Shown here: positions 1 to 64,000 of the stretch, one piece after another | How positions within the stretch are numbered: the stretch's first letter is position 1 | How the letters are laid out: the number at the start of each line of letters is the position of its first letter | NCBI GenBank assembly: GCA_958295945.1 | Contig: OY282386.1 | Location: forward strand, 1,875,371-1,939,370 | DNA length: 64,000 bases | Reading direction: 5' to 3' | Source: Candidatus Poribacteria bacterium | GTDB taxonomy: Bacteria > Poribacteria > WGA-4E > WGA-3G | Notes under the pieces: model-generated | Told to the model about the DNA's origin: nothing | Database searches by the model: none | Seen by the model: only the letters and a program-made list of their open reading frames with translations | Translations under genes and position numbers: made by a program

Positions 1-770
1 TTAGGAGGCATTTCATAAACTTCGTACCCGCGGTAGTTGACATGTATCGGATCATCCCAGTGTGCATGGTAGTTAGCAAGGTCTTCTACTGTCAACAGTC
101 CATCATAAGCATGACTGAATTCAGCAATTGTTTTGGCAATATCCCCTTTGTAGAATGTATCTCTGCCATCTTTGGCTATTTTTCGGAACGTTGTACCGAG
201 ATTGGGATTTGCGAGAATTTCACCAGTTGGGATCGGTTCGCCATCGTTTGTGAAAATTGCGCGACTGTCTGGTTCAGCTGCGAAGCGAGGGTTTTCGCCT
301 CTTAATCCTCCTGCGAGTCTCTGACTAACGGGAAAACCTTGTTCACAGAGAGAGATTGCTGGAGTAAATACTTCTTCTAACTTGAGTGTGCCGTATCGTT
401 CGTGTGCAAGTAACCAAGCGTCAAGGAGTCCAGGTACAGAAACACTTCGCATACCTTTCATTGGAATGCCACCGTTTTTGAGATAGGTCTCGCGAGTAGC
501 AGCATTCGGTGCCGGTCCTGTTCCATTTACCGCTGCGACCTGTCCTGTTTCTGCCCAATAGATGAGGATAAATCCATCTCCACCGATACCAGAACCCGCA
601 GGTTCTACGACACCGAGTGCAGCGGCGGTTGCGATTGCAGCGTCAACAGCGTTGCCACCTGCCATCATCGTTTGGACACCTGCTTGTGATGCAAGTACGT
701 GTCCGGATGTCACCATGCCGTTGCTGCCCATCACAGATGGACGAAAGGCTGAGCCGTGGGGTGATTGCAT
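1..770 (-). CDS. gamma-glutamyltransferase family protein, N-terminal part (3' end outside window)
   Basis: The reading frame runs from an ATG at 770 off the left edge, giving about 256 residues of the large-subunit part of a gamma-glutamyltransferase/gamma-glutamyl acyltransferase. Family signatures are a GNAVDAAIATAAALGVVEP stretch, GSGIGGDGF, an SVPG segment and VYEMPP at the edge. The family cleaves gamma-glutamyl bonds of glutathione and related peptides after autoprocessing at a Thr, which would lie beyond the window, so activity cannot be judged. No signal peptide is visible, so a cytoplasmic homologue is likelier than the exported glutathione-scavenging enzyme. A GGAG Shine-Dalgarno about 8 nt before the ATG supports the start. 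About 200 bp without a credible gene separates it from the HNH gene upstream. Confidence 0.9.
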   Translation of the reverse strand, partial: MQSPHGSAFRPSVMGSNGMVTSGHVLASQAGVQTMMAGGNAVDAAIATAAALGVVEPAGSGIGGDGFILIYWAETGQVAAVNGTGPAPNAATRETYLKNGGIPMKGMRSVSVPGLLDAWLLAHERYGTLKLEEVFTPAISLCEQGFPVSQRLAGGLRGENPRFAAEPDSRAIFTNDGEPIPTGEILANPNLGTTFRKIAKDGRDTFYKGDIAKTIAEFSHAYDGLLTVEDLANYHAHWDDPIHVNYRGYEVYEMPP

Positions 771-969
771 GTGATGTCTCCGTTATCAAATCCTAATAAG
801 CAGTGTTAAGATAATAGTGAATAAATTTTGATTATTTAATAACTATGATCTCAGATTGAAGGTGTTGACAAAAACAACTAATGAAAAATAATTTGCTACA
901 ACTTTCCTAATCATAAAAACTATAAATACGTTGTTCTGAGTCATCTTTTATGATACGGTATAATGCTTC

Positions 970-1461
970 TCAATGAAATCTTGCATGACATTCCTTACAC
1001 AACGACACCAATTCATGAAGAGGCTCCTTACCTATATTTTCGTAAGTCTTATGATGTACTTCCTGAGCTTCAGCACCGCAGACACATAGATTTGCATCAC
1101 GTTCTAAAACCTTCTTCCTTTTTGCTCTCCACGCTTCTGAATTAGTATACTCTGTGTAGTCAGGATGCCTGTCTCCTCTTTCATCACCTATTCTGTCGCG
1201 AAGGAATTGATGCCATACTTGTTCCCTAAGATCGTATGCATCAGCAAAATTGGGATTGAGGTTAATTGCTTGGTCAAGAAATCCAATAGCCGATCTAAAC
1301 ATTCCTGAAAGATATAGTTGAAATGCTACAACGTACTTTTGTCTTGCAGGATTGCATTCACTTGAATTCATTATTTTATCATAGAACTCTTGTGGATACT
1401 CTTGTGGACGCATAGCAAAATGTTTCTGCATCTCTTCATAATCTTGCATCAATGAATTCAT
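970..1461 (-). CDS. TPR-like / HNH endonuclease-fold protein
   Basis: A 163-residue protein. Residues about 45-85 look like one to two TPR-type helical hairpins (LSGMFRSAIGFLDQAINLNP). Residues 120-163 carry an HNH-like zinc finger: C126-x-C128, the HH pair at 136-137, and C155-x2-C158-H159 near the C-terminus. HNH domains cut or nick DNA with a single metal, and the CxC/CxxC pairs normally hold a structural zinc. A small TPR plus terminal HNH suggests a DNA-acting accessory protein, but substrate and role are unknown. It stands alone between GGT and the Gfo/Idh gene, with non-coding flanks of about 160-200 bp. A second ATG five codons in (1449) is an equally possible start. Confidence 0.65.
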   Translation of the reverse strand: MNSLMQDYEEMQKHFAMRPQEYPQEFYDKIMNSSECNPARQKYVVAFQLYLSGMFRSAIGFLDQAINLNPNFADAYDLREQVWHQFLRDRIGDERGDRHPDYTEYTNSEAWRAKRKKVLERDANLCVCGAEAQEVHHKTYENIGKEPLHELVSLCKECHARFH

Positions 1462-1620
1462 AGTAAACTCTCTTCAAAGAGAATTAATAGTAGAGTCATA
1501 GGGCATTGCCTATCTAATTTCTGTGATTTACAAGTAGTAATCCGGGGATTTCTTCTAAACTAAAAAGAAGACAATGCAGCTAGCACCTCAATTGGAACTG
1601 GCAATAGTATTCCGCAGACT

Positions 1621-2691
1621 TTACGCCAACATTTTCGCTGCAAATGCCTCAACATCAACACGTTCGTGTGTTCGGGCAGATTCGTTGCAGGCTTCCATCA
1701 ATATCCAGGTGCCGAGTGTGCTATCTTGGATCCAGTCGCGATCTTTGCCTGAGGTGATAGCTTCTGCGAAGGCATCAAATTGGAGTCTATCGTCTTCAAT
1801 CAAACCACCGTGTAGATCTTGAAGGGTAAGGTTTTCAACCTCTTGACCTGATCGGAACAGTTGTAAGTGTCCACCATCACGACGGATGTCTCCTTCTTCA
1901 CCGTGGAATGTCCAACATCCGCTCCATCCATAAGCTCCCATGTGTCCTGCACGAGTGCCAGCATACGTGAAAGGTGCACCGTTGTCATATTCCATCAATG
2001 CGTTTCCACCTGCAGTTCCCCATGCATCTATCTGTCCTAATGCGGGGTCACGACGATTGTGAACTTGTGCAGTAACATACTTCGGAAGTCCTTTTGCCCC
2101 AACGAGTTGGTCAATTTGGTGGCTGCAGCCTGCATGGAAGTATAGTCCATCAACGTAAGCATCGGGTTGGCGTGAATCGGGTCCAGTGAATAAGTTTTGA
2201 CGTATCCAGAATCGGCATTCTCCGCCAAGCATTTCACCGATACCGCCATCCTCTCGGAGCCATTCCCGCATTTTTGCAGCGGCAGGATTCCATCGCTTGT
2301 TTTGCCCCTGAACTAAAATCGTGCCAGGGTTAGCCTTATGTGCTTTGATGATGTTGTGGAATTCTGCTTGTGTGGTGGCAATTGGCTTCACACAAAGCGT
2401 GTGCATACCAAGATTCAGACTTTCAACGATTAATTTTTCATGCACAGTTGTTGAAGCATAGATAAGACACGCCTGAGCTTCCGCATGTTTCTCTTTTGCT
2501 TCGGTGATTGTCGTATAAATGCAGTCTGATAAGCCTTCAGGTGCGCCGTTGATTGATTCAACACCGTTCTTTGCTGCTTCCAGATTGATGTCTACGCATG
2601 CTACAGGTTCAAATCCGTGTGAATTGACTTGTGCCTGCAGCCGTCCGTGTGCAAAATGCGTGCAGCCCACATGAATAGTTGGTATAGGCAT
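1621..2691 (-). CDS. Gfo/Idh/MocA family oxidoreductase
   Basis: A 356-residue NAD(P)-dependent dehydrogenase-like protein. It has an N-terminal Rossmann half (a VGCTHFAHGRLQA glycine region, then ACVDINLEAA) and the family hallmark KPIATTQAEF (the EKP-like motif here reads VKP). The C-terminal half is the alpha/beta substrate domain with an HAGCSHQIDQLVG segment containing the conserved His. The family oxidises or reduces sugars, inositols and related polyols. The substrate cannot be read from sequence. An AAGGAG site lies 8-9 nt before the ATG. The DUF6807 gene ends about 100 bp upstream on the same strand; these two families often sit together in carbohydrate-degradation loci, so a shared sugar-related role is plausible. 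Confidence 0.88.
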   Translation of the reverse strand: MPIPTIHVGCTHFAHGRLQAQVNSHGFEPVACVDINLEAAKNGVESINGAPEGLSDCIYTTITEAKEKHAEAQACLIYASTTVHEKLIVESLNLGMHTLCVKPIATTQAEFHNIIKAHKANPGTILVQGQNKRWNPAAAKMREWLREDGGIGEMLGGECRFWIRQNLFTGPDSRQPDAYVDGLYFHAGCSHQIDQLVGAKGLPKYVTAQVHNRRDPALGQIDAWGTAGGNALMEYDNGAPFTYAGTRAGHMGAYGWSGCWTFHGEEGDIRRDGGHLQLFRSGQEVENLTLQDLHGGLIEDDRLQFDAFAEAITSGKDRDWIQDSTLGTWILMEACNESARTHERVDVEAFAAKMLA

Positions 2692-2793
2692 ATATCGGTC
2701 TCCTTATAAGTCCTTTAATTTTATAATACGATATAGCACGCTTACAAAGCGCGCATACAATGTATCTCTAACTATCAATGTTTCACTACAGTA

Positions 2794-3951
2794 TTAGGAA
2801 ATCTCAACAGTAGGTGGATTGATGAAATCGTGATACTTCTGTGCAACCTTCCCTTCAGCAGCATCGCCTGCATGAATGAGCACACGGAAACGGAAATGCA
2901 TCTCTTCACCCTCTTTGAGGATGTATGAACCATCTTTAGACTTGTCACGCTCAAAAGTGCCGCTGCCAAAGATGTTACTTCCCATCAATCCGTAGTTGCG
3001 AACATGCCAATAGGTTGGATAGCGTGGATTTACGATGTGATCATACACAGCGATTCCGACAGGTGAGCCTTCAACAATACCAGAATAATCACACCAGTTC
3101 GCGCGTTTTCCCCAAGTTTCGGCTTCATCAATCCCACCGAAAGCGTTTTCAATCTTTCCGCCATCTGATGCGTTCATGGAGGGATGCACCCGAATGCACA
3201 TGATGCCACCCTCTTTGGTATCACCAAAATGGACATCACCCTCAGAGGCAATAAAACTCAAATCAAGGTCGAAGATTGCACCGTTTTCGGGCAAATTGTA
3301 AATACGAAAATGCTGCTTATCTTTCATCAAGACTTTACCATCTTTCGTTTCCCAGTTGTTTTCTGCATATATTCTACTGACAACTGCCCCACCATGTTTT
3401 TGTGTAAAACCTTGATGTATAACTTTACCGCAATTGCTCCCTTCACCCCATAAGTCAACATCATTGACTTCCCCGTAAGCGACGTAGAGTGAACGGTGAT
3501 GAACATGGTCTTTTGAGATGTCGCTTGTTTCACCGCGTGTTACTTCACGTCCATTCGGTCCCAATACAGGGAAAAAATAGGGACGGAACTGCTTTGTCCC
3601 ATAGCGAAACGTTGTAAATGGTCTACCGTTTAGAGTAACATCAATTGTTTCCGTGCCATATTCTAATTCAACACCTGCGTCTGTGTTAATATCACCCTCT
3701 GAAAGCATATATGTACGTGAGGCACCAGCGGGAAGATCGTTAAGTATCCATGCTAAAGTCGTAGACTTTTTGTCATCACTTTTGTAGCATTGTGCGGCAA
3801 CAACCTCACCATTTTCTGAATCCGTTAGTATAACATCACGTTTAACATATTCGTGAATACTGGGATGGTCAAGGTCAACGACAATAGGACATCCAACCCT
3901 GTCATGATTGTCTGCGTTGACAGTGAGTGATAGGCAATTCTGATTTGCCAT
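2794..3951 (-). CDS. DUF6807 (formerly 'PmoA') family protein
   Basis: A 385-residue soluble protein resembling the family once mislabelled methane oxygenase PmoA and now called DUF6807. Typical segments are KQFRPYFFPVLGPNG (about residues 120-134), DHVHHRSLYVAYGEVND (about 148-164), the central GGIMCIRVHPSMNA, and YWHVRNYGLMGSNIFG near the end. It has no membrane segments, so it is not a membrane methane monooxygenase subunit. The family is beta-rich and common in planctomycete-like and poribacterial genomes next to Gfo/Idh oxidoreductases and sulfatases, as here. The biochemical role is unknown; carbohydrate processing is inferred only from neighbours. The start is supported by AAGGAG about 5 nt before the ATG. 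Confidence 0.8.
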   Translation of the reverse strand: MANQNCLSLTVNADNHDRVGCPIVVDLDHPSIHEYVKRDVILTDSENGEVVAAQCYKSDDKKSTTLAWILNDLPAGASRTYMLSEGDINTDAGVELEYGTETIDVTLNGRPFTTFRYGTKQFRPYFFPVLGPNGREVTRGETSDISKDHVHHRSLYVAYGEVNDVDLWGEGSNCGKVIHQGFTQKHGGAVVSRIYAENNWETKDGKVLMKDKQHFRIYNLPENGAIFDLDLSFIASEGDVHFGDTKEGGIMCIRVHPSMNASDGGKIENAFGGIDEAETWGKRANWCDYSGIVEGSPVGIAVYDHIVNPRYPTYWHVRNYGLMGSNIFGSGTFERDKSKDGSYILKEGEEMHFRFRVLIHAGDAAEGKVAQKYHDFINPPTVEIS

Positions 3952-4052
3952 AAATCTCCTTAATATTCTTCATTCGTAATAGGATATGAATGTAATAAGT
4001 CTTTAGTCAGTCAACTAAAGAGAAGTATAGATTGATTAACTAATCCTACAGT

Positions 4053-4406
4053 TTAGCTTTTATCTGCATTCAGTTCAAGGATTGCTTCCTCTTCAGTGTC
4101 GTAACTTTCAAAAACGGACGCTAACCTTCCAAGAACGAGTAAATTTCTGATATGCGCGCCTGCTTTGACAAGAGCCGTGCGTCCACCTTTACGCGTGATT
4201 GTAACGTGAACGGAAACGAGTGTTCCCAAACCGCTACTATCCATTCGGGTAACTTCTTCAAGATTGAAGATTACCTTCGGTGAATCGAAATATTCTTCAA
4301 GTTCTTCCTGAATTTGCTGTCTAAGTTCAACGTTTGCTGCCCCGATCATTCGTCCAGTCGGACGGATAACAATAACACCTTCTCTGTTACGAATTTCAGC
4401 TAACAT
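4053..4406 (-). CDS. STAS-domain anti-anti-sigma factor (SpoIIAA/RsbV type)
   Basis: A 117-residue single-domain protein. The STAS signature MDSSGLGTLVSVH is at residues 55-67, with the usual phosphoacceptor serine at 57 or 58 after Asp56. In this family the unphosphorylated protein binds a HPK-like anti-sigma kinase and frees its sigma factor; phosphorylation switches this off. No anti-sigma kinase, PP2C phosphatase or sigma factor gene is present in the window, so the partner must be elsewhere. A GGGAG sequence precedes the ATG. The gene lies about 100 bp after DUF6807, and the 3' end of hsdR begins about 175 bp upstream of it. Length and motif are normal for the family. Confidence 0.9.
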   Translation of the reverse strand: MLAEIRNREGVIVIRPTGRMIGAANVELRQQIQEELEEYFDSPKVIFNLEEVTRMDSSGLGTLVSVHVTITRKGGRTALVKAGAHIRNLLVLGRLASVFESYDTEEEAILELNADKS

Positions 4407-4582
4407 ATTTCTCCCTCATAGTTTTTCCGCTAATATATGCGGAAATAGTTTAAACTGTGTTTAGTGTAACGCATTCAATTGATTTTGTCAAGGATGAATG
4501 AATCAATGTGTAAATAGAAAAAACGAATTACATAATTGACCAGAAATTATTATGGAACACATAGAAATTAGTGAGTTTAGTT

Positions 4583-7500
4583 TCAATTATCTACCAACCA
4601 GTCTTTACACAATACTTCTGCTTGTTCCAAAACAGTTTGTGCTGCTTTTTCCTGTTTATCAGGTGGATAACCGTGTCTGCGAAGAATCCGCTTCACCAAC
4701 CTACGTATTTTCGCGCGAACACTCTCTTTCATTGTCCAGTCAATAGTCACACTTTTCCGAACGGTTTCTACAAGTTCAATAGCAATGGTACGCAGTTTTT
4801 CATCACCGAGTACTTGGACTGCACTGTCGTTAGTTTCAAGTGCATCATAAAATGCTAATCCCTCTTCTGACAATCCTAATTCCTCGCCTCGGTCATGCGC
4901 TTGACGCATCACTCCTGCGATTTCAATAAGCTCTTCAATGACTTGTGCCGCTTCAACTGTTCGGTTCTGATAGGAACGGATTGATCGTTCCAACATCTCT
5001 GCAAATGAACGACTTTGGACAACGTTTTTCTGTGAGCGCGTTTTAATTTCTCCGCTGAGGAGTTTTTCCAAGAGTTCAACTGCCACGTTTTTATGGGGAA
5101 GGTCTTGTACTTCTGCAAGGAATTCATCGGAGAGAATTGAGACATCAGGTTTTCCAAGTCCAGCGGCAGAGAATATATCAACGACACCTTCAGGAACAAC
5201 AGCTTTGGAAACCAACTGCTTAATTGCTTGGTCGGCGGTGTCCAACTGTGCTTCTTCTGCAGCTGATGGCTTAGCCAAAACTTTTCTCACCACTTGAAAA
5301 AAGGAGACATCGTCGCGTATCTCGGTTGTTTTTTCATGTGGGACAGCCAGTGCAAATGCTTTAGTTAGAGCAGAAACTTCTTCCAGTAGACGCTTTTTTC
5401 CATCCTTTTGTTGCAGGATATGTTCTTGTGCTGGAGGCAGCAATTTGAGTCGATCTGCCGCGTTCCCTGTAGTCCACAACGACCAGTCGAACCCATGAAA
5501 CAAATTACAGCAAATTTCATGCTTTTCCATCATTACCGCAACTGCTTCGTTTTTGTCAAGGGTAGTCTTCCCTTTTCCACCGCTTCTGGTATAATTACTT
5601 AATGCCTGTTTCAAATGGTAAGCAAGTCCGATGTAGTCTACTATCAAACCGCCCGGTTTGTCGCAGTAAACGCGATTAACGCGGGCAATTGCCTGCATGA
5701 GCCCATGTCCACGCATCGGTTTGTCTACATACATGGTGTGAAGACTCGGCGCGTCAAATCCGGTTAGCCACATATCGCGAACAATAACAAGTTTCAACGG
5801 ATCATTGGGTTTTTTAAATCGGGTTGCCAACGTTTCTCGCCTTGTTTTGTTGCGGATATGCGGTTGCCATGATTTATCATCAGAAGGTGATCCTGTCATG
5901 ACGACTTTTATCTCGCCGTCCTTGTCATCATCGCTGTGCCACTCTGGACGACGTTGAATAATTGCATTGTAGAGGTCAACGCATATACGGCGGCTCATAC
6001 AAACAATCATACCTTTACCATCTATTGTCTCTAACCGTTCTTCAAAATGTGCAATTATATCATCTGCGATGAGTCCCAAGCGTTTTTCTGTTCCCACCAA
6101 CGCCTCAAGCTGCGCCCATTTAGTTTTCAGCTTTTCTTTTTCTGTTACCTCTTCTGTTTCGGTCAGTTCCTCAAACTCTGGATCAATGTGGGGTCTTTCG
6201 TCTTCGTCAAGTTCAATTCTTGCAAGGCGGCTCTCGTAGTAAATTGGCACGGTTGCTCCATCATCAACCGCCTGTTGTATATCATACGTGCTTATGTATT
6301 CTCCAAAGACAGCAACTGTATTGCGATCAGTGAGTTCAATGGGTGTACCGGTAAAACCGATAAAAGAGGCATTTGGAAGCCCATCGCGTATGTGAGCGGC
6401 AAACCCATCAATAAAACCGTACTGGCTACGGTGTGCTTCGTCTGCAATGACAACGATGTTTCGTCGGTCAGACAGTTGCGGAAAACGTGTCTCTTCACCT
6501 TCAGTGAAAAACTTTTGAACCGTAGTAAAGACTACGCCACCAGAGGCAACCTGCAGGAGCTCGCGTAAATGTCGTCTATTTTCTGCTTGTGCTGGTGTCT
6601 GTCTAAGCAGTTGATGGCATCGTGAAAATGTGCCAAACAGTTGATCATCTAAGTCGTTTGTGTCAGTGATAACAACAAGCGTTGGGTTTTCCATTTGCGG
6701 ATGCTGAACGATGCTGCCAGCGTAAAAAGCCATTGTCAAACTCTTACCGGAACCTTGCGTATGCCAAACGACACCGCACTGTTGATCTCCCTCATCACCT
6801 GATGCCTTTAGTGTTGCTTCTACCGCTGTTTGAACAGCATGGAATTGGTGATACCCAGCAATCTTTTTGGCAATTGCTCCGCTCTCTGTTTCTTCAAAAA
6901 CGATGAAGTGTTTTAGATAACGCAAAAATCGGTTTTTCTGAAAGACACCCTTAATCAATACCTCTAATTCTAATTCGGTTGATGGTGCTTCGTCCTCTCC
7001 CTCAATTGTACGCCACGGCAGAAACCACTCCTTGTCGGCAGTTAAAGACCCGATGCGTGCCTCTAATCCATCAGAGATAACAACCGCTTCGTTGTAGGTG
7101 AACAGTGCCGAAATTTCCTGTTTATAAGTCTGAATTTGACGAAACGCGGTTAAGATAGTGGCTTTTTCATCAGTTGGGTTTTTGAGTTCTATGACGGCTA
7201 AGGGGATTCCGTTGATAAAAAGCACAACGTCCGGACGGCATTCACTTGCTCCTACAACTGTAAACTGGTTGACTGCAAGCCAATCGTTGTTTTCTGGGGA
7301 ATCAAAATCAATTAACCGCACGCGATCACCGCGTATCCTGCCATCCGTTTGCCGATATTCAACCTCTATACCGTCAACTAACATCTGATGAAATGCGCGG
7401 TTGTTCTGAACCAACACAGAGGAATCTGGATTAAGCACTTTGCTGATCGCATCTTGCTGTGCATCGGTGGGTATGTTAGGATTTAGGCGGACAACGGCAT

Positions 7501-7663
7501 CTTGCAAGCGGTTTGTCAAAACGACTTCTTTGTAAGTAGAACGTTCAGCATTCGGAGCGTCTGGTGAAATGTTAGGCCCGTGTCCGACGGTATAACCTAA
7601 GTCGGCAAGCCAATCAAGTGCCGCTTCTTCAACGTCTGATTCGTAAATCTTATTGTGATTCAT
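4583..7663 (-). CDS. hsdR: type I restriction enzyme R subunit
   Basis: A 1026-residue motor-nuclease subunit of the restriction operon. The N-terminal PD-(D/E)xK nuclease is visible as D145 followed by the IELKN segment (E159, K161). The SF2 translocase follows: Walker A TQGSGKS at 302-308, DEAH box at 408-411 ([11 protein letters not shown]), a GFTGTPIE motif III region, and later helicase motifs including [22 protein letters not shown] and [10 protein letters not shown]-terminal helical region would dock on HsdM/HsdS. It translocates DNA with ATP and cuts unmethylated DNA at a distance. Length and motifs look intact. It is the last gene of the operon, 51 bp after the SEFIR gene, with only a weak Shine-Dalgarno, so translation may depend on the upstream genes. 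Confidence 0.95.
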
Positions 7664-7714
7664 GTTATTGTCTTATGTAGGTTATACCCAATGAGAGGTT
7701 TTAACAGGTAAAGA

Positions 7715-9229
7715 CTAAGGTTGTAACTTTTCAAAAAAGTTTTTATGATGAACAATGTTATAATGATAAACATCCCACATCGGTGTATTTTTATAGACAT
7801 TCCCTAACCAACTTTCAAATAAATGAATCCAATTTTTCCATGAATTCTGCATTTGTTCATGTGTCACATTTAATATTGTCCATAGTTCTGTGAATGCTTC
7901 TGAATTTCGAAGTAAAAACGTCTGTGCTCGTTGAAATATATCTTGGTTTTCAGTCATAAAAGTCAACGGAACATCAAACTCAAATGGGTAAGATGCTCCG
8001 TAACTTTTGCTTAACTTTTCCTGTTGACCTGAAGCGATTATTACCGCTAACTCATGGACGTTCAGTGCCATATAATAGGCAACCAATGAAGCTTGATATT
8101 CTTTTGAATCGTTCCCAAATATGAGAGACAGCCAATCCCATCTTTCAAAAGCATCGGATAAATAGTTCCAACCTTCTGTGCAATTTGAACCGAGCGAGTC
8201 CATCCAACCTATAAGACTACTCTTTTCCCAAACATAAAGAGACTCTTTTTTATATCCTATATTGGGGACTTTGACTCGCGCAAGGCTAAGAGCGAGGTTC
8301 AACTGATTTGTGTTCAGGCTGAGGTTACCGTGCAGACTGTGGTAGATATATCCCAGTGCATCAGGAATACCTACCCATGTTGTGTACCCGGAAGAATTCC
8401 ATCCCGGAACGTTTAGCAGGTCATCAAAAAGAGATTTCTGGTTTCTAAATTCCTCTTTTCCAGATTCAACTCCTGCTAAAGCGACAACCATTAAGGGTGA
8501 AACAATTTCAACTGCCTTATCCACAACCTGAACTAATTGTTCCTTGTTCGCTGGCCTTTGTTTATCCAATTCATTTTGCCTCCACTGTACCAGAGATGTG
8601 AATATACTTGGACGAACCTGTTTAATGAGTTGCCTCCATCCAAGTGCACTACCCATAGAAGCAACTTTTACAGATGCTCTGTAAGCCTCAGAGGCAGATT
8701 CAACCTGTTCTGGAATATCAACCAGTTGCGTGTCTAATTCAACAGAAGGAAACGGACTTTTTCCCAAAGGTGGTTTCTCTATAATTGGCATTTCGTGGAG
8801 TTCACGAATTAATTTTTCACATTCTGCATCAAATTGATTGTCATTTCTAAAGTCGGCATAAACGCGTGTCCCCAAAAATGTTGGTGTCTTTTCTTTTCCT
8901 GATGCCTGACGGATGATAGGAATAAATTTGTCTGTCCCTAAATTCTGAACAAGTTCAGAATTTACAATCATCCGTTCGTAGCCAACACCACCTTCGTCAG
9001 CGTTCGCCTTGCTCACGTACTTGTCCGTGCATATAACCAGCACCCTATCAGCATCTACAATGCCACGTTCCATGAATCGTGTTACATCATCTCCCAATCC
9101 GAGGTCCCATTGGTCGAGTATTGCATCAATGCCGTTACGACGAAGTTGTGCAGCGAGTTCGGATACCCACTGTTTATGCTCTGGAGAATCGTGAGAATAT
9201 GAAATAAACACTTTAGGATTGTCCGCCAT
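7715..9229 (-). CDS. SEFIR/TIR-like domain protein embedded in the restriction operon
   Basis: A 504-residue protein from the ATG at 9229. This start is chosen because a GGAGG site sits 7 nt upstream, and a longer frame to 9316 would only overlap hsdS. Residues 6-100 form a SEFIR (TIR-related) domain: KVFISYSHDSPEHKQWV, an LDQWDLGLGDD segment, VLVICTDKYV, and GGVGYE with Glu85 in the position of the TIR-family catalytic Glu. The remaining about 360 residues are a helical region I do not recognise. Bacterial SEFIR/TIR proteins are known anti-phage effectors that deplete NAD+. Here the gene overlaps hsdS by 17 bp and precedes hsdR, so it is translated as part of the restriction operon. NADase activity is inferred, not shown. 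Confidence 0.82.
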   Translation of the reverse strand: MADNPKVFISYSHDSPEHKQWVSELAAQLRRNGIDAILDQWDLGLGDDVTRFMERGIVDADRVLVICTDKYVSKANADEGGVGYERMIVNSELVQNLGTDKFIPIIRQASGKEKTPTFLGTRVYADFRNDNQFDAECEKLIRELHEMPIIEKPPLGKSPFPSVELDTQLVDIPEQVESASEAYRASVKVASMGSALGWRQLIKQVRPSIFTSLVQWRQNELDKQRPANKEQLVQVVDKAVEIVSPLMVVALAGVESGKEEFRNQKSLFDDLLNVPGWNSSGYTTWVGIPDALGYIYHSLHGNLSLNTNQLNLALSLARVKVPNIGYKKESLYVWEKSSLIGWMDSLGSNCTEGWNYLSDAFERWDWLSLIFGNDSKEYQASLVAYYMALNVHELAVIIASGQQEKLSKSYGASYPFEFDVPLTFMTENQDIFQRAQTFLLRNSEAFTELWTILNVTHEQMQNSWKNWIHLFESWLGNVYKNTPMWDVYHYNIVHHKNFFEKLQP

Positions 9230-10880
9230 CTTGTGCCTCCAATATCTCAGCTGCATCGTCAACGCGAATTTCACCGGACAATAGTTTTGGCAGTAAGGTG
9301 TCTCGCAGGCTAGCAAGCGATTCTGTTTCAGATGTGTTTACTACTACGCGGTCGCGTAGGTTACTAATCTGACTTGAAAAAGCTTCCAAAATTTCCAGTG
9401 ATGGGATTACAAGCGGGAATCCACTTAATGTTTTAGCATTGAGACTCGCGCGAGTCGTTCCTATTTCCCTTCCTTTTACTAATTTCCAATAGTTATCTGA
9501 CCGAAGCCAGTATTGTAGAAAGCGCGAGTACTGCACATCTATAGGTCGGAAGCGAATTATATAAGATGCAAAGACTGCATTTAGATCTTCTTCAATCAAA
9601 ACACCATGACCAGGATCCGCCATACGAGCAATCAGAACATCCCCTTTATACAAGCGATATTTGTCAATCTCTTTGTCAGTAATCTCACAGTAAGGTACAG
9701 AGCTCCAGTCAACCCACGCCTGTTTGTTGATGTCAGTAATACGTACAAATTTTGGTCCGACAATTTCGTCCTTTGCCGAGGCAGTATATCCGTATTGAGG
9801 TTGATGAGACAAATCGGCTAAAGTCCCAACCGACCATCCTTCCGGAATTTTCCCCAGTGGAGAATCTTGGAACGTAGATGGAAATAACTTAGCAGTTTCG
9901 GCATCCATGCATGCAGGTTCGCGTCCTTCCAGCTTTGCTTTTACGGGGTCAAAGTTCACGAACCATGATTTGAAAATTGCGCGTGCTGTTGCTTCCAGTG
10001 TTTCATTCATCTGTCGGTTGAGTTCAATTTTGTCGTCAAGTGTGCCGAGGATATGCAAAATGCGGCGTTGTTCCTCAATCAAAGGCAGTGACAATTCAAA
10101 CAAACGCAACGAATTTGCATCTACTCTTTGACGACCCGTAGAACCCTGCATTGAATGAATTGCGAACGTGCGAAAACTCGGATCTCTTGCTAAATAGTAT
10201 ACAAACAAATTATCTGTTTTACCTTTAATCCCAGATAGGACGATAAATTCTGTTGATCCATGCCCAACTTGATTAGGTTTCAGGCAGTCTACATATACAG
10301 TTTTACCATTTTCAAGGCAAGGTGTGATGCGAGCTAAAAGCGTATCCCCATTTTGAAACCGTGCGCCAGAACCGCGAAATTCTTTATATGAATGTGAGGT
10401 AATCTCCCGTCTGTATACTTCAACATCTCGCATAGCAAGATGGAATGCCTCTTTTGTTCTGCAAAGCGTTCGCTGAGGATTAATTTGGACAACATCTTTG
10501 AGTTTCACAACATCCCAAAGATTATTTTTTGTCCTTGCATTCTTGCAAATTGTCACAGATTCTTCATTTGCTTTAACAGATTCTGCTCCCTGTATCACCT
10601 CGTATTCTTCTACAATTATTTTCTTGAATTCTTCCGATATCGTATGCCAATCTAAGACATCAACCCGAATCGGTAGATTGGATTCTTCAAACGCCTCTGT
10701 TAATTGACGTATCTGGCTCATGTTGGATTTTTGATTACTAATTACTACGATATCAAGATCGGAGTAATCCTCGGCTGTCCATTTTACACGTGATCCAAAA
10801 GCGCGAATTTCACATCCAGGGACATGTTTTGCTAATATATGTTGAACTGTTTCAAAATGCTTCGGATTAAGGTCAATCAT
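9213..10880 (-). CDS. hsdS: MNT nucleotidyltransferase fused to type I specificity subunit HsdS
   Basis: One 555-residue frame with two parts. Residues 1-98 are a minimal nucleotidyltransferase (MNT): FGSR (28-31), the paired Asp in DYSDLDIVV (D41, D43) and a third acidic residue D74 in VDVLDW. Residues about 120-545 are a full-length HsdS with two target-recognition regions, each starting like LWDVVKLKDVV and GKIPEGWSVG, and conserved helices LPLIEEQRRILHILGTLDDKIELNRQMNETLE and LRDTLLPKLLSGEIRV. HsdS reads the DNA target for the M2S and R2M2S complexes. MNT proteins are antitoxins that AMPylate HEPN toxins, and the HEPN gene lies immediately upstream with an 8-bp overlap. GGAGG sits 7 nt before the ATG. 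No internal stop or frame break is seen, so the fusion appears genuine. Confidence 0.9.
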   Translation of the reverse strand: MIDLNPKHFETVQHILAKHVPGCEIRAFGSRVKWTAEDYSDLDIVVISNQKSNMSQIRQLTEAFEESNLPIRVDVLDWHTISEEFKKIIVEEYEVIQGAESVKANEESVTICKNARTKNNLWDVVKLKDVVQINPQRTLCRTKEAFHLAMRDVEVYRREITSHSYKEFRGSGARFQNGDTLLARITPCLENGKTVYVDCLKPNQVGHGSTEFIVLSGIKGKTDNLFVYYLARDPSFRTFAIHSMQGSTGRQRVDANSLRLFELSLPLIEEQRRILHILGTLDDKIELNRQMNETLEATARAIFKSWFVNFDPVKAKLEGREPACMDAETAKLFPSTFQDSPLGKIPEGWSVGTLADLSHQPQYGYTASAKDEIVGPKFVRITDINKQAWVDWSSVPYCEITDKEIDKYRLYKGDVLIARMADPGHGVLIEEDLNAVFASYIIRFRPIDVQYSRFLQYWLRSDNYWKLVKGREIGTTRASLNAKTLSGFPLVIPSLEILEAFSSQISNLRDRVVVNTSETESLASLRDTLLPKLLSGEIRVDDAAEILEAQDGGQS

Positions 10881-11286
10881 TACGCGCCTCCAGCATCTTT
10901 AAAAGATACTTGGCATCATGGACAAATTCAGTAGCTTCCGCGAATACAATTTCGGCAGCATCTTCATCGTAGGTGTGAGTTGTACTGTTGCGCGCAGTAT
11001 GGTATTCCATCCAACGTTCCGCATCGGCGATGAGGCGATTTTCTGCTGCCAAACGAAAGAGATTCCGTTGCGTAACACCATCAACAGAAGCAGCACCAAT
11101 ATTTTCTTTAAACCACCGTTTTATCATTTTCCAAGACTGTTCGTAAGCAACTTCAAAGTGTTGAATAACCCCGGCGCGAACCGTTTCCAATAAATCTTCA
11201 TCAGAGTCATCAACTCTACTGGCTGTCTTAACAGAACGTTCCAAACTATCAATAGATTTTGTTAAGCTATCCAATTGTAAACTCAT
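10873..11286 (-). CDS. HEPN-domain protein (HI0074/HepT-like, nucleotidyltransferase substrate-binding family)
   Basis: A 137-residue all-helical protein of the nucleotidyltransferase substrate-binding (HI0074-like) group. The C-terminal part carries R99-N100-x3-H104-x-Y106 (RNSTTHTY), fitting the R-x4-H-x-Y motif of HepT-type HEPN RNase toxins. In that family the Tyr is AMPylated by the cognate MNT. Here the MNT is fused onto HsdS in the next gene. Its ATG overlaps the hsdM stop by 4 nt (ATGA) with GAGGTGA upstream, and its own stop overlaps the MNT-hsdS start by 8 nt, so all three products should be made in a coupled ratio. Toxicity and RNase activity are predicted from the motif only; a plain structural partner of the MNT domain is the alternative. 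Confidence 0.88.
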
Positions 11287-12893
11287 TGCTCACCTCTATA
11301 ACCTAACGCCTTTAAATTCTTCTTTATGGCTGCTCCAAGTCGTTCAGATTCTGCAAGCTGCTCATAGAGTTTTTCAGAAAGTTGCGTTATCTGTTCTTCA
11401 AAGGGAATTTCGTCATCCTCAATATCTTCAATACCTACATACCGTCCTGGTGTAAGCACGCATCCGTATTCCTGAATCTCATCAAGTGTGGTGCTTTTGC
11501 AGAAGCCTGGCACGTCGTTATATTCACTTGCCCCCTCATCACCGCGCCATGCGTGATAGGTTTCGGCAATACGTTTCATTTCCGAATTAGTTAACTCACG
11601 GTGTACACGGTCAATCATCTTCCCTAATCTGCGGGCATCTATAAAAAGTGTTTCACCTGTGCGTTTCCGAAAGCGGTGGTTTTCCTTGTTCCTTGCGATA
11701 AACCAGAGGCAAACGGGAATTGATGTAGAATAGAAAAGCTGCCCAGGCAACGCGACCATGCAATCCACTAAGTCTGCCTCAATTATGTTTTTACGAATTT
11801 CGCCTTCGGTTGCGGTATTGCTACTCATTGAACCGTTTGCCAACACAAATCCAGCAATACCGTTAGGTGCAAGGTGATAGATAAAGTGCTGCACCCAAGC
11901 GAAGTTGGCGTTGCCGGTAGGCGGCGTGCCGTAAGTCCAACGTTTATCTTCACGCAATCGGTCACCGCCCCAGTCGCTACTGTTGAAAGGTGGATTGGCG
12001 AGAATGTAATCGACTTTCAGGTCGGGGTGTTGATCGTCGTGAAAACTGTCGGCATGTTCCTGTCCGAGATTCGCCTCAATGCCACGAATAGCGAGGTTCA
12101 TCAGTGCCAATTGCCTTGTAGTTGGGTTAGACTCCTGTCCATAGATGGAGATATCATCGCGCTGCCCCCCGTGTGCTTCAACGAATTCCTCACTTTGGAC
12201 AAACATCCCGCCTGAACCGCAGCACGGGTCGTAAATCCGTCCTTGATATGGCGCGAGCATCTCAACGAGCAGCTGCACAACACAACGAGGCGTATAGAAC
12301 TGACCACCTCTTTTGCCTTCGGCACTGGCAAACCGTGCAAGGAAGTATTCATAAACTCTGCCAAGAATGTCCTTTGAACGATTCTCTTCTTCTCCTAAAC
12401 CGATTGTGCCGATGAGATCGACAAGTTCACCGAGTCGTTGTTTGTCAAGTCCTGGACGTGCATAGTTTTTGGGCAGCACACCTTTGAGTCGTTGGTTTTC
12501 CTGCTCAATTGCAATCATTGCATTATCAATCAGCGTGCCAATATCAGGCAGTTTAGCATTTGATTGTAAATATGACCATCGGGCTTCTTTTGGTACGTAG
12601 AAAATATTCTCTGCCAAGTACTCGTCTCTATCCTCCGCATACGTGTAACGATCAGTTTCCTCTGCAACAAAGAATTCACTCTGAGGACTAGAATATTCTT
12701 CCAGTAGAAAGTTGTACTTTTCCTCAAAAGAATCTGAGATATATTTGAGGAAAATCAACCCCAACACCACGTGCTTGTACTCTGCAGCATCCATGTTATT
12801 ACGAAGTTTATCAGCTGCTTGGTATAGAGTCGCTTCAAAGCCAAGTGTAGCACCGTTATTATTGGTATTTGTGTCTGTTTTCTTTTTTGCCAT
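11283..12893 (-). CDS. hsdM: type I DNA adenine methyltransferase M subunit
   Basis: A 536-residue HsdM. An N-terminal helical HsdM_N domain (about 15-150) precedes the N6-adenine methyltransferase core. Motif I is [10 protein letters not shown] at 222-231, introduced by [11 protein letters not shown], and the catalytic NPPF is at 300-303. It transfers a methyl group from SAM to adenine in the target read by HsdS. It is the first gene of the restriction operon (hsdM, HEPN, MNT-hsdS, SEFIR, hsdR). The sulfatase gene starts about 1.5 kb further upstream and ends 78 bp before hsdM. The Shine-Dalgarno is weak (AAGAAA). No sign of truncation. Confidence 0.96.
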
Positions 12894-12971
12894 AGTTTCT
12901 TAATTATAGGTTTCCTAAATTTGATATTATTGAATAGATGCATAAAATAATACCACATTTGGTTTAGACAT

Positions 12972-14429
12972 TCAACGTCCAGTAGACGGAGCCTGTGGCC
13001 AGTGCAGCCCACGCTGTCCAGATAAACTACGATTCGCAGATGGACGATATTCTTTGTCAGGCAACCCAACAAGTACACCATCCTGCACCCAGTTTTCATC
13101 ACCACCATAAAGTTCACCAATCAACAGTTCTGTCAATCGGTCAAGTATATCAACATGTTCAGGGGATTCGGATAGATCGTTGAACTCTCTCGGATCTTTT
13201 TCCAAATCAAAGAGTTGTCGGTAGTTTCCCATAGCGTAGTAGATGAGTTTGTAACGACCTTCATGAATCATTCGGGTGGCACTACTACCAGAACCGACTT
13301 CACCGTATAACCATTCACGTTGATTGTCACCTACCATCGGCATTCCGTCTACAGTTTCTGGAATATCAACACCAGCGAGATGGAGGAGTGTCGGCATAAC
13401 ATCTTGCCATCCAACGAGTCGGTTGTCAACTCTGTGGTGTCCTACTCTGTCGTCGCCTGCAGCACCGACAAGGATCATTGGTACGTTAGCAGAATCTTCG
13501 TAATAGAGCCGTTTTGCCCACATCCGATGGTTTCCAAGCATATCACCGTGGTCAGATGTGAATAAAATGATGGTGTTGTTTAACAGACCTTCCTCGCGCA
13601 ATGTGCCGATTACAAGTCGCAATTGATGGTCAATTTGTGTGCAAAGTGCGTAAAACGCTTGCCGTGCTGAGCGGATTAGATTTTCATTGTAGCGTGCATC
13701 CTGCATCTGACGTGACTTTAACGGTAACGGGAGCTTGTCAGTATCTTTAGACCATTCTCCGTGATATGGCATTTCAATGTCAATGTCACGATACATATCC
13801 ATATAACATTGTAGCGGTGCTAAAGGTGGATGTGGATGGCAGTAGGACAGGAACCAGAAACCGGGGCGGGTTGGGTCGAGCCGCTTAATCTGACGCACCA
13901 TCTGTTGGGTGCTCCAGTTAGTTACGTGACAATCTTCGGGTAAGTGCCAAGGTCGATTCAGATAATCGTTGTTGCACATGCCGTGTGCGAACTGCTGCCC
14001 AGCATATCCTCTGTCACCGAGAAAGAGTTCATAATCGTCAATCACACCGTATTGTAATCTGCCCTCCTCACCCAATATCACATCGTCAAAACCGATACGG
14101 TCACGTTGTGGATAAACATGCAGTTTACCGACTGCATAAGCCTGATAGCCTGCATCGCGAAATGTCTGTGCGATTGTGGGAAGTCCATTGATTCCCATCT
14201 TATCGTTGAAAACTCGGTCTTTGTGGGTGCGTGTCGTCGTGCCTGTCATCAAGGTTTTGCGTGCAGGGACGCAGACAGGACATTCGCTGTATCCGTTAGT
14301 AAATCGTGTGCCAGCGCGTGAAAGTGAGTCAAGTGTTGGTGTTTGGATGTCTGGATGGTCATTGACACCGAGTAGTGAGTTGGGCCAATGATCTGTGCTA
14401 ATTAGTAAGACATGGGGTTGGTCTGCCAT
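12972..14429 (-). CDS. sulfatase (arylsulfatase family, Cys-type)
   Basis: A 485-residue sulfatase. The formylglycine signature C53-V-P-A-R57 (CVPARKTLMTG) is present, so a maturase elsewhere must convert the Cys. An N-terminal metal Asp lies in STDHW, and a later metal site is in TSDHGDMLGNH. No signal peptide is visible at the N-terminus (MADQPHVLLI), suggesting a cytoplasmic enzyme or non-classical export. The family removes sulfate esters from polysaccharides, choline or small molecules. The substrate is not readable, though sulfatases of this type are abundant in marine and sponge-associated bacteria. The neighbours (DUF711 upstream, restriction operon downstream) give no substrate clue. 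Confidence 0.93.
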   Translation of the reverse strand: MADQPHVLLISTDHWPNSLLGVNDHPDIQTPTLDSLSRAGTRFTNGYSECPVCVPARKTLMTGTTTRTHKDRVFNDKMGINGLPTIAQTFRDAGYQAYAVGKLHVYPQRDRIGFDDVILGEEGRLQYGVIDDYELFLGDRGYAGQQFAHGMCNNDYLNRPWHLPEDCHVTNWSTQQMVRQIKRLDPTRPGFWFLSYCHPHPPLAPLQCYMDMYRDIDIEMPYHGEWSKDTDKLPLPLKSRQMQDARYNENLIRSARQAFYALCTQIDHQLRLVIGTLREEGLLNNTIILFTSDHGDMLGNHRMWAKRLYYEDSANVPMILVGAAGDDRVGHHRVDNRLVGWQDVMPTLLHLAGVDIPETVDGMPMVGDNQREWLYGEVGSGSSATRMIHEGRYKLIYYAMGNYRQLFDLEKDPREFNDLSESPEHVDILDRLTELLIGELYGGDENWVQDGVLVGLPDKEYRPSANRSLSGQRGLHWPQAPSTGR

Positions 14430-14626
14430 TGCAATGATTTACCTTCCTAACACAGTGATATATTTTCTATTATCCTATCAGATGCTGTGGCAATTGGCAA
14501 GGGAAAAAGGAGCTTTGGTTCTATAGACACAGATATGTGTTCTGATCGCCAATAAGGTAGGTTTTGGATACTATTCTGTTGCCAGGTATTTCGGGTGGGG
14601 TTTTATACCATTAAATGAAATGCAGC

Positions 14627-15757
14627 CTATATTTGCATAACAGCAGTATTTGTCAGATATGGAGATTGGAACTGTGTAATATCCCCTGCCTTCAGTCCGG
14701 GAACAGGAAAAAGACGAACAGACAAAGGTTTGTTGAGCTGAACAGAAAGGGTAGCAACATCAGTCAGAATAGCAGCGATCTGTTCTGTAGTAGCATCGCC
14801 AGGGATGGGGATTGTGTCCAAACCTGTACCGCAAACAGAAGAATAGAGTAGGAGACTATCTAAATTGAAATAACATTCTTCACTACGTTTGCCAAGTCCG
14901 ACATCTTCAAGGACAGGGAGCATCAATCCAGAATATCCACAGAGAGGGAGTGATACCGATTTTAGTGTTCGCGTCAATCCTGCCGCGACTGTCAAGGTGC
15001 CACTGTCACCGAAGCAACCGGGGAGTTGCTGTTCCATAGCGTAGGCGATGCTATCGACACCCATCGGCGCGAGAGAAACGTCTAAACCGATAAACTTGAT
15101 ACCCCATTCTTTTGCTATCGATTCAGCGAGAGCAACAAGTTTCTGTCCTTCTGTCTCCATGATGTCTTTCAGGTTCTGCAAACCAGTTTCTAAATTCGGG
15201 GCATCTTTGAAAGCGTTTTGCACAAAGTCGATCGCTTGCCATCCGATACTGAAGTTTGTTCGGGTGTCGTGCCAGTATGCAGCAGGGAAGAAAGGGGTAT
15301 TCGGTGGGCAGTTCATCAGTGCTGCAAAGCGGAGATTTCCGTATCCAGCATCAGTTCGGTGTGCGATCTGCCGAATAATCTCTGCTGTCTTTTCTGTGAC
15401 ATCTGCGACTAAATGTCCTGATTGTGTTGTCAGGGTGACGGTGGCAAAGAGTATTTCACTTTGGACAATCACATCTGCGACCTGACCAAGGTGCGTTTCG
15501 GTGTGCCGTTTATTTGGTGGGATTGTACCTAAACTAAGGAACTCAATTCCTAATGCCTGTGCATCGGATTCTAACGCAAGGATTGAGTCTAAATTTCGTG
15601 CTTCATTCCATATTTGACTGCTTACACGTGTAGTTTGTACTTCGTATCCATCCGCTTCAAAGTGTGTTCGGCAGGTGGTGTTAAATTCTGCTGCACGTTG
15701 AAGTTGATATGTAGAGAAAGGGAACGGAATGCCTGTGGTAATTGTGCGTATTTTCAT
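14627..15757 (-). CDS. DUF711 family protein
   Basis: A 376-residue protein starting MKIRTITTGIPF, the typical opening of the DUF711 family. That family is related in fold to the pyruvate-formate-lyase/radical group but has no known reaction. Visible segments include FATVTLTTQSGHLVADV, a long IGWQAIDFVQNAF stretch, the central GVDSIAYAMEQQLPGCFGDSGTL (about residues 230-253), and a SVCGTGLDTIPIPGD segment near 310. No membrane segments or signal peptide. About 200 bp of apparently empty DNA separates it from the sulfatase start. The upstream Shine-Dalgarno is poor. Confidence 0.78.
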   Translation of the reverse strand: MKIRTITTGIPFPFSTYQLQRAAEFNTTCRTHFEADGYEVQTTRVSSQIWNEARNLDSILALESDAQALGIEFLSLGTIPPNKRHTETHLGQVADVIVQSEILFATVTLTTQSGHLVADVTEKTAEIIRQIAHRTDAGYGNLRFAALMNCPPNTPFFPAAYWHDTRTNFSIGWQAIDFVQNAFKDAPNLETGLQNLKDIMETEGQKLVALAESIAKEWGIKFIGLDVSLAPMGVDSIAYAMEQQLPGCFGDSGTLTVAAGLTRTLKSVSLPLCGYSGLMLPVLEDVGLGKRSEECYFNLDSLLLYSSVCGTGLDTIPIPGDATTEQIAAILTDVATLSVQLNKPLSVRLFPVPGLKAGDITQFQSPYLTNTAVMQI

Positions 15758-15853
15758 TTATTGTTTTCATTTTTCTGTATTTGAGATTTTAGTATGTAAA
15801 GTATGTGTTTAGTTTTATAGAACATATTGTTTGTTTAATTCTCAATAATCATA

Positions 15854-16825
15854 TTAGGAGTCATCTTCACCATAAAGTCCGAGATTCCGATAGCGTTCAT
15901 AACGTTGTTGTATCAGTTGTTTGTCAGACATCTGAAGTAATTCTGTAAGGTGTTTCTTGATTGCCCGTTTGACGTTACGGACAGCGGCTTCTGGGTCTCT
16001 ATGGGCACCACCGAGAGGTTCTTTTATTATTTGGTCAATGATGTCTAACTTCAGTAGATCAGGGGCAGTAGGTTTATAGCCTTCTGTTGCTTCAGGTGCG
16101 TGTTCTCCCTTATCTTTCCATACGATGCCACTACACGCTTCGGGTGGGGCGACACAGTAAACTGCATATTCCATCATCAATACGCGATTACCGACTGCTA
16201 TTGCTAATGCACCGCCGCTGCCACCTTCACCGATAATAACGACGAGAATTGGGACACGCATTTGCATCATCTCGGCAAGGTTATCTGCAATCGCAGCAGC
16301 TTGACCATATTCTTCAGAACGTAGGTCAAAATGTGCACCCGGTGTATCCACAAAGCAGATTAAGGGACGATTGAATTTGTTTGCCAACTGCATCAGACGT
16401 CTTGCTTTTCTATAACCTTCTGGATGTGTATATCCGAAGTTCATCTCTTGACGTTCTTGAAGGTTTGTGCCTTTCTGCTGTGCAAGATAGACGATGGGTT
16501 GTTCATCAAACCATGCGAAACCACCAATGAGTGCTCTATCATCCCCGTATAACTTATCGCTGCGGAGTTCAACAGGGTCATTAAGAAGTGAATCTATATA
16601 CAGAGAGGCTTGGGGGCGTTGTGCGTGCCGTGCTAATCGCACTTTGTCCCAGCGACTCAGTTTTTGGAACGTCTGTTTTGTCAACGTGTCTGCATTCTGT
16701 TTGAGCGCAGCAATTCCCTCTGTCAGGTCTAACTCTGGATGTTCTTCTGTAAAAACGTCTAGTTGTGAGAGGTGACGTTCTAATTCAATTAAAGGTTTCT
16801 CAAAATCTAATTCTGTTGAATTCAC
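15854..16825 (-). CDS. accA: acetyl-CoA carboxylase carboxyltransferase subunit alpha
   Basis: A 323-residue AccA, normal in length. Signatures include LNDPVELRSDKLYGDDRALIGG, the carboxyl-transfer core YRKARRLMQLANKFNRPLICFVDTPGA and GEGGSGGALAIAVGNRVLMMEYAVY. With AccD it transfers the carboxyl group from carboxybiotin to acetyl-CoA to make malonyl-CoA for fatty acid synthesis. No accD or accBC lies in the window. It starts with GTG, preceded by AAGGA at a good distance. It follows dprA by only 13 bp on the same strand, so the two are probably co-transcribed. Confidence 0.96.
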   Translation of the reverse strand: MNSTELDFEKPLIELERHLSQLDVFTEEHPELDLTEGIAALKQNADTLTKQTFQKLSRWDKVRLARHAQRPQASLYIDSLLNDPVELRSDKLYGDDRALIGGFAWFDEQPIVYLAQQKGTNLQERQEMNFGYTHPEGYRKARRLMQLANKFNRPLICFVDTPGAHFDLRSEEYGQAAAIADNLAEMMQMRVPILVVIIGEGGSGGALAIAVGNRVLMMEYAVYCVAPPEACSGIVWKDKGEHAPEATEGYKPTAPDLLKLDIIDQIIKEPLGGAHRDPEAAVRNVKRAIKKHLTELLQMSDKQLIQQRYERYRNLGLYGEDDS

Positions 16826-16838
16826 AAATTAATCCTTC

Positions 16839-18038
16839 TCAAGTCGTTCTGGCAAAGAGTTTGCCGGGCAATTGCTGAATAACACCTTTGAGTTCTAACA
16901 TCAAAAGAACGCTTGATACTTGACTGATGGGCAATTGCGTAGTTCTGACAATAGTATCAATATGTGATGATGGTATTTCAATTGAATCATAAATCGTTTT
17001 TTCATCAGCAGCCAAATCAGGCGGTGGTGTTACAGGCAATGTCTGTTCAGGTGTTTTTTCTATCGGTTTCGTTTCATTCTTTCCAACTTCAGGAACTTGG
17101 GAAACCTCTCTGTTTTTCTGCTGTGAGGCCGCTGGTTTGGATGCAGTTATTTGATGAATCGTATGTGGTGGTAGTGCATCTATCAAATCATCCACAGTGC
17201 TGATAAGTTTTGCTCCTTTGTCTATCAAACTATGTGTGCCAGTAGATAATTCAGAAAAGATTTCTCCTGGAACAGCAAACACCTCTCTCCCTTGCTCACT
17301 TGCAAGACGTGCAGTGATTAATGCCCCACTCCGATTTGATGCTTCAACGACAACGGTTCCGATTGATAATCCACTGATAATCCGGTTACGTCTTGGAAAA
17401 TTTTCTGACATAGGTTTCATGCCCATTGGGAATTCAGAGATTAATGCACCCGATTCAACAACTTTATCAACCATGTCCTTATTCCCTGCTGGATAGATGA
17501 GACTGAGTCCATTTCCTAAAACTGCAATAGTTCTACCGCCTGCTTCAAGGGCACCGCGGTGTGCACAAGTATCAATCCCTATAGCGAAGCCACTCACCAC
17601 TGTCATACCACAGTTTACGAGTTGGTGTGCTAATTGATAACTGACTCGTCGTCCATAATCTTTAGCATTACGGGAACCGACAATTGCTATGCTGAGATTA
17701 TCCTCTGGTTTCAACTCACCTCTGACATAGAGTATTAAAGGTGGTGTGTCAATTTCTTTCAAAAGTGGTGGATATGCTGCATCATAGTAAGTGATGATCT
17801 GACAACCGAATTCATCTATCAACTCCAATTCGCGTTCTAATGGACATCCAAGTTTTTTCTGCACCAAACAATTCTGTAACTTGGTTGAAACTCCATCAAG
17901 CTTCTTTAATTCTGATGGAGTAGCATTTAACACTTTTTCCGCACTACCCAATATATCGATTAAGAATTGCGCGGATTTTGGTCCTACACCTTGAATTAGA
18001 CTGAGATGGAGTATGTTTTTTGTTTCCTTGGATAGCAT
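16839..18038 (-). CDS. dprA: DNA-processing protein A
   Basis: A 399-residue DprA/Smf. The N-terminal helix-hairpin-helix/SAM-like region (IQGVGPKSAQFLIDILG) leads into the Rossmann-like core with IVGSRNAKDYGRRVS (GSR at 121-123), VVSGFAIGIDTCAHRGALEAGGRTIAVLGNGL and NFPRRNRIISGLS. A Pro/Thr-rich linker (about 300-345) joins a C-terminal winged helix (about 350-399). DprA loads RecA on incoming single-stranded DNA during transformation. Other competence genes are not in the window. It is followed closely by accA. Confidence 0.95.
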   Translation of the reverse strand: MLSKETKNILHLSLIQGVGPKSAQFLIDILGSAEKVLNATPSELKKLDGVSTKLQNCLVQKKLGCPLERELELIDEFGCQIITYYDAAYPPLLKEIDTPPLILYVRGELKPEDNLSIAIVGSRNAKDYGRRVSYQLAHQLVNCGMTVVSGFAIGIDTCAHRGALEAGGRTIAVLGNGLSLIYPAGNKDMVDKVVESGALISEFPMGMKPMSENFPRRNRIISGLSIGTVVVEASNRSGALITARLASEQGREVFAVPGEIFSELSTGTHSLIDKGAKLISTVDDLIDALPPHTIHQITASKPAASQQKNREVSQVPEVGKNETKPIEKTPEQTLPVTPPPDLAADEKTIYDSIEIPSSHIDTIVRTTQLPISQVSSVLLMLELKGVIQQLPGKLFARTT

Positions 18039-18122
18039 TTCCTAATCAATTGATTTCCTTTTACTGACGGATAGAATGGGCAAATTCAATCTTTGAAGAC
18101 TATGCACTGAATAACGTTGTAT

Positions 18123-18704
18123 TCATTGCATTGGCACGGTATCATTTGTTGGCATTGCGTAATAGAGTTCAATTTCCTGTATTTTCCGATATTCTGCTGC
18201 AGTAGGCGCGCCAGTTTCTGAACGTTTATAACGACTTTCTCCACCAACCCGTCGCGAATCCCACCGACGCGGAACTTTCAGCCGAAACTTCTTTGTCACC
18301 ACAGGTTTTCCGAGGGTATATCTATAGATAGGACGCACGTTATCGCGTACATTTGTAACTGTGACCCACTTACCATCTTCACCCATATACTGAATTTGGA
18401 AAAATTCAAGTTGTCCTTCTTTTGCTTTGATGACAATTCGTTGGATGGTTTGTGGGATGTTCCAACTCAAAACCGCTTCAGTGAAGTTGTCTGCTTCATC
18501 TTGTGAAGAACGGTCCTTGGGATCCTCCCGTATCGTAGTCGTTTCTCCTTCCGTATATATATTGTCATCATGGAACTTTGTGTCGGATCCAGCAGCTGTA
18601 ATAGCCACGTTTTCACTCCAGTTGAGCGATGGTGTTGATGATAGGAAACATCCTGACAATCCCAACATAAGAAAAAGGATAATACTTAATATTCCAACAC
18701 GCAT
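18123..18704 (-). CDS. lipoprotein with discoidin-like (F5/8-type) beta domain
   Basis: A 193-residue predicted lipoprotein. Residues 1-20 form a signal peptide ending in the lipobox LSGC (Cys19). The rest is one beta-rich domain opening with WSENVAITAAGSDTKFHDDNIYTEGE, with an IQRIVIKAKEGQLEFFQIQYMGEDGKW core, as in discoidin/galactose-binding-like folds. It is a paralogue of the gene just upstream (18761-19384): both share WSEN near the N-terminus, a RIV(I/V) strand, arginine-rich (R)LKVPRR / RLRVRR strands and an (E)IELY ending. Ligand unknown; binding to glycan or envelope components is inferred from fold. GGAG precedes the ATG. Confidence 0.7.
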   Translation of the reverse strand: MRVGILSIILFLMLGLSGCFLSSTPSLNWSENVAITAAGSDTKFHDDNIYTEGETTTIREDPKDRSSQDEADNFTEAVLSWNIPQTIQRIVIKAKEGQLEFFQIQYMGEDGKWVTVTNVRDNVRPIYRYTLGKPVVTKKFRLKVPRRWDSRRVGGESRYKRSETGAPTAAEYRKIQEIELYYAMPTNDTVPMQ

Positions 18705-18720
18705 ATATTACTCCTCATGC

Positions 18721-18746
18721 TTGGTGCTGGATATGACCAGCACCAA
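18721..18746 (-). other. perfect intercistronic stem-loop between the two lipoprotein genes
   Basis: Perfect 10-bp arms, TTGGTGCTGG and CCAGCACCAA, around a 6-nt loop. It lies between the stop of the upstream lipoprotein gene and the ribosome-binding site of the next. No U-run follows on the transcribed (minus) strand, so a simple intrinsic terminator is unlikely; an mRNA-stabilising or processing hairpin is more plausible. Confidence 0.6.
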
Positions 18747-18760
18747 AGTTCTGTTCTATA

Positions 18761-19384
18761 TCACTCTAAGTTGAGTAAATCATCAAGTTCTTCTTCACGT
18801 TTATCAGTTGTATCGTCTACTGCAACTTGTTCAGAGGTTTTATATCCGTAGAGTTCAATTTCTCTAAACTTTCCAACAGCGCGGCGATTAGATGCCTGTA
18901 TATAACCTACATTACGTGCACCAAATTCCCGACTCGTAGATGCATCATCACTTGTTCTCCTGACTCTAAGACGAACTCTATCAGTTGGATATGGCGTTAA
19001 AACAGATACAGTAGTTGGATTAGGTGCTTTTTTTATCTCTTTTATCAATGTCCAGTTTCTTTCAGTCGTATGGCTTTCCTTTGCAACGAACACATCAAAT
19101 TCAACGACATTTTCGGAATGTACAACAATACGACGTATTTTCTTTTTCTCAGGTAATGTAATGACGACTTCAGATGCTGAACTCATTCCAATTACCTCTC
19201 CTGCAAAGACAGCATCGCCAATTGTATTTAAGTTTCCATCTATCGCTTGTGGTGTAGTTGATTGTGTGCCATCCATTAGGGCGTAATTTTCACTCCATTC
19301 CTGAACTGAAAATAGAGCTCCACAACTCATTAACATGATTGAAAGACAGAAAAGTGAAAAAGCACAAATTGTTCTGAATAACAT
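18761..19384 (-). CDS. lipoprotein, discoidin-like; paralogue of 18123-18704
   Basis: A 207-residue predicted lipoprotein from the ATG at 19384, chosen because AAGGAGT lies 7-8 nt upstream; a longer frame to 19420 lacks this and would bury the signal peptide. The signal peptide MLFRTICAFSLFCLSIMLMSC ends in a lipobox Cys. The beta-rich domain follows (WSENYALMDG, KKIRRIVVHSENVVEFDVFVA, DRVRLRVRR, KFREIELYGY), then an acidic tail. It is homologous to the downstream lipoprotein, suggesting a tandem duplication. Located at the 3' end of the housekeeping run after cysS, with hairpins on both sides. Confidence 0.7.
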   Translation of the reverse strand: MLFRTICAFSLFCLSIMLMSCGALFSVQEWSENYALMDGTQSTTPQAIDGNLNTIGDAVFAGEVIGMSSASEVVITLPEKKKIRRIVVHSENVVEFDVFVAKESHTTERNWTLIKEIKKAPNPTTVSVLTPYPTDRVRLRVRRTSDDASTSREFGARNVGYIQASNRRAVGKFREIELYGYKTSEQVAVDDTTDKREEELDDLLNLE

Positions 19385-19411
19385 TTTATTACTCCTTGTA
19401 AGCTTTTGAGT

Positions 19412-19440
19412 ATGACACATGCAGTAAATAGCTGTGTCAT
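19412..19440 (-). other. stem-loop in the cysS-lipoprotein intergenic region
   Basis: Perfect 8-bp arms ATGACACA and TGTGTCAT separated by 13 nt. It lies between the cysS stop and the lipoprotein ribosome-binding site. On the minus strand the 3' arm is followed by ACTCAAAAG, not a U-run, so a weak terminator or processing site is possible but unproven. Confidence 0.5.
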
Positions 19441-19447
19441 GTTTTGG

Positions 19448-20905
19448 TTAAGTGACAAATTTCCAAGAAGTTCCCTCACGGGTATCTTGTATTTCAATAT
19501 TAAGTTCTTTTAGGCGATCACGTATTTTATCTGACGTATCCCAATCTTTCTGATTCCTGGCATCCTGTCTTATATCTAAGAGCAGTTCAATCAGTGGATC
19601 AAGATATTCAGTCGTGTTGTCAGTGTCCTGTTCGTTCATCGTATAAATGCCAAGAACCTGACATGTTTCTGTTAATACTTTGTAAGCATTTGCTAAAGTG
19701 TATTGCGAAACCCCATTTGATGAATTGAGAGATTTATTAACATGACTGACAAGTGAGAATATTGATCCAACTGCTTGAGCAGTATTAAAATCGTTATCCA
19801 TTGCTTCTGTAAACTGCGATTGTAGGGATTCTATAGACGAAAAAAGATCGGCATCGGCATGAGATGTACTTTCTGATGTTTCGTTCCCCTTTTCTTCAAT
19901 TTCAGGTGTTGCTTCATAATATTTATTTAGTGTATCAACACAGTTATTCAAACGTTTTAGAGCGGATTCAGAATTTTGCAAGCTTTCCAAACTATAATCA
20001 AGTGGATGGCGGTAATGTGCTGAAATGAGAAAATGCCGAATTATCTCTGCAGAATATTTATCTAATGCATCTCTCAAGAAGATGAAGTTTTGTTCAGATT
20101 TACCCATTCTCGTCCCGTCTATCTTCAGAAAAGCGACATGAACCCAATAACGGGCAAAAAGTTTTCCAGTTGCGAATTCACTCTGTGCGATCTCATTTTC
20201 GTGGTGCGGGAAAAGTAGGTCTTCACCTCCAGCGTGTATATCAATAGTTTCTCCAAGATGTTTCATCGCCATAGATGAGCATTCAATGTGCCATCCGGGT
20301 CTTCCGGGTCCCCAAGGACTATCCCAAGAAGGTTCACCGGGTTTTGCGGCTTTCCACATGTCAAAATCTCGTGGGTCTTCTTTTCGTTGGTCAACTTCAA
20401 CGCGTGCCCCTGCTAATAAATCCTCTGGTTTACGGCGCGACAATTTTCCGTATTCCTTGAATGAATTGATACGATAATAAACACTACCATCTATGACATA
20501 AGCCGCACCTTTTGCGATAAGTGTTTGAATCAAGTCAATCATTTCTGGTATATGTTCAGTGGCTTTTGGATGCACATCAGCCGGTTGAATTCCGAGTCGT
20601 TGTGTATCTTCAAAATATGCTTGTCCGTTGGTATTTGCAAGTTGACTGGAACTGAGACCGAGTGTTTCCGCCCGCGCGATTATTTTATCATCAATGTCTG
20701 TCAAATTTTGAACTAATTTGACATTATATCCTCTATAGACAAGATATCTGCGTATTATATCGGTAACGAGTGCTGTTCTTGCATTACCGATATGTATATA
20801 GTCATAGACTGTTGGACCGCAACTATACATAGAGACATGCCCTTCTGTCTGTGGTAAAAATTCCTCAAGTTGTCTACTAAGGGAATTATATATTTTTACT
20901 CCCAT
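19448..20905 (-). CDS. cysS: cysteinyl-tRNA synthetase
   Basis: A 485-residue class I synthetase. The HIGH-type motif is HIGN at 38-41 and the KMSKS-type motif RMGKS at 266-270. Zinc ligands are visible at Cys29 (SCGPTVYDY), Cys209 (WHIECSSM) and in HHENE (234-238). It charges tRNA-Cys. Length is normal. AAAGGA precedes the ATG. It sits directly after ispF, 27 bp away, as in the conserved ispD-ispF-cysS order of many bacteria. Confidence 0.98.
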   Translation of the reverse strand: MGVKIYNSLSRQLEEFLPQTEGHVSMYSCGPTVYDYIHIGNARTALVTDIIRRYLVYRGYNVKLVQNLTDIDDKIIARAETLGLSSSQLANTNGQAYFEDTQRLGIQPADVHPKATEHIPEMIDLIQTLIAKGAAYVIDGSVYYRINSFKEYGKLSRRKPEDLLAGARVEVDQRKEDPRDFDMWKAAKPGEPSWDSPWGPGRPGWHIECSSMAMKHLGETIDIHAGGEDLLFPHHENEIAQSEFATGKLFARYWVHVAFLKIDGTRMGKSEQNFIFLRDALDKYSAEIIRHFLISAHYRHPLDYSLESLQNSESALKRLNNCVDTLNKYYEATPEIEEKGNETSESTSHADADLFSSIESLQSQFTEAMDNDFNTAQAVGSIFSLVSHVNKSLNSSNGVSQYTLANAYKVLTETCQVLGIYTMNEQDTDNTTEYLDPLIELLLDIRQDARNQKDWDTSDKIRDRLKELNIEIQDTREGTSWKFVT

Positions 20906-20932
20906 TCACTATTCCTTTGTATCTGATAAAAG

Positions 20933-21418
20933 TCATGTTGACAATTCATCTCTGGAAAGACAAACAGTAGCTTGAGCGACTATTGCTTTCCCTTCACCGA
21001 CAATCCCTAAACTTTCAGCTGTAGTTGCTTTTACGCTGACTTGTCCTTCCGATATACCTAATGATTTTGCAAGAATGTTCCGCATCTGTGATATATACGG
21101 TGCCAATTTAGGATTTTGTGCTATCACTGTGCTATCTACATTTTCAATTGTGTAATTTTGCTCTCTAACCTTTGCTACGATATCTCGGAGGAAACATTGA
21201 CTGTCCATTCCTGCGTAACGATCATCTGTATCTGGAAAATGCGTTCCAATATCTCCTAATGCCGCTGCACCTAAAATCGCATCACATATAGCATGCGTCA
21301 ACACATCCGCATCCGAATGTCCAAGAAGTCCTAAGTGATATGGGATTTCAACGCCTCCCAAAATCAGTTTTCGGTTTTCAACAAGTTGATGAACGTCGTA
21401 ACCTATCCCTATCCGCAT
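20933..21418 (-). CDS. ispF: 2-C-methyl-D-erythritol 2,4-cyclodiphosphate synthase
   Basis: A 161-residue IspF of normal length. The metal-binding GYDVH (D8, H10) and [14 protein letters not shown] segments are intact, and the C-terminal [21 protein letters not shown] is typical. It cyclises CDP-ME 2-phosphate in the MEP isoprenoid pathway. It follows ispD by 22 bp; the two enzymes catalyse nearby steps of the same route. Confidence 0.97.
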
Positions 21419-21440
21419 ATAATGTCCAATTTATTATACA

Positions 21441-22151
21441 TTATCTTTCTTCATTTAGCAAAGTTTCTGCAAGTAGCAGATCATCAGGAGTTGTAAGTTT
21501 CACGTTCCTATAACTTCCCATTACGATTTTTACAGGGTGACCAAGTTTTTCAATTAATGTTGCATCGTCTGGAGCACTTAATCCATCTTTGATAGCCTTA
21601 TTATGTGCTTCAACGAGAAGCGAATATCGAAAAACCTGTGGCGTTTGCACTCGCCATAACAGATTGCGTTCAGGTGTATGGTCTATGAAGAGATCTCTGT
21701 TCGCTACTTTTATAGTCTCTTTTACAGGTACCGCGGCTACACTTGCACCGTATTCCGCTGTGGCTTCAAGACATCTGAACATAATATCATCATTTATAAA
21801 CGGACGCACACCATCGTGGATGACAACAAAATCAACATCGGATGAAAGTGCCTGAATTCCGTTAAACACAGATACTTGTCGCGTTTCACCACCCGCAACC
21901 AACTCACGAACTTTCCTAAACCGAAAAGGTGATATCACAACTTCGTTACACGTACCGAGATCGGATTCGTCTACAATTACTATGATTTCGTCAATGACAC
22001 TGTTCTGTTCAAATTGATCAATTGTATGAGACAATATTGGTTTATCTGCCAAAGGCAAATAAGGTTTTTTAACAGACGTTTCCATCCGCTTGCCTTGTCC
22101 GGCAGCAGGTATTAGGACAGATATTGTGCTGTTCATCTGGTGCCATTTCAT
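21441..22151 (-). CDS. ispD: 2-C-methyl-D-erythritol 4-phosphate cytidylyltransferase
   Basis: A 236-residue IspD. The CTP-binding glycine loop PAAGQGKRM and KKPYLPLADKPIL are near the N-terminus; VVIHDGVRPFI, TPQVFR and DDATLIE follow. It joins CMP to MEP in the isoprenoid pathway. The ATG at 22151 overlaps the upstream PIN/TRAM stop by 4 nt (ATGA) and has AAGGG before it; an alternative ATG five codons later lacks a site. Translational coupling with the PIN/TRAM gene is likely. Confidence 0.96.
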   Translation of the reverse strand: MKWHQMNSTISVLIPAAGQGKRMETSVKKPYLPLADKPILSHTIDQFEQNSVIDEIIVIVDESDLGTCNEVVISPFRFRKVRELVAGGETRQVSVFNGIQALSSDVDFVVIHDGVRPFINDDIMFRCLEATAEYGASVAAVPVKETIKVANRDLFIDHTPERNLLWRVQTPQVFRYSLLVEAHNKAIKDGLSAPDDATLIEKLGHPVKIVMGSYRNVKLTTPDDLLLAETLLNEER

Positions 22152-23284
22152 CGAATCCCTTTCTCTGAAAACGACTCGTCAACATTCCGAGCGAAGATCA
22201 TCTGCCCAGTGCTGGTACGTAACATCTGTGTCACGACAACATCAATCGTCTGACCGATATACGATTTGCCATCTTCAACAATAACCATCGTTCCATCATC
22301 AAGATAACCTACGCCTTGGTTTGGTTCTTTACCAATCTTTTGTAAATGAACCTGAATGATCTCACCAGCAACAACAATTGGACGGATCGCATTTGCTAAC
22401 TCGTTGATATTTAAGACCGTCACACCCTGTAATTCTGCGACTTTGTTTAGGTTGAGGTCATTCGTAATGATTTTTGCAAAATGCTTTCGAGCAAGGTTTA
22501 CGAGTTTAGCATCTACTTCATCAAGATGTGGCACATCTTCCTCTATGATTTCCACTGCTATAGAAGGACTGTTTTGAAGGGATCGGAGAATATCAAAACC
22601 TCGTCGTCCTTTATTTCTTCGTAATAAATCAGTTGAATCCGCAATATGTTGCAATTCATTTAGAACAAAACGCGGGATAAGCAGAGTCCCATCAATAAAT
22701 TGTGTCTCACAGATTTCAAGAATACGTCCATCAATAATAACACTTGTATCTAATAGTTTAAAGCCGTTGGATTCGTTTGTTGCATAAGGTGTCCCCATTT
22801 GTTTGTAACGATGGGAATTGAACAGTCTGACAATAGGAACACTTTCGGATATGTAGTATCCACATATCATACCAATATAACCGAATCCAAGAATAACCAC
22901 ATTTTCTAATAAACCAGGCAAGGAGAAGTTGTCTTGATCGGTTGTTGCATTGGATAAATTGAACAGGTACAACCCGAGCATAGAAATTAACAGACCGAAT
23001 GCAAGCCCAAGAACACTGGCAACAAGTCTACGCGTGTGGGTTACATGAAGAAATATTTCACCTACAACAAAAGCAGTTGCAATTGCGAACCCAACACCGC
23101 CATTGGTAATGTTACTATCTGGCAGATAACAGACGACAGCACTAGCGACAATAAAAAAGATACGAATTACCCAAATTTGCATAGTTCTTTTTTCGACCGT
23201 TTGTAGCGGTGAAACACGTTTCATCGCTATTGAACATTGTTCCGTATCTTCTTTAGGTATTACCCTTCTGATGAGAAGACACAT
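22148..23284 (-). CDS. PIN/TRAM domain membrane protein (YacL-like)
   Basis: A 378-residue protein. A short cytoplasmic lead is followed by about four hydrophobic helices (WVIRIFFIVASAVVCYL, GGVGFAIATAFVVGEIFL, LVASVLGLAFGLLISMLGLYLF and a further one near 130-145). A PIN nuclease-fold domain follows, with LLDTSVIIDGRI and later KIITNDLNLNKVA acidic motifs, then a C-terminal TRAM domain (GYLDDGTMVIVEDGKSYIG). This is the architecture of B. subtilis YacL, which lies next to ispD there too. PIN domains are metal-dependent RNases; the target is unknown. The start is uncertain: Met21 and Met35 are alternatives. Confidence 0.9.
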   Translation of the reverse strand: MCLLIRRVIPKEDTEQCSIAMKRVSPLQTVEKRTMQIWVIRIFFIVASAVVCYLPDSNITNGGVGFAIATAFVVGEIFLHVTHTRRLVASVLGLAFGLLISMLGLYLFNLSNATTDQDNFSLPGLLENVVILGFGYIGMICGYYISESVPIVRLFNSHRYKQMGTPYATNESNGFKLLDTSVIIDGRILEICETQFIDGTLLIPRFVLNELQHIADSTDLLRRNKGRRGFDILRSLQNSPSIAVEIIEEDVPHLDEVDAKLVNLARKHFAKIITNDLNLNKVAELQGVTVLNINELANAIRPIVVAGEIIQVHLQKIGKEPNQGVGYLDDGTMVIVEDGKSYIGQTIDVVVTQMLRTSTGQMIFARNVDESFSEKGIR

Positions 23285-23387
23285 ACTAATGACATATTTT
23301 TTGATCTACAGGAACTTTCTTCGTTTGCAATTGTATTCTCAATACATAACAAATGCATCACCGAATTTGCTGCTAATTTAGTTTGTG

Positions 23388-24749
23388 TTACAATAAATTA
23401 CTTAGACTATCATATATATTCTTCACACCAATGAGCTCAATGTTCTCATTGATTTCTAATCCTTTCTGAAGATATTTAGGAAAAATTGCACGCGTGAATC
23501 CGAGTTTTGCTGCTTCTCGGATCCGTGTTTCCAGATGTGGTACGGGTCTAATTTCTCCACCCAATCCGACTTCCCCGATAACAACTGTTTTAGGATCAAT
23601 CGGAATGTTCCGGTGGTTAGAGATAATAGCCATTAACACACCAAGGTCGATTCCAGGTTCATTAACTCGCAAACCCCCAGTAATGTTAACAAATACATCG
23701 GAGTCTCCAATGTCCAATCCAATTCTTTTGTTCAACACTGCGATCAGAAGTGCGACTCGGTTTCGGTCAACACCTGTTGCGGTGTTTCGTGGTGTGCCGT
23801 AATGAGTTGGTGCAACTAAAGCCTGCACCTCCAATAACAGTGGACGGGTGCCTTCCATACTTGACACAACTACAGAACCAGAGATCTCTTCCTCTCGGTC
23901 GCTCAAAAAGAGTTGGGAAGGATTCTTGACATCTACAAGTCCTTTGTTCTGCATTTCAAAGATACCGAGTTCATTGGTTGAACCGAAACGGTTTTTTATT
24001 GCACGGAGGACTCGGTATATGTGATGTCGTTCTCCTTCAAAATATAACACAGTATCTACTATGTGTTCTAATACGCGTGGACCTGCTAATGTTCCCTCTT
24101 TTGTCACATGCCCGACGAGAAAAATCGGAATGTTGTGATTTTTAGCACAAATTAGTAGTTGCGCTGCACATTCACGTATTTGTGTGATACTGCCGGGTGC
24201 AGATTGAAATTCAGTAAGGTAAACCGACTGAATAGAGTCAATTACTACTGCTTGCGGCTGCAGTTTTTCTATCTCTTTTTCAATTAGTTCTAAATTATTT
24301 TCACATAGAACATAGAGTGTCTCTGAAGTTACGCCAAGTCGGTTTGAACGAATCTTCGTTTGATTAACCGATTCCTCACCAGAAACATATAGAACATTCC
24401 CGTATTTGTGACTGAGTGCATCGCTTGCTTGTAATAAAAGCGTTGATTTACCAATACCAGGATCACCACCAATAAGAACTACCGATCCTGGAACAATACC
24501 ACCCCCTAAAACTCTGTCAAACTCAGGCATCCCAGTGAGTAGTCGTTCTATGTCTTCTGTTTTAACGTCCGATATTGATTCAGGTTTATTGGAAAGTTGA
24601 CCGATACTCCGATGTAAAGGAGATGTGGAAACGATCTCTGTTTCTTCAGCGAAACTATTCCAAGCCTGACATCCAGGACATTTACCAAGTCCTCTTGGTG
24701 TTGTATACCCACACTCTTGACAGACAAATTTGTGCTTTGCTTGTGCCAT
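23388..24749 (-). CDS. radA: DNA repair protein RadA (Sms)
   Basis: A 453-residue RadA from the ATG at 24749; an upstream GTG at 24758 is less likely. An N-terminal zinc ribbon CQECGYTTPRGLGKCPGC, Walker A GGDPGIGKSTLLLQ, the RadA-specific KNRFG motif and the Lon-protease-like C-terminal domain (NITGGLRVNEPGIDLGVLMA) are all present. RadA is a branch-migration helicase in recombination and transformation. In Firmicutes it lies by disA and yacL; here the PIN/TRAM gene follows directly without disA. Confidence 0.97.
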   Translation of the reverse strand: MAQAKHKFVCQECGYTTPRGLGKCPGCQAWNSFAEETEIVSTSPLHRSIGQLSNKPESISDVKTEDIERLLTGMPEFDRVLGGGIVPGSVVLIGGDPGIGKSTLLLQASDALSHKYGNVLYVSGEESVNQTKIRSNRLGVTSETLYVLCENNLELIEKEIEKLQPQAVVIDSIQSVYLTEFQSAPGSITQIRECAAQLLICAKNHNIPIFLVGHVTKEGTLAGPRVLEHIVDTVLYFEGERHHIYRVLRAIKNRFGSTNELGIFEMQNKGLVDVKNPSQLFLSDREEEISGSVVVSSMEGTRPLLLEVQALVAPTHYGTPRNTATGVDRNRVALLIAVLNKRIGLDIGDSDVFVNITGGLRVNEPGIDLGVLMAIISNHRNIPIDPKTVVIGEVGLGGEIRPVPHLETRIREAAKLGFTRAIFPKYLQKGLEINENIELIGVKNIYDSLSNLL

Positions 24750-24809
24750 AAAGACCACTAAATACTATTGACATTTAATTCCGAAACCCAATTGTAGTTG
24801 AGAACCGCA

Positions 24810-26381
24810 TTACCAATCACTTGTAATGAGTTTAAGTCCCGCCGTCCAACGTCTATCTTTACTCCACCAATTTTCTACACCGAATATGATATGGCCACCT
24901 CGGTAAAACCTGAAACTCATTTCAGCGTTCAGTTCCGGTCTATCTTGTGTCAAACCGACACTTTCAATTCCGAGTACCAACCTCTGATTCCACATCATGA
25001 GATCAACCCCCGCACCTACATTGGAACGGATGAATCCGAATCTCCCGCGCAAATAGTCATTGAACTTGTAAGCATATTGGAATTCCACTCCAATTTTTTC
25101 CTCACGAATCCCTAAACCGAAACGGTAGCTGTTCTTTGATGGTGGCAGCGGTATAAGCGAAAACCCAAATTCAGTATGTAGGTTTTCTTCAAGACTAAGA
25201 TATTGGAGTTCAGTATCCCACGAAAAATCGGGAAATTTAAAACCCTTCAATTGTTCATCTGTTTGTTCATAGAAATTAGTGAGTCCTACAAGAAGTTCAT
25301 TGAGATTATTGAAAGTCTCTTTTGCATCAGCAAGCGGTTCTGGATTGTTCAACAGTTGTGAAACTGTGCCTCTGCCATCTTTGATTGTAACTAAAATTTC
25401 ATTTACATTAGTATTTAATGTAGAAAGTGACGCTGTTGCTGACTGAAGGTTTTTAATAATGGGTTTAATTTCGGTACTTCCTTCTTCAATAACAGTACTT
25501 CCTTGAGCAATCAGGTTAGAAATATCATTTGTTATTGAACTCAAATCTTGTCGGGATTGTGTTGCTAAACGTCTAAAATCGGTAGTTCCTTGCTGTAGGT
25601 CTGACAATATCCTATTAACTCTTGGAAAATTTTGGTCAACGAGTGTGAGTAATGAACGACTGATATCACTGATTTGACTACTAAGGATAAGTGAATCATT
25701 ACCGAGCTGGGTCAAAAGTTGGTTCATATTATTAAGTGTATCTCCGACACGTTGGTCATTTTTCGCTGCCAGATCTAATAGTATTCTAACAGTTTCGTCC
25801 ATATTCTCATTGAAATTTTTTAGGGTTTCACCTGTTTGTGCGACCAACCCTCTCGTCTCTTTTATTCCTTGCTGAATTTCTTCCTGATTTGCTTGGAGGA
25901 GTTCGTTTGCTGCTGAGGTTAAATCAATGGCTTTGCTCAAACCTGAACTCGTTTGCTCAAGTAATTCCAACGGATTTACGGGATCAATACCGACTATGGG
26001 TAAGTCTGATGGTTGCAGTGGTGGTGCTTCAACTTCACCGTTTTTTAGAGAGATGAATATCTCACCAACAAACCCACTCATTGAAATGTGTGCTTCGCAT
26101 CCCTTTCTAAGCCATTGGAACGCATTCTTGACACGTGCACGGATCTCAACGGTATTTGTTTCAGGTTGAAGTATTATGTGTGTCACCTTACCGATAGAGA
26201 CACCAGATAGCAAAACCCCTGAACCGACATATAAACCGTTGACTGCACGAAATTGAAAAGTAATTTCGTCTCCAGGTGTTCCCCAAGGTAAATTACCTGA
26301 ATTGATGAGGAGTGTAGCAAGTAGGATAAAAGCCACAAGAACCATTAAGCCTACTTTTACGGATGAACTCCAAAACTTCAT
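24810..26381 (-). CDS. mlaD: MCE/MlaD-family lipid-transport protein with long C-terminal extension
   Basis: A 523-residue protein. One N-terminal membrane helix (about 8-27, VGLMVLVAFILLATLLI) precedes one MCE domain (about 35-115). Residues about 130-350 are a long amphipathic helical/coiled-coil region rich in Leu, Asn and Gln. The last about 120 residues are beta-rich with alternating aromatic patterns (GVEFQYAYKFNDYLRGRFGF, EMSFRFYRGGHIIFGVENWW), like outer-membrane barrel strands. E. coli MlaD is only about 183 residues. The MCE ring binds phospholipid shuttled across the envelope. The ATG overlaps the mlaF stop by 4 nt (ATGA), confirming the operon mlaE-mlaF-mlaD. Confidence 0.9.
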   Translation of the reverse strand: MKFWSSSVKVGLMVLVAFILLATLLINSGNLPWGTPGDEITFQFRAVNGLYVGSGVLLSGVSIGKVTHIILQPETNTVEIRARVKNAFQWLRKGCEAHISMSGFVGEIFISLKNGEVEAPPLQPSDLPIVGIDPVNPLELLEQTSSGLSKAIDLTSAANELLQANQEEIQQGIKETRGLVAQTGETLKNFNENMDETVRILLDLAAKNDQRVGDTLNNMNQLLTQLGNDSLILSSQISDISRSLLTLVDQNFPRVNRILSDLQQGTTDFRRLATQSRQDLSSITNDISNLIAQGSTVIEEGSTEIKPIIKNLQSATASLSTLNTNVNEILVTIKDGRGTVSQLLNNPEPLADAKETFNNLNELLVGLTNFYEQTDEQLKGFKFPDFSWDTELQYLSLEENLHTEFGFSLIPLPPSKNSYRFGLGIREEKIGVEFQYAYKFNDYLRGRFGFIRSNVGAGVDLMMWNQRLVLGIESVGLTQDRPELNAEMSFRFYRGGHIIFGVENWWSKDRRWTAGLKLITSDW

Positions 26382-27166
26382 TGCGTATCTCTCCCTGTAT
26401 ATTTTCTCAAAGTTGGATCGTCTATGTTCAGAATCTGATCTGGTGCACCAAATAGAATAAACTGTTGTAAAATCGGGTTGTCTTCATTTATGATTTCATC
26501 AGGAGTGCCGAAGGCAAGTCTCTTACCTTCATGGAGCATCACCATAAGTGTCCCGACACTAAAAGCACTGTGCATATCGTGTGTCACAACGACAGAAGTT
26601 ACTTGCAGCTTCTGATTCAGGTCCCGGATTAGCTGATTGATCTCGGTGCATGTAACCGGATCAAGTCCGGTTGTAGGTTCATCGTATAAGATGATCTCTG
26701 GATTGAAAGCAAGTGCCCGGGCAAGTCCAACCCGTTTACGCATACCACCACTGAGTTGTGCAGGTCGTAAATCCTGCACCCCATCTAAGTCAACTAAATT
26801 CAGTTTCTCATCAACGACCTTACGCATATCTTGTTGTGATAAATCAGTATGTTGGTCAAGCATAAATGCAATATTTTCGGCTACACTCATTGAATCAAAC
26901 AGTGCTGCGGACTGAAAGAGCATCCCAATTTTTCTGCGAATCTTGTTTAAAGGTTGCCTTTTTAGATTTGTGATTTCAGATCCATCAACCCATACTTCCC
27001 CTTCATCAATTGAGAGAAGACCTGCGATTATTTTGAGCAAGACACTTTTTCCACAACCGCTTCGTCCCATAATAACAAGAGTCTCACCTTTTGGGATTTC
27101 AAGGTCTAATCCGTTTAAGACTTTTTTCTCACCGAATGCTTTTCTGACGTTTTTAACTGAAATCAT
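26378..27166 (-). CDS. mlaF: Mla-type ABC transporter ATP-binding protein
   Basis: A 262-residue ABC ATPase. Walker A GRSGCGKSVLLK, signature LSGGMRKRVGLARAL, Walker B IILYDEPTTGLDPVT and an H-loop in VVVTHDM are intact. It powers the MlaE permease in phospholipid transport between the membranes. A C-terminal tail of about 25 residues (APDQILNIDDPTLRKYTG) repeats part of the NEDNPILQQF segment just before it. It is coupled to mlaD by a 4-nt overlap and lies 35 bp after mlaE. Confidence 0.96.
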   Translation of the reverse strand: MISVKNVRKAFGEKKVLNGLDLEIPKGETLVIMGRSGCGKSVLLKIIAGLLSIDEGEVWVDGSEITNLKRQPLNKIRRKIGMLFQSAALFDSMSVAENIAFMLDQHTDLSQQDMRKVVDEKLNLVDLDGVQDLRPAQLSGGMRKRVGLARALAFNPEIILYDEPTTGLDPVTCTEINQLIRDLNQKLQVTSVVVTHDMHSAFSVGTLMVMLHEGKRLAFGTPDEIINEDNPILQQFILFGAPDQILNIDDPTLRKYTGRDTQ

Positions 27167-27201
27167 AGTATAAAGTATCGTAATTTGTTCTTGTTAATCA
27201 A

Positions 27202-28026
27202 TTATTTCATTCCTAATATATTCAACAGTATATGGTTGAGAACAAAGTCTAAAATCAAGATCGTTATCAGAGAGATGACTGCAGAACCAGTTGTTGCAGT
27301 TCCGACCCCTTCTGCCCCCCCTGCTGTTGAAATGCTGATTCCTTTGTAACATCCAACGGCTGCGATTGCCATGCCGAATGAAGTTGCTTTGATTAAACTA
27401 ATCAACACACTGCCGACAAATAGATGCTTTTGCACCTGCAAAATGTAAAAGTCGCCATTGAAACCAAAGAGGGTTACAACAGCGACATACCCACCAAAAA
27501 TCCCAGCAAATGTAGAAAAAATTGTAAGAGTTGGGAGCATAAAGGAACAAGCGAGAAAACGTGGAACAACCAGATATTTGACAGGATTTGTTCCCATCAC
27601 TTCAAGTGCGTCAATTTGTTCGGTCACCTTCATAGTTGAAAGTTCAGCAGTTATGGACGCACCGATTCGACCTGAAAGGACAAACGCCGTAATCATTGGT
27701 CCGAGTTCTTTCACAACAGAAACACTCACAAATTGAGCGACCGATCCTTCAACCGCGTAGGGTTTTAATTGAACATATCCCTGAACACCTAGGACCATGC
27801 CTGTAAAAAAACCGGATAACAATACGACTGCCAACGAGTTAACTCCTATAAGGAGCAGTTGTTTCATCAATAAGTCAAACTGCAGCGGCGGCCTAAATAT
27901 TTGGAAGATTGTCTCGGCAAGAAGACGAAATGCATCCCCTAACTCAGAGAGCGAATGGTATATCCGTTTTTTTATTAAGAACGCCAACCCATTTGAAGGT
28001 GCTGGCGTAGATGAAGGAGGAGACAT
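27202..28026 (-). CDS. mlaE: MlaE-family ABC transporter permease
   Basis: A 274-residue integral membrane protein of the MlaE/YrbE type. Typical segments are SGFFTGMVLGVQGYVQL, VVKELGPMITAFVLSGRIGASITAELSTMKVTEQIDALEVMGTNP and a C-terminal GVGTATTGSAVISLITILILDFVLN. It forms the permease of the Mla lipid transporter with MlaF and the MCE protein encoded next. It lies 27 bp after dnaB on the same strand, so the mla genes continue the rpsF-dnaB transcript. Confidence 0.95.
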   Translation of the reverse strand: MSPPSSTPAPSNGLAFLIKKRIYHSLSELGDAFRLLAETIFQIFRPPLQFDLLMKQLLLIGVNSLAVVLLSGFFTGMVLGVQGYVQLKPYAVEGSVAQFVSVSVVKELGPMITAFVLSGRIGASITAELSTMKVTEQIDALEVMGTNPVKYLVVPRFLACSFMLPTLTIFSTFAGIFGGYVAVVTLFGFNGDFYILQVQKHLFVGSVLISLIKATSFGMAIAAVGCYKGISISTAGGAEGVGTATTGSAVISLITILILDFVLNHILLNILGMK

Positions 28027-28053
28027 AGAAATTTTCCAAACAGAGGAGACAAT

Positions 28054-29391
28054 TTATTTTACACTTTCAAAACGCATCTGCTTCTTAGTAAAATGCAATG
28101 GGACATCTCCAGTAGGACCATTACGTTGTTTTTTTATTGATAATAACGCTTCAACTACATCGTCAGTGTAAGCCTCTGGATCCTCGTAAATATCTTCTCT
28201 ATATAGAAATGCAACGAGGTCCGCATCTTGTTCTATCGCACCTGATTCTCGCAAGTCTGAGAGTTGGGGCTGTTTGTTAGGACGACGTTCTACTTCTCTA
28301 TTGAGCTGTGAGCATGCAAGAACAGGCACATTCAATTCCCATGCCAGTATTTTTAAAGCACGTGAAATCTCAGAGATTTCCTGCTCCCTTGCATTATACT
28401 TACCAGTTCCTCGTAGCAGTTGCAGATAGTCAACGATAATCAAGGCAAGGTCATCATAATCTCCTTTTAAACGGCGCGCTTCTGCACGAACTCCCTGTAC
28501 CGTTACCCCACGATTATCATTTACCAATATAGGAGCTTCGCTGAGTCTATCTACGCTTTGCCCCAAGGGTATCCAGTAATCCTCGTTAAACTTTCCTGCC
28601 CTTAATTGCCCGAAATTGATCTGCGACTCAGCGGAAAGCATGCGGAGGGCAATGTCTTGGGCTGGCATTTCAAGACTGAAGATGGCTACCGGACGTTTTT
28701 GTTCTATCGCAATGTTCTGGGCAATATTTAAGACTAAGGTGGTTTTCCCCATACTAGGGCGCGCAGCAATGATAATAAAATTACCAGGCTGCAACCCTGA
28801 TGTCAAGTTATCAAAATCTACGAAACCAGTAGCAACACCTAAAAACTTTTCTTTACTATGGAAGAGCTTTTCAATTACATTTATGCCTTGTTTAAGCAAT
28901 GACTGAATATGCTCAAACCCACGCTTGGCACCAGTCCGACCAAGCTCATATACTGATTCCTGTGATTGATCAAGTACATCGCTAATTTCTATACTTTCAT
29001 CCTGAGCAAGTTCACGGATTTGTGTAGATGCACGGATGAGCCGTCGTCGTGTGGCTTTCTCTCGTAAAATTTCCGCATAGAACTCCGAACTCTCAGTCTC
29101 AACAATCGGAGCTTGTAGTTCATACAGGTAATCTGAACCACCCACTCGATTCAACTGTTCTGTTCGATTCAATTCGTTTGCTACAAGTATGGGATCAGCA
29201 TCATTAACGCGATTATAGACAGCAAGGATCGCAGCATAGATAAGTTGATGATCGGTTGTGAAAAAAGCATCGGACGTTGGACCGAGCAACGTCTCTATAC
29301 GAGGAATTATAGACTTTTCAGTCATCATTGACCCAAGCACAGCTTGTTCAGCTTCTTTATCCATAAGCGAATCAACTGCTTGTGTTTGCAT
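28054..29391 (-). CDS. dnaB: replicative DNA helicase
   Basis: A 445-residue DnaB. The N-terminal helical domain (MDKEAEQAVLGSMM onwards) is followed by the RecA-like motor with Walker A ARPSMGKTTL, SLEMPAQDIALRML, Walker B LIIVDYLQLL and RESGAIEQDADLVAFLYR. It unwinds DNA at the fork. Length is normal and no intein interrupts it. GGAGG precedes the ATG. It lies 54 bp after rplI, the classical rpsF-ssb-rpsR-rplI-dnaB order. Confidence 0.98.
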   Translation of the reverse strand: MQTQAVDSLMDKEAEQAVLGSMMTEKSIIPRIETLLGPTSDAFFTTDHQLIYAAILAVYNRVNDADPILVANELNRTEQLNRVGGSDYLYELQAPIVETESSEFYAEILREKATRRRLIRASTQIRELAQDESIEISDVLDQSQESVYELGRTGAKRGFEHIQSLLKQGINVIEKLFHSKEKFLGVATGFVDFDNLTSGLQPGNFIIIAARPSMGKTTLVLNIAQNIAIEQKRPVAIFSLEMPAQDIALRMLSAESQINFGQLRAGKFNEDYWIPLGQSVDRLSEAPILVNDNRGVTVQGVRAEARRLKGDYDDLALIIVDYLQLLRGTGKYNAREQEISEISRALKILAWELNVPVLACSQLNREVERRPNKQPQLSDLRESGAIEQDADLVAFLYREDIYEDPEAYTDDVVEALLSIKKQRNGPTGDVPLHFTKKQMRFESVK

Positions 29392-29445
29392 GACTATTCC
29401 TCCATCAATCAGATAGTGTTGATGTCTGTAATTTGAAAAGTTTCG

Positions 29446-29895
29446 CTATGCTTCCCTCTCAACAACTACGCGCAATTCTGCTGTTACATCCGCATGAAGT
29501 TTGGCTGTGACTGTAAAAGCACCGAGTTCACGGATCGGTTCAGAAAGTTCTATGACACGTCTATCAAGTTCAACGTTTGCGGTTGCTCGCAAAGATTCTA
29601 CAATATCCGCAGGGGTAACGGAACCGAATAAACGGTCGTTTTCACCTGCGCGTCGAGTTAGATGACACGTAACATCAACAATCTGGGCTGCGATTTCACG
29701 CGCCTGATCTCTATCCTTTGATTCTTGTTGATCAATGACTCTTTTCTGATGCTCAAGAAAACGACGGTTTCGTTCCGTTGCATGCACTGCTAAATCCATT
29801 GGTAACAGGTAATTCCGAGCGTAACCATCAGCGACTCTAAGGACATCACCTGGAACTCCTAATCCATCAATTCTTTTTTTTAGTATGACTTCCAT
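29446..29895 (-). CDS. rplI: 50S ribosomal protein L9
   Basis: A 149-residue L9 from the ATG at 29895 (MEVILKKRIDGLGVPGD), matching the family's normal N-terminus and length. A longer frame to 30033 adds 46 residues unlike any L9 and is rejected. The N-terminal domain contains VADGYARNYLLPMDLAVHAT, followed by the long connecting helix and the C-terminal rRNA-binding domain. L9 binds 23S rRNA near the L1 stalk. Confidence 0.97.
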   Translation of the reverse strand: MEVILKKRIDGLGVPGDVLRVADGYARNYLLPMDLAVHATERNRRFLEHQKRVIDQQESKDRDQAREIAAQIVDVTCHLTRRAGENDRLFGSVTPADIVESLRATANVELDRRVIELSEPIRELGAFTVTAKLHADVTAELRVVVEREA

Positions 29896-29983
29896 AGTTT
29901 CCATCCAAATTGTGCATTTGTCTATGAAACATTGATAATTTTCAATAGAAATCCTGCACTTTAAGATTATATCTATTCTAAAA

Positions 29984-30184
29984 TTATCGTGTAAATGGCA
30001 ATAATGCCATATTTCTCGCCCGTTTGATAGCACGGGTTACCATTCGTTGTTGTTTTGCCGAAAGTCCAGATGCTCGGCGGCTAACTATTTTCCCACGTTC
30101 ATTCACAAACTTCCTTAATGTATCTACATCTTTGTAATCAACGGATTCCAACTTGCTATAACGAGTTCTCCGACGATATGCCAT
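29984..30184 (-). CDS. rpsR: 30S ribosomal protein S18
   Basis: A 66-residue S18 with the family core [20 protein letters not shown] and [25 protein letters not shown]. It pairs with S6 on the small-subunit platform; rpsF is two genes upstream. AAAGGAG lies before the ATG. The CxxC zinc pair found in some S18 proteins is absent, which is the common zinc-free form. Confidence 0.97.
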
Positions 30185-30262
30185 GTGATTCTACTCCTTT
30201 AGTCTAACTCTACGAATAATAGTTAAAATGGTATAAGTGGCACTTATTTTCCACGAGATCTG

Positions 30263-30739
30263 TTAGAATGGTATATCATCATCCGTTGACGATGTATCAC
30301 TCTCTCCAGACGATGGTGTGGAACTCTGGTCTGATTGCCCTTGCATTGGTGTAGTATCTGGTGGTGTGGCTTGTGTGTATCCACCATTTGCTGCATCACC
30401 ATCCTGTCTGCCACCAATTAATTGCATACGGAACATTCTAACTCTGAGTTTGCTTCGTTTTTCCCCTTCAGGTGTTTCCCAAGAGTCAAACTTTAAGGCT
30501 CCTTCAAGGAAGACAGGACTACCCTTACTGAGGTATTCATTAACAATTTCGGCTTGCCTGTCCCATGCTTCAACATCAACAAAACAGACATTCTCTCTCT
30601 GTTCGCCACTCTGTCTATCAGTATACTTTTCACTCATAGCGATTCCAAAATTCGCAACGGCAGTTCCACTTGGCAGATACTTCATTTCCGGGTCTCGTGT
30701 GAGATTTCCCATCAAAATGACCTTGTTATAACTTGCCAT
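30263..30739 (-). CDS. ssb: single-stranded DNA-binding protein
   Basis: A 158-residue SSB. The OB fold begins MASYNKVILMGNLTRDPEMKYLPSGTAVANFGIA; a Gly/Gln/Ser/Thr-rich linker (about 115-150) leads to the acidic tip DDDIPF that recruits repair and replication partners. It sits between rpsF and rpsR, the classical arrangement. AAAGGAG precedes the ATG. Confidence 0.97.
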   Translation of the reverse strand: MASYNKVILMGNLTRDPEMKYLPSGTAVANFGIAMSEKYTDRQSGEQRENVCFVDVEAWDRQAEIVNEYLSKGSPVFLEGALKFDSWETPEGEKRSKLRVRMFRMQLIGGRQDGDAANGGYTQATPPDTTPMQGQSDQSSTPSSGESDTSSTDDDIPF

Positions 30740-30811
30740 AATATGCTCCTTTGTTGTCCTGCGTCATAAGATGATATTTTTTCTATTTCGCAAGTATGGT
30801 ATGATATGTAA

Positions 30812-31276
30812 TTATTCAGATTCTGCGGTATTGTCTTCAACGGATGTTGTGACTTCCTCGGACTCATTAGTTTCTTCTACAGATTCGGTTGTTTCTTCTT
30901 GAGTGTCTTCATCCGTTATATCTTCAGGGATATTATCATCCGTGGCTTCAGGTGCAGTTTTCTCTTCCTGTGCTGCTTTCAACTTTTCTATATCGTCTTC
31001 ATAGAGCACAATCATATGTCGTAAAATTGCTTCAATAACACGGAGTGCTTGGTTCACTTGAGCAACAAAATTTGGATCGCATTCAAACACATAAACTGCG
31101 TAATAACCCTCGCTGCGCTTCTGAATTGGGTATGCAAGTCGCCTCTTTCCCCAAACATCAAGATGAATTAGATTTCCACCACCTTCAATAATACCCTTGA
31201 CATTATCAATGAGTTCATTTGCCTCATTCTCCTCATGGTCAGGGGTGATAATAAGCATAAGTTCGTAATGTTTCAA
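30812..31276 (-). CDS. rpsF: 30S ribosomal protein S6 with acidic C-terminal extension
   Basis: A 154-residue S6. The first about 98 residues are the canonical fold (YELMLIITPDHEENEANELID, WGKRRLAYPIQKRSEGYYAVYVFECDP). The last about 55 residues are a Glu/Thr/Asp-rich tail. E. coli S6 also has a C-terminal tail that RimK extends with Glu, but this one is genetically encoded and much longer. First gene of the long minus-strand run; GAGAGG precedes the ATG and a strong promoter lies at 31391-31419. Confidence 0.95.
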   Translation of the reverse strand: MKHYELMLIITPDHEENEANELIDNVKGIIEGGGNLIHLDVWGKRRLAYPIQKRSEGYYAVYVFECDPNFVAQVNQALRVIEAILRHMIVLYEDDIEKLKAAQEEKTAPEATDDNIPEDITDEDTQEETTESVEETNESEEVTTSVEDNTAESE

Positions 31277-31390
31277 AGTGTATCCTCTCTATGGACTCAC
31301 GGCTCCACCGAAATATCGGGGAACAGAGATAAGTTTTATGTTGTTCTATCGCTTTGGATAGATTCTATCTTAATTACTAAATGTCACGTA

Positions 31391-31419
31391 ATTATAACAC
31401 ATTTCAATCGCTATATCAA
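31391..31419 (-). promoter_or_regulatory. predicted sigma70-type promoter of the rpsF-ssb-rpsR-rplI-dnaB run
   Basis: On the minus strand TTGATA and TATAAT are separated by exactly 17 nt, about 115 nt upstream of the rpsF start. This is a near-consensus -35/-10 pair in the only long gap before the operon. The leader is long enough to hold an autoregulatory RNA structure, but I could not identify one. Confidence 0.7.
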
Positions 31420-31555
31420 GTTTTTCAAGTGAATTGATGTGTGTGTAAGGCAATTAGTTGTAATATCATTAGAATGATATGCATGCCGATTGTTATCACA
31501 ACATCTTCTATATATCCCGCTTGCACTTCCATCCTAATACATCCCTGCATTTTCA

Positions 31556-31584
31556 TTGACATTTCCACTCTATTGATGTATTAT
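31556..31584 (+). promoter_or_regulatory. predicted sigma70-type promoter for the aminotransferase gene
   Basis: TTGACA (31556-31561) and TATTAT (31579-31584) are separated by 17 nt, ending 48 nt before the ATG at 31633. It diverges from the rpsF promoter; between them (about 31420-31555) I see nothing recognisable. An AGAGGAC sequence serves as ribosome-binding site. Confidence 0.7.
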
Positions 31585-31632
31585 AGAAATATATTCTCAC
31601 CGAATCTGAACTAGTTCATACAGAGGACAGAG

Positions 31633-32991
31633 ATGCCATCAATTTTAGAGCGATATCAAAAGACCTTTGCCAAAGATAGAGAACTATCACAAGCAGCAAA
31701 CCAACTCTTTCCAGATGGTGTGACCCACGATAGTCGCTACATGTCTCCATTCCCAATTTATATTACCCGTGCTGATGGTGCGAAAAAGTGGGGACTTGAA
31801 AACAACACATTCATTGACTATTGGGCAGGACACGGTGCATTACTATTAGGTCATAATCCACCTGATATTGTGGAAGCGGTGACTGCACAGATGCAACGTG
31901 GCACACATTATGGCGCGTGCCATACACTTGAATTGGAGTGGGGAAATCTGGTCACGCAACTCATTCCTTCAGCAGAACGCGTTAGGTTTGTCAGTTCTGG
32001 CACTGAAGCAACACTCATGGCGATTCGGCTTGCTCGTACCTATACGCGAAAAAATAAAGTGTTGAAGTTTGCTGGACATTTTCACGGTTGGCACGACAGC
32101 CTTATCTTTGGTGCATATCCACCCTTTGAGATGTCTGTCCCAGGCATTCCACAAGAGGTACGCGATACAACACTCCTCTGTCCTCCAAATGACATTGAGG
32201 AAGTCGAAAGATTATTGAAAACAGATAAAGACATTGCCTGCGTTATTCTTGAACCGACAGGTGCATCCTTTGGAATTGTTCCAACTGACGGTGTGTTTTT
32301 ACGAAAAATACGCGAAATTACTCAGAAGCACGATGTTCTTCTTATTTTCGACGAGGTGATAACAGGTTTTCGTGTTGCCCCAGGTGGTGCACAGGAATAT
32401 TACAATGTCACTCCCGATATGACAACACTGGCAAAGATTGTAGCTGGTGGATTACCAGGTGGTGCACTCGTTGGAAAAAAAGAGATACTTGAGCTAATCT
32501 CTATACAGGCTGAAGAAGACGGATTGAAAATGCCACATCCGGGTACATTTAATGCTAATCCACTCTCTGCATCTGCGGGTATTGCAATGCTTAACATTGT
32601 CAAGACAGGCAAACCGAATGAACAGGCAAACCACATCGCACAAAAACTTCGTGATGAACTCAACAAAGTTATTGATACATACGGATTAGATTGGGTGATA
32701 TACGGTGAGTTTTCTGGAATCAGACTCCTCATCGGACACGGTGAGAAAGATATGCGTGCTGCCGATTTTGACCCATATACTTGGGATTATCAAAGACTCA
32801 AAGGTGGTAATGATGAAGAATTGCTAACGCACCTACGATGTGGCTTGTTGCTCAATGGAATTGATCTTGCGACGAATGGTGGCATGACAACTGCTGCACA
32901 TACTGAAGAGGACATCACAACAACGGTGGATGCATTTGCACAAACGATAGAGTGGATGAAAGAAGATGAGTTAATACTCAATGCAAATTAG
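31633..32991 (+). CDS. class III aminotransferase, glutamate-1-semialdehyde aminomutase-like
   Basis: A 452-residue PLP enzyme of fold type I. SSGTEATLMAIRLART forms the phosphate-binding region; FDEVITGFRVAPGGAQ holds the PLP-binding Asp; the Schiff-base Lys is in LAKIVAGGLPGGALVG; the domain ends with a TAAHTEEDI segment as in HemL. HemL makes 5-aminolevulinate, but this protein is longer than typical HemL and has no heme-biosynthesis neighbour. It may instead be one of the many HemL-like aminotransferases or aminomutases. It starts 15 bp before the beta-helix gene, which suggests co-transcription. Confidence 0.88.
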   Translation: MPSILERYQKTFAKDRELSQAANQLFPDGVTHDSRYMSPFPIYITRADGAKKWGLENNTFIDYWAGHGALLLGHNPPDIVEAVTAQMQRGTHYGACHTLELEWGNLVTQLIPSAERVRFVSSGTEATLMAIRLARTYTRKNKVLKFAGHFHGWHDSLIFGAYPPFEMSVPGIPQEVRDTTLLCPPNDIEEVERLLKTDKDIACVILEPTGASFGIVPTDGVFLRKIREITQKHDVLLIFDEVITGFRVAPGGAQEYYNVTPDMTTLAKIVAGGLPGGALVGKKEILELISIQAEEDGLKMPHPGTFNANPLSASAGIAMLNIVKTGKPNEQANHIAQKLRDELNKVIDTYGLDWVIYGEFSGIRLLIGHGEKDMRAADFDPYTWDYQRLKGGNDEELLTHLRCGLLLNGIDLATNGGMTTAAHTEEDITTTVDAFAQTIEWMKEDELILNAN

Positions 32992-33006
32992 GCTACCTTA
33001 AAGTAT

Positions 33007-34248
33007 ATGGATTACTATATCAGTCCATTTGGGAAGGATTCTAACTCAGGAATATCCCAGAATCATCCATGGCAAAGCATCAAACGAGTAAATGCAACGC
33101 AATTTCTTCCGGGAGATTCGGTGTTGTTTCAAGGCAATCAGACTTTCAAGGGAAACCTGACGTTGTCTGTTGCAGATAAAGATACCGTAGATCAACACGT
33201 TACTTTCGGTTCTTATGGTGATGGAAATGCCATTATTGATGCTGGTATAGGTGCTGGTTTATATGCCAAAAACATAGGAAGTGTGCGGATAGTTGATCTA
33301 AATTTCGTTGGGACAGGAGCAGAACAGAATACGAGTTCTGGAATCTCGTTCGTAAATACACTTCCAGAAAGCAGAAAGTTAAAGTATATACACATTGAGA
33401 ATGTTAATATTGGTGGATTTAGGTACGCCGGAGTAAGCATTGCGGCACAACCTGTTGATGATGGGTGGTGTGGGTTTAATCAAGTAAAAATTACACACGC
33501 TGTTGTTCATGATAACGGAGATGCGGGGATAAACCTAATAGGAAATTGGAACCCTGAAGAGACAGGATATTCTCATTCTGACATCTATATTGGGAAGTGT
33601 CGTGTCTTTAAAAACTTCGGAATTCCAGGTAAGGGAAGTCATTCAGGAAACGGAATAGTCCTTGGACAAGTGGATGGTGCCACGATTGAACATTGTGTGG
33701 TTTATGAAAACGGAGTTTTGAATGATTGTGATGTCGGTGGTCCTATTGGAATATGGACATGGGATTCAAATCGCGTACTAATACAAATGAACGAATCACA
33801 TCATAACCGAACAAGCAGCAACAAAGACGGAGGCGGGTTTGATCTGGATGGAGGCGTTCGGAATTCAATTGTGCAATATAACTATTCACATGATAATGAT
33901 GGCGCGGGATTTCTATTAGCACAATTTGATGGGGCAAAGTCATTCCACAATAACGTAATCCGCTATAATCTCAGTGAAAACAATGGTCAAAGAAACACCT
34001 ATGGTGGTGTTCACCTATGGTCAACAGGTTCAAATGGCGGTATTAGAAATACAACTATTTATCAGAATACAATCATATCCTCAAAATCAACTAACGCAAA
34101 TCCTGCTGCTGTTGACTGTATGACTGATGGTATTTACAACATCCGTTTCTATAATAACACAATTAAAACAGATGGTAGGACAGATATAATTCGTGGTGAA
34201 GATAATTCTGAAGTGATTTTTAAAGGCAACTCTTGCTCCACTGAATAA
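33007..34248 (+). CDS. right-handed parallel beta-helix repeat protein
   Basis: A 413-residue protein opening YYISPFGKDSNSGISQNHPW, typical of DUF1565/pectate-lyase-like beta-helix proteins. Repeated coils with Asn ladders follow (VHDNGDAGINLIGN, NGIVLGQVDGATIEHCVVYENGV, QYNYSHDNDGAGFLLAQFDG, RYNLSENNGQ). Such solenoids bind or cleave polysaccharides. No signal peptide is present and an in-frame stop lies five codons before the ATG, so an exported form cannot be obtained by extending upstream. Substrate unknown. It follows the aminotransferase by 15 bp. Confidence 0.85.
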   Translation: MDYYISPFGKDSNSGISQNHPWQSIKRVNATQFLPGDSVLFQGNQTFKGNLTLSVADKDTVDQHVTFGSYGDGNAIIDAGIGAGLYAKNIGSVRIVDLNFVGTGAEQNTSSGISFVNTLPESRKLKYIHIENVNIGGFRYAGVSIAAQPVDDGWCGFNQVKITHAVVHDNGDAGINLIGNWNPEETGYSHSDIYIGKCRVFKNFGIPGKGSHSGNGIVLGQVDGATIEHCVVYENGVLNDCDVGGPIGIWTWDSNRVLIQMNESHHNRTSSNKDGGGFDLDGGVRNSIVQYNYSHDNDGAGFLLAQFDGAKSFHNNVIRYNLSENNGQRNTYGGVHLWSTGSNGGIRNTTIYQNTIISSKSTNANPAAVDCMTDGIYNIRFYNNTIKTDGRTDIIRGEDNSEVIFKGNSCSTE

Positions 34249-34299
34249 TATGGTATTCTCATTGATAAAATTGATCCACTTCCACGACGAGGGTAAAGA

Positions 34300-35895
34300 A
34301 TGAGACGATTTGGAACACAAGGACGCGTGTACCCTGATAGGCACTATGTTGTCCCTCGCACTAAAGAGATAGATGCCTTCAACATGCGTGTCAAGGAGGG
34401 TCGTTTTATCGTTCTGTTTGCACCCCGCCAAACCGGCAAGACTACTTTTTTCCGGATGGCACTTGATACTCTTTCTACAGATGACCCTACCTATTTCACT
34501 ATTCAAGTGGATTTCCAAGTAATGTGTAACTCCTCATCTGCTGTTTTCTATGATAGATTCTCTCAATTGATACGGAGACATATAGAGTATGTTCTTAAAA
34601 AAAGAGATGCCAAAAAACATGATGAATTAATTCGCTTTTTAAAAGTTGCGCAGATTAATGATCATTTTTCTTTATTAGCATACTTTGAGGAATTAGAGAA
34701 TTTACTTGGAGATAAAAAGGTTGTCTTACTCATAGACGAATTTGATGGTATCCCTCAAGATGTTGTCAGTGAATTTCTGTATACACTCCGCCACATTTAT
34801 CTCTCTGATGAACTTCAATGTCCACACAGTGTTGGAATAGTAGGCGTAAAAAGTATCAACCAACTCAACTATGACCGATCTGTTTCTCCTTTTAATGTTC
34901 AAGACGAGTTTCGGTTGCCAAACTTTACATTAGAGCAAGTTCAAGATCTACTTGGACAATATACGGCGGAAGTAGGACAAGCCTTTGCACCAGAAGTCAT
35001 CAAATCTCTCCACACACAGACAGGAGGACAACCTTTCTTAGTCAACCGTATCGGTCAAATTCTTACAGAAGAACTGAACATCCCTAAGACTGAGGAAGTC
35101 AAAATGTCGCATTTTGCAGAATCACACGCGCTACTCCTTGATGAACGAAATACCAATATTGAACATCTACTTACTAATATCCGTAGAAATCGTCGATTTG
35201 AAACCATCCTAATGCAAATTGCATCTTATGAAAAAGGATTACCATACAATCTTAATGATGATATTATCAACGAGTTAGCGACGTTTGGTGTCATCGCCAG
35301 AAGTTCTGATGGCATGTGCGAAATAGTAAATCCTATATATCAGCATCATATTCTACGTACATTCAAACCATTGTTAAATGGATTGGAATCACAATATCTC
35401 ACAGAAGATTCTGGAGAAGACTTTAGTCATTATCTTACACCTATCGGTTTGATTGATATGGTGTCTCTACTTGATAATTTCCGTGATTTTATCAGACGTG
35501 TAGGATTTCGCATCTTACAAGTTCCTGATACACCACAGGAGTTTGTTGGTCAACATCTACTCTATGCCTACCTTGATCAGTTCGTCCGCAGTGTAGGGGG
35601 AAATATGTATATTGAAGTGCAAACAGGACGCGGAAGAATGGACATTTTAATAATACATAATCAACAGAAGTATATTGTTGAAACCAAGATTTGGGAGGGA
35701 GATACGCGGTTTGAATCTGGTAAAAAACAACTCTCTGTGTACGCGGAATTGGAAGGAACAACAGAAGGTTACTACATTGTGTTTGATCACAGACAGAATC
35801 CTGAAACGCGAGTAGAAACAGAAGCTGTGAATGGTGTGCATATACGAAGTTATGTCATACCAATCATGCAAGAACGTCCTTCGTCAGTACAGTGA
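34300..35895 (+). CDS. AAA-like ATPase with C-terminal PD-(D/E)xK nuclease domain
   Basis: A 531-residue protein. Walker A is APRQTGKTT (41-49) and Walker B VVLLIDEFD (141-149). STAND-like helical and winged-helix regions follow (GGQPFLVNRIGQILTEEL; about 235-360). At the C-terminus GRMDILIIHNQQKYIVETKIWEG supplies D448, E461 and K463 of a PD-(D/E)xK nuclease. Related AAA-35-type ATPases with such nuclease tails are multicopy in poribacterial and cyanobacterial genomes; their role is unproven, with DNA defence or mobile-element functions suggested. The gene stands alone, 52 bp after the beta-helix gene. Confidence 0.85.
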   Translation: MRRFGTQGRVYPDRHYVVPRTKEIDAFNMRVKEGRFIVLFAPRQTGKTTFFRMALDTLSTDDPTYFTIQVDFQVMCNSSSAVFYDRFSQLIRRHIEYVLKKRDAKKHDELIRFLKVAQINDHFSLLAYFEELENLLGDKKVVLLIDEFDGIPQDVVSEFLYTLRHIYLSDELQCPHSVGIVGVKSINQLNYDRSVSPFNVQDEFRLPNFTLEQVQDLLGQYTAEVGQAFAPEVIKSLHTQTGGQPFLVNRIGQILTEELNIPKTEEVKMSHFAESHALLLDERNTNIEHLLTNIRRNRRFETILMQIASYEKGLPYNLNDDIINELATFGVIARSSDGMCEIVNPIYQHHILRTFKPLLNGLESQYLTEDSGEDFSHYLTPIGLIDMVSLLDNFRDFIRRVGFRILQVPDTPQEFVGQHLLYAYLDQFVRSVGGNMYIEVQTGRGRMDILIIHNQQKYIVETKIWEGDTRFESGKKQLSVYAELEGTTEGYYIVFDHRQNPETRVETEAVNGVHIRSYVIPIMQERPSSVQ

Positions 35896-35962
35896 ATTAA
35901 TAAAATGGCAAGGACACAGACAAAAACGAAAAGAATATTGATACTGAAAGGAATAGACAAAC

Positions 35963-36946
35963 ATGAAAACAATTACCTATCGTGATGCTTTAAAAGAAGC
36001 ACTGATAGAGGAGATGGAACGCGACGATGCTGTCTTTCTCATGGGGGAAGATATTGCTGAATATGGTGGAGCATATAAGGTTACGGATGGATTATACAAG
36101 GAGTTTGGAAAAGATCGTATCCGAAACACACCAATTTCTGAAGCGGCCATCATCGGCACTGCTCTGGGTGCTGCTGTCACAGGTATGCGTCCCGTCGCAG
36201 AACTTATGTACATTGACTTCACTGCTGTCGGTATGGACCAAATTGTCAACCAAGTTGCCAAAATCCGATATATGGTGGGTGGTCAGTTAGATGTACCACT
36301 TGTTATCCGAACACAAGGTGGAGCAGGTCGTTCCTCCGCTGCACAACACGCACAAAGCCTTGAGTCATGGTTTGTACATATTCCTGGACTCCTTGTCGTG
36401 ATGCCAGCTACCCCTTATGATGCAAAAGGATTGCTGAAGACTGCAATCCGAAACGACAATCCTATTATGTTCATTGAGCACAAACTGCTATATACTGAAG
36501 AAGGTGAGATACCCGATGAAGAGTACACAATTCCCTTGGGTGAAGCAGATATTAAACGTGAAGGTGAGGATATAACTATCTTAGCAACATCGCGTATGGT
36601 GCTGAAAGCACTCGCTGCTGCTGAAGAACTCGCAGAAGAAGGTATATCTGCAGAAATTGTTGATCCAAGAACTTTGATGCCTCTTGACAAAGAAACAATT
36701 TATGAATCAGTTAAGAAAACAAATCGTTTGTTAATCGCACATGAAGCCGTCGGCAGGGCAGGATTTGGTGCGGAGATCGCTGCATTGGTTGTCCGTGAAG
36801 TGTTTGACTATCTTGATGCCCCCATTGAACGGGTTACCGCTGCACCTGTCCCTGTCCCCTTTGCCCCTGTGATGGAAAAATTTGTTATACCTGATACAGA
36901 ACAGATTGTTGATGCTGCACGAAAATTAGTCAGATACGAAATATAA
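35963..36946 (+). CDS. pyruvate/2-oxoacid dehydrogenase E1 component, beta subunit
   Basis: A 327-residue E1 beta. Characteristic segments are MGEDIAEYGGAYKVTDGL, RIRNTPISEAAIIGTALGAA, the ThDP-site GGAGRSSAAQHAQSLESWFVHIPGL and a C-terminal transketolase domain (LLIAHEAVGRAGFGAEIAA). With E1 alpha it decarboxylates pyruvate or a branched-chain 2-oxoacid. No E1 alpha, E2 or E3 gene lies in the window, so the substrate cannot be assigned from context. It is followed 31 bp later by hflK. Confidence 0.94.
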   Translation: MKTITYRDALKEALIEEMERDDAVFLMGEDIAEYGGAYKVTDGLYKEFGKDRIRNTPISEAAIIGTALGAAVTGMRPVAELMYIDFTAVGMDQIVNQVAKIRYMVGGQLDVPLVIRTQGGAGRSSAAQHAQSLESWFVHIPGLLVVMPATPYDAKGLLKTAIRNDNPIMFIEHKLLYTEEGEIPDEEYTIPLGEADIKREGEDITILATSRMVLKALAAAEELAEEGISAEIVDPRTLMPLDKETIYESVKKTNRLLIAHEAVGRAGFGAEIAALVVREVFDYLDAPIERVTAAPVPVPFAPVMEKFVIPDTEQIVDAARKLVRYEI

Positions 36947-36977
36947 TATACAGTTAGATTACATAAAGGAGAATAAA

Positions 36978-37925
36978 ATGGATTTATCCGATTTCTTGGC
37001 TCTAATTAACCTAAAACGAATTCTGTTTGTCATACTCGGATTGATAATATTGGTATGCTTAGCAACCAGTTTTTATACCGTTGAAGCAGATGAAATTGCT
37101 GTCGTTCTCATGTTCGGTAAATCTGTCAGACAAGCCGAACCCGGTCTACATTTCAAGTTGCCTTTTGGCATTGAAAGAGCAATTAACGTACCAGTCAGAA
37201 AAGTCTTCAAAGAAGAATTTGGTTTTCGCACTATCAAACCTGGAGTACGAACAATGTACGATACAGGAGAATACTTAGAAGAGTCCTTGCTACTAACAGG
37301 AGATCTCAATATCGCTGATGTTGAATGGGTTGTTCAATATAAAATCAAAGACCCAACAGCGTTTCTTTTTTCTGTCAGAAATCCACAACGTGCATTACGT
37401 GACCTTTCAGAATCTGTGATGAGTCGTGTGATTGGTGATAGGATTGTGACGGAAGTACTAACCGTTGGTCGTATTGAAATCGCTGCGGAAGTTGAACAGC
37501 ACCTTCAGAAACTTCTTGACCTATACAATACAGGATTGGATGTTGCAAATGTGACAATGCAGGACGTGAATCCGCCAGAAAAGGTAAAATCCGCTTTTAA
37601 TGCTGTGAATGAGGCAAAGCAGGAAAAAGAACGTCTCATCAACGAAGCGTGGAGGGATTATAACCAATTAATCCCAAAATCCAAAGGTTTGGCTTCACAA
37701 AAAATATCTGAAGCACAAGGTTACGCATTGAAACGTGTTAATGAAGCACAAGGTGATGCAGACCGATTCAACGCAATCCGAGCGGAGTATCAAAAAGCTA
37801 AAGAGGTGACAAGACAAAGACTATATCTCGAAACGATGCAAGAGGTCCTGCCACAAGTTAAGGAGATATACGTCATCGACGATAAGACCAACACACCGAT
37901 TCCAATCCTTCAGCTTACAGAGTAG
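36978..37925 (+). CDS. hflK: SPFH-domain membrane protein HflK
   Basis: A 315-residue protein. An N-terminal membrane anchor (about 14-34, ILFVILGLIILVCLATSFYTV) is followed by the SPFH/band-7 domain (VEADEIAVVLMFGKSVRQAEPGLHFKLPFGIERAINVPVRK) and an Ala/Glu-rich coiled coil (KISEAQGYALKRVNEAQGDADRF). HflK and HflC form a cage around FtsH in the inner membrane that regulates proteolysis. It is shorter than E. coli HflK (about 419 residues), lacking the Gly-rich N-terminus. AAAGGAG precedes the ATG; hflC follows after 26 bp. Confidence 0.94.
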   Translation: MDLSDFLALINLKRILFVILGLIILVCLATSFYTVEADEIAVVLMFGKSVRQAEPGLHFKLPFGIERAINVPVRKVFKEEFGFRTIKPGVRTMYDTGEYLEESLLLTGDLNIADVEWVVQYKIKDPTAFLFSVRNPQRALRDLSESVMSRVIGDRIVTEVLTVGRIEIAAEVEQHLQKLLDLYNTGLDVANVTMQDVNPPEKVKSAFNAVNEAKQEKERLINEAWRDYNQLIPKSKGLASQKISEAQGYALKRVNEAQGDADRFNAIRAEYQKAKEVTRQRLYLETMQEVLPQVKEIYVIDDKTNTPIPILQLTE

Positions 37926-37951
37926 GTCAAAACTACAATAGGAGTTATCTA

Positions 37952-38911
37952 ATGAAGTTAAAAATAGTCATACCAATAATTGTCCTCATCATCTTATTTC
38001 TACCGGTTGCCTTCAGTATGTTTTATGTTGTAAATGAAGCAGAACAGGTCGTCATTACAGAATTCGGTCGTCCTATTGGGGAACCAATCATTAATGCTGG
38101 ATTAAAAATCAAAACACCGTTTATTCAACAGATACATCGTTTTGAGAAACGGGTTCTTGAATGGGACGGTTCTCCGAACCAAATTCCTACCAAAGATAAG
38201 AAGTTCATTTGGCTTGATACGACTGCCCGTTGGCGGATTAAAGACGCACTTAAATTCTATCAGGCACTCGGAACAGAAGTGCTTGCACAATCCCGATTAG
38301 ATGACATCATCGATTCTGCAGCTCGCGATTTAGTAACAGCTCAACTATTGATTGAAGTTGTCCGAGATACCAACCGTGTTCTCAATCTTGATATAGAAAC
38401 TCTTGAGGAGGATATTGGACAATTAGGCGAACCTTTAGAAGAGATTAAGGATGGTAGAGAAAAAATCACACAGATGATACGTGAAAAGGTGCAGGAAACT
38501 GTACCCCAATTCGGTATCGAACTCGTTGATGTTCAGATTAAACGCATCAACTATGTCGACGAAGTCCGTGAAAAAGTCTTTACTCGTATGATTTCTGAAC
38601 GAGAACGGATATCTGAAAAATACAAATCGGAAGGGGCAGGAGAAGCCGCTAAGATCGAGGGGGAGAAGCAGAAAGAACTGGAACGAATCCAATCTGAAGC
38701 ATACAAAGAAACAGAACAGATTAAAGGTGACGCTGATGCACAAGCCATCCAGATTTACGCCGAAGCACACGGCAAAGATCCTGAGTTCTTCGCTTTTCTC
38801 CAAACTTTAGAAACCTATCGCAAGTCAACGAATCCAAGCACGAAACTTATCTTGACAACCGATAGCGAACTCTATAAATATCTGAAAGATAGTCAGACGT
38901 TTAGGCGTTAA
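37952..38911 (+). CDS. hflC: SPFH-domain membrane protein HflC
   Basis: A 319-residue HflC. An N-terminal anchor (IVIPIIVLIILFLPVAFSMFYVV) precedes the SPFH domain (NEAEQVVITEFGRPIGEPIINAGLKIKTPF), a charged coiled coil (RISEKYKSEGAGEAAKIEGEKQKELERIQSEA) and the HflC-type C-terminus PEFFAFLQTLETYRKSTN. It partners HflK, encoded immediately upstream. The dead IS982 copy begins about 60 bp downstream. Confidence 0.95.
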   Translation: MKLKIVIPIIVLIILFLPVAFSMFYVVNEAEQVVITEFGRPIGEPIINAGLKIKTPFIQQIHRFEKRVLEWDGSPNQIPTKDKKFIWLDTTARWRIKDALKFYQALGTEVLAQSRLDDIIDSAARDLVTAQLLIEVVRDTNRVLNLDIETLEEDIGQLGEPLEEIKDGREKITQMIREKVQETVPQFGIELVDVQIKRINYVDEVREKVFTRMISERERISEKYKSEGAGEAAKIEGEKQKELERIQSEAYKETEQIKGDADAQAIQIYAEAHGKDPEFFAFLQTLETYRKSTNPSTKLILTTDSELYKYLKDSQTFRR

Positions 38912-38993
38912 CTGTTGCACAGACAGCGTTTTTGCGGTAAAGTACTACTTGAACGAATGCATAGAGATACCTTAACGTGAGTTTGAAAATAGT

Positions 38994-39892
38994 TTAGGAG
39001 TTAAAAAGCATAGGCAAATTATTGATTTCCTGAAGTTTTCGCAGGTTCACCGAGGGTTTGTTCTCTGAAAGTTGATAAGCAATCAGGGCAGCAACCACGT
39101 TCACTTGAAAGTTGACGAAACTTCTATGTCGGCTGTGTTCCAACTGCGTCTGTGTTTTCAATTCCTTGATCACAGATTCAATAATCATACGTTTTCTCAG
39201 CCACACCTCATCGGAAGTCCACAGTGGTTCGGGTTTCATATTCTTGCGGACTTTATAGATCAAGTTGGTCCCTTGCTGTCGAAGCGTCTCCCGCATGTCT
39301 TTAGAGATATATCCCTTATCTCCGTAGAGGGAACCATGCAGTCCCACCGCTAAATCGGGTAAGGGTTTTCGGTCATCTGTGTTGCCCGATGTGAGTTGAG
39401 GACTTAAAAGTTCACCTTTCTCATTGATGATCAGGTGAAGTTTAAAGCCAAAGAACTAGCCCATAGAAGTTTTTGAACGCCCTGCATATTCAGCGAAGAC
39501 GCGATGTGCTGAAATCCGCTTATTATCACACACATGCAGACGCGTGGCATCCACAAAAGAGGTGCCAGGACATTCTCCGAGGTGAACATCAAGAAAAATC
39601 GTCAAGAGTTGCAGCACCTCTTTTTTGAGCTGGACGAACCGAGAATAACTGACAAGATTTGGAAACTCAGCACGCCAATAGACGCAGACATGTTTTTCAT
39701 AAAAATGTTTGAACGTCCGATACCCACTCTGATGGAAGGCAATGATGATGGTCATGACCTCACTGTCGTGTCCACTGCGCGGACGCTCGCGTGTTTCAAT
39801 CGGTTTATCGTCCTGAAGTGAACGTGATGCAAGAAATGCATTATAAGCTAAAAAAAGTCGTCAATTTTGCAAAAAAGTGTTAAAATACTCAT
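38994..39892 (-). pseudogene. IS982-family transposase, broken by a nonsense codon and a frameshift
   Basis: The frame beginning at the ATG at 39892 reads MSILTLFCKIDDFF and then runs off at a T6 run; the next segment continues one frame over (AYNAFLASRSLQDD onwards). At 39456-39458 a TAG replaces the Trp codon of the SMGWFFGFKLH motif; the frame then continues to GDKGYIS, the RKRMIIESVIKELKTQTQLEHSRHRS block and the end at 38994. These are IS982 DDE-transposase signatures, with the last block holding the catalytic Glu. With two lesions the copy should be inactive. Confidence 0.85.
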
Positions 39893-39933
39893 TAGGCATT
39901 ATAATGAATTAATCAACGTCCCTTGTGAACATC

Positions 39934-39998
39934 GTAGGGGCGGGGTTTCCCCGCCCGTCCACGGGTATTCCAGTCGGACGGGGAAACCCCGCCCCTAC
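39934..39998. repeat. GC-rich palindromic repeat nested in the IS982 remnant
   Basis: Arms at 39934-39960 and 39976-39998 (ending CCCCGCCCCTAC) pair almost fully, with a 4-nt bulge and a 15-nt loop. Each arm is itself a palindrome around GGGGTTTCCCC. Its GC content contrasts sharply with the AT-rich surroundings. It resembles REP/MITE-like hairpins dispersed in poribacterial and cyanobacterial genomes. Confidence 0.75.
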
Positions 39999-40054
39999 AT
40001 GCCACGCCTTTAAATGAAGCAACATTGGACAATTAAATCGGCATAATGTCTATT

Positions 40055-40109
40055 AGAGAACTCCTTTTTCTTTTGGTCCAATGTCTTTATTATACCAAAA
40101 GAGTTCTCT
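40055..40109. repeat. interrupted inverted repeat at the right side of the IS982 remnant
   Basis: AGAGAACTC (40055-40063) and TTTTGGT (40071-40077) are complementary to the continuous block ACCAAAAGAGTTCTCT at 40094-40109. One arm carries a 7-nt insertion. It probably marks the end of another small mobile element. Confidence 0.55.
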
Positions 40110-40188
40110 TTAAACAAAAACTATTGAATTATTTATCAAACTCACGTTATTTATTAGAAATGGTATAACATAGTGTGAGGTAACGCTA

Positions 40189-40719
40189 ATGTACACGTTT
40201 AGTCAGTTTACATTTCAATTATTGTGTCTTTTGCTGCTATTATTGCTGATACCCATGATAGCCAACTCTGACGATAGTCTCTATTTTGAAGGACTGACGA
40301 TAGCCAATGGGGAAGTAGGTACTGATATACTGTCTATGCAAACCTTTGAATATCGATACGGCAGTACCAATCCATTATGGAAATCCAACCTAAACTATTT
40401 TTGGAGGGTCGGTTCTTCCCTCAACCTCTCAATAATTTATAGTTCCATAGATAAATCCCTCACAACCTTCTTTGAATTTAGTAGTGGTGTTGGACTTTCG
40501 TATCCCTTGCTAAAAGGGGCGCGCGGGTCCGTGACACCCTACGTTGGGTTATTTTTATCTGATGAATTGGATTTCACAAACCGCTTGGATATTTTTTCAA
40601 CTGAATTCGGTATAGAGATAAATCTTTGGTCACGCGTCAGTCTCATCGGATCGTATATCCGTTCTTTTGATCTTGACGCTGACCTGAATGCATTCCGGTT
40701 CGGTATAAGTCTTCACTAA
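40189..40719 (+). CDS. small exported beta-barrel-like protein of unknown function
   Basis: A 176-residue protein. A strongly hydrophobic signal peptide (about 8-26, TFQLLCLLLLLLLIPMIANS) is followed by alternating polar/hydrophobic strands rich in aromatics (FEYRYGSTNPLWKSNLNYFWRVG, TTFFEFSSGVGLSYPLL, FSTEFGIEINLWSRVSLIGSYI). This pattern fits an 8-strand outer-membrane barrel; the last strand ends RFGISLH rather than in Phe. I do not recognise the family. It lies between the IS982 remnant and the IS630 element, with about 150 nt of non-coding DNA after it, including a short TTTCGCAAACTCTACCC repeat motif shared with 42.6 kb. Confidence 0.6.
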   Translation: MYTFSQFTFQLLCLLLLLLLIPMIANSDDSLYFEGLTIANGEVGTDILSMQTFEYRYGSTNPLWKSNLNYFWRVGSSLNLSIIYSSIDKSLTTFFEFSSGVGLSYPLLKGARGSVTPYVGLFLSDELDFTNRLDIFSTEFGIEINLWSRVSLIGSYIRSFDLDADLNAFRFGISLH

Positions 40720-40866
40720 CTACGCAGAGGCATTAAACCCGCGCCTAATGAATTGTTGAGTTTCGCAAACTCTACCCATAGGTGTCAACTTAAGAAGATA
40801 TGCACATTATTATGAATCTCTCTCAATCCGCATTGTTCTTAGGATTGTCCTATATTTTAGTCCCAT

Positions 40867-42100
40867 ATGAAGATTAATTTATTAAACGGGTAATTCTAAA
40901 AATCTGTTATAGTGTTTATCAAGGAGGAAAAAATCTATGCCAAGACACACTCTTGACCTCACTGATGAACAAAAACACACCCTTTGCAAACTGCGAGATA
41001 ATGGAAAACCAGCTTATTTGCGCGAGCGTGCTGCTGCAATATTGAAGATCGGCTCAGGTATGTCTCCACATAAAGTCGCAATGAAAAGTCTGTTGAAGAA
41101 ACGAAAACCCGATACCGTCTATAGCTGGTTGAGCCGGTTTCGCGATCAAGGAATCCCTGGGCTCTTTCACAAATCTGGAAGAGGCAGAAAACCTGCGTTT
41201 GCTCCGAAGTCCGCAGAAGACGCAGAGGAAGAACTTCAAACCATTGTGGGTATGTCACCAGATACCCACAATGGACATCCGACGCGCTGGACACTGCAAC
41301 AGATCAAGGAATCAGTGCCGTGGCGGACTAACATCTCTGTGCCGGGAGTGCCTGCCATTCTCTCACGGCTCGGTATTAGCTACAAGCGTGGTAGAACGGA
41401 CATCCATAGTCCTGATGTTGCGTCCAAAGAAAAAATGATATGCGTTGCTCAGGCGTTGGAACAAGCGAAGCAATATCCCGATACCTATGTTGCGTTGGAC
41501 GAAGACGAGTTTGCTTTTCACCGATGCCCTACATTAGCAAAAGATTGGACACAACGTGGCACAAAAGAACCGCTTGCCCACCAGGGATTAGGTTCGGATT
41601 TGACCTGCTGTGGGATAGGTGCACTGCACACACATACTGGCGATGTCGTTTACCATCAAGTAGAAAGTGCCACCGTGTTAGCAACACATGCGTTGGACAC
41701 AGCAGTTTGTGAACGGTATCCTCATGCTAAACACATTTATATGGGACAAGACAATCGTCCTATTCACCTCCATGTGCGTCTCTTGGAAGCACTTTTGCCG
41801 CAGAGATCATCGTTCAATAAGCCACTCCCACCGAGTTGGGAGAAAGGTTCTACGAAAATAGGAAAACTTCCTCAGTTGCCAATAGAGATAGGACAACTAC
41901 CGACCTATGCGCCTTGGACGAACCCAATTGAAAAACTTTGGCGATGGGTGCGCCAATCTATTGGACATTTACATCGTCTCACTGATGACTGGGAAACCCT
42001 TCAACAACGGGTAATTGCGTTTATGGAACAGTTCATAGGTGGTTCACGAAAGCTCGGACGATATGTGGGATTATTACCCGATTAATAAATTAATCTTCAT
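40867..42100. mobile_element. IS630-type insertion sequence, apparently intact
   Basis: The left terminal repeat (40867-40897, starting ATGAAGATTAATTTATTAA) and the right one (42073-42100, inverted) agree over 28 bp with one mismatch. They enclose a single full-length transposase whose stop codon lies inside the right repeat, typical of IS630-like elements. A third copy of the repeat lies at 42334-42364. Flanking TA duplication is not clear. Confidence 0.82.
40937..42085 (+). CDS. IS630-family transposase
   Basis: A 382-residue transposase. An N-terminal helix-turn-helix/winged region (about 1-130, with KKRKPDTVYSWLSRFRDQGIPGLF) precedes the DDE nuclease: D in YVALDEDEFAF, D in HIYMGQDNRPIHLH, and Glu in APWTNPIEKLWRWVR. 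No stops or frame breaks are seen, so it could be active. AAGGAGG lies upstream of the ATG, and the stop is in the right terminal repeat. Confidence 0.93.
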   Translation: MPRHTLDLTDEQKHTLCKLRDNGKPAYLRERAAAILKIGSGMSPHKVAMKSLLKKRKPDTVYSWLSRFRDQGIPGLFHKSGRGRKPAFAPKSAEDAEEELQTIVGMSPDTHNGHPTRWTLQQIKESVPWRTNISVPGVPAILSRLGISYKRGRTDIHSPDVASKEKMICVAQALEQAKQYPDTYVALDEDEFAFHRCPTLAKDWTQRGTKEPLAHQGLGSDLTCCGIGALHTHTGDVVYHQVESATVLATHALDTAVCERYPHAKHIYMGQDNRPIHLHVRLLEALLPQRSSFNKPLPPSWEKGSTKIGKLPQLPIEIGQLPTYAPWTNPIEKLWRWVRQSIGHLHRLTDDWETLQQRVIAFMEQFIGGSRKLGRYVGLLPD

Positions 42101-42161
42101 GAGTGTGCCTACTACTTTGCACTGATGCAACCAAATATAACTGTTAGTAAAACTAAATAAT

Positions 42162-42198
42162 GTAGAATCTATAAAACATAACGTAGAATCTATAAAAC
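42162..42198. repeat. short direct repeat, 21-nt period
   Basis: GTAGAATCTATAAAAC occurs at 42162-42177 and again at 42183-42198, just outside the IS630 right end. Two copies only. Confidence 0.6.
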
Positions 42199-42222
42199 TA
42201 AATAGCCCTGCCTTCCAGTGCC

Positions 42223-42318
42223 GATAGGTTCGGTTTCCAAACCGAACCGGTTCTGTGCCAAACGCTTTGATAGAGGTCCTCGCTGAAGATCCGGTTCGGT
42301 TAGGAAACCGCACCTACC
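42223..42318. repeat. long GC-rich hairpin between the two right-hand IS630 terminal repeats
   Basis: Arms at 42223-42250 and 42291-42318 pair over about 28 nt with few mismatches (core CGGTTTCC / GGAAACCG with CCGG tips) around a 40-nt loop. It is similar in style to the palindrome at 39934-39998 but differs in sequence. Confidence 0.65.
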
Positions 42319-42333
42319 GGGTTTGGGTAAATG

Positions 42334-42364
42334 AGAATTACCCGTTTAATAAATTAATCTTCAT
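42334..42364. repeat. solo copy of the IS630 terminal repeat
   Basis: The 31 bp are an exact inverted match to the left terminal repeat at 40867-40897, better than the transposase-proximal right repeat at 42073-42100. It lies 234 bp beyond that repeat and could define a larger mobile unit (40867-42364) or be the relic of another copy. Confidence 0.8.
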
Positions 42365-42787
42365 GAGGGGCGACAGGTGTCCATTGTCGGCTGTAATACA
42401 CCTTTCGCACCGCTGGTGCTCAAGAAGGTTTTGACACATTTTTCTATACACATTTCGCACCGTTGGTCCTGCTGTCATTAGAAATTTCCACTATTTTGTG
42501 AATTTCACACACTAAATCGACACATAGGGTAGAGCGCAGCAAAACCCGACAATATCAGGGTTTCCGAGATAATATATCAGATTTCACAACAGATAAAACG
42601 ACAACTTCCAACATCTCATCGCTTCACATTCAGAACTAACATATCGGGTTTCGCAAGCTCTACCCGACGGACAATCCAATAGCGTTTAGACTATATTTCG
42701 GTCTTGGTGTTATCAGATACGGACGATTAAATCATTATAATGTCTATTTATTTCTATAGATCTTTCACTCCACCGGTGCTCAAGAAA

Positions 42788-42812
42788 TCGCGGTTTTAAA
42801 CCACTCCAACAA
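42788..42812. repeat. dispersed 25-nt repeat, copy 1
   Basis: Begins TCGCGGTTTT and ends in the shared core ACCACTCCAACAA, with a small stem formed by GGTTT and AAACC. Confidence 0.6.
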
Positions 42813-43378
42813 GAGGATGTTTTTTGATTTTCACACCGTACTGTGTTGTTTTTCACACAGTGCCCTTTTTTGTGTGTTGTCAGTGCGGCTTGTGCCTGTC
42901 TGGGTTTGTGATGGTTTGTGTGTTGTTTTGCTTTTTTTTTGTGTGTAATGTGTGTTGTTTTTTGGAGGGTCAATATTTTTGGCTATTTTGGCTCTATATT
43001 CTACGTGAATGTTCTTGGATTTTTCTGGGTTTATATGGGGTGTTTTGTGTTTCATTGTGCTTTTGTTCCTTTCTTTCGTTTTGTTATGGTAATATTATAA
43101 CGGGTTGTGGGCGGATGTGAAGGTGTTTATGGAATTGAGGGCAATGGATTCACAATAGATTTGCATGTGTATTTGATGAATTACGGATGTGGGTTCTGAA
43201 TTGCGGATTACTCGGATTGCGCGACTACGAGTCTTGATTCAAGCAAAGAAAGAAGATCATATAGAAATGGCCTCATTTTCAGTTTTTTGGAAATCACCTG
43301 TATATTTTCTCGGATATTGAGTTTAGTGCCAAAAACTTTACACACCTAACCCACTAACACTCTTGACATTCTAATAAA

Positions 43379-43403
43379 TCGTGGTTGAAAACCACTCCAA
43401 CAA
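43379..43403. repeat. dispersed 25-nt repeat, copy 2
   Basis: Begins TCGTGGTTGAAA and ends ACCACTCCAACAA; the stem GTGGTT/AACCAC is perfect. Confidence 0.6.
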
Positions 43404-43522
43404 TGTGAGATGAATGTCCGAGGTACAATGAATTGTGCATGGAGAATTGTGCATGGTGAATGTGCATAAGACATTCATATTGAACGCGTGTCTTGTTCAA
43501 GTAGAAATGGTAGATTAGTGTG

Positions 43523-43547
43523 TCGTGGTTAGACACCACTCCAACAA
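43523..43547. repeat. dispersed 25-nt repeat, copy 3
   Basis: Begins TCGTGGTTAGAC and ends ACCACTCCAACAA. The stem is shortened, but GTGGT/ACCAC is kept. Confidence 0.6.
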
Positions 43548-43635
43548 GATTGTATAGGTGATATAAAGGTATTGACAACCTATTCATATTGCTGTAGACT
43601 GATTGAAACTCGGTTCGCTAAGCACTTAAAACTAC

Positions 43636-45588
43636 ATGGAAATTCAAAATTCCCCATCATATAATCCCTCACAAATTCCTCCCCACGGGGTTACATTCAA
43701 ATCAATCCTAATCGCTGCTATCCTGATACCGATCAACTGTTATTGGGTGATCGAGATGGAGGTAATCCGTTATTCTGGTCATCCTGTCACTATTTCACTC
43801 TTCTTTAACGTCATTTTTAGTTTGTTCGTGATTATTGGATTCAACCAACTGTTGAAGCGATTTCTTCCTCGTTTGGCATTAGCTCAAAGTGAATTGGTGA
43901 TTGTCTACTTGATGCTTTCCATTGCATCTGGAATCACTGGTCATGATATGCTTGAGATATTAGTGCCGATGTTGGGACATGCATTTCGCTTTGCAACGCC
44001 TGAAAATGAATGGCAGCAGTTGTTCCTACCTTTCCTACCAGAATGGCTTACGGTGCGTAATAGTCAGTTATTGCAAGGTTACTATGAGGGTGATTTACCA
44101 CTCTATACCACTGAAACATTACTCGGTTGGGCAACACCTGTTCTGTGGTGGGCAGTGTTTATAGGTTTTCTGGTATTTGGTATGCTCTGCATCAACATCA
44201 TCATTAGAAAACAGTGGATAGAGTATGAAAAACTCAGTTATCCGATTATCCATCTTCCTCTTCAATTGACAGGGGCAGTCCACAACAACTTTTTTAAGAA
44301 TAAGGTAATGTGGGTAGGTTTCTGCGTTGCGGGTGGTTTAGCATTGTGGAACGGAATAAGTTTCTTATATCCTTTCATACCTGAATTACCAACTCGGAAT
44401 CGGAGTTACCGCATTTTCACTGATAGTCCTTGGAATGCTATGGGAAATATACCGTTTTCTCTTTACCCATTTGCTATAGGACTTGGATTTTTCATTCCAC
44501 TTGATCTCTCATTTTCTTGTTGGTTTTTCTTTTGGTATTGGCGTTTGTTGCGTGTCGCTGGAGCAATGTTCGGATTCAGGAGTTTGCCAAGATTCCCTTA
44601 TATGAATGAGCAAGCATCTGGTGGATATCTTGCATTATGCGTTCTTGCTATTTGGGCAAGTAGACGACACCTTCTTTGGGTCGGTCGCATGATATTCAGT
44701 AAAGACACATCTCAATCCGCTAATGATGGACCATTAACATATAGAGGTGCGATATTTGGATTGATAGTTGCACTATTGTTTTTAGTGGTATTTTGTTATT
44801 ACGGTGGTGCAAATATCGGCATCATGTTGGCTTTCTTTGTGATTTACTATATGATTTCTATTGCGATCACACGCATGCGTGCTGAGTTGGGAACACCAGT
44901 TCACGATCTACACTATTCTGGACCTGATCAAATATTAACGCGTGTCGTAGGTACGCGTAAGTTAGGTAGAGATAATCTAGTCATGTTTTCACTGTTTTGG
45001 TTTATCAACCGAGCCTACCGAAGCCACCCAATGCCTCACCAATTGGAAGGTTTCAAGATAATGGAGCGAACAAACATGTCAATGCGGCGTATTGTTTTTG
45101 CATTGATGTTCGCCGCTGCATTGGGGTCCTTAGCAGGTTTTTGGGCATTAATAGACCGAGGCTACCAATTGGGTATGGAAGTTCGCGCTTATTCGCCATC
45201 CTTGAGTGCTTTCGGCATTGAACCCTACAGAAGACTCACTGGTTGGTTACAATCCCCAACTGGACCACTTATTCCTGAATCATCTTTTACGGTGTTTGGC
45301 TATTTAATGACAACGATCCTGATGCTGTTTCGGATGCGATTTGTATGGTGGCCTTTTCATCCTGCGGGATTCGCCATTTCAACAAGTTGGGGTATGAATG
45401 TTACTTGGGGATGTTTATTCATGAGTTGGCTTGTTAAATTAATCATTTTAAAATATGGTGGACCTGTGAGATATCGGAAGATAGCACCGTTCTTTTTAGG
45501 TCTTATTCTTGGTGAATTCACAATCGGAAGTCTCTGGACAATCATTGGGATTGTCGGTGGAATGCCAACTTATGGTTTTTGGGTTTAA
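43636..45588 (+). CDS. polytopic membrane protein (DUF6785/DUF6784-like)
   Basis: A 650-residue protein with about 12-14 membrane helices. Among them are SILIAAILIPINCYWVI, VTISLFFNVIFSLFVIIGF, VLWWAVFIGFLVFGMLCINIII, AIFGLIVALLFLVVFCYY and a C-terminal LGLILGEFTIGSLWTIIGIV. Large soluble loops hold conserved-looking segments (WIEYEKLSYPIIHLPLQL, RMRAELGTPVHDLHYSGPDQ, RSHPMPHQLEGFKI). This matches DUF6785-type proteins of planctomycete-like and poribacterial genomes, which resemble oligopeptide transporters in layout; the substrate is unknown. Its stop shares TTAA with the stop of the convergent P-type-ATPase-like gene, a 4-bp overlap. Confidence 0.72.
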   Translation: MEIQNSPSYNPSQIPPHGVTFKSILIAAILIPINCYWVIEMEVIRYSGHPVTISLFFNVIFSLFVIIGFNQLLKRFLPRLALAQSELVIVYLMLSIASGITGHDMLEILVPMLGHAFRFATPENEWQQLFLPFLPEWLTVRNSQLLQGYYEGDLPLYTTETLLGWATPVLWWAVFIGFLVFGMLCINIIIRKQWIEYEKLSYPIIHLPLQLTGAVHNNFFKNKVMWVGFCVAGGLALWNGISFLYPFIPELPTRNRSYRIFTDSPWNAMGNIPFSLYPFAIGLGFFIPLDLSFSCWFFFWYWRLLRVAGAMFGFRSLPRFPYMNEQASGGYLALCVLAIWASRRHLLWVGRMIFSKDTSQSANDGPLTYRGAIFGLIVALLFLVVFCYYGGANIGIMLAFFVIYYMISIAITRMRAELGTPVHDLHYSGPDQILTRVVGTRKLGRDNLVMFSLFWFINRAYRSHPMPHQLEGFKIMERTNMSMRRIVFALMFAAALGSLAGFWALIDRGYQLGMEVRAYSPSLSAFGIEPYRRLTGWLQSPTGPLIPESSFTVFGYLMTTILMLFRMRFVWWPFHPAGFAISTSWGMNVTWGCLFMSWLVKLIILKYGGPVRYRKIAPFFLGLILGEFTIGSLWTIIGIVGGMPTYGFWV

Positions 45589-48311
45589 GTTGCATCTTTA
45601 CGCGGATCAATTGCCAGATTTAAGGGTAATAAGAGTAATATGATACTACACAAACCAGTGATTATCCAATCCTTTTGAAGTGGTACAATTCCAATTGTAG
45701 TTTGCATTATTTCAATATACATACCAGACATATAGAGTCCTATCACCACTAAAAAAACAAGTAATAATTGTATGTTAACGAACATCCTTTTGAACAGTGA
45801 TTCCCATGGATAGCGTACACATTGGAAGTAAGAAACCACCTGTGCAAAGAACAGTGTCGTACATGCTGCTGATTGTGCGTCTATGAGAACAAATTCATCT
45901 GAAGTATATGTTATTACCAGAAAATGGATAATCGTCATTAAACTGATGACAACACTTCTACATACAATATCAAACACACCAGTCTTGGGGAGTATAGATG
46001 TAGTTCTACTGGTATTAAACTGGTTCGTATCAACCAATATTTTCTCATATCCTAACCCGATAGCTGGCAGTAGTGTTGTCAAAAATTGCACCCAAATAAC
46101 CTGTTTAAGTGACAGAGGCATTTCATAATCAAATCCTGTGTGTAGTATCAAGCCAAAAATCACAACCAAAAATTGAGTCATCGTGCAAGACAGGCTCCAC
46201 CGAAGAGATCCTGCGAGATTTTGATATACTTGGCGTGCATATATCATACACTCCATTACTGACTTAAATCCTTTATCAACTATCAGACAATCTGCATGGT
46301 CTTGTGCGTAATGCGTAGCATATCTCGTATCAGCGAAAGCGAGGTCTGCAGCAACCATAGCCCGTTGATCAATTGAATTTTGTCCTAAAAAACCAACTGA
46401 ATAATTATGTCGTTTCAAACTCCGAACAATGTTCCGTCTTTGTTCCTGTGTCGGCTGAGAATATGCACTCAAATTAGGAGCTTCTTGATCAAATTCTTGT
46501 GTTGAAAGATGGATGAGTTCTTCTCTTGTTGCGACTGCATTTCGTGTGTGTGCAAGTCCAAGTTCTCTTGCTAAGTCAGTTGTATTTTGCTCATCTCCCT
46601 CACAAATCAGAATGACTTTAATACCTGTGTCAAGGAACGACTTAATTACCGAAATTGTCTCATTCTTATCTGTGACAGAAAAACTGATGTATCCAAGAAA
46701 AGTTGATACACCTTGAACTTCAGGAGGAGACAACGGAATTTCAGAATGTATAGATGCGACTCCGTATACATTTTCTCTGGAATTATCGAGGTATTTTAGT
46801 ATTTCATTACAAATTTCAAACTGTTCGTAGGAAAACTCGGTGATTGCCCCGTTCACAAGGATAGAATCAGATGCATCCAAGACATCGCGTGCATCACCAA
46901 CAATAATATTAAGATACTCATTTTCCCCAGATTTAAACACGTGAAGTTCATACCCAAAGTTTGGGGTCCAAGGGTATTCAGAAACGAGCTGCATGTTTGC
47001 TTTTATATCGTCTAATTGGTATCCGAGTTTTTCCACAGCGTCATGTATAACTTGTTGATGTGATTGTTCTGCGTTGTTTCTATCATAATATCTTTCTCCA
47101 GATGTTCCTAGACCAGCCGTTAATACCAAACCGGGTGCGCCTTGTGGTATATGAAATCCAGGAGGAATATTGCTGACGCGTTTGCTCTTTTCATCAGGCG
47201 GATGATCTTCCAGCGTAGTCAACCATTTTTCCCAAGTTGAACGATTAACAATTTGTTCATCTACAAAGATATTGGAAATTTTCAGAGATTGTGTACTGGC
47301 AATACCGTTTTCATCAGAACAGAAAGCGGTGAGTCGATTCAATTTCTCAAAATTTTGACTGTTTCGTAGTAGTAATCCCCTTTTGATCAGTCCGAAAGAT
47401 CTATAATCTATAATTGTGTTCAATAGGAGAGTAATGTCATAGGGAGTTGCAGCAATAGCATAAAGTAATCCGATTTGAACATATTTTATCAAGTTAGTAG
47501 TGGGATTTTGCGATGATTGTTGCCACCATAAGATTAGACCTGCAATAGTTCCCACGACGAGTCCGGCGAAAATAAAGATATCTTTACTGAACTTTAATTG
47601 GTTTTCAGTAGCAGTGATTTCTTTAGGCATCAGTCGGTCTTCAGCATTTATTTTATGCATTTCCATTTCATCACCGGTTCTGACAACGATAGCATTACCG
47701 ACTCCTGCCTCAACAAAAGTTCCTCCAAAAACCATATTTACCTGTTTTTCTGGTGGTAGTCCAGTTTCTGTTATTTCTTTTACAGTCTTTTTCGCAGCAC
47801 CACTACTTCCGAACAAAGCGGACTCATCAACAGACAATCCATCGGATTTTATGATTCGTGCATCAGCGGGAATATAGTTTCCCTGTCTGAGTACAAGCAG
47901 GTCACCTGGAACAATGTCTGATGGCTCACACTTTTCTTGCTTACCTTGGCGGATAACAGATACTTTGTAACTAAATTTTTCTTGCAGTTGTTTTTGTCTA
48001 ATTTGAAAACGAATTGCAACAAAAGTCGTCCACATTAACGATAAAACAGCAATTGTCCCGACGAGAAATGTAGATTGCCAATCACCGGTAATACCGAAAA
48101 GAACAGCGGCAATTACCAATATTAACAATCTCCAGTTAAAAACCTGTTCAAGATAAGATGCCTTCTTCCAAGGATTCGATTTGGTATTTGAGACATTTTC
48201 GCCGTGTTGATCAATTAACTTTTCAACTTCAGCATGACTCAATCCAGATTCTAGATCTGTGTTGAACTGGTTTTGCAGATAAGATATTGTTTCTGCATAA
48301 AAATTAACCAT
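45585..48311 (-). CDS. P-type-ATPase-like protein lacking catalytic motifs (pseudo-ATPase)
   Basis: A 908-residue protein from the ATG at 48311 (AGGA 7 nt upstream; a GTG at 48329 is less likely). The layout is that of a P2 (SERCA-like) cation pump: an N-terminal cation-ATPase domain, an actuator domain with IVPGDLLVLRQGNYIPADARII, membrane helices, P and N domains, and a C-terminal helix bundle (SLKQVIWVQFLTTLLPAIGLGYE). Every catalytic motif is altered. TGES reads FGSS (167-170), PEGL reads PYDI, DKTGT reads DENGI (333-337), KGAPE is VGDAR, TGD reads EGD in an altered context, and GDGxND reads GQNSID (643-648). Asp333 alone survives. Ion pumping is improbable; a sensor or scaffold role is possible. 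No frameshift or stop is present. Confidence 0.85.
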   Translation of the reverse strand: MVNFYAETISYLQNQFNTDLESGLSHAEVEKLIDQHGENVSNTKSNPWKKASYLEQVFNWRLLILVIAAVLFGITGDWQSTFLVGTIAVLSLMWTTFVAIRFQIRQKQLQEKFSYKVSVIRQGKQEKCEPSDIVPGDLLVLRQGNYIPADARIIKSDGLSVDESALFGSSGAAKKTVKEITETGLPPEKQVNMVFGGTFVEAGVGNAIVVRTGDEMEMHKINAEDRLMPKEITATENQLKFSKDIFIFAGLVVGTIAGLILWWQQSSQNPTTNLIKYVQIGLLYAIAATPYDITLLLNTIIDYRSFGLIKRGLLLRNSQNFEKLNRLTAFCSDENGIASTQSLKISNIFVDEQIVNRSTWEKWLTTLEDHPPDEKSKRVSNIPPGFHIPQGAPGLVLTAGLGTSGERYYDRNNAEQSHQQVIHDAVEKLGYQLDDIKANMQLVSEYPWTPNFGYELHVFKSGENEYLNIIVGDARDVLDASDSILVNGAITEFSYEQFEICNEILKYLDNSRENVYGVASIHSEIPLSPPEVQGVSTFLGYISFSVTDKNETISVIKSFLDTGIKVILICEGDEQNTTDLARELGLAHTRNAVATREELIHLSTQEFDQEAPNLSAYSQPTQEQRRNIVRSLKRHNYSVGFLGQNSIDQRAMVAADLAFADTRYATHYAQDHADCLIVDKGFKSVMECMIYARQVYQNLAGSLRWSLSCTMTQFLVVIFGLILHTGFDYEMPLSLKQVIWVQFLTTLLPAIGLGYEKILVDTNQFNTSRTTSILPKTGVFDIVCRSVVISLMTIIHFLVITYTSDEFVLIDAQSAACTTLFFAQVVSYFQCVRYPWESLFKRMFVNIQLLLVFLVVIGLYMSGMYIEIMQTTIGIVPLQKDWIITGLCSIILLLLPLNLAIDPRKDAT

Positions 48312-48438
48312 GATATTTCCTAACAACACTTTCTTTTGATGATTCTAAATTATATCGTATGTGTAATATAAGGATAATTCCAATTTATGAACTTATTTAT
48401 AAGCACGATTTGATTGAAAACTATTTATTATTGCAATC

Positions 48439-49347
48439 TTATGTCCAGACTTTAGCACCATCAAGGTCAGGACCCAATATCTTTGTTTCGCATCGGATAT
48501 TGTTATTACTAAATGCTTCCTGCATATTTTTACCAACTTGCTCCATGTTGTCAAGACAGTAAGCTGCAATTGTTGGCCCTGCACCACTGAGGGCAATGCT
48601 CAACGCTCCTGCAGAAGTAGCTGCATCAACGACATCATTATATCCAGGGATCAATGTGCTGCGATACGGTTGATGAAGTTTATCATTCATCGCAGTAGAA
48701 AGCAGATCTAATTTTCCAGATGCTATACTTGCCACAAGTAATGAACTACGACTGATGTTATATATAGCATCAGCAAACTCTACATTTTTTGGTAAAATGT
48801 CGCGTGCCTTCTGTGTTGATAAAGTGAATTCAGGGATAGCGAGGACAATGTTTAAATCTGGATCGCAGGGAACCTGTATTGTATGGATATGTTCGTTTTC
48901 TTGGACCGAAATAACTAATCCGCCATATAAAGAGGCAGCGACATTATCTGGATGCCCTTCAATTGCTGTAGCAAAATTGAGCAGTTCTGAACGAGAAAAC
49001 GGATTTCCACACAGAACATTTGCTGTCAATAACCCGCCGAGGATAGCAGTTCCACTACCACCTAAACCACGAATAGCAGGAATACCGTTGGCAATGTTCA
49101 AAATTAAACCATTTGGAAGTTGTTGACCACTTCTTTTATAAACGGATTCTACTGCATGATATGCGATATGATCTGTTGTGCTTGGTATTTTTTCAGCATC
49201 TACACCACTCACAACAACTTCAGTTTTTTTCTCGGATATTTCCAAAGATACGGTGCTATAAAGTTGCAGAGCTAATCCCAGTACATCAAACCCTGGTCCC
49301 AAATTTGTTGTGCTTGCGGGTATTCTCGCTGTAGCTTTTTGAGACAT
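48439..49347 (-). CDS. thrB: homoserine kinase
   Basis: A 302-residue GHMP kinase beginning ATARIPASTTNLGPGFDVLGLAL, as in ThrB. The GHMP phosphate-binding loop is PAIRGLGGSGTA (about 90-101), where the usual GSSA reads GGSGT; the third motif is LSGAGPTIAAY. It phosphorylates homoserine for threonine synthesis. The aminotransferase gene ends 20 bp upstream, probably the same operon. No thrC or hom gene is in the window. Confidence 0.93.
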   Translation of the reverse strand: MSQKATARIPASTTNLGPGFDVLGLALQLYSTVSLEISEKKTEVVVSGVDAEKIPSTTDHIAYHAVESVYKRSGQQLPNGLILNIANGIPAIRGLGGSGTAILGGLLTANVLCGNPFSRSELLNFATAIEGHPDNVAASLYGGLVISVQENEHIHTIQVPCDPDLNIVLAIPEFTLSTQKARDILPKNVEFADAIYNISRSSLLVASIASGKLDLLSTAMNDKLHQPYRSTLIPGYNDVVDAATSAGALSIALSGAGPTIAAYCLDNMEQVGKNMQEAFSNNNIRCETKILGPDLDGAKVWT

Positions 49348-49367
49348 TTTATCTATCCTAATTCTGT

Positions 49368-50540
49368 CTACAATTTGGAAACAGCGGTTTGTATCCTATT
49401 GAGGGCATCCTTTATATTTTCTAAGGAATTTGCATAAGACAGTCTAAGATACCCATCACCGTATTTCCCGAATGCTGTTCCGGGTAAAAGTGCAACCCCT
49501 ACCTCATCCATTAAATAATCAGCAAGTTCTTCACATGAAATTGGTAGTTTGGTTACATTCGGGAATACATAAAATGATCCAAGTGGTTTGACACAAGAAA
49601 TACCGTCAATAGCATTTAATCCATCAACAATGACATCTCGTCGTTGTCTAAACTCTGTAACCATCTGTGATACAAAGGTCTGCGGTCCAGTCAATGCTTC
49701 TATTCCAGCATATTGTGTGAAGGTGGCTGTGCATGAATTTGAGTTGATGGTCAATCGTGTTATCTTATCAGCAATGTGGCGAGGTGCAATCCCGTATCCA
49801 AGTCGCCATCCCGTCATTGCATAGGTTTTTGAATGTCCATCAATTAGAATTGTCTTTTCTTTCATTCCCGGTAGGCTTATGATACTTTGATGCGTGCCTT
49901 CATAGAGTAATCGCGAATAAACTTCATCAGTGAGGATATAGAAGTTATGTTTCTGCGCGAGTTCGGCAATTGCGTTAAGGTCTGCTTCGGTAAGCGTTCC
50001 CCCTGTTGGATTTTGCGGTGAATTGAGAATCAATAACTTGGTTCTGTCAGAAATGGCTTCAACTAGATCATCAATACGGAAGCGAAAGTCAACTTCCTCT
50101 CGGAGTGGCAGAGGAATTGCTTTACCACCGATAAACTCAATGACCGATTCATAGACTGGAAATCCTGGTTCTGGATAGATTACTTCATCCTCATCATCCA
50201 CTAATGCTAAGATAGTAAAGAAGATGATCGGTTTTGCGCCAGGAGTTACTGTGACTTCGTCTGGGTGAATATCAATATTACGAGTTTCACCGATATGTTT
50301 TGCGACAACTTCTCGGAATTCGGGTATTCCTGCGGATGGACAATAACCTGTATGTCCATCTTTCATTGCCTTAAACGCCGCTCCACATATATTCATTGGG
50401 GTCGAAAAGTCTGGTTGCCCAATTTCTAAATGTATAATATCTTTACCTTGTGCTTCTAAACTCTTGGCTTTGGCTAACACCTCAAATGCCGATTCTGTTC
50501 CCAAGCGGTTCATACGCTTGGCGAATGTAGGGCTGCCCAA
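49368..50540 (-). CDS. class I/II pyridoxal-phosphate aminotransferase (aspartate aminotransferase-like)
   Basis: A 390-residue fold-type I aminotransferase. The PLP Lys is K238 in GHSKTYAMTGWRLGYG; SPQNPTGG (174-181) and LTDEVYSRLLYEG hold other cofactor contacts; a C-terminal Arg is in GDGYLRLSY. It starts with TTG at 50540 because AAAGGAGG lies 5 nt upstream; an ATG at 50516 has no such site. It probably uses aspartate or an aromatic or alanine-type amino acid; the thrB neighbour suggests aspartate-family metabolism. Confidence 0.92.
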   Translation of the reverse strand: MGSPTFAKRMNRLGTESAFEVLAKAKSLEAQGKDIIHLEIGQPDFSTPMNICGAAFKAMKDGHTGYCPSAGIPEFREVVAKHIGETRNIDIHPDEVTVTPGAKPIIFFTILALVDDEDEVIYPEPGFPVYESVIEFIGGKAIPLPLREEVDFRFRIDDLVEAISDRTKLLILNSPQNPTGGTLTEADLNAIAELAQKHNFYILTDEVYSRLLYEGTHQSIISLPGMKEKTILIDGHSKTYAMTGWRLGYGIAPRHIADKITRLTINSNSCTATFTQYAGIEALTGPQTFVSQMVTEFRQRRDVIVDGLNAIDGISCVKPLGSFYVFPNVTKLPISCEELADYLMDEVGVALLPGTAFGKYGDGYLRLSYANSLENIKDALNRIQTAVSKL

Positions 50541-50754
50541 AATATCCTCCTTTACCTCTCACTACTTGTTTCAATCCGTGAGAATGCCTTTAGTATTCCA
50601 TTGTTGTATGATGATTGCAGATTTTGCCACGGGTATAGAATAGTAAGACCAATAAATCGCAAGATAGTTCTATACCGTTGTATTTGACGCAATCTGAACA
50701 CATTCAGTTTATGTGAATAATATACATCTCTATGAAAACAGTGTGTAATTAGGT

Positions 50755-51783
50755 CTATTCACTCTTCATGATCAATCCAGTTGAACCTGCTAACCATACA
50801 TGCTGAATATTCAGTGCATGTACTTTCATCATTTTCTGTTTTGTTTCTTTAAGAATCCATGTCTGACCGCCATCTGTTGTAGAGGTGGTGACACCGACAC
50901 CGAATTCACCACCCACTGCCCATCCTACTTTTTCACTTGCAAAACGGACACTTCGGAGTGTCTCTTCAGTTCCACTTATCTGTTTCTCCCATGTTACTCC
51001 ACCGTCTTTTGTATGGAGGATAATACCGTTTTCACCGACTGCCCAACCGGTATCCTTATTTAGCATGTGTATGTCTTCAAGAATATCTTCTTGACCAGTC
51101 TCTTGTGAAATCCACGTTTGCGCACCATCTTCGGTTTTCATGATAACGCTTTTCTGTGTTTTTTCATTGGGAAAAACACGTATACCTACAACAAATCCAG
51201 TCTCTTCATCAAGAAACTGAACAGAATTAAACATAGTTGTCTCATCATCACCAATACCAGAAACGAACTTCCCACCCTCGATGACTTTCCATTGTCGTCC
51301 GCCATTCCTTGTTGAAAGAATAGTTTCATTCTCGCCAACTACGTATCCAACTTTTTCATTGACAAAATTGACACTTGTAAGTGCTAAACCGGGCACCTTA
51401 CTGACTTGAAGTTCCCAATCTTTACCGTTGGTTGTATTGGCAATTAATCCATTCTGTCCTACTGCCCAACCGTGTTCTTCATCAAAAAAGTATAAATCAG
51501 TTAAGTCAGATTCAAGTCTGAGTTCGGATCTGTTCCATGTTTTCCCTCCATTCAACGTAAATCCGATGAAACCGGGATTTTCATAATCTTCAAATGAGGC
51601 TGAACCTACAGCCCATCCTGTTTTTTCGCCAGTAAAAAAGATCGACATATAGTCTCTGATAGCTGTATCATTTTCCTGGAGAACAAGCCATCCAGCTACT
51701 GCTGGTAAGGAAATCAATAAACTAAACATTATAGTAAATACAATGATATGTGAAGAAAATAAAGCCGATTTTATTTTTCTCAT
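50755..51783 (-). CDS. YCF48/BNR-repeat beta-propeller protein, exported
   Basis: A 342-residue protein. The signal peptide (about 9-30, SSHIIVFTIMFSLLISLPAVAG) is followed by a propeller with repeats of the GWAVG / T(T/K)(N/D)GG..W type (GWAVGSASF, GWAVGQNGLI, VGYVVGENETI, GWAVGENGIILHTKDGG, GWAVGGEFGV). This is the pattern of YCF48/HCF136-like and BNR sialidase-like proteins. YCF48 proper assists photosystem II assembly in phototrophs, but many non-photosynthetic bacteria carry such proteins and the function is unknown. AAAGGAG precedes the ATG. It stands alone. Confidence 0.82.
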   Translation of the reverse strand: MRKIKSALFSSHIIVFTIMFSLLISLPAVAGWLVLQENDTAIRDYMSIFFTGEKTGWAVGSASFEDYENPGFIGFTLNGGKTWNRSELRLESDLTDLYFFDEEHGWAVGQNGLIANTTNGKDWELQVSKVPGLALTSVNFVNEKVGYVVGENETILSTRNGGRQWKVIEGGKFVSGIGDDETTMFNSVQFLDEETGFVVGIRVFPNEKTQKSVIMKTEDGAQTWISQETGQEDILEDIHMLNKDTGWAVGENGIILHTKDGGVTWEKQISGTEETLRSVRFASEKVGWAVGGEFGVGVTTSTTDGGQTWILKETKQKMMKVHALNIQHVWLAGSTGLIMKSE

Positions 51784-51954
51784 TTTTTCTCCTTTTCAAA
51801 TTAAATTAGATTAGAATATAAATTATAGTATACTTTTGAAATCATAAATAAGTCAATATTGATATTAAAGTTTCAGAGACTTTTAGTCTGTGGGTTCTAT
51901 CACAATAAATGTCAATATCAAAACAATCCTATCATTTTCAATTCCGAAGTGCAC

Positions 51955-53091
51955 TTACTGCCATTCAATATCATCGATTGATTGCGCGGTTGCCACCTGT
52001 TCAAGAAGTGCGTCAAGACGTGAACGACTCCGCATTCTTGAAACTTTATGAACAACTGTATCTGGCACTTCACCGATACGTAGGTCGAGTAGTTTCAAGA
52101 GAAACTCACGTTTGGCTTGTATCTGTCCACGTTTCTCACCTTGTTTAATGCCTTCATCTATCTTTCGTTCTATAAGTGCTTCTGCGCCTGTCATAATGAA
52201 TCTTTCAACCTCCTTATCATAAGTCTGTGATTGAATGAGTTGTTTCAACTGTTCTTGTTCCATCTTGGGTCGTCTAAAGAATATAAGAAAATACAAATAA
52301 AGTAACTCATGGTTGTGTAGTTCGGGATTTTCAGATGCTATTGTCTCTAAATGTTCAAGTGCGACAACCAATGCTTCTTTCATTGTACTTACATCTGCGT
52401 TTTCTTGTTGCAGCACAGTCATTAACCATCCAAAAGGGTGATCAACTTGAGTAAACGTCTCAATGTCTTCTTCCTTCACACCAAGAAACAAAGTTTCAAA
52501 TGTTGGGACAAAAGGTGTCATCAACTCAGGAATATCCATCGCAGTTGAAAGAGATATTGGTATCTCCCAACGTTGTGCTCCAGTATAATAGACAATCGGT
52601 AGGATGGGTCGCAAACGCCACGTGCTTCTCGGCACTTTACTGTTTTTTTGCTCTTCCAACTGTCCATGCCATATTTGACACATATAGGACAACAACCGAT
52701 ATCCCATAAGGTGGTCAACAGTAGACTGATGTTCTATGAGGATATAAATGGTTAGGTCATCACACAAGGTTGCATCTTGGAATGGCACAGTAAACACCAT
52801 ATCAGAAACTAAATCACGCAATGTATTATCAACAATATTTCTATTTACTATTTTAGTCTGCGTAAAGTCAAGGTGTTCTGCAAGTTCACTTGCAAGAATG
52901 AGAACTAACCCTTGTAAATTCTCTGCTTTCTTGAATAACCATCTTGCACTTTTGTCCGCAAAATGCCCAACTTTCGGATTAAATAAAGTACGTATCTCTT
53001 CTAAATCAGCAATTTTCGTATCTGTTTGCACTTTATCTCCTGGACCATAGCGTTGATTGTATAGACTAACATTAATCAGTACAGATGTCAA
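51955..53091 (-). CDS. Rpn/YhgA-type PD-(D/E)xK nuclease ('transposase_31' family)
   Basis: A 378-residue protein of the Rpn family of recombination-promoting DNases. The nuclease core lies in the first about 160 residues: FTVPFQDATLCDDLTIYILIEHQSTVDHLMGYRLLSYM gives Asp and the E-H-Q variant of the ExK motif, then LRPILPIVYYTGAQRW. A charged C-terminal tail (ALIERKIDEGIKQGEKRGQIQAKREFLLKLLDLRIGEVP) is typical. The start codon appears to be TTG at 53091 with no strong ribosome site, so the true start may differ. It carries no terminal repeats and is not an IS. Confidence 0.85.
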   Translation of the reverse strand: MTSVLINVSLYNQRYGPGDKVQTDTKIADLEEIRTLFNPKVGHFADKSARWLFKKAENLQGLVLILASELAEHLDFTQTKIVNRNIVDNTLRDLVSDMVFTVPFQDATLCDDLTIYILIEHQSTVDHLMGYRLLSYMCQIWHGQLEEQKNSKVPRSTWRLRPILPIVYYTGAQRWEIPISLSTAMDIPELMTPFVPTFETLFLGVKEEDIETFTQVDHPFGWLMTVLQQENADVSTMKEALVVALEHLETIASENPELHNHELLYLYFLIFFRRPKMEQEQLKQLIQSQTYDKEVERFIMTGAEALIERKIDEGIKQGEKRGQIQAKREFLLKLLDLRIGEVPDTVVHKVSRMRSRSRLDALLEQVATAQSIDDIEWQ

Positions 53092-53133
53092 TCATGGAGT
53101 ATTCTTTAGCTAAGCCCCCTAATAAACACATAC

Positions 53134-54543
53134 TTATTTCGCTACAATTATGGTGCCAGTGGTATAACTCGTCCCAACCTGCAATTGATAGATGTAAATA
53201 CCACTTTCAACTATCTCACCGCTTTCATCTTTGCCATCCCAACGAAGTTCGTCTTCATCAAGTTGTGCAGTTAGAGATTTTACAAGAACACCATTTAGAT
53301 TAAAGAGAAGTACATTGAATTCTCCTTCACTGTCTTCAATTGTCCGTTTTGGAAAAACTACGGTGTTGAAGTCCGAATCACCGGAAAGGGGTGTAAATGG
53401 ATTTGGGAATGGTCTATCAAATACTCTAAGTCTTTTCTTTGCAGGTGCAGATTCATTTCCTGCCTCGTCAATTGCGGTCACAGCATAAGTAAATGTAAAA
53501 CTACCTTTTGGAATTTGTCTTTGATCAAAGTATTTGTACTCAGATGTTCCGTTTGCAGCGTTATCAACAGTAATCTCACCTTCAGTCAGTGGTTCAAGCG
53601 TTGTAGCCTCTGATGAACCGAACGATATTTTATACTTAACTACATCACGACTAACACTTGCATTCCAATTCAATTCTATACCTTCCATTTTAGCATCAAT
53701 TTTTATTGATGTTGGTGGTAAAGGTGCAGCAGAATCTTCTGTCACAATTACTTTCTGCTGAACGGAGCGTTCAGATTGCAAGAAAATGGACTTATATGCA
53801 GTTATCTGATATGTATGTTCTCCTGGTGGAACATTGACATCCCGAAATGTAGTGGATGCGCGATTTTCTACATTGATTACAGTTTCTACATCTCTATAAA
53901 TGATATATCCATTGACATCAGGATCTTCTGTTTTTTGCCAACGGAGCGTCACATCATTTTCTCCGGTAGTATCGGGGACAGCAGTGAATGAAGTAACAGG
54001 AGCAGGGGGTACATTTGGAATGACTTGTAATGTAAAATCGTCATTGTTTAGTTTAGAATCTGCTTGTCCTGGACGGATAAATTCTCCGATAGGCGTATCT
54101 TCATTGTTGCGTAAAATTACTTTAAATCCAGCTAAGAAGATTGTGTTAGGCGTGCGTGCATCAAAAGCAATGTCATATATAGAATTCTGAAAATCTCTGA
54201 TGTCCTTTTCAAGTTCCACACGTATGACATTTCCGCCAGAAATGTTGACGGTAGCCAGTAGTTTTTCCCCATCGCGCGTGATGCCTTTAAAATCTGTTGC
54301 TTTTGTTTCAAAACCTTTAGGCATTGTAATTTCAATAGTCTTAATTTCTTCACCTGGTTCTGCTAAAGACCTATCAATTGAAAGTGTAACAAGTAATGGT
54401 ACCGTTGAACTTGCTGGAACAATACCCTTGGATTCACCCACGACGTTAATCTCTCCGATAGAAGTTACCGCACTAAAACTCTGTGGTATTGCAATTACTA
54501 TTATACAGATGATGAAAAAAGTATTTAGAAGAGTGTCTTTCAT
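53134..54543 (-). CDS. exported fibronectin type III protein with FlgD/T9SS-like C-terminal domain
   Basis: A 469-residue protein. The signal peptide is about 1-25 (LLNTFFIICIIVIAIPQSFSA). A cohesin-like beta domain (about 28-165) and two FN3 domains (about 175-265 and 270-380, PPAPVTSFTAVPDTTGENDVTLRW, LPPTSIKIDAKMEGIELNW) follow. The last about 85 residues (FPNPFTP, FNLNGVLVKSL, WDGKDESGEIVESGIYIYQL) match the FlgD-Ig/type A sorting-like domain seen at the C-terminus of T9SS cargo. The upstream PorV-like gene is 17 bp away, consistent with a shared secretion role. Confidence 0.82.
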   Translation of the reverse strand: MKDTLLNTFFIICIIVIAIPQSFSAVTSIGEINVVGESKGIVPASSTVPLLVTLSIDRSLAEPGEEIKTIEITMPKGFETKATDFKGITRDGEKLLATVNISGGNVIRVELEKDIRDFQNSIYDIAFDARTPNTIFLAGFKVILRNNEDTPIGEFIRPGQADSKLNNDDFTLQVIPNVPPAPVTSFTAVPDTTGENDVTLRWQKTEDPDVNGYIIYRDVETVINVENRASTTFRDVNVPPGEHTYQITAYKSIFLQSERSVQQKVIVTEDSAAPLPPTSIKIDAKMEGIELNWNASVSRDVVKYKISFGSSEATTLEPLTEGEITVDNAANGTSEYKYFDQRQIPKGSFTFTYAVTAIDEAGNESAPAKKRLRVFDRPFPNPFTPLSGDSDFNTVVFPKRTIEDSEGEFNVLLFNLNGVLVKSLTAQLDEDELRWDGKDESGEIVESGIYIYQLQVGTSYTTGTIIVAK

Positions 54544-54560
54544 AGTATATATTCCTTTCT

Positions 54561-55517
54561 TTAGAACAGTAGATTTACCGAGAAACGTTGTGTTGTGTTA
54601 TCCTGTAACTCACCTGTTAGCAACTGAAAACCGTAATCAAGTTGTAGTGCAGTGCCACTTATTGGGATCTTTGCACTTCCACCAAGGTTGAGTGTATTTG
54701 CTGAATTTCCACTCAACTTCATACCATAGCCGCCTCGCACACCGATGGATGGGTTCACCCACATTTCCACACCGATTCGTGTGTAAAGTTCACTACTACG
54801 GGATAGTACATCTACTGTAGCCAAAGTTTCTTTTAAAATATTCGTGATAGCAGCACCCTGTGCACTCATCTCTGCAATAGCTTCAAGTTTGTAAGCGATA
54901 CCCGCTCTGATATTTATAGGTATCGTATCCGTTTCTTCATTTGAAATGCTAACATCTGCAGGAATTAAATTCTCTATTGACAAACCGAGACTTAGGCTCT
55001 TCACTAGTTTTGCTAATAGACCGACATCAAGCGAAACAGCAGAACTTGATGTTTCTGTGAAATATGGGTTTGAAGCAACAAATTCGTTTTCAGAGTCATA
55101 ATTTGTGCTGAAATACTTTATGTTTAGTCCCAACCCTATTTGCTGTAACAGTGTTCGTGCATAAGTAACCCGAATTGATTGTTCCTGATAAATGTCGGAG
55201 CTTTCAGATAGGATGCCGATGTTTGCACCGAGAGTTCCTATACTACCTATAGGTATAATCCCACTAACCGTGCTGTAGTTAACGAGATCGTTAAATCGCT
55301 GAGCATACGTTGCCCCAATCTGAATCTCTTCAATATATGCCAATCCAGCGGCGTTATAGTTTGCAGCGTTACTATCATCGGCAATTGCAACAAAAGCCCC
55401 ACCAAGACCGAGAGGACGCGCCCCAACACCGATATCATTAAACGCAGCATTTGCTGATGTACCGAAGTATAGTAACAATATCAGCATGTAGTAACTTTTC
55501 AATTTTATTCTTAACAT
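54561..55517 (-). CDS. PorV/PorQ family outer-membrane protein
   Basis: A 318-residue barrel protein. The signal peptide ends at SANA (about 24); the family signature GVGARPLGLGGAFVAIADDSNAANYNAAGLAYIE follows; the last strand ends FSVNLLF with terminal Phe, as in outer-membrane barrels. PorV in Bacteroidota carries T9SS cargo to the sortase; distant homologues occur widely. Pcm lies 8 bp upstream and the FN3/CTD gene 17 bp downstream. AGGAG precedes the ATG. Confidence 0.88.
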   Translation of the reverse strand: MLRIKLKSYYMLILLLYFGTSANAAFNDIGVGARPLGLGGAFVAIADDSNAANYNAAGLAYIEEIQIGATYAQRFNDLVNYSTVSGIIPIGSIGTLGANIGILSESSDIYQEQSIRVTYARTLLQQIGLGLNIKYFSTNYDSENEFVASNPYFTETSSSAVSLDVGLLAKLVKSLSLGLSIENLIPADVSISNEETDTIPINIRAGIAYKLEAIAEMSAQGAAITNILKETLATVDVLSRSSELYTRIGVEMWVNPSIGVRGGYGMKLSGNSANTLNLGGSAKIPISGTALQLDYGFQLLTGELQDNTTQRFSVNLLF

Positions 55518-55525
55518 ATTTTCTC

Positions 55526-56167
55526 CTACGAGGGACCAGTCATTGGGACAAAACTAACTCCTGTGATATATTTTGTGTCAACTTTACCAGAACGTTTCTC
55601 AATCAGTAAAAGTTCTTGTGTATTAGAACCAACGGGAATCACCATTCGTCCACCATCATTGAGCTGCTGCGTGAGACGAAAAGGTATTTTCTCTGGTGCT
55701 GCAGCCACGAGTACACCATCATAAGGTGCATGTTCAATCCATCCGAAATAACCGTTTCCCTGTTTAAGTTTTATATTATGATAGTTGAGTGTATCTAATC
55801 TTTTCTTCGCAATTTCCGCCAGTTCTGGTAGGATTTCAACTGAATATACTTCATTGGCAAGTTCTGCTAAAACTGCGGTTTGGTAGCCACAACCTGTTCC
55901 GATTTCAAGTACTTTAGACTCTCCATTCAATTCAAGCAATTCTGTCATCAATGCGACAATATAAGGTTGTGAGATCGTTTGTCCATATTCTATTGAGAGT
56001 GGTCTATCTTGATATGCTAATTTCCATAACTCAGATGAAACAAACTGATGTCTCTCAATTCTTTCCATCGCAGCGAGCACATTCTTATCACGAATACCAC
56101 GTCCTTTTATTTGTCTTCTAACCATATTATGGCGCGCTCTAACAAAATCATCAGAAGGTGACATCAT
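55526..56167 (-). CDS. pcm: protein-L-isoaspartate O-methyltransferase
   Basis: A 213-residue Pcm of normal length. Motifs are RPLSIEYGQTISQPYIVALM and the SAM-binding VLEIGTGCGYQTAVLAEL; the C-terminal LNDGGRMVIPVG is typical. It methylates isoaspartate to repair aged proteins. It lies 8 bp before the PorV-like gene, so it is in the envelope operon headed by SppA. Two ATGs in tandem at the start are preceded by AAGG. Confidence 0.95.
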   Translation of the reverse strand: MMSPSDDFVRARHNMVRRQIKGRGIRDKNVLAAMERIERHQFVSSELWKLAYQDRPLSIEYGQTISQPYIVALMTELLELNGESKVLEIGTGCGYQTAVLAELANEVYSVEILPELAEIAKKRLDTLNYHNIKLKQGNGYFGWIEHAPYDGVLVAAAPEKIPFRLTQQLNDGGRMVIPVGSNTQELLLIEKRSGKVDTKYITGVSFVPMTGPS

Positions 56168-56211
56168 CAGTAACCTTGCCTTTCATGACATTTTCAGACA
56201 TAAGTTCTATA

Positions 56212-58587
56212 TCACATACCGACCCTTATATCAAACGGGGTTAATAAAAAGACACGATGTTTTTTTAAGATATCAATCAATTTTAAACTATCGTTTTGTC
56301 CAAAGGATTGAAGGATATTTTGTATCTGTAGTGTTCTATTTGTTGACATCAACTGAATGTCACCCAATAATTGAGTTGCTAACGTTTGTCTTGGTAATCG
56401 GACAATCTCAACCTGTTTATTTTCTAAACCTGCGCTTGCTTGTGCGATGGATAATGCTGTACTGAGTCCACCAAGTTCATCTACCAATCCGTTATCTCTT
56501 GCTTGCCTTCCAGTCCAAATGAGTCCTTTTGCAACTTTTTCTACATCAGTTCGGCTTAAATGCTTTCTGCCACGAGTTACTTTTGCTACAAAATCGTTGT
56601 ACACCTCTTTAATTTGTTTTTTTAGGATTGCTTGTTCTTCTGGTGGATATTCGGAATAATTACTATAAAAATCTGCATTTTTTCCCCGTTTTAATATTTC
56701 TCTGTGTATGCCAAGTTTTTCAAATAGTCCTTTATAGGTATATTTGCCTCCAATCACTCCAATAGAACCTGTTATCGTCCCAGCTTCAGCAATAATCACA
56801 TCTGCGGGTGCAGCTATATAATAGCCACCAGATGCAGCGTAGTCTCCCATAGAAACTATAAGTGGTTTCTTGACAGTGAGTTGTACAAGTTCATTCCAAA
56901 TCATATCTGCAGCAATGACCAATCCACCACCACTGTCTATTCGTAAAACTACTGCTTTGATTGAATCGTTATATCGTGCATAATTGACTGCCCGAACGAT
57001 CGTATCAGAACCCATGACTCTTGTTCCTGTGAATAGGTCCGTAAAACTTTCTCCTGTCAACATCATACCTTCTGCTTCAATGACTGCGATTTTGGGTTTT
57101 GGTACAGACCATTCATGAGGAAATAATCCGCTTCTCAGATAATCATTGACATGTACGAAATTAACATCAGTACCAGAAAGTTTATTCGCTCTATGATTCA
57201 GTCCATCCGAATATACGATTTCATCAACAAGGTTGTTTCTTAAGGCTTCATTGGCAGTATACGGACCTTTGTCAATTAACTCTTTCACGAATTCTTGAGT
57301 CCACCCACGTGCTGTTGCAATATCATTTGTAAGTTGATCATACAAATCGTCAAGGATTGCAGTTATATTTTCACGATAAGGTTCAGACATATTTGTTCTT
57401 GTAAATCCATCTGATGCAGATTTATATTCACCGATATTTTCAAGTAGTGCGCGAACACCAATTTTGTCCAATAAACCTTTATAGAACGTGGGTTCGGTTC
57501 GTAACCCAATTAACCGTAAATAAGTACTCGGATGGATGAGTATAGAATCACATGCTGAAGCAACGATGTATTCTCCTGAAGTGCAATCAGTGATATAGGA
57601 GATTACGACTTTACCAGATTTCTTGAAATCCAAAATAGCATCACGGATCTCTTGATATCTACCCATGCCGTAGCTGCTACCAGAGATTTCTACAAGTGTT
57701 CCTGCAACATCTTTATCCCATTTAGCGATCCGTAATACTCTATCAGCTTCCTCCAATTTCATTCTTACAAAATGACGTTTTCGCATTATGGGTTTTGTAA
57801 TTGCGGCAGTAGAAAACTGAAAATAACCTACACCCGCATTTGATTTTCTGCTTTCTTCATAGTAATTTGCGCTTCCAATTCCATAATTCCCAATATTAAT
57901 GCCAAACCGAATATCAAAACTATTATCGCTGTTATATGTTCCACGCAACATTAGTTCCCGAATTGGACGAACTTCTACGCCATAACTAAGGTCTAATCCA
58001 GGAATATCCTGTATCTTTCGCATATCGACAGACAAAGTGGTACGCCATGTTCCCGGACGCAAAGCTACACCAATATCATAAGTTCTTCCAATCTTCTGAT
58101 TATGTAATTTTGGACGATTCAGATCTCGACCTATAGCACCGATTGAGAAAAAACGACGACGATACATCATACCGACCGACACCGATTTGAATTTATCATA
58201 CTCTTTATCATCAGAGTTTATCCAACTATAGGATGTACCCCAATATAAGGCACTACCGAAATGTCGTCCTGCCGATAGACTATATCGTGTGAAGTCAATA
58301 TCGTTTGGTGCATTGGCGAATTCCATGCTGAATCCACCACCTGGTGCGGAAATAAAGAAAGCATCGTCACCCGGATAGTCACTATGATATGTCCGTAGGT
58401 AATATAAATTGAGTGCACGACTTGTGCCTAATCCAGCAGGATTAAAAAATGTGGATAATGCATCATCACTCATTGCAACTGAGTTCGTTGGGAGATGTGT
58501 ATGCACCTTTGGAGGATTCGCTGTAGCATAAAAGGGGGTAATACTACAAAATAAAATGATGCAGAGAAATGTATTTCGAAACTTCAA
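56212..58587 (-). CDS. sppA: signal peptide peptidase SppA with N-terminal PorV-like beta-barrel domain
   Basis: A 791-residue protein from a TTG at 58587, chosen because AAGGA lies 7 nt upstream and it directly yields a signal peptide (MKFRNTFLCIILFCSITPFYATA). Earlier start codons at 58623 and 58674 lack a site. Residues about 24-265 resemble a PorV/UPF0164 barrel (DDALSTFFNPAGLG; repeated strands such as GTSYSWIN and VSVGMMYRRRFFSIGAIGRDL). Residues about 270-780 are a double-domain SppA with the catalytic Lys in GEYKSASDGF and the Ser in GDYAASGGYYIAAP. SppA degrades cleaved signal peptides and membrane peptides. E. coli SppA is an inner-membrane protein; here the barrel would place it at the outer membrane. 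The fusion is unusual. Confidence 0.9.
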   Translation of the reverse strand: MKFRNTFLCIILFCSITPFYATANPPKVHTHLPTNSVAMSDDALSTFFNPAGLGTSRALNLYYLRTYHSDYPGDDAFFISAPGGGFSMEFANAPNDIDFTRYSLSAGRHFGSALYWGTSYSWINSDDKEYDKFKSVSVGMMYRRRFFSIGAIGRDLNRPKLHNQKIGRTYDIGVALRPGTWRTTLSVDMRKIQDIPGLDLSYGVEVRPIRELMLRGTYNSDNSFDIRFGINIGNYGIGSANYYEESRKSNAGVGYFQFSTAAITKPIMRKRHFVRMKLEEADRVLRIAKWDKDVAGTLVEISGSSYGMGRYQEIRDAILDFKKSGKVVISYITDCTSGEYIVASACDSILIHPSTYLRLIGLRTEPTFYKGLLDKIGVRALLENIGEYKSASDGFTRTNMSEPYRENITAILDDLYDQLTNDIATARGWTQEFVKELIDKGPYTANEALRNNLVDEIVYSDGLNHRANKLSGTDVNFVHVNDYLRSGLFPHEWSVPKPKIAVIEAEGMMLTGESFTDLFTGTRVMGSDTIVRAVNYARYNDSIKAVVLRIDSGGGLVIAADMIWNELVQLTVKKPLIVSMGDYAASGGYYIAAPADVIIAEAGTITGSIGVIGGKYTYKGLFEKLGIHREILKRGKNADFYSNYSEYPPEEQAILKKQIKEVYNDFVAKVTRGRKHLSRTDVEKVAKGLIWTGRQARDNGLVDELGGLSTALSIAQASAGLENKQVEIVRLPRQTLATQLLGDIQLMSTNRTLQIQNILQSFGQNDSLKLIDILKKHRVFLLTPFDIRVGM

Positions 58588-58887
58588 AGAATAGTCCTTA
58601 TTTGTATTGGTTGGAATACACATGTTAAAATAACATATATCTAATTTATTGACAAGAAAATTGTATGATACCAATACTGTAAATGCTTATCTTGTGTGAA
58701 TTAGAATGTAAGAGTCGTAATGAATTGCGCGACTAAGAACTATCTATTTTATTAAAGGGATGACATTTTCAAAAATGGTAAAAATTCAATTAGATGGATT
58801 GAAATTTCTTCAATAAACTTTACGTCCCAACTGGACTAAAGGACAGTACTCATATTCTATAATCACTAAAGTTTATCTCTCAGTCAG
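58588..58887. other. gene-free gap
   Basis: About 300 nt between sppA and phyH. No ORF, tRNA or clear hairpin was recognised. It presumably holds the promoter of the sppA-pcm-porV operon, but I could not pick a convincing -35/-10 pair. Confidence 0.5.
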
Positions 58888-59760
58888 TTATTCATTCTTT
58901 CCCCAACGGTTTGGTCCTGGACCGGGTTTATGTTCATCGCGAATCCGTTTGAAATCCTCGGGCGTTTTAACAACATCATTAGGTTGCAGCTTGCTACGCG
59001 CAAGGAATCCTGCTTCAGGTTGATATCCAGTCGGTTTGGCAGCATCCTGATAGCGTGAATCAACACTCCATCGCACTTGGTTGCTAACATTGGGAATGGA
59101 ACGATGTGGTGTGAGATTAGTCAGCAACAGTATACTTCCAAACTTCACAGGAACGACAACAGGCTCTACATCGGGTAATGCATCGTCTGGAATTTCAAGA
59201 TAGAATTTTTCAGAGTGACGGTGGTGAAAAACACCATCACGATGTGCATGTGGTAAAACTTCAAGACAACCGTTATGTACGGTTGCATCTATCAAAGGAA
59301 TCCAGATTGTGAGTTGTAAAACAGAATCACATTTTGGTTCCATATAACCAGCGTCTTGATGCCAAGGTACTAATGTTCGGTCATGTTCAGGCAGTTTAGG
59401 TCGCACACGGTATGCAGGGTGGCACATAATCTCAGGACCAACGAGGGACTCAGCGATGTCAAGTAGTTTTGAGTTAATAAGTAGATGAAAAAGCGCAGGT
59501 CCTGTGTGTGCACCACTAAACACTTGTTGGAAGACTGTAGGAGATTGCTCTGTAATTTTTGTTAAGCGTGTATCAAATCCTTCAGTTTTAAATTCAGAGT
59601 CAATCAATCCGTCTTTGAATAGTTGTGATGCCCCTTCATCTACTATTTCCTCAAATTCAGAAATAAGCGGGTTTAAATCATCTGGTGTAAGTGCATTCTC
59701 TATTAAGAGATATCCGTTTTCTTCAAAAGATTGTACTTGTGAATCAGTTAATTTGTTCAT
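58888..59760 (-). CDS. phytanoyl-CoA dioxygenase (PhyH) family protein
   Basis: A 290-residue Fe(II)/2-oxoglutarate oxygenase from the ATG at 59760. A TTG frame to 59787 would overlap the upstream VOC gene and is not preferred. The metal triad is H134-x-D136 (PWHQDAGY) and H219 (LTPHRS), with the 2-oxoglutarate Arg at R230. It would hydroxylate an unidentified substrate. PhyH genes are strongly expanded in Poribacteria, which fits the window's probable origin. It follows the VOC gene by 7 bp. Confidence 0.92.
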   Translation of the reverse strand: MNKLTDSQVQSFEENGYLLIENALTPDDLNPLISEFEEIVDEGASQLFKDGLIDSEFKTEGFDTRLTKITEQSPTVFQQVFSGAHTGPALFHLLINSKLLDIAESLVGPEIMCHPAYRVRPKLPEHDRTLVPWHQDAGYMEPKCDSVLQLTIWIPLIDATVHNGCLEVLPHAHRDGVFHHRHSEKFYLEIPDDALPDVEPVVVPVKFGSILLLTNLTPHRSIPNVSNQVRWSVDSRYQDAAKPTGYQPEAGFLARSKLQPNDVVKTPEDFKRIRDEHKPGPGPNRWGKNE

Positions 59761-59767
59761 AATGTTT

Positions 59768-60187
59768 TTATATTTGGACAAGTTCAATTAAGATGCCATC
59801 AGGATCTTTAGCACAAACAACACCTGCTGCATCTGGTGCACTAATAGGTTCAGAAAGAAATTCAACACCATTTTGTTTTAAGTTTCTAACACTCTCGTCA
59901 ATATCATGAACAAAGAAGGTAAGCCATCGGACACCAGCAGAAAACTGGTCTGGTGGAGTGGGTGGAGGGGACTCAATATCCATGAGTTTGATAAGTGTAT
60001 TTCCAGCCTTTAGACGGACTTGCCGAAATGCTGTTGGTGCAAGTCCTATATCTTGTGCAAGATTATCTGGAATCTCCAAATCCAACACAATCTCAAATCC
60101 TAATTTGTTATGATAGAAATCTAATGACTTTTCAAAATTGCTACATGTGATTGCTATATCTACTGTGGGGTGTGATAACTTTAGCAT
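59768..60187 (-). CDS. VOC (glyoxalase/dioxygenase) family protein
   Basis: A 139-residue protein from the ATG at 60187, chosen for AAGGA 7 nt upstream; a frame to 60211 overlaps the MBL gene. The beta-alpha-beta-beta-beta halves begin HPTVDIAITCSNFEKSLDFYHNKLGFEIV and WLTFFVHDIDESVRNLKQNGVEFLSEP; the terminal Glu in DPDGILIELVQI is a metal-ligand position. Substrate unknown. It is packed between the MBL (4 bp) and PhyH (7 bp) genes, one operon. Confidence 0.9.
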   Translation of the reverse strand: MLKLSHPTVDIAITCSNFEKSLDFYHNKLGFEIVLDLEIPDNLAQDIGLAPTAFRQVRLKAGNTLIKLMDIESPPPTPPDQFSAGVRWLTFFVHDIDESVRNLKQNGVEFLSEPISAPDAAGVVCAKDPDGILIELVQI

Positions 60188-60191
60188 TGAT

Positions 60192-62021
60192 TTATCCTTC
60201 ATTGAGAACAAAGATCGCTTCCCGGAATTGCCCTAATGACATGTCATTATATATGATTTCAACAGGAATCACTATTCTACCTATTTTATCACAGTGTTGA
60301 GGAATTTGAATAGAAAATTGGATGTTTCCAGTAGATTTTGGGTGGATAGTTGTTTCAATTGGGTCAATATCCTCTTTCCAATTTGATGGAAGAATCGGTC
60401 TAACATTTGCTTTACGTGGTTGATTGGAATGGTTTGTTATCTCTACACCCAACTGAACTGTCTCTCCACGTATCACTTCCTGTTCATAGGGATTACATCG
60501 CACCCATTGGTCATCCATACCATAGTTTGCATGGTCCCATGGAAAAAGGTCGGTATAGCATTTTTCACGTTCAGAAAGGGTATCTAACATAAAGATGATT
60601 TCTTCCTCTGAAAAATCAAAAGCAGGATCCACATGACAGTTGAAAATGTGTGTTGGATTTAGTTTTTGTATAAGTCTAAGACACTGATTGTAACCGACAC
60701 CATCACCAAGTAGGTTACGATTGCCTGAACAGTAGTCATCAATCCCTGCCATCGTGAAAGAATCACCTGAAAAAAACATGCTGACACCGAGTCCTTCTAC
60801 AAGTAATCCACCGTGATAATATGTCTGTCCGGGGAAATGGTATGCAGTCATTTTAAATTCATTCCAAGTCCAACTATCTCCATCAGTTGTGGCGCGATCT
60901 ACGCGTGTAATTGCTGGAGATATACAAGGCAGTCTGTAAGCCAGTGGATCTGTGATTACATCAGCGACAACAGAATCGGTGATAGTTTCACATGAGAAGA
61001 TTTCCTGAAATTCTGGAATAGCATTGACATGATCGTCATGGTAGTGTGTCACCCAAAACAGGGTAACTTCAGATATTTCGTTGTCTTCCTGCATCTGTTG
61101 AATCTGTTTTATCACGTTTGGTGAACCACAATCCATAACAAACGCTTCTCGGTTTTCAGAGATAATCATCCATGTCGTGCCGAAGTGTTGCAAAAAATCA
61201 GGTGGTGGTTTGCCTTCTCTGATTTCCATGTGATCTGACTTTCCTTCAAACTCAGTAAAGATATTTGGAAAGTAATGGCGTAAGGCAGAGATTGACACAT
61301 ATTTATCGTAGCAATAATCTAACTGCTCAAAGAGTTTGTCAATCGCTGCATCAGGATTGTGCATCACAACACCGTGTGTCGGGACAAGTGTTGATGGAGA
61401 TGACCGACGAACTTTTTCTAAACTCTCTCGCAATTCGTCTCGCGCTCCAAGAAATCCGTGATAATCAGTTGTTTGTTGTCCTTTTTGCAGACTGTACAGT
61501 TCCCAAATTTTACCTTGATCATAGATGAGATCACCTGTGAAAGCTAAACGTTTGCCATCAATATCTACGAGACATGTTATGCTGCCATCGGTATGTCCTG
61601 GAGTTTCAAGAACTGATATAGATGCCGAACACCAGTTAATCTTTGTGGCTTCAGTGTAGGTGTCTGTTACAGGAATAGATTCAGCAAGCATAAGATTATG
61701 TGGATGGCAGTTGTAGAGATGCCATCGGTATTTTGAGTCGTTCCAGAATGATTCAACATTTGTAAACCACTGTTCTTCAGCCTTTGGTACACCTATTTTG
61801 GCATTCTCTGGAAATGGAAAACCAGATGTACTATCGCGATGGTGATGTGTAAATATAATCTGATCTATCTGTGTAATACCGACTTCGTTGAGAGTTGTTT
61901 GGAGGGAAGTTCCACTTGGATCAATGAGCAGCGCGCGTTGTCCATCCCGAAGGATACCAGTGTTGACATGTCCGTGATGGATGCATAGATTTTCGCTTAG
62001 GAAGGTATATTTTGTTTTCAT
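60192..62021 (-). CDS. tandem metallo-beta-lactamase-fold hydrolase with C-terminal beta domain
   Basis: A 609-residue protein with two MBL domains. Domain 1 (about 10-250) has H59-x-H61-x-D63-S64 where the last His of HxHxDH is Ser, but keeps PGHTDGS, TGD and PTHG. Domain 2 (about 275-500) has an intact THYHDDH (H326, H328, D330, H331), SGDSF and NCHVD. The last about 100 residues are an Ig-like beta domain (VQLGVEITNHSNQPRKANVRPILPSNW). Such folds hydrolyse thioesters, phosphodiesters or lactones; the substrate is unknown. No signal peptide. It heads the MBL-VOC-PhyH operon. Confidence 0.88.
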   Translation of the reverse strand: MKTKYTFLSENLCIHHGHVNTGILRDGQRALLIDPSGTSLQTTLNEVGITQIDQIIFTHHHRDSTSGFPFPENAKIGVPKAEEQWFTNVESFWNDSKYRWHLYNCHPHNLMLAESIPVTDTYTEATKINWCSASISVLETPGHTDGSITCLVDIDGKRLAFTGDLIYDQGKIWELYSLQKGQQTTDYHGFLGARDELRESLEKVRRSSPSTLVPTHGVVMHNPDAAIDKLFEQLDYCYDKYVSISALRHYFPNIFTEFEGKSDHMEIREGKPPPDFLQHFGTTWMIISENREAFVMDCGSPNVIKQIQQMQEDNEISEVTLFWVTHYHDDHVNAIPEFQEIFSCETITDSVVADVITDPLAYRLPCISPAITRVDRATTDGDSWTWNEFKMTAYHFPGQTYYHGGLLVEGLGVSMFFSGDSFTMAGIDDYCSGNRNLLGDGVGYNQCLRLIQKLNPTHIFNCHVDPAFDFSEEEIIFMLDTLSEREKCYTDLFPWDHANYGMDDQWVRCNPYEQEVIRGETVQLGVEITNHSNQPRKANVRPILPSNWKEDIDPIETTIHPKSTGNIQFSIQIPQHCDKIGRIVIPVEIIYNDMSLGQFREAIFVLNEG

Positions 62022-62044
62022 AGTGTGAAATATGACAGCAAGAT

Positions 62045-63448
62045 TTACTTAACTTGTGGATTAGGTTCTGTGCTAAATTTATTCTTTTCAATGACTGCCA
62101 TTCGTGTTGGACCTAATGATTGCGTTCGTTCCCACTTTCCTTTTCTTGACATGATGACAAAATCATTTGTCTGGTTTGGAATATCGTGAGGAACAGCAAA
62201 GCCGGGTGTGGATATGTCGCTCATGTCCCAGTTCATATATGAGAATGGTTCTCCAGAGTCCCATTCCCATCTGGTATCATCTTGATCATATTTTAAGCCT
62301 ATCCAATACTCCATTCCTTCATAAACAAGAGTAAGCCATACCTGTTCTGATTCACTTGTGATAGAAACAAGATGTGCATCTTCTGCTTCTGCTTTAGCTA
62401 CAGCATCATTTCTTGTGCCTTCACAACGAATTGCTTTGTATGCATGTCCATTTTCAGGATTGATAACCCATACGTCTGGGAAGTTAATAATGTTTTTAAA
62501 TGGAATATATGCATTATTGATATGGAAAGTTTTTGTATCAGAAACGTCGGATGGATCACCGTTAAGTGTCAAAACTAAACCTTTATAAGGTATTCTATCT
62601 TTTACAATAAACAATTCTGATAAAGTTGACAATCCCATATAGTCAAGTTTAATTGTATGTATTCCGTAATTGCGTACAGAGAGTTTAAAGTTACCGTTAG
62701 TATCTGTCAAAAGTGTGAAATCTTCTACAGAACCATCTGTACCATCCATATCAAGTTGGAATATAGCCATTCTAACGGTTTTCTCAATGAGTAGTTGTCC
62801 GTTCTTGAATTCTATTCTTCCGTGTATTCTCTGGTGTTTTCCATCTTCAGATTTCATAATCACTTCAACATTTGAGATGTCTGCACCAGGCTTTATGGTA
62901 AATGTGACTCCCCCGGTATAAGGAGAGACTGGAAAGGAGTGTGGATAAAACTGGAACTCACCAAACTTTATTGCATGAATTTCAGGTAATGGTATAAATC
63001 TCCGTCTATCAGGAGTATTAAGGGATGCATCTTTTTCCATTCGCTCATTTGGAATAACCATTAGTTGAACGATTCCTGGAACAATTCCTGTAAAGACAAA
63101 GTTCCCTTCCTCATCCTTTACAGATGTTTGATATGGTGGATGTTCTCTTAACATTTGTTCATCTGGAGGTGGATTTTCCATATCGGGTCTATGTCTTGAA
63201 AATCCTTGTCTTAAGAAGGGATATAAGGAACTGTCATATAGTGGTTCCAAACCAGCATATTCGCGTAGTTTCACATAAAGAAGAATCACAGTTGAATCTT
63301 GAATTGGTTCTCCGTTTTCGTTGATGAGTCGTCCGGATAATGTTGGCGGCTTTTCTTCTGCTAAACTATTGAATGGAATTACAATGAGCAACATACTCAG
63401 AGATATAAGGATTGATATGGTCTCTTGTGTGTTCTTCAAATGCATCAT
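62045..63448 (-). CDS. exported carboxypeptidase-regulatory-like / C-type lectin protein
   Basis: A 467-residue protein. The signal peptide (about 9-30, TISILISLSMLLIVIPFNSLA) precedes a carboxypeptidase-regulatory-like domain (LSGRLINENGEPIQDSTVIL) and further beta-sandwich repeats. A C-terminal C-type-lectin-like domain (about 325-450) has AHLVSITSESEQVW, YWIGLKYDQDDTRWEWDSGEPFSYMNW and MAVIEKNKF. The family binds glycans or proteins outside the cell. A paralogue begins 36 bp upstream (63485-64000). GGGAG precedes the ATG. Two adjacent copies suggest recent duplication. Confidence 0.86.
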   Translation of the reverse strand: MMHLKNTQETISILISLSMLLIVIPFNSLAEEKPPTLSGRLINENGEPIQDSTVILLYVKLREYAGLEPLYDSSLYPFLRQGFSRHRPDMENPPPDEQMLREHPPYQTSVKDEEGNFVFTGIVPGIVQLMVIPNERMEKDASLNTPDRRRFIPLPEIHAIKFGEFQFYPHSFPVSPYTGGVTFTIKPGADISNVEVIMKSEDGKHQRIHGRIEFKNGQLLIEKTVRMAIFQLDMDGTDGSVEDFTLLTDTNGNFKLSVRNYGIHTIKLDYMGLSTLSELFIVKDRIPYKGLVLTLNGDPSDVSDTKTFHINNAYIPFKNIINFPDVWVINPENGHAYKAIRCEGTRNDAVAKAEAEDAHLVSITSESEQVWLTLVYEGMEYWIGLKYDQDDTRWEWDSGEPFSYMNWDMSDISTPGFAVPHDIPNQTNDFVIMSRKGKWERTQSLGPTRMAVIEKNKFSTEPNPQVK

Positions 63449-63484
63449 GACGAATATCTCCCTGTGGGATGGATCTGACTATAA

Positions 63485-64000
63485 CTATTCGTTTTCTTCA
63501 GTTGGATCTAAATTCTTCTTGTCTTTCTCAATGATTGCCATTCTGACAGCAGATTGGAATGGACTCTTATGCTCAATTGCGATCCACTTTTTTGCGTAGA
63601 AGTCTAATGCAACTCCTGTTCTACTCTCGTCTTCTGCTTTGTTTGGTTGCTGTCCTTTTCTCCAATTTGTGTACGTCAACGGTTGACCATTGTCCCATTG
63701 CCATTGTGCATCATTTTTTGGGATACTTAGACCAATCCAGAAAAATGTTCTGTGCTTGAATAGACCTTCTAACCATTTTTGTTCTGCTTCGTCATTTATA
63801 GCTACAAGATATGCGTTTTCACTTGCTGCTTGGTCTCTGGCATCTTGTAAGTTGACACATTGAATTCTCTTATATGCATTACCGGTAGCTGGATTTACTA
63901 TCCATACAGAATCTCGTTTGATAGTTTTTGACGTGCTTTTTAATTTAAAGACGAGGTCGTCGTACCTTTGACCTTCCTCAAGGATAATTGGTTCTGATGC
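63485..64000 (-). CDS. C-type lectin domain protein, C-terminal part (5' end outside window)
   Basis: The open frame runs from the right edge to a stop at 63485, giving 172 residues. The C-type-lectin-like domain is clear: WIVNPATGNAYKRIQCVNLQDA, AYLVAINDEAEQKW, FFWIGLSIPKNDAQWQWDNG, YTNWRKGQ and MAIIEKD. It is a paralogue of 62045-63448, with the same order of motifs and the same IEK ending. The N-terminal signal peptide and regulatory domains are presumably beyond the window. Confidence 0.85.
   Translation of the reverse strand, partial: ASEPIILEEGQRYDDLVFKLKSTSKTIKRDSVWIVNPATGNAYKRIQCVNLQDARDQAASENAYLVAINDEAEQKWLEGLFKHRTFFWIGLSIPKNDAQWQWDNGQPLTYTNWRKGQQPNKAEDESRTGVALDFYAKKWIAIEHKSPFQSAVRMAIIEKDKKNLDPTEENE

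Follow-up and report, generated by a model that had tools for sequence, protein, structure and literature searches.

Pumping is taken to define P-type ATPases, and use of their fold without ATP is disputed for human TMEM94. A gene in the 64,000-nucleotide stretch of a Candidatus Poribacteria genome analysed here (the window), from a phylum of sponge symbionts, raises the question of what such a fold can do when its catalytic motifs have been replaced. The gene (45585..48311, minus strand) encodes a 908-aa putative pseudo-P-type ATPase with a 10-TM P2A fold and A, P and N domains. An AGGA ribosome-binding site precedes its ATG at 48311, a GTG at 48329 upstream being a possible alternative start, and the frame runs through 908 codons without a stop, as the initial annotation had described.

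Comparisons at the sequence level argued overwhelmingly for full-length homology to P2A Ca2+-ATPases (LMCA1/SPCA). The window protein matched LMCA1 of Listeria at 1.3e-48, LMCA1 and SPCA1 were the best PDB sequence matches, and a profile of the family matched LMCA1 along its length (1.7e-133). Profile–profile alignment of the family to intact pumps covered 863 columns at 21% identity (3e-127). Pfam matches included E1-E2_ATPase, Cation_ATPase_N and Cation_ATPase_C; the P-domain hydrolase and N-domain models were not found in this search of the window protein. Its score against TIGR01522 (PMR1/SPCA type) was 203 bits, relative to a cut-off of 798. An AlphaFold2 model displayed the P-type fold (pLDDT 84.3, pTM 0.77), including an N domain of ~180 aa (353-535), and the top Foldseek matches to this model were P-type ATPases only (E 1e-45, TM up to 0.77). 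The earlier description of a wholly retained fold is therefore borne out by both homology and structure prediction. By ancestry the protein is a member of the P2A family; by function, the features that define P2A are missing from it.

These losses were apparent at every named motif. In the alignment, the TGES position reads FGSS (residues 167-170, 47802..47813), the M4 PEGL position reads PYDI (290-293, 47433..47444), replacing SERCA E309, and DKTGTLT reads DENGIAS (333-339, 47295..47315) with the Asp kept. The N-domain ATP-site FDSDRK reads WTPNFG (448-453, 46953..46970), KGAP reads VGDA (471-474, 46890..46901), TGD reads CEG (570-572, 46596..46604) and the GDGVND hinge reads GQNSID (643-648, 46368..46385), all on the minus strand. 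On the same strand, and using SERCA numbering for Ca2+ ligands and ATP contacts that the initial annotation had not mentioned (N768, E771, N796, D800, F487, K492), the M5 ligands N768/E771 correspond to T710/Q713 (46173..46184) and the M6 ligands N796/T799/D800 read Q742/T745/T746 (46074..46088). The Ca2+ ligands E309, N768, E771, N796 and D800 have all been replaced, and the ATP contacts F487, K492 and K515 read W448, G453 and V471. The initial annotation had all catalytic motifs rewritten, which holds for each motif that it named, but two of 12 catalytic residues survive, namely D333 (the phosphorylation-site Asp) and D648 (the second hinge Asp, last of GDGxND). Among intact non-Poribacterial pumps (n = 46), 43 had 12/12 of these residues and three had ten. 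Thus, relative to bacterial P2A Ca2+-ATPases (LMCA1 lmo0841; PMR1/SPCA type), with which it shares domain order, the 10-TM fold and full-length homology, the window protein carries substitutions at ten of 12 catalytic residues and at the Ca2+ ligands. With the phosphorylation, dephosphorylation, ATP and Ca2+ sites lost, established P-type enzymology would make pumping very unlikely.

We examined the occurrence and conservation of this state in the 60 nearest whole genomes. A single-copy orthologue, whether full-length, split or cut off at a contig end, was present in all but one, G004 (81% complete) being the sole genome in which none was found, and identity to the window protein ranged from 73 down to ~20%. 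Across 59 Poribacterial orthologues, the DKTGT Lys (0/59), the first hinge Asp of GDGxND (0/59) and the ATP-site K515 (0/59) were never kept. The substitutions were themselves shared, with Glu in place of the DKTGT Lys in 51/59 and Phe in place of the TGES Thr in 53/59, whilst the TGES Glu occurred in only 1/59. The second hinge Asp was kept in 58/59. The phosphorylated Asp was more variable, as 30/59 had Asp and 29/59 had lost it, 24 of these to Asn. Every sampled member of the window's genus retained D333 and D648, so residual phosphotransfer may, on sequence grounds, persist there. This retention, together with the report that ERMA (DKQGI, GSSANL) needs its Asp for Mg2+ uptake (PMC13322241), is what speaks for a degenerate yet working ATPase that uses D333 and other residues, as one group claims for TMEM94/ERMA. 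We consider this highly doubtful, given that the Lys, both Thr, E183, D703, K492 and K515 are lost, that sister genera in which the gene order is unchanged carry Asn in place of the Asp, and that the motif columns are under no special constraint (see below).

Loss of the catalytic motifs could equally be expected of a decaying pseudogene. However, full-length open frames occur across the class, new residues are shared (the Phe and Glu described above), and dN/dS for 18 close pairs was 0.075-0.21 (Nei-Gojobori), near 0.1 rather than near 1, demonstrating purifying selection. In ten pairs, the values for this gene (0.074-0.209) were similar to those for the neighbouring thrB (0.054-0.184). Decay is therefore refuted for practical purposes. 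The proposal in the initial annotation of selection for a non-pumping role is, in turn, well supported by the low dN/dS, the shared substitutions and the lack of close homologues with intact motifs. Sequencing or assembly error was also ruled out, as the same state recurs across numerous separate assemblies and the genome carrying this gene has an intact P1B pump.

The distribution of this constraint differs from that in working pumps. In intact pumps, motif columns had far lower entropy than the remainder of the protein (0.17 vs 1.56, P = 7e-18), whereas in the altered Poribacterial sequences the two did not differ (1.69 vs 1.77, P = 0.58). The non-motif part is constrained about as in intact pumps; hence, the motif columns now evolve at the background rate while the fold is still constrained. 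When the window's own family was set against intact pumps that have diverged to a similar extent (mean identity 0.55 vs 0.47), it was relatively relaxed in M1-M2 and M3-M4 and more tightly constrained in the N domain, M7-M8, loop M8-M9 and M9-M10. M5 stayed conserved. This shift was pronounced in the cytosolic loop M8-M9 (residues 833-846, RYPWESLFKRMFVN; 45774..45815, minus strand), a candidate docking site that is strongly conserved in the altered sequences only (0.34 bits in the window's family vs 1.95 in intact pumps). Of 27 residues newly invariant in the altered sequences, eleven fell on the M7-M10 cytosolic face (P = 8e-7, for a region picked post hoc), comprising D781, R785, Q830, R833, W836, E837, R842 and 895-898. 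Docking, folding and lipid contact could each account for a conserved N domain and M7-M10, and conservation alone does not tell them apart.

The same data bear on the main rival reading, a passive membrane conduit in which the motor was lost, the transmembrane route was kept, and an ion, neutral solute or lipid passes without ATP. The residues now at the Ca2+ ligand positions (T, Q, Q, T) are neutral but polar, not plainly hydrophobic, M5 is among the segments that remain conserved, and TMEM94, likewise a pump-like protein with lost motifs, holds lipid in its membrane domain (PMC12134183). On the other hand, M1-M4, which make up much of the entry path and ion site, have lost constraint, and the E771 position is Leu in 27/59 orthologues. 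Overall, we regard a conduit as unlikely, if worth keeping in view.

To what ancestor the family can be traced was clearest in two genomes from other lineages of the phylum, G060 and G061, each carrying an intact P2A pump and an altered copy. The intact pump lies on contig 79 of G061; in G060 it is divided into two halves at contig ends, in which TGES, DKTGT and GDGVND are present. The altered copy of G060 is full length on contig 17 and reads NKKGI; that of G061 consists of two contig-end fragments that do not show the motifs, the N-terminal one being 68% identical to its G060 counterpart. In G060, the altered copy adjoins a gene encoding a caspase-like domain fused to a cyclophilin-type prolyl isomerase (L162 2292-3707). 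In G061, a fragment is divergent from a CaCA Na+/Ca2+ antiporter gene, which is followed by a TrkH-like gene (L176 361-1641, 1657-2499). The altered sequences grouped as one clade apart from the intact pumps of those genomes (support 100/98). We considered that the motifs might drive this grouping and rejected it, as the clade persisted when all motif columns were removed (100/99); some long-branch attraction is possible given the long branches in the tree. These phylogenies identify the altered copy as an ancient paralogue of a bacterial P2A Ca2+-ATPase. The simplest history would place a single duplication, with loss of function, at the root of the phylum, followed by loss of the intact pump in the window's class, where no intact P2A remains and only the altered copy is found.

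Coexistence of both copies in G060 and G061 is also what a regulator of the intact pump, whether dominant-negative or a partner subunit, would predict, with the present gene a leftover after the pump was lost. In the window's class, however, the altered copy is still under strong selection with no intact P2A present, and the only intact P-type pump in the window genome, and its one other E1-E2 ATPase, is a P1B pump (DKTGT, CPC). We therefore give this explanation a small chance. The window genome also encodes a CaCA antiporter, which could export Ca2+.

The genomic context of the gene was likewise conserved. Upstream and on the minus strand lie the conserved neighbours thrB (homoserine kinase, 48439..49347), whose product scores over the curated cut-off of its equivalog model, a class I/II aminotransferase gene (aspartate aminotransferase-like, 49368..50540) and a gene for a Ycf48/BNR-repeat protein (50755..51783). 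The co-directional order Ycf48-like/aminotransferase/ThrB/pump-like protein was found in 31/32 evaluable named Poribacterial loci and was at least partly kept in most distant families, including one with only 25% identity; it was absent in G044, G050 and G060. On the plus strand, a DUF6785/DUF6784 membrane protein gene (43636..45588) converges on the gene, the two stops overlapping by 4 bp; the convergent orientation is also seen in the near family, where this protein is 76-86% conserved. Conserved order with metabolic genes may reflect shared transcription only; a promoter and terminator scan between thrB and the pump-like gene gave chance-level, uninformative results. A Transposase_31/YhgA-like (Rpn) gene (51955-53091, minus strand) separates the Ycf48-like gene from its usual upstream neighbour and was absent from that spot in the other genomes compared. 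Further upstream (53134-58674, minus strand) are genes encoding a FlgD_ig-like 469-aa protein, a 318-aa protein of unknown type, a PCMT protein-isoaspartate methyltransferase and an S49 peptidase.

Taking these data together, we see an even chance that the window protein is a pseudo-P-type ATPase, that is, an old P2A paralogue that lost its sites before the class diverged and was kept for an ATP-independent job as a non-cycling scaffold or regulator. Under such a model, phosphorylation, dephosphorylation and the binding of ATP and Ca2+ would have been lost before the class diverged, and the protein would stay in the membrane, probably as a scaffold or regulatory subunit that does not cycle. 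The conserved N domain and the cytosolic M7-M10 face, above all loop M8-M9, would dock a partner or ligand, whilst M1-M4, the parts that move during pumping, would be freed from that constraint. First candidate partners would be the products of the ycf48-like/aminotransferase/thrB cluster in which the gene lies. At the level of the phylum, we somewhat favour the view that a bacterial pseudo-P-type ATPase family arose from a Ca2+-pump duplication, that the pump scaffold took on an ATP-independent role as a membrane hub or regulator, and that the family outlived the real pump. Two further ideas were discarded. The E1-like pose of the AlphaFold model was considered as a locked state, but modelling of an intact control pump gave an E1-like pose too, so the pose is uninformative on locking. 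Extra positive charge on the cytosolic face, a feature of TMEM94, was not supported for loop M8-M9 (P = 0.98) or the C-terminus (P = 0.13), and the signal in loop M6-M7 was weak (P = 0.03).

The nearest precedent is TMEM94/ERMA, which resembles the Poribacterial family in having a P-type-like fold with DKTGT, TGES and GDGVND altered or absent (DKQGI and GSSANL in TMEM94). This human protein has an SPCA-like P-type fold for which one group found no ATPase activity (PMC12134183), whereas another argued for a Mg2+ pump (PMC13322241). The eukaryotic TMEM94 comprises 1356 aa, has an N-like domain of ~400 aa and keeps the Lys; the present family is bacterial, about 910-960 aa, has the N domain size given above and carries Glu for Lys. 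TMEM94 was not among the best 60 of 144 PDB sequences matched by the family profile, and separate origins are likely. KdpB is one of the regulated P-type pumps held in off states, and a change at TGES is reported to be able to hold the P-type fold non-cycling (PMC9651954). The catalytic motifs are nevertheless present in KdpB, which phosphorylation inhibits, whereas in the Poribacterial family the gene itself has lost the sites.

No report of a bacterial pseudo-P-type ATPase was found in the literature searched, with subscription journals mostly outside it; if our reading is true, no bacterial family of this kind would have been described before within that literature. With dozens of bacterial sequences, an intact paralogue that can be traced and sites that are clearly lost, the family offers a clean test of ATP-free use of the fold. 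It also suggests that annotation pipelines may label such proteins Ca2+ ATPases though pumping is very likely impossible. Among the aligned non-Poribacterial matches, comparably altered copies were not seen and the DKTG core was kept in all. Three Clostridial P2A ATPases on a long branch (L114, CALWDJ010000003.1; L099, CASEEB010000185.1; L136, SVOK01000004.1) displayed partial motif changes, with TGES reading TGDD or TGVE, DKTGT reading DKTGV and GDGVND reading GDSVQD or GDSVED, and retained the Asp, Lys and Thr of DKTG.
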